DNA of 33,471 bases from Candidatus Tanganyikabacteria bacterium. GTDB lineage: Bacteria > Cyanobacteriota > Sericytochromatia > S15B-MN24 > VGJW01. The DNA is taken from positions 1 to 33,471 of the forward strand of contig VGJY01000031.1 in the NCBI GenBank assembly GCA_016867235.1. The letters are read 5' to 3'. The notes below the pieces were generated by a model that saw only the letters and a program-made list of their open reading frames with translations, did not search any database and was not told where the DNA came from. This document shows, piece by piece, positions 1 through 33,471 of the stretch. Position 1 is the stretch's first letter; each line of letters starts with the position of its first letter. A program made the translations under genes and the position numbers.

Positions 1-62
1 AATGGGAGACTGTTTAGAACCATCACATCGACGCAAGGCCGCACAGGTGGCCGATTCTGGAC

Positions 63-139
63 GCCGGCAGAGATCCGTGGAATCGTCCCGGTATAGCCTT
101 CCAAGCTGGCTGTCGCGGGTTCGAGCCCCGTCTCCCGCT
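63..139 (+). pseudogene. Decayed tRNA-Gly (TCC anticodon), 3' half intact
   Basis: The stretch 98-139 is a textbook 3' half of tRNA-Gly: anticodon loop CTTCCAA with TCC at 100-102, T stem GCGGG (115-119) and CCCGT (127-131) around TTCGAGC, acceptor strand CTCCCGC (132-138) and discriminator T139, with no CCA encoded. The 5' half is decayed: 63-70 (GCCGGCAG) pairs with only about four of seven acceptor bases, and the anticodon stem keeps about four pairs. The total of 77 nt fits a full tRNA that has lost its 5' half. An intact 3' half with a broken 5' half is the usual relic of integration at a tRNA attachment site. An alternative is a recently degenerated tRNA without any integration. Confidence 0.55.
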
Positions 140-422
140 CTCGGTAGAACCTCCTGGCCATGCGGCGCTTCGGCCTTCCCCCATTCTTGCTCTCCGGGAC
201 ACCGGAGCCCAACTGGAGCCAATCATGGACTTCCATTGGCTACGGCCAGGCAGCGTAAACCTCGAGGGCTCGTAAGACGACCAGGACGCCCTCCCGTCTG
301 CGGCGAGCGCATTCAGGCGGAGCGCCATTGAGGCCGGCTGCCGAGAGCCATTCACTGTCCGATGGCGCCCAAGGTCGGAAGGCATTACCATCGGCCCTCA
401 TGGCACCGATGAGGACACCTGG
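140..422. other. Intergenic stretch with no recognised gene
   Basis: Open frames here (minus strand 23-391 and others) run antisense through the tRNA remnant and show no recognisable domain or ribosome-binding site. I see no hairpin with a T run. Nothing supports a gene. Confidence 0.5.
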
Positions 423-1208
423 GTGACCCTCCACCTCGACAATCAGTCAACATACACCTGCCGGTTCGATTGGGGATTGGCCGGGCTGCAGAGCCTGGCG
501 CCGGCGAGTGATGTCGTTGTCATCGTTGACGTCCTCTCGTTCTCCACGTCGGTCGACGTCGCCGCCGCTCGGGGGGCCGAAGTCCTGCCATATCCGTGGG
601 AAGACAATTCGGCGCAGCATTTCGCCCAGGAGCAGGGCGCTTCACTTGCAGTTACGAGAGGCGCCGACTCGGCGGCCGGCGGATTCTCCCTGTCCCCTTG
701 TTCCTTGCTCACCATCCCGGCAGGCCACAGGCTGGTGTTGCCGTCCCCCAACGGAGCGACCCTCGCTTACCACGCCGGCGAGGCTTGCCGGTGGGTCCTA
801 TGCGGCAGCCTGCGAAACGCAAGGGCCATAGCCTCGGCGGCAAAAAGGCTCGGCCACCGAATCGCTGTGGTTGCCGCGGGTGAACGCTGGCCGGGACCGG
901 AAAAGGGGCTCAGGCCCGCACTCGAGGACCTGCTCGGCGCAGGGGCCATATTGAGTTCCATCGAGGATCGACACCGATCTCCCGAGGCAGATTCGGCCGT
1001 CCGGAGCTTTCGGGGTGCGCGCAGCGCGCTGTTCAGCCAACTCCTGGAGTCGGTCTCGGGAAGGGAGCTTGTGGCAAGAGGATTCAGGCAGGACGTCGAA
1101 CTGGCGAGTCAGATCGACTCCAGCGCCGCGGTACCCGTCTTGGTCCGAGGGGCATTCATCGGTATGCCCGAGTCGCCAGCCCTGCCCGCCTTGGCTGGGA
1201 CCAATTAG
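423..1208 (+). CDS. 2-phosphosulfolactate phosphatase family protein (ComB-like)
   Basis: The 261-residue product has the features of the ComB family: an N-terminal strand-loop VVVIVDVLSFSTSVDVA followed by a small-residue helix (residues about 30-50), the LPSPNGATL motif near residue 105, GSLRNARA near 127, and VVAAGERW then EDLLGAGAIL near 150-175. ComB is a Mg2+-dependent phosphatase that acts on 2-phosphosulfolactate in coenzyme M synthesis. Many bacteria without coenzyme M carry relatives whose substrate is unknown, and this is likely one of them. The start is GTG at 423; no strong Shine-Dalgarno is visible. It is a lone gene between the tRNA remnant and phage-like regulator genes, so it may be cargo of a former integrated element. 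Confidence 0.82.
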   Translation: MTLHLDNQSTYTCRFDWGLAGLQSLAPASDVVVIVDVLSFSTSVDVAAARGAEVLPYPWEDNSAQHFAQEQGASLAVTRGADSAAGGFSLSPCSLLTIPAGHRLVLPSPNGATLAYHAGEACRWVLCGSLRNARAIASAAKRLGHRIAVVAAGERWPGPEKGLRPALEDLLGAGAILSSIEDRHRSPEADSAVRSFRGARSALFSQLLESVSGRELVARGFRQDVELASQIDSSAAVPVLVRGAFIGMPESPALPALAGTN

Positions 1209-1229
1209 CGGTGGCCCATAACCCTTGAA

Positions 1230-1538
1230 CTACATCGCCAGACGAACGCGCTTGTCGCCGAAATTCGCAACGACCTCGAGTTCCCCGCCCAGCGCCCGCA
1301 CAATCCGCTGCAGCGTCGAGGCCAGATAGTCACTTCTCCGCTCGAGGCGCGAGATCTCGGACTGGGTCATGTCGGCCAATGCTGCCAGTTCCTCCCGAGT
1401 TCTCCCGGTAAGCTCCCGGATCGCCCGGAGATCCATCTCAAGCAGCTCTTGCTCGACGGCACGATTGACGCGCTCGATGGCTTCAGGCGACAGTTTCTGA
1501 GCCTTGACCTGCTTCGGCTCCTCAACTTTGACGTGCAC
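1230..1538 (-). CDS. Xre-family helix-turn-helix regulator (antitoxin-like)
   Basis: The C-terminal two-thirds is a compact HTH: TREELAALADMTQSEIS is the helix-turn-helix and LERRSDYLASTLQRIV the following helices. It ends in ALGGELEVVANF, the usual tail of short Xre proteins found as antitoxins of HigB/RelE-like toxins. Family members are about 95-110 residues and start just before a segment like LSPEAIERV. I therefore place the start at GTG 1538 (102 residues). The open frame continues to 1646, but that extension looks like non-coding translation. No toxin gene is visible beside it. The upstream neighbour on the same strand is a broken ORF6N gene, which fits a phage or mobile-element context. 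Its role is probably autoregulation or toxin control, by family only. Confidence 0.72.
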   Translation of the reverse strand: MHVKVEEPKQVKAQKLSPEAIERVNRAVEQELLEMDLRAIRELTGRTREELAALADMTQSEISRLERRSDYLASTLQRIVRALGGELEVVANFGDKRVRLAM

Positions 1539-1697
1539 CTGACATGCAAGGCCTCGATCGAGGGGTCCGCTCGCACGCTCTCGCCGCGGACCTTCCAGCG
1601 GGCCGAGCAGGAGCAGTGAGGTCCCGATGTACAGCCGGCCATCCAAGGCCCCTTCCCCGGGATCCTGCCGGGCCTACAGCCGCCCCGGGCCGCTGGT

Positions 1698-2220
1698 TCA
1701 GGTGTCGGCCCGGAAGCCGATCGCGTTCGTGATGGGTGCCGCCATCAGGCTCCGGATCTCCTGCAACTCCTCGAACACCAGCGCAAGCTGAACGTCATGG
1801 AGGTCCAGCTTCTCTGCCAGCGCTTCCACGCGGCGGACGAGTTCCTCCTGGGTCACCAGGAGGTGGCGCATCCTGACGAAGGCCCTCGCCACGGCGAGAC
1901 TCACTTCGACGGCGCGAGGGCTCTCGAGCACGGCCGAGAGCATCACGGCGCCATGCTTCGGCAAAGGCGTGCGGCAAGGCCGGCGAGAACTCGAGCCGGG
2001 CGAGGTGGTCACGGTTTGTGACAACCTCCTGCTTCTCGCCGGCGGTCAGGCGGAACGTGAAGTCCGCGGGGAAGCGAGTCAGGTTGCGCTTGACCGCCTG
2101 ATTCAGAGCCTTGGTCTCCACGCCGTACAGCGCGGCCAGGTCGGCATCCGGCATCACGCGAAGGCCCCGCACCGTCAGGATGGCGCGGTCGATCTTCTCG
2201 ACGGGAACGACGTTGGTCAC
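1698..2220 (-). pseudogene. Frameshifted ORF6N-domain protein (phage antirepressor-like)
   Basis: The N-terminal half, read from ATG 2220, is a clear ORF6N domain: VPVEKIDRAILTVRG, MPDADLAALYGVETKALNQA and NLTRFPADFTFRLT, ending around LPHAFAEA. The frame then loses sense (Arg/Pro-rich translation to 1795). The expected continuation appears in another minus frame (ORF 1698-2024): HGAVMLSAVLESPRAVEVSL, then AFVRMRHLL and a coiled-coil-like tail ending GFRADT. Intact relatives read YAFTEQGVAMLSSVL across this junction, so one frameshift near 1940-1960 separates the halves. The central Thr-Ser-Lys region also looks shortened. ORF6N proteins are DNA-binding and common in phages and integrated elements. 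A sequencing error is the main alternative. Confidence 0.75.
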
Positions 2221-2418
2221 GGGTCCGTTCTACCACGGGCCGCTAAGTGATCCGTCAAGGCACATTCACGGCCGCGCTGCCGTGCCCCTCGGCGGCCATC
2301 CGCGCGTGGGGCCGGGCTTGTCCTCTCAAAGCCCTTGTAGCGTGCGGCCGGGGAGAATTCGGGCCGGCGGAGTCTCCTGGAAATCCCGACGCCGCCCGGG
2401 GGAGCGCGCCGGGCGGCA

Positions 2419-3249
2419 TCAGGGGGCGACGGTTGCCCCCGTGCGTTCCCGCCAGGCGCCGTCGCGGCCGAACGGGTACACGCAGTCGTTGTCCGGCATG
2501 TTGGTCGTCCCGAACATCAGGATCTCGCAGGGCTCGTCCGAATCGTTCCAGAGGAAGTGCGCATCTCCGGGTAGGGTCAACGCGAAATCGCCCGGACCGA
2601 GGTCGTGGGTCTGGTCATCGATGCTCATCTTGCAACGTCCGCGGAACACGAAGAACGCCTCCTCTTCCAGGGTTTCCGCGTGGTGCCGGCAGCTCCGCTG
2701 GCCGGGATAGAGGCGATGCACATCCGCGGCGACGTGACGGGCCGCGAGATGGCTGGTCAACGGGGCGCTCTCGCCGATGCTCTCGGCGCTGTCGGTGTAT
2801 CGGTGGGATCTCCACCGCAGATCCGCCCACCGGACCACGCGGGGCGCGGGGTCCGCGGCAAGCCGGTCTGCGGCCCAGGCTGCCGGATCGGGCCCCGGCC
2901 CGCCTCGGGCGGCCGCCACGATCGCCGACAGGTGGAAACCCATGGCCCGGGCGATGGCGTCGAGCGTACTCCGGGGCTGCAAGGACTCGGCGTAGAACCG
3001 GACGTCGACCGGGGTTCCGGCCTCGCCGCCCTCACCTACAGTGAAGGTGAACCAGCCGCCCGACGCCTCGTGGTCCAGGATGAAGCCCGTCTGCTCCTGG
3101 ATCTCGCGGAGCGCGCCGCAACCCAGCGCAGCCAGGCGGCCAGGCTCGGTCAGGAGATCGAACACGGCGCCGCGCGCTCCGGGCACGAGGCGCCAGAAAT
3201 CGATGAAGTACGAGTGGTCGGGCGGTGTGGGCGGCTGCATGAGCGCCAT
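2419..3249 (-). CDS. Cupin-domain protein with N-terminal unknown domain
   Basis: The last 90 residues form a cupin_2 barrel: HRLYPGQRSCRHHAETLEEE carries the metal-binding His/Glu set of cupin motif 1, and GPGDFALTLPGDAHFLWN is motif 2 with its His. The preceding 180 residues (FIDFWRLVPGARGAVFDLL onward) match nothing I recognise. They contain a predicted helical part and an Arg/Asp-rich linker. The cupin could bind metal or a small ligand; no catalytic role can be named. The frame is open to GTG 3303, but ATG 3249 (MALMQPP) or ATG 3240 avoid overlap with the upstream palindrome and look better, though neither has a strong ribosome site. The gene is divergent from the 3430 gene, sharing the intergenic palindromes. 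Confidence 0.72.
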   Translation of the reverse strand: MALMQPPTPPDHSYFIDFWRLVPGARGAVFDLLTEPGRLAALGCGALREIQEQTGFILDHEASGGWFTFTVGEGGEAGTPVDVRFYAESLQPRSTLDAIARAMGFHLSAIVAAARGGPGPDPAAWAADRLAADPAPRVVRWADLRWRSHRYTDSAESIGESAPLTSHLAARHVAADVHRLYPGQRSCRHHAETLEEEAFFVFRGRCKMSIDDQTHDLGPGDFALTLPGDAHFLWNDSDEPCEILMFGTTNMPDNDCVYPFGRDGAWRERTGATVAP

Positions 3250-3305
3250 TATGGCCCATGGCCGGCCCGGCCGAATGCCTGGCGTCCTTACGTGATTCCC
3301 CACAA

Positions 3306-3322
3306 TTGAGAATTATTCTCAA
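3306..3322. promoter_or_regulatory. Fur-family-like operator, perfect 8-1-8 palindrome
   Basis: TTGAGAATTATTCTCAA is a perfect inverted repeat around T3314. It contains TGAGAATNATTCTCA, a 7-1-7 pattern close to known Fur operators (consensus TGATAATNATTATCA). It lies in an AT-rich patch in an otherwise GC-rich window, between the divergent cupin gene and the 3430 gene. The assignment to Fur rather than another Fur-family member (Zur, PerR) is inference. Confidence 0.7.
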
Positions 3323-3343
3323 TAGAGGGTACGATTCCTTCTA

Positions 3344-3360
3344 TTGAGAAACTTTCGCAA
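3344..3360. promoter_or_regulatory. Second, imperfect Fur-like palindrome
   Basis: TTGAGAAACTTTCGCAA has the same left arm as the 3306 site and a right arm with one mismatch (8-1-8 geometry). Centre-to-centre distance to the first site is 38 bp, a little under four helical turns, so two repressor dimers could sit on a similar DNA face upstream of the plus-strand gene at 3430. Confidence 0.5.
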
Positions 3361-3429
3361 GAAGAGGAGCCCGGTATTGCTCAGACCGCACCATGGCCCC
3401 GCCCACGCTCTCTCCCGGGAAGCCGCCCG

Positions 3430-3660
3430 ATGACCGAGCTGTCGCTGTACCTCCTCGAGGCCAGGCGCAGCGCGTATCGCCGCGGCCTCATGTCCCTGGC
3501 GGCAGCAGGCCGCGCCCTTTCGGAATGCGATCACTGGCACCACGATCCCGAGCGCATCGCACGCCTGACGTGCCTGGCGGACACCATCCGCAAGAACGCG
3601 CTGGAAACCGCCGAATCGCTGCGCCAGATCCAGGCACTCGAAGCCCGGATCCTCGGGTAG
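3430..3660 (+). CDS. Small helical hypothetical protein
   Basis: This 76-residue product appears all-helical, with a central CDHWHHDPERIARLTC segment rich in potential metal ligands (Cys, three His, Asp, Cys). A purine-rich GGGAAG lies 7 nt before ATG 3430. It matches no family I know. It is the first gene downstream of the paired Fur-like palindromes and precedes the DUF4920 and PepSY genes on the same strand, so a role linked to metal supply is possible. Its size and lack of a known domain keep confidence moderate. Confidence 0.55.
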   Translation: MTELSLYLLEARRSAYRRGLMSLAAAGRALSECDHWHHDPERIARLTCLADTIRKNALETAESLRQIQALEARILG

Positions 3661-3675
3661 CGCCGGCAGCGGCGG

Positions 3676-3704
3676 GACAACTTACGTAGTTCCCCGTAGT
3701 TGTC
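3676..3704. promoter_or_regulatory. Inverted repeat upstream of the DUF4920 gene
   Basis: GACAACTTACG (3676-3686) pairs with CGTAGTTGTC (3695-3704) with one bulged T and an 8-nt loop. No T run follows, so an operator or mRNA structure is more likely than a terminator. It lies 75 bp before the GTG start at 3779. Confidence 0.4.
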
Positions 3705-3778
3705 GCGGGCGGCCGGTCACGCTGTACTACCACGGTACGCTGCCGCGTGGGCACGCGGGTTCGCAATGGAGGTTGGAC

Positions 3779-4267
3779 GTGGTTCGCTCGTTGTTGCAAG
3801 GCGCGATGCTCTTCGCCCTCGTCGTCGTGGCGGCGTCGCCGGCAGGCGCGGCGGACAAGGGAAAGACCTACGGGGCCGGCGTCAAGCTCAAGGCCGCCAC
3901 GCCGGTGGACAAGCTGCTTTCCAGCCCGACCAAGTGGGTCGGCAAGCAGGTGCGGGTCGACGGCGTCGCGACCAACGTCTGCGCGAAGGCCGGCTGCTGG
4001 ATCGAGCTCAGCGACGCGAAGACCGGCAAGGGCATCAAGTTCAAGGTCGAGGACGGCGTCATCGTCTTCCCCCTGACGGCCAAGGGCCACAAGGCGTCCG
4101 CCGAGGGGACCTTCGAGGAGGTCGTGCTGTCGCCGGCCGAGGCCAAGGAACGCGCCTCCGAGGAGGCCGGCGAGCACGGCGGCGAGCATGGCGACCACGC
4201 CCACCACGCGGCCCAGCCGAAGGGACCGACCTACCAGATTCGCGCGACCGGCGCCGTCATCTACTAG
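3779..4267 (+). CDS. Exported DUF4920-domain protein with His-rich tail
   Basis: The protein begins with a Sec signal peptide (VRSLLQGAMLFALVVVAASPAGA, cleavage near residue 24). The mature part matches DUF4920: the YGAGVKL start, a region on membrane-linked or periplasmic metal-associated proteins, and the key NVCAKAGCWIEL motif with a conserved Cys pair and Gly-Cys-Trp. The C-terminal stretch has a run of His and Glu (EHGGEHGDHAHH) suited to metal binding. GTG 3779 is chosen over TTG 3773 because GGAGG (3768-3772) is 6 nt upstream of GTG but touches the TTG. The PepSY gene starts 16 bp downstream, so the two form an operon under the Fur-like sites or a nearer promoter. The biochemical role of DUF4920 is not known. 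Confidence 0.8.
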   Translation: MVRSLLQGAMLFALVVVAASPAGAADKGKTYGAGVKLKAATPVDKLLSSPTKWVGKQVRVDGVATNVCAKAGCWIELSDAKTGKGIKFKVEDGVIVFPLTAKGHKASAEGTFEEVVLSPAEAKERASEEAGEHGGEHGDHAHHAAQPKGPTYQIRATGAVIY

Positions 4268-4283
4268 CCCGTCATCGTTCTGG

Positions 4284-4859
4284 ATGGGACGAACCCAGGT
4301 GGCGCCGCGCTTTCACTGGCGGCGGCTGCTGATCGCCGTCCATCGCGATCTGGGCTTCCTGCTGGCGGGCCTGACGGTCGTCTACGCGCTCTCCGGGGTG
4401 GCGGTCAACCACGTGGCCGACTGGAACCCGACCTACGAAATTCGCACGGTCAAGGTCCCCGTCGGGGACCTGCCGGCCGGAGATCCCGAGGCAGCCGCCC
4501 GGGCCGCCCTGGAGCGACTCGGCGTCACCGCGGAGCCGAAGTCGATCGTCCCGGCCGGCACCGATCGGGTGCGAATCTTCCTCGAGAACCGCACGATCAC
4601 GCTGGACCTGGCCAGGCGGCAAGCGGTCGACGAGCAGGTCGCCCGCCGGCCGGTCCTGTACCAGGTGAACTTCCTGCACCTCAACCACGGCAAGGGCGTC
4701 TGGACGTGGATCGCCGACCTGTACGCCGTCGGCCTGCTCTTCATGGCCATCAGCGGGATCCTGATGATCAAGGGCCGCCACGGTATCGCCGGCCGCGGGA
4801 TGTGGTGGCTGCTTGCCGGCCTGGCGCCGCCCATCGCCTTCCTGCTCTGGAAGGGCTAG
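4284..4859 (+). CDS. PepSY-associated transmembrane protein
   Basis: The 191-residue protein has an N-terminal transmembrane helix preceded by WRRLLIAVHRDLGF, the hallmark of PepSY-TM (PiuB-like) proteins. A soluble PepSY-like segment (residues about 50-120, with VRIFLENRTITLDL) follows. Two C-terminal helices (LYAVGLLFMAISGILMI and MWWLLAGLAPPIAFLLW) complete it, with His pairs (VHRD and LHLNHGKG) typical of haem-binding membrane proteins. Relatives are often linked to iron uptake or reduction. ATG 4284 is chosen over the upstream 4188 start because the family begins at this helix and the extra residues overlap the DUF4920 gene. Its stop overlaps the stop of the convergent zinc-ribbon gene. 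Confidence 0.8.
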   Translation: MGRTQVAPRFHWRRLLIAVHRDLGFLLAGLTVVYALSGVAVNHVADWNPTYEIRTVKVPVGDLPAGDPEAAARAALERLGVTAEPKSIVPAGTDRVRIFLENRTITLDLARRQAVDEQVARRPVLYQVNFLHLNHGKGVWTWIADLYAVGLLFMAISGILMIKGRHGIAGRGMWWLLAGLAPPIAFLLWKG

Positions 4860-5014
4860 CGGGGAGGTCGCCGCTTCTTCGGCAGCACCTGGAGTTCGCC
4901 GGTGGCCTTCGAGGCGCATGGCACGCAGATGGTGGTGCCCCGGGCCGCCTGGGCCCCGCACTTCTCGCACCGCTGCCGGTCGAGGGGTTCGAGAATGTTC
5001 GCCGCGTGGGTCAT
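4856..5014 (-). CDS. Small zinc-ribbon protein (52 residues)
   Basis: Translation from ATG 5014 gives a 52-residue protein with C16-x2-C19 and C30-x2-C33 (RCEKCGAQAARGTTICVPC), a compact zinc ribbon, and a basic tail (PKKRRPPR). An in-frame ATG at 5026 would add four residues. It is convergent with the PepSY gene; the stop codons overlap within CTAG at 4856-4859. The cysteine pairs and GC-rich third positions support coding. A metal or nucleic-acid binding role is possible from the ribbon and the metal-related neighbours, but no specific function is claimed. Confidence 0.65.
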   Translation of the reverse strand: MTHAANILEPLDRQRCEKCGAQAARGTTICVPCASKATGELQVLPKKRRPPR

Positions 5015-5052
5015 GCTTGGGGACATTGTCACGCACTTGCGCGTCGCGCTGC

Positions 5053-5071
5053 GTACGTAGTCACTACGTAC
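5053..5071. promoter_or_regulatory. Perfect palindrome upstream of the CAP gene
   Basis: GTACGTAG (5053-5060), TCA, CTACGTAC (5064-5071) is an exact 8-3-8 inverted repeat. It lies between the divergent zinc-ribbon gene and the CAP-domain gene, suiting an operator for either. The TACGTA core also appears in other gaps of this window. Confidence 0.45.
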
Positions 5072-5202
5072 CCCTTACCCGTGTGACGTAAGTAGCCGTG
5101 GTCCGGGTCAAGCAAGATCCGCGCCATACTCGCCGACAATCTGCCCGAGTCCGCCACGGCGGACGTTGGGTTGGGGGATCTCTTGGGATTGGGGAAGGCG
5201 AC

Positions 5203-6000
5203 ATGCAGGTATTGCAGGCCATTGGCCAGGTATTGGGAACGTTGGCCCCTGCGCTGGGGCAGGCATTCGGGCAGCAGCCGGCCGCGGCGCCGGCCGGCGC
5301 GCCCGCAAACGGACTGGGACTCGACGCGGCGGCGCTGACGCCGCAAGGCAACGCCGCCGCGATCACGCTCGGCAATCCGGCCGGCGCGCCGCAGGGCGCC
5401 CTTGGCGGCGCCGCGGCTCCCGAGGCCGGGGGCATCGTGGAGGCCATACTCCAGATCGTCTTCGGCTTCCTGCGGCTCTTCGGGCTCAACGTCGGCATGC
5501 CGGGCAATCCCGGCTTCGGCGACCCCGGCGGGGCGCCGATCGGCAATCCCGGCTTCGGCGACCCCGGCGGCGCGCCGATCGGCAGTCCCGGCTTCGGCGA
5601 CCCCGGCGGCGCGCCGATCGGCGATCCCGGTTTCGGCGACCCAGGCGGGGCGCCGGTCGGCAACCCGTGGGAGGGCCAGGCGGCCGGCGCCGCGCAACCC
5701 GCGGCCAATGCCGCCGACTACGAGAAGGGCCTGTTCGAGCAGGCCAACGCCGTGCGCCGCGGCCTGGGCCTACGCGAATTGCGTTGGTCCGACGACCTGT
5801 CTCAGGCGGCGCGCCGCAGTGCGGCCGCGGGCACGCACCTGGCCGCGCCGGAAATCTTGTCCTTCGGCGACGGCTCTCCCGCCGACGCGATCAACATGTG
5901 GCGCGGCAGCCCTCCCCACTGGGGGATCCTGACCGATCCCGGCATGACCGAGATGGGCGCCGGCCGGGCTGGCGGCAACTCGGCCATCACGTTCCGCTGA
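5203..6000 (+). CDS. CAP-domain (SCP/YkwD-like) protein with Gly/Pro tandem repeats
   Basis: The C-terminal 95 residues are a CAP fold: EKGLFEQANAVRRGLGLREL then WSDDLSQAARRSAA, a His (TH), and SPADAINMWRGSPPHWGIL with the signature W and HW, ending EMGAGRAGG. Before it lies a hydrophobic segment (AILQIVFGFLRLFGL) and four 13-residue repeats of the type NPGFGDPGGAPIG. The N terminus (MQVLQAIGQVLGTLAPAL) lacks a classical signal peptide. ATG 5203 is chosen because GGGGAAGG sits just upstream, whereas the open frame to 5098 overlaps the palindrome region. CAP proteins are usually secreted and of varied function; here the export route is unclear. Confidence 0.8.
   Translation: MQVLQAIGQVLGTLAPALGQAFGQQPAAAPAGAPANGLGLDAAALTPQGNAAAITLGNPAGAPQGALGGAAAPEAGGIVEAILQIVFGFLRLFGLNVGMPGNPGFGDPGGAPIGNPGFGDPGGAPIGSPGFGDPGGAPIGDPGFGDPGGAPVGNPWEGQAAGAAQPAANAADYEKGLFEQANAVRRGLGLRELRWSDDLSQAARRSAAAGTHLAAPEILSFGDGSPADAINMWRGSPPHWGILTDPGMTEMGAGRAGGNSAITFR
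5503..5658 (+). repeat. Four 39-bp tandem repeats in the CAP gene
   Basis: Units at 5503-5541, 5542-5580, 5581-5619 and 5620-5658 encode GNPGFGDPGGAPI-type 13-mers. Units 1 and 2 differ at one base; later units carry a few changes (N to S to D at the second residue). A partial fifth unit follows. The array forms a flexible Gly/Pro linker and is prone to copy-number change. Confidence 0.92.
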
Positions 6001-6014
6001 AACAAGACCTGCCA

Positions 6015-6053
6015 GGCCGCCCGGACCGCCCGGGCGGCCGCGGCGCGCCGCGG
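6015..6053. terminator. Paired GC hairpins between convergent genes
   Basis: GGCCGCCCGG (6015-6024) pairs with CCGGGCGGCC (6030-6039), followed by the perfect palindrome CCGCGGCGCGCCGCGG (6038-6053). No T run is present, so it may be a bidirectional stop assisted by Rho or simply an mRNA-stabilising structure between the CAP gene and the 6082 gene. Confidence 0.45.
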
Positions 6054-6081
6054 TCTGTCGCCCGAGGCGTCGGCGGGGAGA

Positions 6082-6294
6082 TCAGTCGCGCTCGTATCCC
6101 GGCGGCGTCCGGTCGAGTTCGCTGCCCGTGGGCGGGAACTCGCACTCTGCCCGGTGGATGGCTTCCCGGGCCGCCCGGGCCGCGGCTTCGCGCGCCCGGG
6201 CGCGCTTGCGTTCCGCGGCCGGGTCGCGGCTTCCGGCCGGCTTCGCCTCCGCGGGTTCCTGCGTGTAGGGCACCCTCTGCTCTGGATCCGGCAT
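6082..6294 (-). CDS. Small charged hypothetical protein (70 residues)
   Basis: ATG 6294 follows GGGGGA by 7 nt, a good ribosome site. The product has a Pro/Glu-rich start (MPDPEQRVPYTQEP), a strongly basic Ala/Arg helix (residues 25-48, AERKRARAREAAARAAREA) and an acidic tail ending YERD. No family is recognised. The open frame extends upstream but the good ribosome site fixes this start. It is convergent with the CAP gene and lies downstream of the sucrose/salt cluster on the same strand. Confidence 0.5.
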   Translation of the reverse strand: MPDPEQRVPYTQEPAEAKPAGSRDPAAERKRARAREAAARAAREAIHRAECEFPPTGSELDRTPPGYERD

Positions 6295-6415
6295 CCTGGC
6301 ATCCCCCAAATTCCGAGAGATCAGCATATGCCTTCCTGCCGCGACGTCACCTGACCGCCGGCCGTTCGGCCGCCGGCGGCCGCGCCCCGGAATGGCGCGC
6401 GCCCCGGGCTGCCAG

Positions 6416-7744
6416 CTACCAGCCGCCGGCCGGCTGGAGGCGAATCTGCCAGTAGGGGCGGTCGTCCGGCGCCGCCAGTGCGTCCCGGGCGACCAGAAAG
6501 CCGGCGATGGACCAGCTCTGCCGCAAGCGCGTGCCGTTCCCGGGAACGCCGCGCCTGTCGTAGTACTCGGCCCAGTGCGGCGGGAGACCGGCGGCGGCAA
6601 GATCCAGCGCTTCGCGCGCCAGCGCCGCGTCGCCCGCCCCGAGCGCTGCCGCCGTCAGGATCCACAGGATGTTCGGCCAGTGCGCGCCGTTGTGGAAGTG
6701 GCCGGGGCGGCCGCGCGGATCGGAGTTCATCACGATCTCGTACTCGACGCCGTCCAGGTGGGGCCAGCACACCGCCAGCGGCATGCGCCCGAGCAGCTGG
6801 TGGCGGTTGGCCCGCACGGTCTTCACGACGGCGGCCGCTCGCGCCTCTGGCAAGATTCCGGACGCGGCCGCGAGGCAGTTGGCGAAGGACCAGAACCGCC
6901 CGTCGATGTGGCCTGCCCGCAAGGTGCCCGCCAGGTATCCCGTCTCGCGGAGGACCGCCGTCTGGCCCCCCAGCCGCGCGTAGTCGAGATTGAACGGGTT
7001 CGGGTTCCCCGGGCCATGGCTCTCGGTACCCAGCGCCAGCCGCTCGGCCAGGGTGGCGCGATCGAGCCAGTACCACCGGTTCACCCAGGAGCCGATAGCC
7101 TCGGCCTCGGCCCGGCAGAACTGCGCCTCCTCGGCGCGCCTCCCCAGCCTGCCCAGCAGCCTGGCTCCCCAGCGCAGGGCGAGGGCCGCCAGCACCTGCA
7201 GTTGCAGCGGGTAGCCATGCAGGCCGCTCGGGCGGTCGATCTCCGTGGTGGATTCCGGGGCCGCGACGAGCGGCAAGGGATCGAACCTCGGCGCCAGCAC
7301 GAGATCCAGGGCCGCCTTGAACCCCGCCCGGTGCTGCCGAAGCCAGGCCACGTCCCCGGTCGTCTCGACGTACAGGCCGAGCAGGACGAGGAACCACAAC
7401 GTCGAGTCGACGGAGTGGATGGCGCCGATGGCCTCCTCGCCCCCGTAATCGATGCGCTCGGACCGCGGCGCGAAACCGATGGGAATGAGGCCGGCCGTCC
7501 GGCGCGACTGGGACTGGCGCCGCAACAGGGCCTCGAGGAAGCGCGCCACCTTCGGCGGGTCGTGTCGCAGGAAGTGCAGCATCGGCGCCACGTTGTCGCG
7601 GGTCCACACGTTGCCGTAGTGGCTCGCCGTGTCGGCCGCCGAGGCCACCACCCCGCACGGCTCGCCGCGCTCGTCGAAGACGAGGGCCTCGGTGAGCAGG
7701 CGGACCGCGACGGACCGCAGTTCTTCGTGGTAGCGCGCGCTCAC
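6416..7744 (-). CDS. GH100 alkaline/neutral invertase (sucrose hydrolase)
   Basis: The 442-residue protein matches GH100 motif by motif: HYGNVWTRDNVAPMLHF near residue 40, AIGAIHSVDSTLWFLVLL near 106 (carrying a catalytic-region Asp), YPLQLQVLAALALR near 180, FWSFANCLAA near 290, MPLAVCWPHLDGVEYEIV then HFHNGAHWPNILWILTAA near 345-375, and QSWSIAGFLVARDAL near the end. GH100 enzymes hydrolyse sucrose to glucose and fructose in the cytoplasm; no signal peptide is present here. The GTG start at 7744 overlaps the antiporter stop (GTGA), implying translational coupling. With the SPP and SPS-like genes just upstream this completes a sucrose make-and-break set. GH63-like or debranching enzymes share the barrel but lack these motifs. 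Confidence 0.88.
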   Translation of the reverse strand: MSARYHEELRSVAVRLLTEALVFDERGEPCGVVASAADTASHYGNVWTRDNVAPMLHFLRHDPPKVARFLEALLRRQSQSRRTAGLIPIGFAPRSERIDYGGEEAIGAIHSVDSTLWFLVLLGLYVETTGDVAWLRQHRAGFKAALDLVLAPRFDPLPLVAAPESTTEIDRPSGLHGYPLQLQVLAALALRWGARLLGRLGRRAEEAQFCRAEAEAIGSWVNRWYWLDRATLAERLALGTESHGPGNPNPFNLDYARLGGQTAVLRETGYLAGTLRAGHIDGRFWSFANCLAAASGILPEARAAAVVKTVRANRHQLLGRMPLAVCWPHLDGVEYEIVMNSDPRGRPGHFHNGAHWPNILWILTAAALGAGDAALAREALDLAAAGLPPHWAEYYDRRGVPGNGTRLRQSWSIAGFLVARDALAAPDDRPYWQIRLQPAGGW

Positions 7745-9636
7745 GGAAGGGACGCCGCCGGCTCGCCTTCCAGACGCCGTCGCGCCTCCGCCAGGTCGGC
7801 CGCCTTGCCCACGAGGGTTACCAGCTCGCCCGGCTGCAGCACCGTTCCGCCATTGGGCACCAGCAGTGCCCCGTCCCGCTTGACCAGCACCACGAGGCAG
7901 TTGGGCGGCAGCCCGCTCTCGGCCAGGCTCAGAGGCCGGGCGGTGCCGGCGAGGCGGACCTCGGCGACGGCCTCGGCCTGCAAGGGCGACGAGAGCAACT
8001 CGAGGACCGTCGAGCGCGTGACCTTGTGGGCGAGCGCCAGACCCGCGCCCTCCGGCTCGCAGAGCACCTCGATGTCGAGCGCGCGGAATGCGTCGCTCAG
8101 CCGACCGTCCGCCAGGCGTGCGACCAGGCGAATCCGGGCGTCCTTGGCCCGCACTTGCTGGCAGATCAGCAGGTTGGCCTTGTCGCTGGCCGTGGCCGCC
8201 ACCATGCAGGTCGGGTCGCTGCCCAGCACCCGCGCGAGGTCCCGCGGAGCCGCCAGATCCCCGACCCAGACTTCGAAGGGCTCGCCTTCCAGGTCCTCGA
8301 GGAGAGTCGGGTCGCGATCCACCAGGATCACGGCCTCGCCCTGGCGGTGCAGGTGTCGGGCGAGCCAGCGGGCGGTCTCGTCGCCGCCCACGACCACGAC
8401 GGGCTTCGGAATCACTCCCAACCTCCTTGCGACCTGACCGGCCAAACCGCCCTGCACCACGACGGTCACCAAGACGGTGAGGAAGACCAGACTGCCCAGC
8501 GCCTCACCGCCGGCCATTCCCCAGGCCTTGAGTTCCACGGCCATCAGCGAGGCCAGGGACGCCGCCACGATGCCGCGCGGCCCCATCCACGCGATGAAGG
8601 CGCGCTCGCGCCATGATAAGGCGGACGGCGCCGTGGCGAGGAACGTCGAGATGGGGCGCACCAGGAACATCAGCGCGACGATGGTCCCGAGACCGCCCCA
8701 GCCCAGTTCGGTCAGGGACCCGACATTCTGGCCGGCGGCCAGCAACAGGAAGACCATGACGAGCGCCAGGAGGGTGAGGCTCTCCTTGAAGTTGCGAGCC
8801 GACCGGGCACCCGGGAACTCGCGGCTGCCGATCACCAGACCCGCGACCGCCACGGCCGCGATACCCGCCTCGTGCGCCGCGACTTCCGCGGCGGAATAGG
8901 CGATCAGGGCCGTGGCCAGGACCCACACATGGACGGCGGCGCCGGACATGCTCCGCAGACGGCGCAAGCCCGCCACCGAGGCGATGGCGGCGGCCAGGCC
9001 GATGCCGCCGCCGATGGCCAGGTGACCCACGAGTCGGAGGCCGCCGCCGGCAAGCGTCTGATCCGCGGCCGTGATGAAGGTGAAGACCGCCGCCGTCAGG
9101 AGGACGCCCACGGCGTCGACGAGGACGCTCTCGGCCTCCAGGATTGCCCGCAGCCTGGGCCCGACCCGGATGCGCCGCAGAATCGGGTTGATGACGGTCG
9201 GCCCCGTGACCGACACGATAGCCCCGAAGACGGCCGCGGTGCGCCACCCCAGGCCCCCGATCCAGTGGGCGGCGCACGCGGCGCCGGTGGCGGTCAGGAG
9301 GGGCGCCACGGTTACCAGGCCGACGACCGCGGCCGGCGTCCGCCGCATCTGCCGCAGGTCGATTTTCATCGCTCCCTCGAAGACGACGATGGCCACGCAG
9401 ATCGAGACGATGGCGCGCAAGCCTACGTCCCCGAAACGCTCCGGAACGACCAGGCCGAGGAAATCCGGGCCGAGCAGCACGCCGAAGGCGAGGAAGAACA
9501 GGATCGCCGGGATGCCCGTCCGCCGCGCCACGAGGATGCCCAGCAAGCCGGCCCACAGGACCAGGGCGACCGTGCTGACGATCCCCAGGGACGGGTAGTG
9601 GGAGAAAGCGGGCATCTGGCGGGAACATTCTAGCAC
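7741..9636 (-). CDS. Na+/H+ antiporter, CPA family, with RCK (TrkA-N/TrkA-C) domains
   Basis: Residues 1-400 form about 12 membrane helices of a CPA-type exchanger, including FGAIVSVTGPTVINPILRRI, ESVLVDAVGVLLTAAVF (the transport-site Asp region) and WMGPRGIVAASLASL. Residues about 405-530 are a Rossmann TrkA-N domain (PVVVVGGDETARWLARHL, LVDRDPTLLEDL), and about 545-630 a TrkA-C domain. The RCK parts suggest gating by nucleotide or ions. Substrate is likely Na+ or K+ exchanged for H+, by family. The open frame starts at GTG 9636; ATG 9615 (MPAFSHYP) is an alternative, neither with a clear ribosome site. It is coupled to the invertase gene and divergent from the SPP gene, which suggests a shared salt-stress role. 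Confidence 0.88.
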   Translation of the reverse strand: MLECSRQMPAFSHYPSLGIVSTVALVLWAGLLGILVARRTGIPAILFFLAFGVLLGPDFLGLVVPERFGDVGLRAIVSICVAIVVFEGAMKIDLRQMRRTPAAVVGLVTVAPLLTATGAACAAHWIGGLGWRTAAVFGAIVSVTGPTVINPILRRIRVGPRLRAILEAESVLVDAVGVLLTAAVFTFITAADQTLAGGGLRLVGHLAIGGGIGLAAAIASVAGLRRLRSMSGAAVHVWVLATALIAYSAAEVAAHEAGIAAVAVAGLVIGSREFPGARSARNFKESLTLLALVMVFLLLAAGQNVGSLTELGWGGLGTIVALMFLVRPISTFLATAPSALSWRERAFIAWMGPRGIVAASLASLMAVELKAWGMAGGEALGSLVFLTVLVTVVVQGGLAGQVARRLGVIPKPVVVVGGDETARWLARHLHRQGEAVILVDRDPTLLEDLEGEPFEVWVGDLAAPRDLARVLGSDPTCMVAATASDKANLLICQQVRAKDARIRLVARLADGRLSDAFRALDIEVLCEPEGAGLALAHKVTRSTVLELLSSPLQAEAVAEVRLAGTARPLSLAESGLPPNCLVVLVKRDGALLVPNGGTVLQPGELVTLVGKAADLAEARRRLEGEPAASLP

Positions 9637-9685
9637 GGGAGATGTCTAGTACTTATCCCGCATGGGAATTAAATTACTATCGCTT

Positions 9686-10408
9686 ATGGTCCCATCTCGC
9701 CTCCTCGTCACCGATCTCGACGGAACCCTCGTCGGGGACGGGGAAGCCCTGCGGGCGTTCCTGGCGTGGTGGCGCAAGGCGCGGAGCGACGTCCGCCTGG
9801 TGTACAACACCGCGCGCACGTGGCCCTCCGCCCAGGGCCTTCTCAGGTCGCACGGGCTGCCCTGGCCTGACGCGGTGGTGACTGGCCTGGGGACGGAGAT
9901 CCGCTTCCGGCGCGGTGGACCGCCGGACCCGGCCTGGGCCGGGCGCATGGCGGCTCGCTGGGACAGGCGGGCCGTCATGGCGATCGCCGCCTCCCTAGGC
10001 TCCCGCCTGGTCCCGCAGCCCTCGATTGCCCAGGGTCCGCACAAGGCGAGCTTCGAGGTCGCCGATCCGGCTGACGCCCTGCGCTTCCTCGACCGCTTGC
10101 TGGGCGCCCGCCTCTGGGTCCACGCCGGCCTGACGCAGGAGCGGTTCGTGGACGTGATTCCCTTCCTTGCCGGAAAGGGCGCCGCCACCGCCCATCTCAG
10201 GCTGCGGTTCGGCATCTCCGCCGGCCGGACGATGACCATCGGCGACAGCGAGAACGACCTCGGCATGCTTTCGCGGCCGGGACCCGCCATCGCCGTCGGC
10301 AACGCCTCGCCCGGCCTCCTGGGTATGCTCGGCTCTCACGTCTACCGGGCGCCCTCCGCCGCGGCCGCCGGCATCCTCGAGGGTTTGCGGCACTTCGGCT
10401 GGCGCTAA
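9686..10408 (+). CDS. Sucrose-phosphate phosphatase (S6PP-type HAD hydrolase)
   Basis: This HAD-superfamily phosphatase has motif I LLVTDLDGTLVGDG (nucleophile D10, general acid D12), the S6PP-type segment RLVYNTARTWPSAQGLL, PDAVVTGLGTEIRF, and motif IV GDSENDLGMLS. It removes phosphate from sucrose-6-phosphate, the last step of sucrose synthesis. The start is ATG 9686 because family members begin a few residues before motif I; ATG 9662 would add eight residues and lies in an AT-rich promoter-like stretch. Neither has a Shine-Dalgarno, so the mRNA may be leaderless. The SPS-like glycosyltransferase follows after 102 bp, and the antiporter and invertase lie divergent. A generic mannosyl- or glucosylglycerate phosphatase is the closest alternative. 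Confidence 0.78.
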   Translation: MVPSRLLVTDLDGTLVGDGEALRAFLAWWRKARSDVRLVYNTARTWPSAQGLLRSHGLPWPDAVVTGLGTEIRFRRGGPPDPAWAGRMAARWDRRAVMAIAASLGSRLVPQPSIAQGPHKASFEVADPADALRFLDRLLGARLWVHAGLTQERFVDVIPFLAGKGAATAHLRLRFGISAGRTMTIGDSENDLGMLSRPGPAIAVGNASPGLLGMLGSHVYRAPSAAAAGILEGLRHFGWR

Positions 10409-10459
10409 GGAAACCCTCAGTTCCCTTCTCCGGTCATCGGGGCATGTGAATAATGGCTA

Positions 10460-10486
10460 CTTATGAATTACTCGATATTTCATAAG
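10460..10486. promoter_or_regulatory. Inverted repeat before the SPS-like gene
   Basis: CTTATGAA (10460-10467) and TTCATAAG (10479-10486) are exact inverted arms with an 11-bp spacer, in an AT-rich patch 24 bp before the start codon. The 10-mer CATAAGCGAT at 10481-10490 recurs in inverse orientation (ATCGCTTATG) at the SPP start region, 9678-9687. It is a good candidate operator for a shared regulator. Confidence 0.5.
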
Positions 10487-10510
10487 CGATGATTATTGGA
10501 GGTTCCCGCG

Positions 10511-11737
10511 ATGACTCGAATCGCTCTCATATCCGTTCACGGCGACCCGTCCGCCGACATCGGCGCCGAAGGCGCCGGCGGGCAGAACGTCTACGTGCGC
10601 GAAGTGGCGCGCAATCTGGCCCGGCGGGGCCTGGAGATAGACGTATTCACCCGTTCGCAAGCCGGCGAATTGGTCCGGGAGCGGGCACTCTTCCCCGGCG
10701 TTCGCCTCGTCTCGGTGCCATGCGGGCCGGAAGGCTACGTGCCACGGGACGCCCTGTTCGCCGAGTTGCCCGAGTTCGTACGCCATGCGGCCGACTGGGT
10801 GAAGCGGCACGGAGTCCGGTACCGGGCGCTGCACAGCAACTACTGGCTCTCGGGGTGGGTCGGCATGCGGCTCGCCGGCTTGTGGAAGACTCCCCAGACG
10901 CACACCTTCCACTCGCTTGGCAGGGTCAAGTACGCCGCTCTGGGCGCCGCCATCCCGCACCGCGGCAGGATCCGCCTGGGAGTCGAGGAGGCGATCGCCA
11001 GCACCGCGACGGCCCTGGTGGCCACCACCCAGGACGAAGCCGAGAAGTTACGCCACTCGTACCAGGCCTCGGCTCCCATCGCGCTGATTCCTTGCGGCTT
11101 CGACGCGGAGCGGTTCCGGCCGCTGGATCGGGCGCAGTGCCGGCAGGACCTCGGCTTGCCGGCCGACGCGCCGATCCTGCTGTACGTGGGTCGCTTCGTG
11201 AAGGAGAAGGGCGTCGAGACGCTGATCCGCGCCGCGGCGGTGCTGCGCCTCGAGCATCCGGTTCACCTCGTCTTGGTGGGCGGGTACCAGGAGGGCGGGG
11301 CCGACGAGGCCGAGTACCGGCGCGTACGCGACCTGATCTCCGCGCTGGGCCTCGGCCCGGCCACGACTTTCGCCGGCGCGGTCGATCACGGCGGCCTGGC
11401 CGCCTACTACGCCGCGGCCGATGTCACGGTCGTGCCCAGCCACTACGAGGCGTTCGGCATGGTCGCGATCGAGGCGATGGCTTGCGGGTGCCCGGTCGTG
11501 GCCAGCGCCGCGGGCGGCCTGGCGGCCAACATCCTCGACGGCAGGACCGGGTTGCTGGCCACTCCGCGGGATGTCCCGGCGTTCACGCATGCCATCGCGC
11601 GCGTGCTCGCCGTGCCGGGCCTGGCTCGAAAGCTGGCCCGCTCCGCGCTGGTGCGAGCCCATCGCGAGTTCGACTGGGCGCGGGTTGCCCTGTGTCTCGA
11701 TCGCCACTACGCCTCCCTCCAGCCGGCCGGTGTATGA
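10511..11737 (+). CDS. Sucrose-phosphate-synthase-like GT4 glycosyltransferase
   Basis: The 408-residue GT4 protein starts with MTRIALISVHGDP and GGQNVYVREVARNLARRG, the donor/acceptor-site pattern typical of sucrose-phosphate synthases and related retaining enzymes. Later motifs are THTFHSLGRVK, IPCGFDAERFRP, ILLYVGRFVKEKGVETLIRA and HYEAFGMVAIEAMACG (the E-x7-E motif of GT4). GGAGG lies 8 nt before ATG 10511, fixing the start against the longer frame from 10496. In context with SPP and invertase the likely reaction is UDP-glucose plus fructose-6-phosphate to sucrose-6-phosphate. MshA or trehalose/mannosyl GT4 relatives cannot be excluded by sequence alone. Confidence 0.78.
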   Translation: MTRIALISVHGDPSADIGAEGAGGQNVYVREVARNLARRGLEIDVFTRSQAGELVRERALFPGVRLVSVPCGPEGYVPRDALFAELPEFVRHAADWVKRHGVRYRALHSNYWLSGWVGMRLAGLWKTPQTHTFHSLGRVKYAALGAAIPHRGRIRLGVEEAIASTATALVATTQDEAEKLRHSYQASAPIALIPCGFDAERFRPLDRAQCRQDLGLPADAPILLYVGRFVKEKGVETLIRAAAVLRLEHPVHLVLVGGYQEGGADEAEYRRVRDLISALGLGPATTFAGAVDHGGLAAYYAAADVTVVPSHYEAFGMVAIEAMACGCPVVASAAGGLAANILDGRTGLLATPRDVPAFTHAIARVLAVPGLARKLARSALVRAHREFDWARVALCLDRHYASLQPAGV

Positions 11738-11842
11738 GTCCGCGCAACCGGGAGACAAGCTGCCGGGCGCCGCGGATGCCCTGTGGGGCGCGATCGGCTC
11801 GCGGGCCGGATCGTCCCGCCGGAGACGGGCAATCAAGCCTGG

Positions 11843-13522
11843 TCAGTACCGCAGCGCCGGTCGGAAGCCGATCTTCTGATCGATCCGCGTCCGCTCGAAT
11901 TCGAAACTGATGGCCCAGATGCCGCCGTTCGTCGCGTTGAACCAGTGCGCGCCTCGAACCGCCTTCGTATCCTTGGCCGTGTCGATCCACATGTAGTCCG
12001 AACTGAAGGGAACCGTCACGTTCCCGAGGGTAGCCCCCGGCACGGCCAGTCTCCGCAGCCGGACATCCGTCGACAAGGCGGAGACCATGCTCGCGGAGGG
12101 GGCCGCGATCGCGAGGGTCACGCCCTGCAGTACGTAGTTGCCGGAGCCTTGAGCGGCGCCAAGGGACTCCTGCCACTCCCATACATTGCCGACCAGGTCG
12201 AACACGCCCGCCGTGGTGCCGGTGTGGGCCGTGAGATTGGTGGCTCCCGACCAGGAGGCTTGCTGCCCGGTGCCCGTCAGCGCCCGGTCGTCAGCCGTGC
12301 CGAACGTCGGGTCGTCCTGGAAGGTCGTATTCGAGTCTTCCGCATCCAGCCGATTTTGCGTGTTGCCACCGATTCTCAGGCCGTTGATCGTGGCCCAGAT
12401 GGCAAGTGCGGCGAACTCCTCATCGCGCACCAGGTGGCAGTGCGAGTCGTACGCCATGCAGGCCAGGGCCGCGCCGTCCCAGTCGATACCGGCCCACGGC
12501 ACGCAGTATCGCGCCACCTTGAGCGTGCCGCCGCTTCCCGCGGTGGCGTCCGCGTAGCCGGCGCCAGTCGTCCCCGGGGCGGCGTCCGACCGGGAAGCCT
12601 CGTACTTACCGGCATAGAACCCGCCGAACTGCTCCCGTGCCCAGTCATTATCCTGGGTGCCGGCGCTCGGCTGGCTGGCGACCCAGTAGCCGACGGGCTT
12701 GGCAGCGTTCTCCGCCCCGCAGTTGGACGGCACGATCAGCTGGTAGGCCGTGAAGACCGGTATCCAGACGAAGGTGCTCTGCACCCCGCCTTTGGTCACC
12801 AGGTAGTCGTGCGTGACGGCGGGATCGCCAAAGTCGTCGGGCGCCAGGTTGGCCTCGATTTTCTGGTAGAAGGTTCCCGAATCCGCGTTGTAGCCCAGGC
12901 TTGCCAGCGGATCCCGGTCACCGGCCAGCAGCGACACCACCAGGGCCCTGGCCTGGTTGTACTCGGCCGCCGTGGCATTGTTGACGGGCGCGAAGCCGGC
13001 GCCGCTCAGCTGGCCGATCATGTCGGTCGCGGCGATTCGCTTGTCGGCCGACAAATCAAGTTTTAGCCCGTACATGGCCGCCAGCGCCGTGCTGGCCGTG
13101 CCAACCTTGACCGTGCCGGCGGTGATCGACGCCCACGCGGTGCCGGTCCACCGCACCAGAGTCCGCAACCGGGCGGCGTTGCGGCCCACGACGTGGCCCC
13201 CCAGGCCCTTGGCGGCCTCCAGGTAGTACAGCGCTCCCGTCGCCGGGGCGAAAGTCGACTCGAAACCCGACAGCGAAAACGCGCCGGTCCCGTTCGTGAG
13301 CGCCGTCTTGATCGTGTTGCCGGTGGCCGGGTCGATCAGCGAGACCGCGGCGGCCGCAAGCACGTCGCCCAGGGATGCGCTGACCGCCCAGCCGGACGGC
13401 AGCGCCGAAAGCTCGACCTCGCCTGCCAGGTCATACGCGATGGGGCGGGCGGTCACGCCGAGGCTCCCGGGCATGCACGATGCCAGGGCGACGGCAGCCA
13501 GTGCGACAGGTATGGCCTTCAT
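11843..13522 (-). CDS. Lipoprotein with formylglycine-generating-enzyme-like (SUMF1) fold
   Basis: A lipoprotein signal ends at the lipobox LASC (Cys16). Residues about 30-110 look like a carboxypeptidase-regulatory/FN3-like beta domain (VSLIDPATGNTIKTAL). The C-terminal half shows FGE/SUMF1 hallmarks: FGGFYAGKYEASRSDA, HLVRDEEFAALAIWA, GVFDLVGNVWEWQ, and RGAHWFNATN followed by IGFRPALRY at the end. FGE-fold proteins may oxidise sulfatase cysteines, but many are C-type-lectin-like binders without catalysis. No sulfatase is nearby, so a surface-bound binding or structural role is more likely. It converges on the SPS-like gene and has ATG 13522 without a strong ribosome site. Confidence 0.78.
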   Translation of the reverse strand: MKAIPVALAAVALASCMPGSLGVTARPIAYDLAGEVELSALPSGWAVSASLGDVLAAAAVSLIDPATGNTIKTALTNGTGAFSLSGFESTFAPATGALYYLEAAKGLGGHVVGRNAARLRTLVRWTGTAWASITAGTVKVGTASTALAAMYGLKLDLSADKRIAATDMIGQLSGAGFAPVNNATAAEYNQARALVVSLLAGDRDPLASLGYNADSGTFYQKIEANLAPDDFGDPAVTHDYLVTKGGVQSTFVWIPVFTAYQLIVPSNCGAENAAKPVGYWVASQPSAGTQDNDWAREQFGGFYAGKYEASRSDAAPGTTGAGYADATAGSGGTLKVARYCVPWAGIDWDGAALACMAYDSHCHLVRDEEFAALAIWATINGLRIGGNTQNRLDAEDSNTTFQDDPTFGTADDRALTGTGQQASWSGATNLTAHTGTTAGVFDLVGNVWEWQESLGAAQGSGNYVLQGVTLAIAAPSASMVSALSTDVRLRRLAVPGATLGNVTVPFSSDYMWIDTAKDTKAVRGAHWFNATNGGIWAISFEFERTRIDQKIGFRPALRY

Positions 13523-13742
13523 GCTCGGAGGTACGTAGGGCTTAACTACTTAGCGTAACCACGTTGCCACATCAAGCTATTCAGTACCCGCCGAGGGCAC
13601 CTCCGTGCAGGCCGCCGAACTTAGCTCGCGCCAGGGAACGTGACTTAGCCTGAACTTAACCGCCTCCCCCGCACGGCCGGCCTCCCGGGAGGCGATAGCG
13701 TCAAGGGGCTGTCAATGCCACCTGGCCGCCCGCCACGAGCCG

Positions 13743-15962
13743 ATGTCGAACACCCAGCCGTCTGTCACGCCGAGCGGCGCGCCGCGCCGCCGGGCTCCGC
13801 GCACGCCCCTGCGGGCCCCGCAGGCGCCTTCCGGCGATTTGCCGGTCCGACCGGCGCCGGATCGGGTCGCGTTCGGCAACGGGTCGCCAGGCCCCGCAGC
13901 GCCGGGCGGCGCCACGCTCGCCGCCAATCGGCCGGGCGGCCCGGTGCAAGGCGCGGCCCCCCTCTCCGGCAGCCGCGGCTCGCATGTCGCGCGAGCCCTG
14001 GCGCGGGGCGTCCTGCACGCTCCCGCCGGGACCTGGCACACGTTGCGGGACATGGGCAAGGCCGTCCTGGACCACCCGCTTCTCACCGGCGCCATCCTGG
14101 CCGGCTCGATCGGGCTCACCGCCGCCGTGCCGGCCGCCGCGCCGGTGATGGTCGGCATCGGCGCCGTGCTGGCCGGCGTCAGCGTCGGCGTCAAGACGCA
14201 ACGCGCCGTCAGCACCGCCTGGGACGCCCGCACACAGAAAGACCTGGACCGGGCCGCCCGCCTGGCCGGCGACGCCTACGGCGACGCCCTGGTCAACGGC
14301 GCGCTTTTCGCCTTGCCCTACGCCGCCGGCCGCATCGCCCAGGCCCGCGGGCACCGCTTCATGACCCGGGCAATCTCCCAGGCGCAGGCGGAAACGCCGG
14401 CCGGCGCCCCCAAGGGCGACGCCTCGCTCGCCAAGGTCCTCGAGTTCGTCGAGAACACGATGAAGGCCCCGCCGGACGATCTGGCCCGCGATGCCGCCCG
14501 GACGTTCCAGGCCCTGCCCCGCGGCACGCGCAAGCAACTCATGCGGATGGTCGTGGACCAGGAGTTCCTGTCAGGATCGGCTTCCGACCGGGCGGCGCAA
14601 CTGCTCGACGCCCTCGGCCCCGGTTTCACGAAGCTTGCCCAGGTCTACAGCGAGGCCGACGGCGTGCCGCCCGCGGTGGCGCGGGCCCTCAAGGTCAGTC
14701 GCGACGCCATGAAGCCGATGCCGCAGGGCACGCTCCACGACGTCCTGTCCAGGCATGGCACGCAGGACCTGGGCGACATGCTGCGCGGCATTTACAAGAT
14801 CGGCGACGGCCGCTACCGCCTCGAGAAGCTCCTGGGCGTGGCGTCGATCGGCGAGGTGCACCTGGCCCGCGACGTCGAGAGCGGCGCCCAGGTGGTGCTC
14901 AAGGTCCGCAAGGTGGCCGCCAATCCCCGGGCGGTCGAGCGGGAGTTCCGGCTCATGCGCGAACTCGTCGAGGTGGGCGCCAAGCACGGTAGACTCTCGG
15001 CCGAGCAACTCGACCTGGCCAAGGGCAACCTGGAGAGCTTCCGCCGCGGCGTGCTGGCGGAACTGGATTTCGGCAGCGAGGCCAAGGCGGCCCGCCGTTT
15101 CGCGCAGCTCTACAAGGAAGCCGGCTTCGACGGTGTCACGGTGCGCCACGTGAGCAAGGGCGGCGATCTGCTGGTGATGGACGTCGCCCAGGGCGTGCCG
15201 TTCACGAAGCTCGACACGCTGCCCGCCGCCCAGCGCCAGGAAGCGCACCTGGCCTACCTCCGGGCGATGCTGCGCCAGGTCTTCGACGGCTACTTCCACG
15301 CGGATCCGCATGCGGGCAACGTGTTCTGGAACCCCGCCACCCGGCGCATCCAGTTCATCGACATGGGCGCGATGGGCGAGACTGGCGTCAAGCAGCAGCT
15401 CGAGCTGGCCGAACTCCTGCTCACGAGCCTCTCGCGCAACCCGGACGCCATCGCCGCCAACATGATCCGCACGGCCGAGAAGATCACCTCGCCGCTGCCC
15501 CGGGCCAAGCTGCAGGCCGCGCTCGGCGACGAGGTGGCCGCCTTCCTGGCGCGCTACGGCCGCGCCGGCGACCTCAACCGCCAGTCCATGGACCTGATGC
15601 GGGCGGCGCAACGGCTGGGCGTCTGGCCCCGCGACAACGGGTTCTGGTTCAACAAGACGATGTTCACGGTCGTCACGACCGTGGACAAACCCACGCAGGA
15701 ACTCTTCATGGCCGAAGCCCTGCCCAAGCTGGCGGTGGCGGTGGCCCGGACGGCGGTGTCCGAGCCCGCGGAGACGGCGCGGATGCTCTCGCGGGTGGCC
15801 CTGGCGGCGCGGCGCAACCCCGGCGAATTCATGGCCGCCCTAGTCGTGCAGTCCAAGGCGCAGCCGCAGATGCTCGGCAACCTGCCGAAGTGGGCCGTGC
15901 GCGCCTCCAACGAGTTCGCCCTCCCGGGGCGGGCCCTGTCGCTCGACATCACGGGCGACTGA
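13743..15962 (+). CDS. ABC1/UbiB-family atypical kinase
   Basis: The 739-residue protein has a low-complexity N terminus (residues 1-80), a hydrophobic pair of segments (about 112-150) and an ABC1/UbiB kinase core. Motifs: LGPGFTKLAQVY (the KxGQ region, but KLAQ here, residues about 297-300), GVASIGEVHLA (A-rich-like loop, about 365), Lys387 in VVLKVRK, ELDFGSEAKAA (440-450), YFHADPHAGNVFW (517-529) and FIDMGAMGE (the DFG position). UbiB proteins are ATPases needed for isoprenoid-quinone or lipid homeostasis. The KxGQ Gly-to-Ala change is notable because that residue shapes nucleotide handling. The TGA stop overlaps the start of palindromic element A at 15962. Confidence 0.82.
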   Translation: MSNTQPSVTPSGAPRRRAPRTPLRAPQAPSGDLPVRPAPDRVAFGNGSPGPAAPGGATLAANRPGGPVQGAAPLSGSRGSHVARALARGVLHAPAGTWHTLRDMGKAVLDHPLLTGAILAGSIGLTAAVPAAAPVMVGIGAVLAGVSVGVKTQRAVSTAWDARTQKDLDRAARLAGDAYGDALVNGALFALPYAAGRIAQARGHRFMTRAISQAQAETPAGAPKGDASLAKVLEFVENTMKAPPDDLARDAARTFQALPRGTRKQLMRMVVDQEFLSGSASDRAAQLLDALGPGFTKLAQVYSEADGVPPAVARALKVSRDAMKPMPQGTLHDVLSRHGTQDLGDMLRGIYKIGDGRYRLEKLLGVASIGEVHLARDVESGAQVVLKVRKVAANPRAVEREFRLMRELVEVGAKHGRLSAEQLDLAKGNLESFRRGVLAELDFGSEAKAARRFAQLYKEAGFDGVTVRHVSKGGDLLVMDVAQGVPFTKLDTLPAAQRQEAHLAYLRAMLRQVFDGYFHADPHAGNVFWNPATRRIQFIDMGAMGETGVKQQLELAELLLTSLSRNPDAIAANMIRTAEKITSPLPRAKLQAALGDEVAAFLARYGRAGDLNRQSMDLMRAAQRLGVWPRDNGFWFNKTMFTVVTTVDKPTQELFMAEALPKLAVAVARTAVSEPAETARMLSRVALAARRNPGEFMAALVVQSKAQPQMLGNLPKWAVRASNEFALPGRALSLDITGD

Positions 15963-16086
15963 TAGCGCGGCTTCTATGAGGAGGCCGGCCGCAGGCACGG
16001 AGGCCTGCGCCACCGACGCAGCGGGTGGGGCCGGCCTCTGTGCCGGCCGCGGCGGCGGAGGGAAGTCATGCGAGAAGCGGCGCTAT
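15962..16086. mobile_element. Palindromic element copy A (125 bp)
   Basis: It starts ATAGCGCGGCTTCT and ends AGAAGCGGCGCTAT, near-perfect terminal inverted repeats (13 of 14). The interior carries GC-rich nested palindromes and is inverted relative to copies B and C. Its left end supplies the last base of the UbiB gene TGA stop; removing it restores GACTGACC, still TGA. The flank is CTG left and GAC right, the same target context as copies B and C. Confidence 0.8.
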
Positions 16087-16094
16087 GACCCACC

Positions 16095-16132
16095 TAAAAA
16101 ACGGTGGAGGCCGGGGGAGCAACCCGGCCTCC
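16095..16132 (-). terminator. Intrinsic terminator for the PilZ gene
   Basis: Read on the minus strand, a 10-bp stem (GGAGGCCGGG at 16106-16115 with CCCGGCCTCC at 16123-16132) is followed within a few bases by a run of six T (plus strand A at 16096-16101). It sits about 43 bp after the PilZ stop codon. Confidence 0.7.
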
Positions 16133-16174
16133 GTGATGAATCGGCTGGTGTATGGCGAACGTCGGCAGAAAATT

Positions 16175-16597
16175 CTATGAAGGCCGCCCGCGGCCCAGCC
16201 AGCGCGAGCTGGCCGGCCGGTGGCGATCGGTGTCGCGCAGTTCGGGCGTCCAGGCCTGGTGGACGCGGCGCGACGGCCCCGGCAGCACCTTGAACCGGGG
16301 CTGGTAGTAGCGCGCCGCCCGCGTGGCGTCGGCGGCAAACTGGCTGGCGAAGCGGAGCAACGCTTCCCGGGTCTCCTGGGTCATCGCGACGAAGCGCAAC
16401 TCCAGGCCCTCGCGGGTCGACGCGACCACGCGGCAAGCTATCTTGCTGACGATCGTGTCCATGACGCCGATCAGGAAGACGATTTCGCCGACCTCGACCG
16501 CAAACGCGCTGGCCACGACCGCGCCGGTCTCGGTGACGGCCGCCAGTCGCCCGCGCCCGGTCCGGCTCCCGCTCGCCATGAGCGAAACTGTGTCCAT
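16175..16597 (-). CDS. PilZ-domain-like protein
   Basis: A 140-residue protein whose residues 14-90 resemble a PilZ beta-barrel: TGRGRLAAVTETGAVVA (the Arg-rich start could serve the RxxxR c-di-GMP motif), FAVEVGEIVFLIGVMD, SKIACRVVASTREGLELRFVAMTQETREALLRF. The last 45 residues are Arg/Pro-rich and look unstructured. PilZ proteins bind c-di-GMP and control motility or exopolysaccharide; because the RxxxR/DxSxxG pair is not clear here, ligand binding is uncertain. Purine-rich GGGGGAGAGGGG lies directly before ATG 16597. It has its own intrinsic terminator, so it is a single-gene unit. Confidence 0.6.
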   Translation of the reverse strand: MDTVSLMASGSRTGRGRLAAVTETGAVVASAFAVEVGEIVFLIGVMDTIVSKIACRVVASTREGLELRFVAMTQETREALLRFASQFAADATRAARYYQPRFKVLPGPSRRVHQAWTPELRDTDRHRPASSRWLGRGRPS

Positions 16598-16703
16598 CCC
16601 CTCTCCCCCCGAATTTCCCCCAACCGCGACCTACGTGTCGCGACCCTTGCCTCTTGATTACATGAATAACCTGGGCATGTTGCGCGAAGATTGCGCGGTC
16701 CTT

Positions 16704-18425
16704 TCAGCGGTGTGACGACCTCCGGAAGGTGGTCCGCCCTTCCCGGACGGTCCATTTCACGGCTATGCGACCGATCTCGTGCGGCCGCACCGCGAAGGGG
16801 TCCCTGTCCAGCACCACGAAGTCGGCCCACTTGCCCGCGGCCAGCACGCCGCCGTCCCGATCCTCGAAGTTGGCCCAGGCGCCGCCCTGCGTGTAGCTGG
16901 CGAGGGCCTGGGCGACCGTCAACCGCTCGCCTTCGCCCAGGATCGCCCCGGCCTTCTCCGGATCCTGGCGCGTGACGGCGATCTGGATGGCCTCCAGGGG
17001 ATTGGCGGTGGTCACCGACCAGTCGGATCCGCCCGCCACCCGGGCACCGGCCGCCAGCAGACTGGCAGCCGGGTACAGTCTCGCCGTGCGTTCGGCGCCG
17101 ATGAACGGGGTCGTCAGCCGCGTGACGAACTCGTCGGGGTAGTGCCAGTAGGGCTGGATGCACGCAACCGCACCAAGGGCCTTGAAGCGCGGCAGATCGG
17201 CCGGATCGCTGAGTTGCAGGTGGGCCAGCACCGGGCGGCGATCCCGCGGGCCGTTCTTGCGCGCCGCGCGTTCGAGCGCATCCAGGCCCATCCGCACGCC
17301 GCCGTCGCCGATGGCATGGAGGTGGATCTGGAACCCGGCCGCATCCAGGCGTTCGACCATGGCATCCAGGCGGTCGGAGGAGTAGGTGGGCTTGCCCAGG
17401 GCATCCGGGCCCGTGACCGGCTTGCCGTCGAGCAGGTAGGGGGCCAGAAGCGACGCGGTGCGCGCCTCGATGACGCCGTCCACGAATAGCTTGGCGGCCG
17501 CCGCCGCAAAGCCCGGTCCGCTGAAGGCCTTGCGGTAGCCGACCAGGGTCTTGACGCGGTCCGCGACCGCGTGCGGCTCGCCATCGTCCCAGTCCTGCGC
17601 GGCGCGCACGCGCACCTTGAGCTTGCCGCGGCGCGCGAAATCCGCGTAGGCGGAAAGTTCCGAGGCGTCGGCCGCGGCCTCCTGGATGGAGACGATGCCG
17701 TAGCGGGCCAGGATGTCCTGGGCGCGGGCCAGGCCTCGCCGGACCTCGCCGGGCGTGGCGGGCGGCAGGAGCTTCGACGCGAGATCCATGGCCGTTTCGC
17801 GCAGCGTGCCGCTCGGCTCGCCGGAGCGGGGGTCGCGTTCGATGCGCCCGGCCGGCGGATCCTGGGTGCGGGCCGTGATGCCGGCCTTGCGCAGCGCCAG
17901 GCTGTTGAGCCAGGCGGAATGGCCATCCGACGACCACAGGAACACCGGGCGGTCGGCGACTGCCCGATCGAGCAGGTCGCGGCCCGGATTGCCGCCCGGG
18001 AAGGCCGTGAGGCTCCAGCCCGAACCGACGATCCAGGCCTTGCGCGGGTGCTTGCGGCGGTAGTCTTCCACGGTGGCCAGGATGTCCGCGACCGACTCGG
18101 CGGCATTCAGGTCGCACTGACCCATCTCGACGCCGGCATCCACGGGGTGGACGTGAGCGTCATGAAAGGCCGGCATCAGGAAGGCGCCGCGCAGATCGAC
18201 GACCCGGGTGCGCTTGCCGATGTGCGCCCTGGCGTCCGGGCCGACGTAGGCCAGGCGGGCGCCGCGCACCGCCAGGTCCCGGGCGGCCGGCCGCGCCGGA
18301 TCGCCCGTGTGGATGCGGGCGTTGCGCACGACCAGGTCGGCCGGCGGCGGGGCCGCGAGGAGCACGGCGGTGGCGACGGGCAGGAACAAGATCCCCTCCT
18401 GGCCTGGTACCTTTTGGGCGAGCAT
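16704..18425 (-). CDS. Exported amidohydrolase family 3 protein (YtcJ-like)
   Basis: A leader with a hydrophobic core ([13 protein letters not shown]) precedes an amidohydrolase-3 fold: [13 protein letters not shown] and the metal-site HDAHVHPVD, the mid-domain [80 protein letters not shown], and the C-terminal beta domain [14 protein letters not shown]. Such metal-dependent hydrolases act on N-substituted small molecules; the substrate cannot be told. The ATG at 18425 overlaps the divergent start at 18424, leaving no promoter room. TTG 18389, with AGGAGG 5 nt before it, is an attractive alternative start giving a shorter signal peptide. Confidence 0.83.
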
Positions 18426-20334
18426 GAAATTTCAACATGTCCTGCGCGATCCCATCCATGGCGTCATCGGCCTGACGGCCTGCGAATGGGATCTGCTGCG
18501 CACCGGGCCGTTCTCGCGCCTGCGCGGCATCCGGCAAATGGGCATGGCCTACGTGGTGTTCCCCGGGGCGCACCACACGCGGTTCGAGCACCTGGTCGGC
18601 GCGATGGCCACGGCGTGGATCCTGCTGCAGGACCTACCGTACAGCGAGGACGACAGGCGACTCATCCGCCTGGCGGTGCTCTGCCATGATCTCGGCCATC
18701 GGCCTTACTCGCACTCGCTCGAGGATGCCGCGCGGCGCCACGCGGATCGAAAGGGCCTCGGCTTCCTGCGCCGCTACCTGGATCACGAGGAGCGCACGTA
18801 CGAATTGCTCGCGACCGATCCGGAAATCGGCGCGGTCCTCGCCCGCCATCCCGACTATCGAAAGATCGACCGTCTCGAACTGGCGCAGGCCGCGACCGGC
18901 CGCCACCCGCGCCGCGAGTTCAACCTGTTCGCGCACTCGGAAATCGACGCCGATCGCATCGACTACGTGCTGCGCGACAACTACTACTGCGGCTTCCCGC
19001 CCGGCATCGACATCCAGGCGCTGTCCGATCTCTATGTGCCCGATCCGGTCCACGGCCTCGTGCTCAACGTCGAGCGGCTCTATGTCGCCCAGGAGCTCCT
19101 TACGGCCCGGTTCAACCTGATCGCCAACATCCAGAACGCCCCGCTGTCGCGTCTGGGCGACTTGCTGCTGGCGGAGTGTATCCGCGAGGCCCTCGAGCAC
19201 GCTCCCAGGGCGCGACAGACCGCCTTCGGCAGGGTGCTCGACGGCGGCCAGGATCGCGATCTCGAGCAGTTCCTGCAAGAGCATGCGCCGGACTCGTGGG
19301 CGAGGCTGCGGGCGCTGGTCGCCGGCCGGCCGCCGGTGGGCGAGATCGCGCGCTTCGACTTCCAGGTCCTCTCGCCCGCGACGCGCTTCGGCATCCAGTC
19401 GCTGCGCATAGAGGGCGAGAGCGTCGCACAGCGCCTGCAAGACGATCTCGCTCGCGACGTGGCGCCACCGCCGCTCATCGACGTGGCGCGGGTCAAGGCG
19501 CCGACCGAACCCGTCGCCACCACGGCCGACCGGTACACGGGGTGGCACGGCCGCCTCACCGATCAACCCGTGGTCCGGGGGCTCATCGAGGCGTCCCACG
19601 ACGCGGCGTCCATCCGCCTTTACGCGCCCGCCAAGCCGCGCTTGGGCAAGCGCCGCTTCGACCGGTGGCTGGCGCGGTACCAGGCTTCGGTCGATCCGCT
19701 GCTGTCGCCCGAACGGGCCGAGAGACTGCTCGCCGGGCCGTGGCACGGCGACATGGACGCGATGGGGCTGCTGCTGGCGCTCGAAACGTTCACCTTCGAG
19801 GCCCTGGTCGCCCAGGTGCGGCGCATGCCGTCGCGACTCGACGTGCTCTTCCTGACCGTCTACCTGGTGCTGGGCGTGCTCGACCGCATCCTGGGCGAGC
19901 GGCGCGTCTACCTGGACGGGCCCGAGGCGATCTGGCAAGTCGTGCGCCATCCCGACGTCGTGGCCGGGTTCGGCGATCGGTACCCGGCGGCGTTCGACCG
20001 CCCGGACGCGCCCGGCGACTTCTTCGCCGACCTGGCGTACCTGGAGCGCTGCGGCCTGCTCTACATCCTGCGGCGGCTCGAACGCGTGCGCAACGTCTTC
20101 GCCGAACGACCCAAGTTCGGCTCCACCGGCTGGGGGCGGCGCCTGGCCGACCGTCTTGCCGAACCCGCCGGCGCCAGGCGACTGGCAGCCGTGGCCGCCG
20201 CCGTCGAGAAGCTCATCGCTCCGCACGCGGCGACCTACCAGGAGTACTTCTCGTTGCTGGTCTCCGAGGACGAAAGCGCCACCGCGCGGCGGCGCGAACT
20301 GCGCCGGATGATGCCGGTGCCCATCACGCGCTGA
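18424..20334 (+). CDS. HD-domain phosphohydrolase (dGTPase/SAMHD1-like)
   Basis: The first 200 residues are an HD domain of the dGTPase/SAMHD1 type: DPIHGVIGLT then FSRLRGIRQMGMAYVVFPGA, H51-TRFEHLVGA, CHDLGHRPYSHSLE (H88-D89) and FAHSEIDADRIDYVLRDN with the metal Asp. The remaining 430 residues are helical and typical of larger family members, with a ruler-like region LFLTVYLVLGVLDRIL. Family members remove triphosphate from dNTPs or hydrolyse other nucleotides; the exact substrate is inference. ATG 18424 is the natural start because relatives begin with this segment. Its start codon overlaps the divergent amidohydrolase ATG. A C39-like peptidase follows after 48 bp. Confidence 0.83.
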   Translation: MKFQHVLRDPIHGVIGLTACEWDLLRTGPFSRLRGIRQMGMAYVVFPGAHHTRFEHLVGAMATAWILLQDLPYSEDDRRLIRLAVLCHDLGHRPYSHSLEDAARRHADRKGLGFLRRYLDHEERTYELLATDPEIGAVLARHPDYRKIDRLELAQAATGRHPRREFNLFAHSEIDADRIDYVLRDNYYCGFPPGIDIQALSDLYVPDPVHGLVLNVERLYVAQELLTARFNLIANIQNAPLSRLGDLLLAECIREALEHAPRARQTAFGRVLDGGQDRDLEQFLQEHAPDSWARLRALVAGRPPVGEIARFDFQVLSPATRFGIQSLRIEGESVAQRLQDDLARDVAPPPLIDVARVKAPTEPVATTADRYTGWHGRLTDQPVVRGLIEASHDAASIRLYAPAKPRLGKRRFDRWLARYQASVDPLLSPERAERLLAGPWHGDMDAMGLLLALETFTFEALVAQVRRMPSRLDVLFLTVYLVLGVLDRILGERRVYLDGPEAIWQVVRHPDVVAGFGDRYPAAFDRPDAPGDFFADLAYLERCGLLYILRRLERVRNVFAERPKFGSTGWGRRLADRLAEPAGARRLAAVAAAVEKLIAPHAATYQEYFSLLVSEDESATARRRELRRMMPVPITR

Positions 20335-20370
20335 TCGGGATTCACCGCCGGTGTACCGGCCGGGTTGCGC

Positions 20371-20376
20371 TATAGT
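20371..20376 (+). promoter_or_regulatory. -10 element before the C39-like gene
   Basis: TATAGT lies 5 bp before the GTG start at 20382, in a GC-rich region, and would place transcription start at or near the start codon, implying a nearly leaderless mRNA. No clear -35 box is visible. Confidence 0.35.
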
Positions 20377-20381
20377 GGGGC

Positions 20382-20963
20382 GTGCACGCGATCCTCGCCC
20401 TGGCCCTTGCCGCGCAGGGGCCCGCCATGCAGTTGCACGGCGTTCCCGACGTCATCCAGTCGAACTCCTGGTCGTGCGGCGTCGGCGCCGTCCAGGCGGT
20501 CATGACCTACTACGGCCAATGGGGCTACCAGGACACGTACGCCAAGGAACTTGGCACCTCCGAGGACCAGGGCACGCACCCGGCGCGGATGACCGAATTC
20601 TTCAACAAGCGGGGGCTGCGGGCCGAACTTCGCGAGGGCCTGACCGTGGCCGAGTTGCGGCGCTTCGTGGACCAGGGCGTGCCGGTGATCGTGGACTTCC
20701 AGGCCTGGGGCAAGCCCGGCACCGATTACCGGCAGGCCTGGGAGGAGGGGCACTACTGCGTCGTCGTGGGTTACGACCGGCGCGGATTCTACCTGGAAGA
20801 CCCCTCGCTGCTCGGGACCCTCGGCTTCCTGGAGTACGCTGACTTCGAACGCCGCTGGCGCGACTACGAGATCGAGGACGGCAAGCGGCGGCCCTACGTC
20901 CGGGCCGGCATCGTGGTGAAGGGGAAGAAGAAGCCTCCGCCGCGGATCAGCCCGATCGAGTAG
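20382..20963 (+). CDS. C39-like cysteine peptidase family protein
   Basis: A short hydrophobic leader (HAILALALAAQGPA) precedes a C39-like papain fold: catalytic Cys32 in NSWSCGVGAVQAVMTYYG, His124 in GHYCVVVGYD and Asp140 in YLEDPSLLG. The oxyanion Gln is probably Q26 in VIQSNSW. The middle part KELGTSEDQGTHPARMTEFF with a Gly-rich HPARM matches peptidase C39 families that are exported or stand-alone. It could process a peptide or be a non-bacteriocin maturation protease; no bacteriocin gene is visible nearby. GTG at 20382 is used. The stop codon lies inside an inverted repeat (TAGTCCGGAC, 20961-20970). Confidence 0.75.
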   Translation: MHAILALALAAQGPAMQLHGVPDVIQSNSWSCGVGAVQAVMTYYGQWGYQDTYAKELGTSEDQGTHPARMTEFFNKRGLRAELREGLTVAELRRFVDQGVPVIVDFQAWGKPGTDYRQAWEEGHYCVVVGYDRRGFYLEDPSLLGTLGFLEYADFERRWRDYEIEDGKRRPYVRAGIVVKGKKKPPPRISPIE

Positions 20964-21012
20964 TCCGGACCGATCCCGCGGCTGCAACGCAGGCGTGGGG
21001 GTGTCCGGACTA
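20961..21012. repeat. 10-bp inverted repeat over the C39-like stop
   Basis: TAGTCCGGAC (20961-20970) and GTCCGGACTA (21003-21012) are exact inverted arms 32 bp apart. The left arm includes the stop codon. It could be a weak terminator or an insertion relic; it borders element D. Confidence 0.4.
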
Positions 21013-21017
21013 TTGCG

Positions 21018-21076
21018 CGGCCACCGATGCAGCGGGTGGGGCCGGCCTCCGTGCCGGCCGCTAAGCCGGAGCGAAG
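21018..21076. mobile_element. Partial palindromic element copy D
   Basis: This segment matches the reverse complement of the inner part of copy B (GCCACCGATGCA, GGGTGGGGCCGGCCTCC, GTGCCGGCCGC, CCGGAGCGAAG) with a few substitutions, but lacks one end. It abuts the mutM stop codon. It looks like an old, truncated copy. Confidence 0.65.
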
Positions 21077-21081
21077 CGCTG

Positions 21082-22113
21082 TCAAGTCCCCCGCTTGCGC
21101 TGTTCGAGTTCGTCGAGGGTCTTCGGCCAATCGCCGTGGAAGAGCCTCGACAGGCTGCGATCGGCCAGCAACTTGCCGCCGGTCTGATAGCGCGGCTCTG
21201 ATGACTTCGCTCCGGCATCGCGGCCGGCACGGAGGCCGGCCCCACCCGTTGCATCGGTGGCGCAGGCCTCCGTGCCTGCGTCCGATAGGCGCCAGGTCAT
21301 TTGAGCGCCGCTATGACACATCGCGCAGTAGTTCGCCTCGTTCTCGGCGTACACGATGCGCTGCACGGGCGACGCGCACCGCGGGCAGAGCTGGCCGTAG
21401 CGCCCGTGGACCGCGAAGTCGGGCCGGAAGGCCGTGACCTTCTCGGGGAAGCCGTCGCCCACTTCCTGCCGCAGGCGGTCGGTCCAGTCGGCCAGGGTAC
21501 CGCGGATGGTGTCGTAGAGCAGGCGCAGGTCCCCGGTCCCGAGGCGCGACGTGAGGGTGACGGGCGACAAGCAGGCCCGGTGCAGGATCTCGTCGCTGTA
21601 AGCGTTGCCGATGCCGCTGACAATGCGCGGATCGGTCAGGGCGCGCTTGAGCGTGCGGTTCTCGCGGGTCAGGGCGGCGCGGAACCGGTCGAAATCGGCC
21701 GCCATGACCTCCAGGCCGCCCGGATCGAAGTCGGCGAGCGCCTGTTCGTGAGCGACCACGTGGAGCGACGCCCGCTTCTTGGGGCTGGCCTCGGTCAGGA
21801 ACATGGAGCCGTGTTCGAAATCGAACGCCGCCAGGTTGATCTTGCCGCCCAGGCCAGCCCCGGCCTTCTTCCAGTGGAAGCGGCCGGCGATCATCAGGTG
21901 GAAGACCAGGAAGAGGGGGAGATCGAGCTCCCAGACCACGCGCTTGCCGATGCGCCGGAAACCGCTCACCACGCGCCCTTCTGCCGCAGACAGCGGGGGC
22001 GCGGCCGTGCGCACCAGGAAGGGGCTCGCCAGCCGGATCCGCTCGATCTTGCGGCCGCCCAGCAGCGCGCCGAGGCGCTCGACGTAGAGGGTGATGTCGG
22101 GCAGTTCGGGCAA
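21082..22113 (-). CDS. mutM: MutM-type DNA glycosylase interrupted in frame by a palindromic element
   Basis: Start is TTG 22113, giving PELPDITLYVERL with the catalytic N-terminal Pro and Glu after Met removal. Later motifs are LVFHLMIAGRF, GIGNAYSDEILH and FPEKVTAFRPDFAVHG. The zinc finger is complete: C243-x2-C246 ... C263-x16 spacing ... C266 (LCPRC and YCAMC). After C266, 43 extra residues (267-309) are encoded by element B before the normal tail QTGGKLLADRSLSRL resumes at 310. Removal of 129 nt restores CQTGGKLL exactly. The enzyme removes oxidised purines such as 8-oxoguanine or ring-opened bases. The start codon directly follows the stop of the MBL gene, so the two are probably coupled. 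Function after the insertion is uncertain, as the tail lies outside the finger. Confidence 0.85.
   Translation of the reverse strand: MPELPDITLYVERLGALLGGRKIERIRLASPFLVRTAAPPLSAAEGRVVSGFRRIGKRVVWELDLPLFLVFHLMIAGRFHWKKAGAGLGGKINLAAFDFEHGSMFLTEASPKKRASLHVVAHEQALADFDPGGLEVMAADFDRFRAALTRENRTLKRALTDPRIVSGIGNAYSDEILHRACLSPVTLTSRLGTGDLRLLYDTIRGTLADWTDRLRQEVGDGFPEKVTAFRPDFAVHGRYGQLCPRCASPVQRIVYAENEANYCAMCHSGAQMTWRLSDAGTEACATDATGGAGLRAGRDAGAKSSEPRYQTGGKLLADRSLSRLFHGDWPKTLDELEQRKRGT
21187..21314. mobile_element. Palindromic element copy B (128 bp), inside mutM
   Basis: It begins ATAGCGCGGCT and ends AGCGCCGCTAT, with nested GC palindromes between (GGCACGGAGGCC pairs exactly with GGCCTCCGTGCC). It is base-identical to copy C over all 128 positions. 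In the mutM frame it has no stop codon, adding 43 codons with one flanking base. Flanks read CTG left and GACA right on the plus strand. Confidence 0.85.
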
Positions 22114-23028
22114 CTACAGGTGTTCCTGGAGTTCCACCGGATCGTGCGCCGACAAGATGCGCACGCCCATGCCCGACCGGTGGAGCTTGCGCAGCCTCTC
22201 CTGCGTGCCCAGTCGCACCTTGCCGTCGGATTGCGCGACGGTCTGGAACGCTTCCAGCCCGACCGGGCACTCGCGCTGCGGCTCGCAGCGTAGTTCCGAG
22301 CGGTGGAAGTAGGCGTCGCCGGCGTGCAGCAGCCAGCGCGCCCCCTCCTTGAGCGCCACGCCGGCGTGGCCGTCCGAGTGCCCGGGCAGCGCCACCAGGC
22401 GGATCTCGGGATCGATGCTCACGACCGCGCTCGGGAACCCGAACCACGCGTCGCCGAACTCGTGCGGCTCCCAGCGCGGCCCGTGGGACCAGTGCACCTT
22501 GCGGTAACGGCCGGCCTGGGAGTGGGTGGCCACCGTCAGTTCGCGGGCCGCCACGTGGACGCGGGCAGCCGGGAAGTCCGCCAGGCCACCCGTGTGGTCG
22601 AGATCCAGGTGCGTCAGCACGATATCCTCCACGTCGCTTCCGCGGAAGCCCAGGCGTTCGACCTGGGCCAGAGCGGTCTCGCCCGGATCGAGCACCGGGC
22701 GGGTGAGCCAGCGCCAGAAACCCGGCAGCCGGGTCTCGGGTTCCGCCACGTCCCGCAGGCCCAGCGCCGCTTCGACCAGGATCAGGCTCGCGGAGGCCTC
22801 GACCAGCAGCATGTGGGAGGTGAGGGTTCCCTGGTCAAACAGGCTACCGGCGCCCTCCACCGCCCATTTCCCGATGGGGTGGAGCGTGGCGCCGTTGAGG
22901 TGGTGCACGCGGCCCGGCTCGAACGCCCGTGGCGCGGCCGCTCCGCCCAGCAGGGGCGCCAGGCCGGCAAGCCCGCAGGCGATGCCCGCGAGGACGTGGG
23001 CGCGAGCGAGGCGGTGAGGGACTCTCAT
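22114..23028 (-). CDS. Exported MBL-fold metallohydrolase
   Basis: A signal segment (LARAHVLAGIACGLAGLAPLL) precedes an MBL fold: LTHLDLDHTGGLADFP is the HxHxDH-type metal motif with Asp and His, VALPGHSDGHAGVAL and LLHAGDAYFHRSEL supply further ligands, and ILSAHDPVEL the final His. Such enzymes hydrolyse lactones, thioesters or other small esters; the substrate is not clear, and AHL-lactonase-like activity is only one option. ATG 23028 is preferred over 23064 because GGAAG precedes it and the signal peptide begins with its basic residues. The next gene, mutM, starts immediately after its stop. Confidence 0.82.
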   Translation of the reverse strand: MRVPHRLARAHVLAGIACGLAGLAPLLGGAAAPRAFEPGRVHHLNGATLHPIGKWAVEGAGSLFDQGTLTSHMLLVEASASLILVEAALGLRDVAEPETRLPGFWRWLTRPVLDPGETALAQVERLGFRGSDVEDIVLTHLDLDHTGGLADFPAARVHVAARELTVATHSQAGRYRKVHWSHGPRWEPHEFGDAWFGFPSAVVSIDPEIRLVALPGHSDGHAGVALKEGARWLLHAGDAYFHRSELRCEPQRECPVGLEAFQTVAQSDGKVRLGTQERLRKLHRSGMGVRILSAHDPVELQEHL

Positions 23029-23064
23029 GCGGCTTCCATCATACTGGGGACGGCTCCCTGACAA

Positions 23065-23073
23065 TGGTATAAT
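23065..23073 (+). promoter_or_regulatory. Extended -10 promoter of tRNA-Arg(TCT)
   Basis: TGGTATAAT (23065-23073) is an extended -10 (TGn TATAAT) 18 bp before the tRNA-Arg 5' end at 23092, with only a weak -35 near 23045. The spacing fits a short tRNA leader. Confidence 0.6.
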
Positions 23074-23091
23074 TCCTATCTCAAAACTCCT

Positions 23092-23167
23092 GCGCCCGTA
23101 GCTCAGGGGATAGAGCAGCCGCCTTCTAAGCGGCTGGTCGCTGGTTCGAATCCAGCCGGGCGCGCCA
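23092..23167 (+). tRNA. tRNA-Arg (TCT)
   Basis: A full cloverleaf: acceptor GCGCCCG (23092-23098) with CGGGCGC (23157-23163), D arm GCTCAGGGGATAGAGC, anticodon arm GCCGCCTTCTAAGCGGC with TCT anticodon, T arm GCTGG-TTCGAAT-CCAGC, discriminator G23164 and encoded CCA (23165-23167). It reads AGA codons. It shares its acceptor and D arm with the second tRNA-Arg at 23352. Confidence 0.95.
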
Positions 23168-23205
23168 TTTCGGGCGGCCCGCAGGGACTCGGATCGGTGC
23201 TACAC

Positions 23206-23279
23206 GGCGGGTGTAGCCAAGAGGTTAAGGCAGAGGATTGTGGATCCTCCATTCGTGGGTTCGAGTCCCATCATCCGCC
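23206..23279 (+). tRNA. tRNA-His (GTG)
   Basis: The extra 5' G (G-1 at 23206) faces discriminator C23279, the identity mark of tRNA-His. Acceptor GCGGGTG (23207-23213) pairs with CATCCGC, with one G-T pair. The anticodon loop TTGTGGA holds GTG; the T arm is GTGGG-TTCGAGT-CCCAT. CCA is not encoded, so it must be added by CCA-transferase. It is 38 bp after the first tRNA-Arg and likely co-transcribed. Confidence 0.93.
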
Positions 23280-23282
23280 CTC

Positions 23283-23307
23283 CGCGCCGCGAAAGCGGCG
23301 CGTTTCT
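23283..23307 (+). terminator. Intrinsic terminator after tRNA-His
   Basis: CGCGCCGC (23283-23290), GAAA tetraloop, GCGGCGCG (23295-23302) followed by TTTCT. A perfect 8-bp stem plus short T tract ends the two-tRNA unit. Confidence 0.75.
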
Positions 23308-23335
23308 CCGTCAGCGACGCGGAATCATCTCAGGC

Positions 23336-23341
23336 TATAAT
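23336..23341 (+). promoter_or_regulatory. -10 element of tRNA-Arg(CCG)
   Basis: TATAAT starts 16 bp before the tRNA-Arg(CCG) 5' end at 23352, after the terminator of the previous unit. No good -35 is evident. Confidence 0.55.
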
Positions 23342-23351
23342 CCAGGTTGTT

Positions 23352-23424
23352 GCGCCCGTAGCTCAGTGGATAGAGCACTTGCCTCCGGAGCAAGGGGTCA
23401 CAAGTTCGAATCTTGTCGGGCGCG
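23352..23424 (+). tRNA. tRNA-Arg (CCG)
   Basis: Cloverleaf with acceptor GCGCCCG (23352-23358) and CGGGCGC (23417-23423), D arm GCTCAGTGGATAGAGC, anticodon loop CTCCGGA holding CCG, T arm ACAAG-TTCGAAT-CTTGT and discriminator G23424. It is followed by CTA rather than CCA, so CCA is not encoded. It reads CGG codons. It has its own -10 element. Confidence 0.93.
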
Positions 23425-23473
23425 CTACGTGAGGGTCCGGGGACGCAAGGGCCCGCCGACCTGGCGCCGGCGC

Positions 23474-23489
23474 GGTTAAGGCCTTAACC
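23474..23489. repeat. Perfect 16-bp palindrome downstream of the tRNAs
   Basis: GGTTAAGGCCTTAACC is fully self-complementary and is followed by a smaller palindrome TGCC-TGA-GGCA (23496-23506). It may be a protein-binding site or a weak terminator; no T run follows on the plus strand. Confidence 0.4.
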
Positions 23490-23721
23490 AAGTTCTGCCT
23501 GAGGCAAAAGTACGTAGGTACGCGGGCGCCGGACCGGAGCCGCCCGTGTCGGCAACCCACTGGCTGGCTCCAATCCGGAACGTCCACCGGCAGGCCCTCC
23601 GCCCGCCTGTCCGGGAAGCCGCCCTCCAGCCGGCGCGCCCGCCGGCCGTGCGCGGGCTGGACAGGGCCTTGCCGACGAGCGCGAACTGCGCGAAGAGCAG
23701 TCCCTTGACCTTTCCTCTCAC
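23476..23721 (-). CDS. Small hypothetical protein, possibly frame-broken
   Basis: GTG 23721 follows GAGGAGG by 5 nt, an excellent ribosome site, and the first 30 residues (MRGKVKGLLFAQFALVGKAL) look coding. After about residue 32 the third positions lose their GC bias and another minus frame (LEGGFPDRRAEGLPVDVPDW, near 23560-23620) looks better, suggesting a frameshift or decay. No family is recognised. It follows directly the fragment at 23732 and belongs to the same broken small-gene cluster. Confidence 0.4.
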   Translation of the reverse strand: MRGKVKGLLFAQFALVGKALSSPRTAGGRAGWRAASRTGGRRACRWTFRIGASQWVADTGGSGPAPAYLRTFASGRTWLRP

Positions 23722-23731
23722 TGGCGCCTCC

Positions 23732-23884
23732 TCAAAACCACCGGCGGAGCCAGTCCTGCTCGAACAGGACCTTGCCCCAGTGGTAGAGGCGCCCGGGACG
23801 GCGGAGCGCCACCCGCGACGCCGGCTCGGCGTAGAAATCGCCGCGCGCCAGGGCGGCCCGGCCGTCGCCGAGTCCGCGGAGCGG
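23732..23884 (-). pseudogene. Reading frame following an in-frame TAG (remnant or readthrough segment)
   Basis: After the TAG at 23885-23887 the same frame stays open for 50 codons with strongly GC-biased third positions and a plausible composition (GDFYAEPASRVALRRPGRLY, HWGKVLFEQDWLRRWF) to TGA 23732. There is no obvious start codon or ribosome site inside it. It therefore looks like the former C terminus of the upstream Ala-rich gene cut by a nonsense mutation, or a recoded readthrough. A start at a GTG in the middle is a weaker alternative. It is not similar to a family I know. Confidence 0.4.
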
Positions 23885-24406
23885 CTAGAACCGGTCGCTG
23901 ATCATGTCGATTGTAGTCAGGTCAGCCTTCCGGCGGGCGGCGCGGATGCCGCCGACGACCGAACCCGTGCCGTAGACGATCACCCCGAGGGCCGCGACAG
24001 GCAGGACCACCTTGGCGGCGGTGGTCGCGGCCGATTGGAACGCCGCCCGCACCGAGCCCACGGTTTTCACGGCGCCGGTCGCCAACCCCTGCGGCAGGCC
24101 GCGTGCCGCCGCTGTGCCGGTCGCGGCGACCGCGGTCTCGGCGACGGCGGCGGTCGCATTCGCCGCGACCGAGGTAACCGTGGCCGTCGTGGCCGCGGCG
24201 GTCACGGCGCCGGCCGCGGCACTCCCCGCGGCACCCGCGAGTACCGCGCCGGCCGCCGTCGGCGCGGCCTGCGTCGAACCCTTCACGGCCGCGGCGGCGA
24301 TCAGGCCGCCGACGATCGTGCCGGCCACGGTGCCGAAGGCCTTCGTCATCTCCTGGCCGGCGGCCTTCCCGAGGGTCTCCGAGGTCCAGGCGAAGATCGA
24401 GTTCAT
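23885..24406 (-). CDS. Ala-rich glycine-zipper-like hypothetical protein (split-gene 3' part)
   Basis: A 173-residue product dominated by Ala, Val, Thr and Gly, with several small-residue hydrophobic stretches (GTVAGTIVGGLIAAAA, AAGAVLAGAAGSAAAGAV, VVLPVAALGVIVYGTGSVVGG), a pattern suited to membrane insertion, and a charged tail ending MISDRF. The ATG at 24406 is made from the last two bases of element C plus a G, with no ribosome site upstream. Removing element C plus one duplicated base fuses it in frame to the gene at 24515 (FREGL to NSIFAW), so it was probably the C-terminal part of one larger gene. Whether it is still expressed is uncertain. Confidence 0.5.
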   Translation of the reverse strand: MNSIFAWTSETLGKAAGQEMTKAFGTVAGTIVGGLIAAAAVKGSTQAAPTAAGAVLAGAAGSAAAGAVTAAATTATVTSVAANATAAVAETAVAATGTAAARGLPQGLATGAVKTVGSVRAAFQSAATTAAKVVLPVAALGVIVYGTGSVVGGIRAARRKADLTTIDMISDRF

Positions 24407-24532
24407 AGCGCGGCTCTGATGACTTCGCTCCGGCATCGCGGCCGGCACGGAGGCCGGCCCCACCCGTTGCATCGGTGGCGCAGGCCTCCGTGCCTGCGTC
24501 CGATAGGCGCCAGGTCATTTGAGCGCCGCTAT
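24405..24532. mobile_element. Palindromic element copy C (128 bp), between split gene halves
   Basis: It is identical to copy B at all 128 positions, so the two diverged very recently. On the minus strand it enters after GGTCTG and leaves before GAAC, matching the CTGA target of the other copies. It gives a TGA stop to the upstream gene after five element-encoded residues (IAALK) and half of the downstream ATG. Confidence 0.85.
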
Positions 24533-24811
24533 CAGACCCTCGCGGAAGGTGTTGGTCTCCTCGCCGACGTGCACGATCTCGACCTTGTGCCCGGCGAAGC
24601 GGCCGAAGTAGCCGTTCTTGACGCCCGCGGTGGACCCGCGCAAGTAGGCGACGTAGAGATCTCCCTCGCTGGTCTTGAAGAAAATCTCGTCGAGGCCGTT
24701 GCCGTCGGTAATGGCCTTGGCCTTGTCGAGGATCTTGTCCTTCTCGCCCGGAAGCACGACCTTGCGGACGTCCCCGAAGGTCCGCGCGCCGACCGAGAGT
24801 TCCCTGATCAT
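24515..24811 (-). CDS. Small hypothetical protein (split-gene 5' part)
   Basis: The 98-residue product starts at ATG 24811, 7 nt after AGGAG. It has a mixed alpha/beta look (MIRELSVGARTFGDVRKVVL, DKILDKAKAIT, GLDEIFFKTSEGDLYVAYL, HKVEIVHVGEETNTFREGL) and no domain that I recognise. Its last five residues and stop lie inside element C; the native protein probably continued into the Ala-rich frame at 24406. It lies downstream of a 37-residue ORF on the same strand and probably shares its promoter. Confidence 0.6.
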   Translation of the reverse strand: MIRELSVGARTFGDVRKVVLPGEKDKILDKAKAITDGNGLDEIFFKTSEGDLYVAYLRGSTAGVKNGYFGRFAGHKVEIVHVGEETNTFREGLIAALK

Positions 24812-24885
24812 GAGCTTGCTCCTGCCTCCGAGCGAGTTATCGGAGGCGCGGCCCGTCAGGGTTCGGGCCGATCGTTCAAACCGGG

Positions 24886-24999
24886 TTAAGGATTCTTGGC
24901 TGTCTGGTCGGTCGCCGATCCCGAATCGCGAGTGACCTTCTGCACGACGCCGGACGACGTCGTCGTGGCCAGGCTCAGTTCGCCCTTTCCCGTGCTCAT
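24886..24999 (-). CDS. Tiny hypothetical protein (37 residues)
   Basis: ATG 24999 is preceded by AGAGAGGA at 7 nt spacing. The product is Ser/Thr-rich (MSTGKGELSLATTTSSG, VVQKVTRDSGSATDQ) and ends AKNP with TAA. It precedes the gene at 24811 on the same strand. Good ribosome site and GC-rich third positions support translation, but the short length keeps confidence low. No function is suggested. Confidence 0.45.
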   Translation of the reverse strand: MSTGKGELSLATTTSSGVVQKVTRDSGSATDQTAKNP

Positions 25000-25095
25000 C
25001 CGCTCATCCTCTCTCCGGAAACCCACCGCTGTCGTATGGCCTATCGGCAGAGAAATGGAACGGCTTGCGAGATTTGACGGTAATCAAGCGCGCGA

Positions 25096-25135
25096 GCAAG
25101 GTCGCTGCAACAAAAGCAAGGTCCCCGCAACAAAT
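25096..25135. repeat. Two adjacent 20-bp direct repeats
   Basis: GCAAGGTCGCTGCAACAAAA (25096-25115) and GCAAGGTCCCCGCAACAAAT (25116-25135) match at 17 of 20 positions in tandem. They lie between the lipoprotein stop and the small-gene cluster reading away from them on the minus strand, so they are a candidate regulator-binding array at two-helical-turn spacing. Confidence 0.55.
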
Positions 25136-25141
25136 CCCGCG

Positions 25142-25828
25142 CTATTGCTCGACGATCCAGGCCACCCGGCCGGTGACGACGACCAACGCCGCGGGATCCA
25201 CGTCGACCTCGGCGCCGCGCGAGCCCGGCGTGGCCAGGCCGAGGCCCAGGCGGACCTCCCTGGCGTCGAGGGTGGGGTTGGGCAAGGCCGCGAGGACGCG
25301 GTAGCCCTTGCGCGTCTCCTGGAGCCGCGACACGAAGGCGAAGCTCAGCGTCTGCGTCGTCTGCTCGTCCTTGACGCCGGGCGCGAGGACCCGGTCCGTA
25401 CGCACGACCAGGTTCGTGGTCGGCCCCTCGGTCGCGTCGAACGCCTTGGCGGACGCGAAGAACAACTGGACCGTGGCCGGCACGGGCAGTTCGTTCGTGA
25501 GCGTGTACTCGATGGTTCCGCCCGGGGACCTTCGGCCCTTCACCTCCGCGGGAAGCGGGACCGCCATGCCATCGTCCCCCGCGGCCGCCGGGAACTTGAC
25601 GTAGGTCGTGGCGGCCGAGCCCGCGAGGTCGGGCAACAGCGGCACCTTCGCCTTCGTGGCCGCAGACGGCGCGCCGCTCCCGGTGCCGGCCCAGAGGTCC
25701 TTGAGCGTCGCCTTGATCTCGAAGGAGGACGAGTAGACGACCGTGGTCGCGATCGCCGACCCGAACGGGCACCCGGCGGTCGTCAACGCCGCGGCGAGGA
25801 TGAAACGAACGGCGACGGTTCTTGGCAC
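25142..25828 (-). CDS. Putative lipoprotein of unknown function
   Basis: GTG 25828 is placed 8 nt after GGAGG and begins MPRTVAVRFILAAALTTAGC with lipobox TAGC (Cys20). The mature 208 residues appear beta-rich (TVVYSSSFEIKATLKDLW, GGTIEYTLTNELPVPATVQLFF, TTQTLSFAFVSRLQE, VALVVVTGRVAW-type strands near the end) and could be an adhesion or envelope domain. The frame is open upstream to 26074, but that part overlaps the GrpB gene. No family is recognised. ATG 25852 is a weaker alternative start. Confidence 0.65.
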   Translation of the reverse strand: MPRTVAVRFILAAALTTAGCPFGSAIATTVVYSSSFEIKATLKDLWAGTGSGAPSAATKAKVPLLPDLAGSAATTYVKFPAAAGDDGMAVPLPAEVKGRRSPGGTIEYTLTNELPVPATVQLFFASAKAFDATEGPTTNLVVRTDRVLAPGVKDEQTTQTLSFAFVSRLQETRKGYRVLAALPNPTLDAREVRLGLGLATPGSRGAEVDVDPAALVVVTGRVAWIVEQ

Positions 25829-25875
25829 GGGCGAGCCCTCCGACCCGCTCATGTCACCATGGGTCGCCTTCCGCG

Positions 25876-26484
25876 TCACGACTCCGGGGGCTCGGAATAG
25901 CCGGCCCTGGCCATGATCGCGCGGACCACGGGAGTCTTGGCGTCGGCATAGTGCTGCACGAACCGCCACTCCCGCCTCGCCAGGTCCCGCTTGACCTGTG
26001 CGTAACGCTCCAGATCGTCGGGATGCGCCCGGAGCCAGTCGCGGAATGCCACCATCCGGTCGACCTCGGGGCAACCGGCGGTGAAGACGTGGAGGTTGCA
26101 GGCGGTGTCCGGCCCCTTGAAGACCCGGTGCTGGAACCAGTTTGGCTCGCGGATGCGCAGGACGTAGCCCGAGCCTTCCAGATCCGAGACGTAGCTTTTC
26201 TCGGCGGAAGAGTCCGGCACGGCCAGAACCATGTCGACGACGGGCTTGGCCGGCAACCCCGGCACGCTGGTGGACCCGACGTGCTCGAGCAGCAGGACCC
26301 TTTCTCCCAGGGCGGCCCGCACCCGGTCGGCCTCCCGGCGAAACAGATCCGGCCAGCGCGGGTCGTAGTCCACGACCACGACCTTGGTGCCGTACGGGAC
26401 CACCGCGCCGACCGTGTAGGCCTGGATCTCCGCGTCGGTCCGCAAGGAGCCTTGCTCAGCCATGGCCGCCATCCCCTCCGTCAT
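25876..26484 (-). CDS. GrpB family protein (UPF0157)
   Basis: The 202-residue protein carries the GrpB hallmarks: VVVVDYDPRWPDLFRREADR, the LLLEHVGSTSVPGLPAKPVVDM signature near residues 65-87, NWFQHRVFKG near 117 and LHVFTAGCPEVDRMVAFRDWL near 132. GrpB proteins have a nucleotidyltransferase-like fold and are of unclear function. The start is ATG 26484; ATG 26463 (MAEQGS) is an alternative. It lies 9 bp after the exonuclease gene stop and probably shares its operon. Confidence 0.85.
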   Translation of the reverse strand: MTEGMAAMAEQGSLRTDAEIQAYTVGAVVPYGTKVVVVDYDPRWPDLFRREADRVRAALGERVLLLEHVGSTSVPGLPAKPVVDMVLAVPDSSAEKSYVSDLEGSGYVLRIREPNWFQHRVFKGPDTACNLHVFTAGCPEVDRMVAFRDWLRAHPDDLERYAQVKRDLARREWRFVQHYADAKTPVVRAIMARAGYSEPPES

Positions 26485-26493
26485 ACGCCGTCG

Positions 26494-27003
26494 TCACCAG
26501 AAGTCGCGGATCCCGTCCTTGTGGGCCTGGATGACGATGCGGGCGCAGGCCTCGGCGTCCGAAGCGGCGTCGTGGTGCTTGAGCGGGATGCGTAGTTCCC
26601 GGCAGACGTCGGGGAGCTTGGTGAGGTAGATCTCCCAGGCCGATCGCGCCAGACGCATCGTGCAGACGAACGGCGGGGCGGGCGGCGAGTGCCCGGAGGC
26701 TTCACAGCAGGCCGAGAGTACCGATCGGTCGAAGGACGCGTTGTGCGCCGCCAGGAAATCGGCGCCGTCCAGCAACGGAGCCAGTTCGGGCCAGACTTCG
26801 CGGAACTCGGGCGAGTCGGCCACATCGGTCCACGAGATGCCGTGGATGTAGGTGAACATGAACCGTTTGCGCGGCGGCCGGATCAGGCGGGTCTGCCGCG
26901 AGACGATGCGCCACTTCTCGACGCGGACCAGGGCCACGGCGCATGCGCTGTCGCGGCCCTGATCGGCCGTCTCGAAATCGATGGCGACGAACGTCGGCGG
27001 CAT
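26494..27003 (-). CDS. DnaQ-like 3'-5' exonuclease
   Basis: The 169-residue protein shows the DEDDh exonuclease motifs: FVAIDFETADQG (Exo I, D and E), FLAAHNASFDRSVL (Exo II) and HHDAASDAEACARI (Exo III-epsilon, His and Asp). It has the size of stand-alone epsilon-type exonucleases acting in DNA repair or RNA turnover. ATG 27003 begins MPPTFVAIDFE. The GrpB gene follows closely on the same strand. Confidence 0.87.
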   Translation of the reverse strand: MPPTFVAIDFETADQGRDSACAVALVRVEKWRIVSRQTRLIRPPRKRFMFTYIHGISWTDVADSPEFREVWPELAPLLDGADFLAAHNASFDRSVLSACCEASGHSPPAPPFVCTMRLARSAWEIYLTKLPDVCRELRIPLKHHDAASDAEACARIVIQAHKDGIRDFW

Positions 27004-27097
27004 GGGTTCGCTCCCCCGGTGGCGGCAAACGCTGCTACGTCGGATCGATCATTCCCCGTTCCGCCGCCCTTGCTCCTGAATCGAGCCGGAAGCCGCG

Positions 27098-27436
27098 TCA
27101 GGCCTTCTGGGTGGCCGTCGCGAGGCCCTTGGCGGCCCCCATCGCGGCGCCCGCCGGCCCGCCGGTGAAGAAGCCGACCACGGCCGGGACGGCCACCTGC
27201 GCGAACTTCTTGAACGCGCCGCCGATCTTCTGGCCGCAGCTCTTTTTCTTCTTCTTGGGCTTGGGAGGCGCCGGGTAGGCCTCCTGCGCCCGGTTCACCG
27301 CGTCGTTCTGGTCGGCCGGCGGAGCACCTATCTTCGCCCACTTGGCAGTCTTGGCCTGGTACTCGGCCAACTCCTGCTTGTAGATCGCATCGCGGTTCAG
27401 CGACGACGTCGTCGCGGTAGCGTTGGCTACAGCCAT
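27098..27436 (-). CDS. Small Lys-rich protein with glycine-zipper tail
   Basis: ATG 27436 is 8 nt after GGGAGG; the GTG at 27445 touches that site and is rejected. The 112-residue product has an Asn/Thr-rich start (MAVANATATTSSLNRDAIY), a helix with AEYQAKTAKWAKIGAPP, a run of five Lys (KPKKKKKSCGQK) and a small-residue membrane-like C terminus (AVPAVVGFFTGGPAGAAMGAA). A basic stretch followed by a glycine zipper suits a membrane-perturbing or envelope peptide, but no family is known. The split Ala-rich protein near 24400 has a similar zipper style. Confidence 0.6.
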   Translation of the reverse strand: MAVANATATTSSLNRDAIYKQELAEYQAKTAKWAKIGAPPADQNDAVNRAQEAYPAPPKPKKKKKSCGQKIGGAFKKFAQVAVPAVVGFFTGGPAGAAMGAAKGLATATQKA

Positions 27437-27559
27437 GATCGACACCTCCCGGCCCGCAACCGGGCCGTCCCCACTTCCCTCGTCCTCGCATGTGTTGTCC
27501 GCGAATCGCAGGCTTCACTTGATTGGAGGCGTATTAAGAGTCAAATAAAGGATCGTTCT

Positions 27560-28834
27560 TCAACTGACGTCGAGCAGGCGTTCGGGCGGCCAGCCCAGCA
27601 GGGCGTACATCTGCGCGAAACCCGCCTGGTCGAGCAGGTTGCCCGGCTTGCCATAGGCGCCGATGCCGCCGCCGGAAAACAGACCCGTGGCGGGATCGCG
27701 CGCCTCGCGCCAGGCGCGATCTAGGTACGCGGTCATCGCGGCCCGGTAACGCGGATCCGGGGCAAGGAGATCCAGTGCCAGGAGGTTGCGGAAGAAGATC
27801 GCGTTGAACGCGGGCGACGACTTCCAGAGCCGATCGTCCTGGCCGAAATGGGCCAGGGCGGCGTCGGCCGTGGCCCTGGCCCGCTCCAGGTAGCGCTTGT
27901 CCCCGGTGATCCGGTAGAACAGCACGTCCGAACCGATGGGCGTGCCCTGGTTGTAGCTATGGATCGCGCGATCCACCGCGCCGTCGTCGCCCAGGTTGTC
28001 CCAGTACAGGCCCTCCGGGCTCCGCAGGCGCGCGTCCAGGAACGCGTCCTGGCGCTTTGCGAAGGCCAGGTAGCGCTCGTCCCGCGTGGCGAGGTACAGC
28101 CGCAGGGCGACCTGGATCGCCGGCGCCGTCGCGCAGGTGTTGCGAGTCATGCGGTCGGCCTTCTCGAGCCAGTACATCCCGCCGTCGCGATGCTGGCCGG
28201 CTTCGAGGAACCGGAAGAGTTCCTCGGCCTTCTCGAGATAGGCGTGCTGGCCGGTCTGGGCGTGCGCCTGGAGGAAGTCCAGGGCGATCCAGGCGTTGTC
28301 GTCGTAGTAGCGGCCGGCGCCGCGCAACTCGTCGATTCCCCCGGAATAGGCGCCGTCGCGCTTGTAGAAGGACAGGCCGGCCATGAGATCGTCCACCTGC
28401 CTGTAATCCCCGGTGAGCGCCGCGAGATCCAGGGCGGCGGCGATCGCCTGCCCGTGCGGCCACACCGTGGCGGGCGCCAACGGCTCGCCGGCCCGCTCCA
28501 GGTAAAGCCCTCTGCCGGGAATGGCCAGCGCGGCGTCGGCGGCCCGCCAGGCGGCCTGCGCCCGTCCCGCAGGGCTGTGCGCGCCCCGCCCGGCGGGCTC
28601 CCGGCCGAACAGGCCGGCCAGCCGATCCCCGAGCCACGCCGCCGCGGCGCCGACCCGCACCAGGAAGCCGCGGACGGGTCCCGGGACCAGCGCCGGCCAC
28701 CGCTCCGGCACGCCCTCGGTGGGCACGCCCGGCCGCGGATCGTAGCTGTCGGCCGCGGGAGGAGTCGTGCTGGCCGCCGGGCCTGCGGCCGCCAGCGGTC
28801 GCACCCTCGCCGGGGATGTCTCCCGTACTCTCAA
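27560..28834 (-). CDS. GH76-like glycoside hydrolase
   Basis: The 424-residue protein folds as an (alpha/alpha)6 barrel of GH76 type. Signatures are YYDDNAWIALDFLQAHAQTG (the catalytic Asp pair at 178-179), MYWLEKADRMTRNTCATA with LYLATRDERYLAFAKR, LYWDNLG near 275 and YNQGTPIGSDVLFYRITGD near 295. GH76 enzymes cut alpha-1,6-mannan backbones; relatives can act on other glycans or be non-catalytic. No signal peptide is visible, so location is unclear. TTG 28834 is 4 nt after AGGAGG. It is divergent from the MerR gene with about 97 bp between, sharing that control region. Confidence 0.75.
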   Translation of the reverse strand: MRVRETSPARVRPLAAAGPAASTTPPAADSYDPRPGVPTEGVPERWPALVPGPVRGFLVRVGAAAAWLGDRLAGLFGREPAGRGAHSPAGRAQAAWRAADAALAIPGRGLYLERAGEPLAPATVWPHGQAIAAALDLAALTGDYRQVDDLMAGLSFYKRDGAYSGGIDELRGAGRYYDDNAWIALDFLQAHAQTGQHAYLEKAEELFRFLEAGQHRDGGMYWLEKADRMTRNTCATAPAIQVALRLYLATRDERYLAFAKRQDAFLDARLRSPEGLYWDNLGDDGAVDRAIHSYNQGTPIGSDVLFYRITGDKRYLERARATADAALAHFGQDDRLWKSSPAFNAIFFRNLLALDLLAPDPRYRAAMTAYLDRAWREARDPATGLFSGGGIGAYGKPGNLLDQAGFAQMYALLGWPPERLLDVS

Positions 28835-28901
28835 CCTGCCTCCTGCGCTCCCGGAAGTTATCGACTCCGCGGACGCGAAAGTTGCCCTCGATCAAACTGT
28901 T

Positions 28902-28926
28902 AACTTGACAGTCTTGCTGTAACGTT
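28902..28926. promoter_or_regulatory. MerR-type operator with -35 box
   Basis: AACTTGACAG (28902-28911), TCTTG, CTGTAACGTT (28917-28926) is a dyad with eight of ten matching positions. It contains the consensus -35 TTGACA (28905-28910). Dyads lying over the promoter spacer are typical of MerR regulators. The site sits 5 bp before the MerR start, so it most likely controls the regulator itself and the coupled vWA gene. Confidence 0.6.
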
Positions 28927-28931
28927 TTACC

Positions 28932-29414
28932 GTGGCGGACATGGCCAGCAAGCGGTTCAAGCTCGAAGACCTGGCGGATACCGCCGGCGTCTCGATCCGC
29001 ACCGTGCGCTACTACGTGCAGCGCGGGCTGTTGCCGCAGCCGGAGTTCCGGGCCCGGGGCACCCTGTACGACGAGGAGCACCTGCTGCGGTTGCTTGCCA
29101 TCCGGCACCTGCAGGCTCGCTTCCTGCCCCTGGACGCCATCGCGGGCGTGCTCGGCCCGGCCGACCGCCAGCGCCTCGAGGCCCTCGCGGCGGGTGCCGA
29201 CCCCGGATTGGGCGCGCCTGTCGCGCCGCACTCTCCTCCGGCCGGTGAAAGAAACCAGACACCAGGTTCGTTACCCGTCCATAGCGCCACCTGGCAGCGC
29301 TGGGAGCTGGCGCCCGGGCTCGAATTGCACCTCTCCGACGCGGCCGCCCCGCGCGTGCGGGACCTGGCCGACCGACTCCGCACGCTCGCGCAGCAAGAGG
29401 AGGTTCCACGATGA
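28932..29414 (+). CDS. MerR-family transcriptional regulator
   Basis: The N-terminal winged helix is clear: FKLEDLADTAGVSIRTVRYYVQRGLLPQPE with the following LYDEEHLLRLLAIRHLQARFLPLDAI coiled region. The 160-residue length, longer than minimal MerR, includes an unknown C-terminal part (about residues 90-160) with WELAPGLELHLSDAA, perhaps sensing a ligand. The reading frame starts GTG 28932 (ATG 28941 is equally possible, and no Shine-Dalgarno is seen). It overlaps the vWA gene by ATGA at 29411-29414 and lies downstream of a MerR-type dyad, so it probably regulates its own operon. The inducer is unknown; cysteines that would bind metal are absent. Confidence 0.83.
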   Translation: MADMASKRFKLEDLADTAGVSIRTVRYYVQRGLLPQPEFRARGTLYDEEHLLRLLAIRHLQARFLPLDAIAGVLGPADRQRLEALAAGADPGLGAPVAPHSPPAGERNQTPGSLPVHSATWQRWELAPGLELHLSDAAAPRVRDLADRLRTLAQQEEVPR

Positions 29415-32077
29415 ATGCCACCGCCACCCCGCCCGTCCCGGCCGGCCTCAGGACCAGCCAGGGCGACCTGATCCCCTTGCGCGGCGTCAAGCTATCGGGC
29501 GACCTGGTAGGCCGCACGGCACGGCTGCGAATCGAGCAGACCTACGCGGTCGCGGGCGACCGGCCCGTCGAGGCCATCTACACCTTCCCCGTGCCGGCCG
29601 AAGCCATGGTCTGCGGCTTCAACTTCTCATGTGGCGATCGCACCCTCGCGGGCGAGGTGCGCGAGCGCGAACGGGCCTACCGCGAATACGTGAGGGCGGT
29701 GGACGCCGGCCACGGCGCGGCCCTCCTCGAGCGCGAGCGTTCCAACGTGCTGTCGGTACAGGTCGGCAACCTGCTGCCCGGCGAGGAGACGAAGGTCGTC
29801 GTCGAGTACCTGCAGACGGTAGATGCGGCCGACGGCGAGTGGCGCTGGGCCATTCCCACCCTGGTGGCGCCGCGCTACATCCCGGGTGCGCCCATGCCCG
29901 CGGGCCGTACGGGGCACGGCATGGCCGATCCCACCGATCGCGTGCCCGACGCCGACCGCATCACGCCGCCCCTGGCCGCAGCGGTCCCGTACGCCCTGGA
30001 CATCGACCTCTCTATCGATCTGGGCGACGGCATCGCCGTGGAGAGCCCGTCCCACGCTATCGACGTCACGCCCGAGGGCGGGCGCCAGCGCGTCAACTTC
30101 GCCCACCCCCAGGCGCTGGACCGCGACCTGGTAATCCTGGCGCGTGCCGCCGGCAGCGAGACGCCGGCCAGCGTGGTTGCCCATCGCGATGGCCGGCAGC
30201 CCGGGATCTTCGCGCTCACGGTCATGCCCGACCTCCTGGATCGCGCCGAGCGGCGTATCGACATCGTCTTCGTCGTGGACACCTCCGGTTCCATGGACGG
30301 CGCGGCCCTCAGCGAGGCCCGAGCGGCGCTGCGCCTCTGCCTGCGCCACTTGCGGCAGGGCGATCGCTTCGACGTCATCGAGTTCAACACGCAGTGGCGG
30401 GCCTTCGCGGGCCGCCTGGTTCCTTACGACCAGCAGGCGCTGGAAGCCGCCGACCGCTGGGTCTCCCAGCTCCAGGCCACGGGCGGCACCGAGATGCTGT
30501 CGCCCCTGCGGGCCGCGGCGCGCCAGGCCGGCGACGGCATCGTGGTGCTCCTGACCGACGGGGAGGTGGGCAACGAGGCCGAGATCGTCCGCGCCATCGC
30601 CTCGGGCGGCAAGACCCCCCGCTTCTTCACCTTCGGCATCGGCACCAACGTCAGCGACGCCCTCATCCGCGACCTGGCGCGCCGCACGGGCGGCAGCGCC
30701 GCCTTCATCCACCCGGGAGAGCGCATCGACGACAAGGTGGTCGCCCAGCTTTCCCGGGCCCTCGCGCCCCGGGTCGAGGACCTTCGCCTCACGTTCGACG
30801 GTTTCGCCGGCGAGGAGGTCTTCCCCGATCCGCTTCCCGCCCTCATCGACGGCGAGCCATGGGTCGTGCTTGGCAAGTTCCGGAAGGCCGCGAAGGGCTT
30901 GGCATGCCTCCGGGGCCGGGTGGGCGATACGCCGTTCGCTCTCGACGTGCCGGTCGACCTCACCCGGGCCGAGAGCCGCCCGGACATCGAGAAGCGGTGG
31001 GCCGCGGCCCGCATCGCCGCCATCGAGGAGCGCCTGGGCAGCCGCGGATCGGCCACCGAACTCCAAGAGATCACCGCGCTGGCGACGAAGTACGGGCTCC
31101 TAACGCGGCACACGGCCTACGTCGCCGTCGAGGTCCGGGAGGGCGCCCGCCAGGCCCGGCAACCGGCCGAGACGCGCGTCGTGCCGGTCAACCTGCCGGC
31201 GGGATGGGCGATGTTCGGGCAGGACCATGAGGAATACGGGTCCTGGGATGCGCCCGCGGCAGCGTCCGGGTCGGCGCCGGCCGTCATGGCCTTCATGAGC
31301 CCACTTGCGCCCATGTCGCCCCCGCCGCCCTCGCCCCGCCAGTCACCCGCCGACATGGGTCCCCCGGACCCCGGATTCCCCGACGATTCGATCGACATGC
31401 CGCCCTTCCTGCGGAACATGATCCGGCCATCTGGAAGCCCCCCCGATCGGCAATCCCGGCCACCCGCAGCCAAGGCACCTCGGCCGTCCGGGCCTCCAGC
31501 GAGCCCGCCACAGCTTCCGGCGAAGCCGCCCGAAAGCCGGTCCGCCCGGGCATTCCGGTCGCCTCCTACCCCGCCCGATCAGCCTTCGCCGCCGGCGGAG
31601 TCCCTCCCGGCGCCGTCGTGGGAGCCGTCGCTCCCGGCGCCGTCGCGGGAGCCGTCCCTTCCGGCACCACCCCGGGAGCCGTCCCTTCCGGCACCGACGC
31701 TCTCAGGGGTTGCCGACCTCCTGGGACGGCAGCATGCTTCGGGCCTGTGGGGCGATGCCGCGGCCGATCCGGCCCTGGCCCTCGTCGAGACGCGGCGAGC
31801 GCTGCTCGCTCTCCTGGCCTCCGACGTGCGGGCCGACCATCCGGTGTACGGCCGGCAGGTGAGAAAGACCCTGCTGGCCGTGCTCGACGGCATCGACCAG
31901 GCCACGTGGCAAGCCAGACCCGAGCGGGACGCCGTCCTGGCCTTGTGCATCCTGCTCGCCACCGGGCGGCTGCGCCGGCAGGCGACCGACGCAGCTTCCC
32001 GGGCCGGGGGCGCGGGCCTCGCGCGGGCCATCGGCGACGAGGTCGCGCTGCGGGCTCTGGCCGCCGGCGCCCCATGA
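29411..32077 (+). CDS. VIT and von Willebrand A domain protein with proline-rich linker
   Basis: Residues about 10-135 are a VIT domain (GVKLSGDLVGRTARLRIEQTY, IYTFPVPAEAMVCGF, YVRAVDAGHGAALLE, VGNLLPGEETKVVVEYLQ). Residues about 283-450 are a vWA domain with intact MIDAS D290-T-S-G-S plus TGGTEMLSPL and VVLLTDGEVGNE. After a second VIT-like/beta region (to about 600) there is a Pro/Ser/Ala-rich stretch (600-770) with three 9-residue repeats, then a helical C terminus. No signal peptide is visible. Proteins of this type bind partners through metal and often work with MoxR ATPases or membrane proteins, but none is in the window. Its start overlaps the MerR stop; the next gene follows after 51 bp. 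Confidence 0.88.
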   Translation: MNATATPPVPAGLRTSQGDLIPLRGVKLSGDLVGRTARLRIEQTYAVAGDRPVEAIYTFPVPAEAMVCGFNFSCGDRTLAGEVRERERAYREYVRAVDAGHGAALLERERSNVLSVQVGNLLPGEETKVVVEYLQTVDAADGEWRWAIPTLVAPRYIPGAPMPAGRTGHGMADPTDRVPDADRITPPLAAAVPYALDIDLSIDLGDGIAVESPSHAIDVTPEGGRQRVNFAHPQALDRDLVILARAAGSETPASVVAHRDGRQPGIFALTVMPDLLDRAERRIDIVFVVDTSGSMDGAALSEARAALRLCLRHLRQGDRFDVIEFNTQWRAFAGRLVPYDQQALEAADRWVSQLQATGGTEMLSPLRAAARQAGDGIVVLLTDGEVGNEAEIVRAIASGGKTPRFFTFGIGTNVSDALIRDLARRTGGSAAFIHPGERIDDKVVAQLSRALAPRVEDLRLTFDGFAGEEVFPDPLPALIDGEPWVVLGKFRKAAKGLACLRGRVGDTPFALDVPVDLTRAESRPDIEKRWAAARIAAIEERLGSRGSATELQEITALATKYGLLTRHTAYVAVEVREGARQARQPAETRVVPVNLPAGWAMFGQDHEEYGSWDAPAAASGSAPAVMAFMSPLAPMSPPPPSPRQSPADMGPPDPGFPDDSIDMPPFLRNMIRPSGSPPDRQSRPPAAKAPRPSGPPASPPQLPAKPPESRSARAFRSPPTPPDQPSPPAESLPAPSWEPSLPAPSREPSLPAPPREPSLPAPTLSGVADLLGRQHASGLWGDAAADPALALVETRRALLALLASDVRADHPVYGRQVRKTLLAVLDGIDQATWQARPERDAVLALCILLATGRLRRQATDAASRAGGAGLARAIGDEVALRALAAGAP
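31621..31701 (+). repeat. Three 27-bp tandem repeats in the VIT/vWA gene
   Basis: Units at 31621-31647, 31648-31674 and 31675-31701 encode EPSLPAPSR-like 9-mers, with a shortened fourth copy just before. They extend the Pro-rich linker and could vary in copy number. Confidence 0.85.
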
Positions 32078-32128
32078 TCGCCGTGTAATGATGCCCCCGG
32101 CCGGCGCGTTACTTGCCTGGAGGCACCC

Positions 32129-32707
32129 ATGAGCAAGAAGCTGGTTCCGGTCGAGTTCCTCGGCGTCATCGAGCGGCTGCCCGAGATGCCACGCGAGTGC
32201 TGCCTGCTGGTCTTCGGCGACCCGGCCGCCGACGCCGCGGTGTCGATCGTGGCGCCGGCGGCGCAAATCCGGGAGTTCCAGGCACGGCACGCCGGCAAGG
32301 CCGTGCGCCGGGGAAATGCGTGGATCGCCAGCCTCGGCCTGCTGGCGGGCCACGGCCTCGGCGCCTCGGGCGCCAGGGGCCTCACGGTCATCCTCGAGCG
32401 CGCCGGTCGCTGCCGCGGTGAAGGGGTGCAGGCCACTCTCCTGTACGTCACGCCCGACGGCCTGCCGCATACCGCCCCCGCCGACGTGGTCTCGGCGCTA
32501 GAAGTCGCCGCCATCTCGGGAGCGGCCTTCCTGGCCGAGCGACGCCTGCTCGACCTTTCCCTGGCGGGCCTCGCCCGGGAGGGCGTGCGCATCCACGCCC
32601 CAGGCCGCGACCTCAAGCCGCCTGACGACAAGGCCTTTCGGACCTTCCTCGCCCGGGTCGAGCCTGCCGACTTCGCCCGCTACATGGAGCGCCAGGAGGA
32701 GCCGTAG
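32129..32707 (+). CDS. Conserved hypothetical protein, weakly BFN/DUF151-like
   Basis: GGAGG precedes ATG 32129 by 5 nt. The 192-residue product lacks clear motifs. The pattern ATLLYVTPDGLPHTAPADVVSALEVAAISGAAFLAERRLLD loosely resembles the second half of bifunctional-nuclease-like (DUF151) domains, where a conserved Asp-Ala-Ile segment and an AAA/V-hydrophobic helix occur. The N-terminal half (LLVFGDPAADAAVSIVAP) may be the matching first half. I rate that similarity as weak. It follows the VIT/vWA gene closely on the same strand and could be in the MerR-controlled operon. Confidence 0.55.
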   Translation: MSKKLVPVEFLGVIERLPEMPRECCLLVFGDPAADAAVSIVAPAAQIREFQARHAGKAVRRGNAWIASLGLLAGHGLGASGARGLTVILERAGRCRGEGVQATLLYVTPDGLPHTAPADVVSALEVAAISGAAFLAERRLLDLSLAGLAREGVRIHAPGRDLKPPDDKAFRTFLARVEPADFARYMERQEEP

Positions 32708-32921
32708 CGTTCCGGCGGGCCGAGCCCCCCGCGTCACGCAATCTTCGGAGCCGTCCCCCGCGCCGGGCCGGACGCGGCGGGCATACGCTGGCTTGCGATG
32801 AGCACTCGTCGGCCGGAAGCGGCCAGACCGGCAAAATCGAATTCGGCCGAAGAGCTCCGGCGCCCCCAAGGCGCCCCAGGCGGCCTGACCTGCCAACCAC
32901 ACATTGCGGGAGGACCTCCTT
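32708..32921. other. Intergenic stretch, no supported gene
   Basis: GC-rich sequence with an open plus frame from 32798 that starts MSTRRPEAARPAK but lacks a ribosome site and domain; it runs into the repeats. The ribosome site GGGAGG at about 32910 belongs to the first repeat ORF. Confidence 0.4.
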
Positions 32922-33047
32922 GTGAGTTTTCCGCCGGCTGCGCCGACACCGCCGAACGAAACGGCAGTCAGGGCCCGGGACCGCCGGCATGTTGCCGGCC
33001 TCATGGGGCCGGCGGGACGCCGGCGGTCCCAGGTGCCACGATCCTGA
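32922..33047 (+). CDS. Tiny ORF in first 144-bp tandem unit (41 residues)
   Basis: GTG 32922 follows GGAGG by 8 nt and reads MSFPPAAPTPPNETAV, then RARDRRHVAGLMGPAGRRRS, ending QVPRS and TGA. It is nearly the same as the ORF at 33066. Changes between the copies (A/G, A/T, V/I, Q/R) are mainly nonsynonymous, which argues against strong constraint, yet both copies keep good ribosome sites. The GC-palindrome part looks inserted. Confidence 0.35.
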   Translation: MSFPPAAPTPPNETAVRARDRRHVAGLMGPAGRRRSQVPRS

Positions 33048-33211
33048 AAACCCAAGGAGTTTCCAATGAGTTTTCCGCCGGCTGGGCCGACACCGCCGAA
33101 CGAAACGACAATCAGGGCCCGGGACCGCCGGCATGTTGCCGGCCTCATGGGGCCGGCGGGACGCCGGCGGTCCCGGGTGCCACGATCCTGAAAACCCAAG
33201 GAGTTTCTGAT
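32924..33211 (+). repeat. Two 144-bp tandem direct repeats with hairpin
   Basis: Units 32924-33067 and 33068-33211 are almost identical. Each contains an inverted repeat GGGACCGCCGGC / GCCGGCGGTCCC (12-bp stem in copy 2; one mismatch in copy 1) around GCCGGCC / GGCCGGC, and ends AAAACCCAAGGAGTTTC. The third period boundary falls at the lipoprotein start, implying duplication of the gene-start region. Confidence 0.85.
33066..33191 (+). CDS. Tiny ORF in second 144-bp tandem unit (41 residues)
   Basis: ATG 33066 follows AAGGAG by 6 nt. The product MSFPPAGPTPPNETTI plus an Arg-rich tail ends in TGA 19 nt before the lipoprotein start. The unit end (AAAACCCAAGGAGTTTC) also supplies the ribosome site of the downstream lipoprotein, so the small ORF may act as a leader or be a duplication by-product. 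Confidence 0.35.
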   Translation: MSFPPAGPTPPNETTIRARDRRHVAGLMGPAGRRRSRVPRS

Positions 33212-33471
33212 GAGAGGCGCAGATTCGATCAAGAGGAGGCTGGCTCCGAGCTTGTGGCCGGGGATCGCTTGCGGACTGGCGCTCGGGATCGCCGGTTGCC
33301 TGGTCCCCGCCGGCGGAATGGGCGGCGCCGGCAAGGTCCCAGGGATGGCGGCCACCCTTGCGCCCGACTCCGGCACGGGATCGGGAGCCCGGGCCCAGGG
33401 CGGTGCCGGGGCGGGGACCGGGGCCGCTGCGGCGGCCCTTGACGCGGTGACTACCGCCCGGGCGGAGGTGG
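33210..33471 (+). CDS. Lipoprotein, C terminus beyond the window
   Basis: ATG 33210 is 6 nt after AAGGAG. A basic start (SIKRRLAP) and hydrophobic core (IACGLALGIAGC) end at lipobox IAGC with Cys30. The mature start is Gly/Ala-rich (PAGGMGGAGKVPGMAA, then GAGAGTGAAAAAL). The frame is open to the window end, so the domain is unknown. It follows the tandem repeats that carry its ribosome site. Confidence 0.7.
   Translation, partial: MRGADSIKRRLAPSLWPGIACGLALGIAGCLVPAGGMGGAGKVPGMAATLAPDSGTGSGARAQGGAGAGTGAAAAALDAVTTARAEV

Follow-up and report, generated by a model that had tools for sequence, protein, structure and literature searches.

A candidate sucrose osmolyte module with an antiporter–invertase gene pair in a non-photosynthetic member of the Cyanobacteriota

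Sucrose genes beside an antiporter in a genome without PsbA/PsbD genes

What would a locus that combines sucrose synthesis, sucrose hydrolysis and cation transport do in a bacterium that does not photosynthesize? The window analysed here, the whole stretch of 33,471 nucleotides, is a complete contig (C31; 70% G+C) of a 6.1-Mb draft genome in 514 contigs. Its host is a non-photosynthetic member of the Cyanobacteriota, the phylum that also includes the photosynthetic cyanobacteria: genes for Photo_RC proteins (PsbA/PsbD) were found in none of the 18 genomes of the host's class, by elimination probably the Sericytochromatia, and the Synechococcus positive control was detected. Every genome compared was a draft assembly.

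The original prediction placed four genes between positions 6416 and 11737, those for a GH100 invertase and an antiporter overlapping by GTGA, and those for sucrose-6F-phosphate phosphatase (SPP) and a GT4 glycosyltransferase divergent from them. Open reading frames and Pfam matches bear out this arrangement: all four genes are intact at these positions (Table 1), the GTGA shared by the antiporter stop and the invertase start gives a 4-bp overlap on the minus strand, and SPP and GT4 point away from this pair. All Pfam scores lie well over their cut-offs (GH100, 274 bits; Na_H_Exchanger, 142; TrkA_N, 53; TrkA_C, 43; S6PP, 171 against a cut-off of 20; GT4 domains, 144). Elsewhere the window encodes a CAP-domain protein that contains a repetitive region rich in Gly and Pro (GDPGGAPIG... 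repeats; 5098-6000) and a large UbiB/ABC1-like kinase extended at its N terminus (13743-15962).

Table 1 Features of the window locus and of the sucrose loci in the related genome G001
Feature	Position	Strand	Details
GH100 alkaline/neutral invertase	6416..7744	-	442 aa, GTG start
CPA1-type monovalent cation/H+ antiporter	7741..9636	-	631 aa, cytosolic RCK_N (413-524) and RCK_C (570-622)
Divergent antiporter/SPP gap	9637..9661	.	25 bp; ~73 bp using alternative inner starts; relatively AT-rich
SPP	9662..10408	+	HAD family, 248 aa; alternative start ATG 9689
Perfect inverted repeat CTTATGAA-N11-TTCATAAG	10460..10486	.	SPP-SPS gap; possible operator
GT4 sucrose-phosphate synthase (SPS)	10511..11737	+	408 aa; alternative start TTG 10496
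LysR-type regulators with C-terminal TrkA_C/RCK_C (G001)	L058:4346-5587 and L057:9964-11214		divergent from SPS
ClC chloride channel and non-orthologous CPA1 antiporter (G001)	L058:86-1426 and 6495-7745		flanks of the L058 sucrose genes

Identity of the enzymes and of the antiporter

Judged by its sequence, the GT4 enzyme is most likely a true SPS. Its top match among solved structures (phmmer) is Tll1590 of Thermosynechococcus (TeSPS; 6kih; 336 bits, residues 4-404), followed by MshA with 207 bits. According to PMC7264703, Tll1590 makes sucrose-6-phosphate and is an experimentally proven SPS, in which His158 and Glu331 are essential, as the H158A and E331A substitutions abolish activity. In our alignment, His134 and Glu313 of GT4 occupy these two positions, Arg79, Arg155 and Arg228 correspond to the phosphate-binding residues given there as Arg105, Arg178 and Arg249, and the active-site residues Gln25 and Glu321 are also kept. 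Gln25 belongs to an SPS-type GGQN motif, in place of which MshA, Chloroflexota enzymes and other relatives outside the class carry GGM or GGL, together with mostly Lys at the Arg79 position. Two further TeSPS active-site positions are changed (Arg253 to Glu232 and Pro332 to Ala314). Both are variable within the class too; they are auxiliary contacts, phosphate-binding and glucose-stacking respectively, and are not among the residues named above as essential. In a maximum-likelihood tree, the SPS sequences of the class form a clade (99/97) that is sister to all 36 photosynthetic sequences sampled (100/99), with MshA-type enzymes outside both groups.

The closest NCBIfam model of GT4 is nevertheless mycothiol_MshA (TIGR03449; 304 bits, under the cut-off of 462.5), as would be expected if the protein were an MshA-like D-inositol-3-phosphate glycosyltransferase, or another disaccharide-phosphate enzyme, with coincidental neighbours. 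However, the proven SPS Tll1590 also ranks MshA first, at a similar 288 bits, so single-domain SPSs risk misannotation as mycothiol enzymes. No MshB above cut-off was found in the 18 class genomes, the window's own included, and sucrose genes accompany GT4 repeatedly: SPP adjoins it in the window genome and in two related genomes (G003 and G007), and GH100 adjoins both copies in a third (G001). With the structure scores, Gln25 and Arg79, and the position of MshA in the tree, these observations make this alternative highly improbable, and MshA identity was rejected. They likewise lower the likelihood of the outcome that the original prediction named as its refutation, namely that GT4 makes another disaccharide.

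The family assignments of SPP and GH100 are clear from sequence comparison. SPP carries the HAD motifs DLDGT and GDSEND and aligns over its length with Synechocystis SPP (1s2o); its scores stay under the stricter NCBIfam SPP cut-offs. Asp170 and Glu393 of GH100 match the catalytic Asp188 and Glu414 of Anabaena InvA, as quoted in PMC6995568. The protein sits on a long branch (2.09), sharing 30-33% identity with photosynthetic invertases and 60% with the G001 enzyme. Pfam matches, residues and tree thus agree with the predicted gene content for sucrose synthesis (SPS and SPP) and hydrolysis (GH100).

In the antiporter, the Na_H_Exchanger membrane domain is followed by TrkA_N and TrkA_C, the CPA1 + RCK order. 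The same layout, in which the membrane part carries one or more RCK domains in the cytosol, is found in the CPA1 antiporters S. aureus CpaA and the K+/H+ antiporters of the NhaP2/CvrA type, from which the window gene differs in its overlap with the invertase gene and in its ion site: the Asn-Asp of CPA1 proteins (NhaP) aligns with Val173-Asp174. Potassium/proton antiporter models are the best NCBIfam matches (221 bits, under their own cut-off of 355), and the Na+/H+ model scores 48 bits. Because K+/H+ models come first, none over cut-off, and Val-Asp replaces Asn-Asp, the Na+ label is insecure, and the proposal that the protein exports Na+ was not upheld. What stands is the wider link between sucrose genes and monovalent-cation transport, which is borne out by its recurrence in related genera.

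Gene neighbourhoods and regulators in related genomes

In three genera of one family, the host's included, the sucrose genes have antiporter genes, RCK-domain genes or both as neighbours. Such grouping was absent around 78 GT4 loci from photosynthetic cyanobacteria, Chloroflexota and other organisms not in the class; the exceptions were SPP near several cyanobacterial loci and, at L102, a single antiporter ~3 kb away. In the sampled photosynthetic cyanobacteria, the SPS locus has at most SPP, or once this antiporter, near it. Since the grouping recurs in three genera, unlike at these 78 loci, it is not due to chance. Recurrence of the arrangement in relatives had been proposed as a check, and in the two other genera sucrose genes do pair with ion-transport or RCK genes, in altered forms. 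The non-photosynthetic nature of the host and the LysR and LysR-RCK_C regulators described below are additions to the original prediction.

In G003 (JACQUT010000307, Cyanobacteria bacterium NC_groundwater_1444), SPP-SPS is divergent from a LysR regulator, and an antiporter 74% identical to the window protein begins ~7 bp after LysR; the contig stops inside the antiporter gene, so the presence of GH100 cannot be seen there. G001 (JAJXWQ01, bacterium isolate BP5.bin90), of a sister genus, has two SPS-GH100 copies, each pair on one strand. In both, a LysR regulator with a C-terminal TrkA_C (RCK_C) domain is divergent from SPS, and SPP is convergent with LysR. The L058 copy is flanked by ion-transport genes, a ClC channel on the far side of GH100 and, divergent from SPP, another, non-orthologous CPA1 antiporter; the ortholog of the window antiporter sits elsewhere, on contig C68. 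Within the class the sucrose pathway is patchy: in G007, SPP overlaps a fragment resembling SPS, in G008, SPP stands alone, and SPS was not found in G002 or G004, both of the host's family. SPS-less G004 also has a LysR relative with two in-match TGA codons (L075:332-1234, contig C399), which may be a decaying gene or an assembly error.

The two G001 LysR-RCK_C proteins are 78% identical to each other, and a LysR-type box, ATTAG-N5-CTAAT, occupies the same place in both SPS/LysR promoters. The fusion of RCK_C to a LysR divergent from SPS points to ligand-controlled SPS transcription in this genus. No full-coverage LysR-RCK_C fusion was found elsewhere in 194 genomes of the phylum. Twelve plasmid records span at least 80% of the LysR-RCK_C query, a count of coverage only that takes no account of RCK_C content. 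The RCK_C domain of the G001 LysR matches the RCK_C structures 4ys2 and 5f29, named Na+/H+ antiporter-like protein, which we take to be those of S. aureus CpaA, a c-di-AMP receptor. RCK_C may accordingly sense c-di-AMP in these proteins; a diadenylate cyclase is encoded in 17 of the 18 class genomes, the window's included.

The nearest parallel to the G001 regulators is BusR, a c-di-AMP-controlled osmolyte repressor in which RCK_C is likewise carried by a DNA-binding regulator, with a GntR HTH (PMC8517857). The G001 proteins differ in being built on LysR, which has a substrate domain of its own, and in lying beside sucrose synthesis, not betaine uptake. The likeness applies to G001 only, as the window itself lacks the fusion. 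Our literature search found no paper on a regulator combining LysR, RCK_C and c-di-AMP. One idea is that a deletion removed the antiporter body and so joined LysR to RCK_C, the LysR and antiporter genes being only ~7 bp apart in G003; the identities of the G001 RCK_C domains (43/38% to the window antiporter and 48/46% to the G001 C68 antiporter) do not decide the matter.

Within the window, the inner pattern of the inverted repeat in the SPP-SPS gap has a single exact copy in the 6.1-Mb assembly. It is a weak lead, because its chance level in shuffled sequence is ~0.025 and no operator motif common to all sucrose loci was found. The 25-bp divergent gap has no sigma-70-like promoter, and a promoter/terminator scan found nothing.

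Function and origin of the locus

We consider the locus to be probably a compact sucrose osmolyte module of non-photosynthetic Cyanobacteriota with ion-opposed arms for synthesis and breakdown. On the plus strand, SPS and SPP would form the sucrose-making arm; on the opposite strand, the overlapping two-gene unit of CPA1 antiporter and sucrose-specific GH100 would form the opposing arm. Upon ion influx, sucrose would be made and the invertase kept inactive by ions; once ion levels in the cell had been brought down by the antiporter, the invertase would become active again and sucrose would be recycled. An antiporter-invertase unit opposite SPS/SPP fits this logic because ion export would end invertase inhibition. 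Sensing, of NAD(H), ATP/ADP or c-di-AMP, probably takes place at the antiporter's RCK domains. The identities of the genes and their layout are shown by the data; the ion sensitivity of the window invertase, the transported ion and its direction, and the regulation are what we infer. The locus may serve under salt or desiccation.

The model for comparison is the ion-controlled invertase of the cyanobacterial sucrose system (PMC6753628): the Synechocystis enzyme is about half-inhibited at 75 mM NaCl, and the proposed main determinant of the sucrose level there is how ions regulate its breakdown. The osmolyte systems of Synechocystis, Synechococcus PCC 7002 and Thermosynechococcus (Tll1590) use the same three enzyme families, SPS, SPP and alkaline/neutral invertase, and the window SPS is ~45% identical to the cyanobacterial enzyme. 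Unlike in photosynthetic cyanobacteria, the window locus lies in a PsbA/PsbD-less genome and adjoins an RCK antiporter.

Two other explanations of the gene set deserve weight. The pathway could be there to store or route carbon, not to confer tolerance of salt or desiccation, with the antiporter working in pH or K+ homeostasis; a shared operon would then make sense because sugar turnover alters cell pH or turgor. Sucrose does more in cyanobacteria than protect against osmotic stress (PMC4390843, PMC11505929), K+/H+ models fit the antiporter best and the rest of the window has no salt-specific gene. We nevertheless regard carbon routing as somewhat unlikely, as the pairing with ion genes is repeated in three genera and at L058 takes in a ClC channel and a further antiporter that is not an ortholog. 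Alternatively, the genes could be loose neighbours in one family, antiporter and invertase lacking regulatory coupling and the 4-bp overlap reflecting ordinary operon packing. The relocated antiporter ortholog in G001, where GH100 follows SPS instead, agrees with this, as does the G003 contig, which ends before any GH100 is visible. Yet RCK and antiporter elements reappear at the sucrose genes of all three genera, in differing forms, which makes mere proximity unlikely.

The locus suggests that sucrose and salt may have been linked in this phylum before photosynthesis arose, or independently of it. The tree is consistent with descent of SPS from a shared ancestor, and an early transfer is possible. 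The SPSs of the class, as the sister clade of the photosynthetic ones, together with SPP and GH100 in a non-photosynthetic lineage, provide direct outgroup evidence on the age of sucrose synthesis. A more far-reaching proposal, that sucrose synthesis with an ion switch existed before or outside oxygenic photosynthesis in the Cyanobacteriota and also that second-messenger control (c-di-AMP or a nucleotide) is carried by RCK_C through an antiporter in one genus and LysR-RCK_C in another, seems to us unlikely.

Each enzyme, and sucrose gene clusters as such, are already known. Three features are uncommon: the presence of the sucrose pathway in a class of Cyanobacteriota that does not photosynthesize, its SPS being sister to those of photosynthetic members; the operon of antiporter and invertase; and the LysR-RCK_C regulators of a sister genus. 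Interest therefore lies in the age of sucrose synthesis and in an RCK-linked osmolyte switch. The factors controlling cyanobacterial spsA transcription are described as largely unknown (PMC6753628), and the operon and the regulators are concrete candidates for the link between ions and sucrose.

GH100 also occurs among sugar genes outside photosynthetic organisms on a small plasmid of Acidithiobacillus sp. AMEEHan (NZ_CP118751.1; L204), which carries, one after another, genes for an MFS transporter, a PfkB kinase and GH100 and then a HAD-annotated gene of 2.1 kb. That cluster differs from the window locus in having a fructokinase-type kinase and MFS instead of an antiporter with RCK domains, and its GH100 is only 30% identical. 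The size of its HAD-annotated gene suggests a fused SPS.
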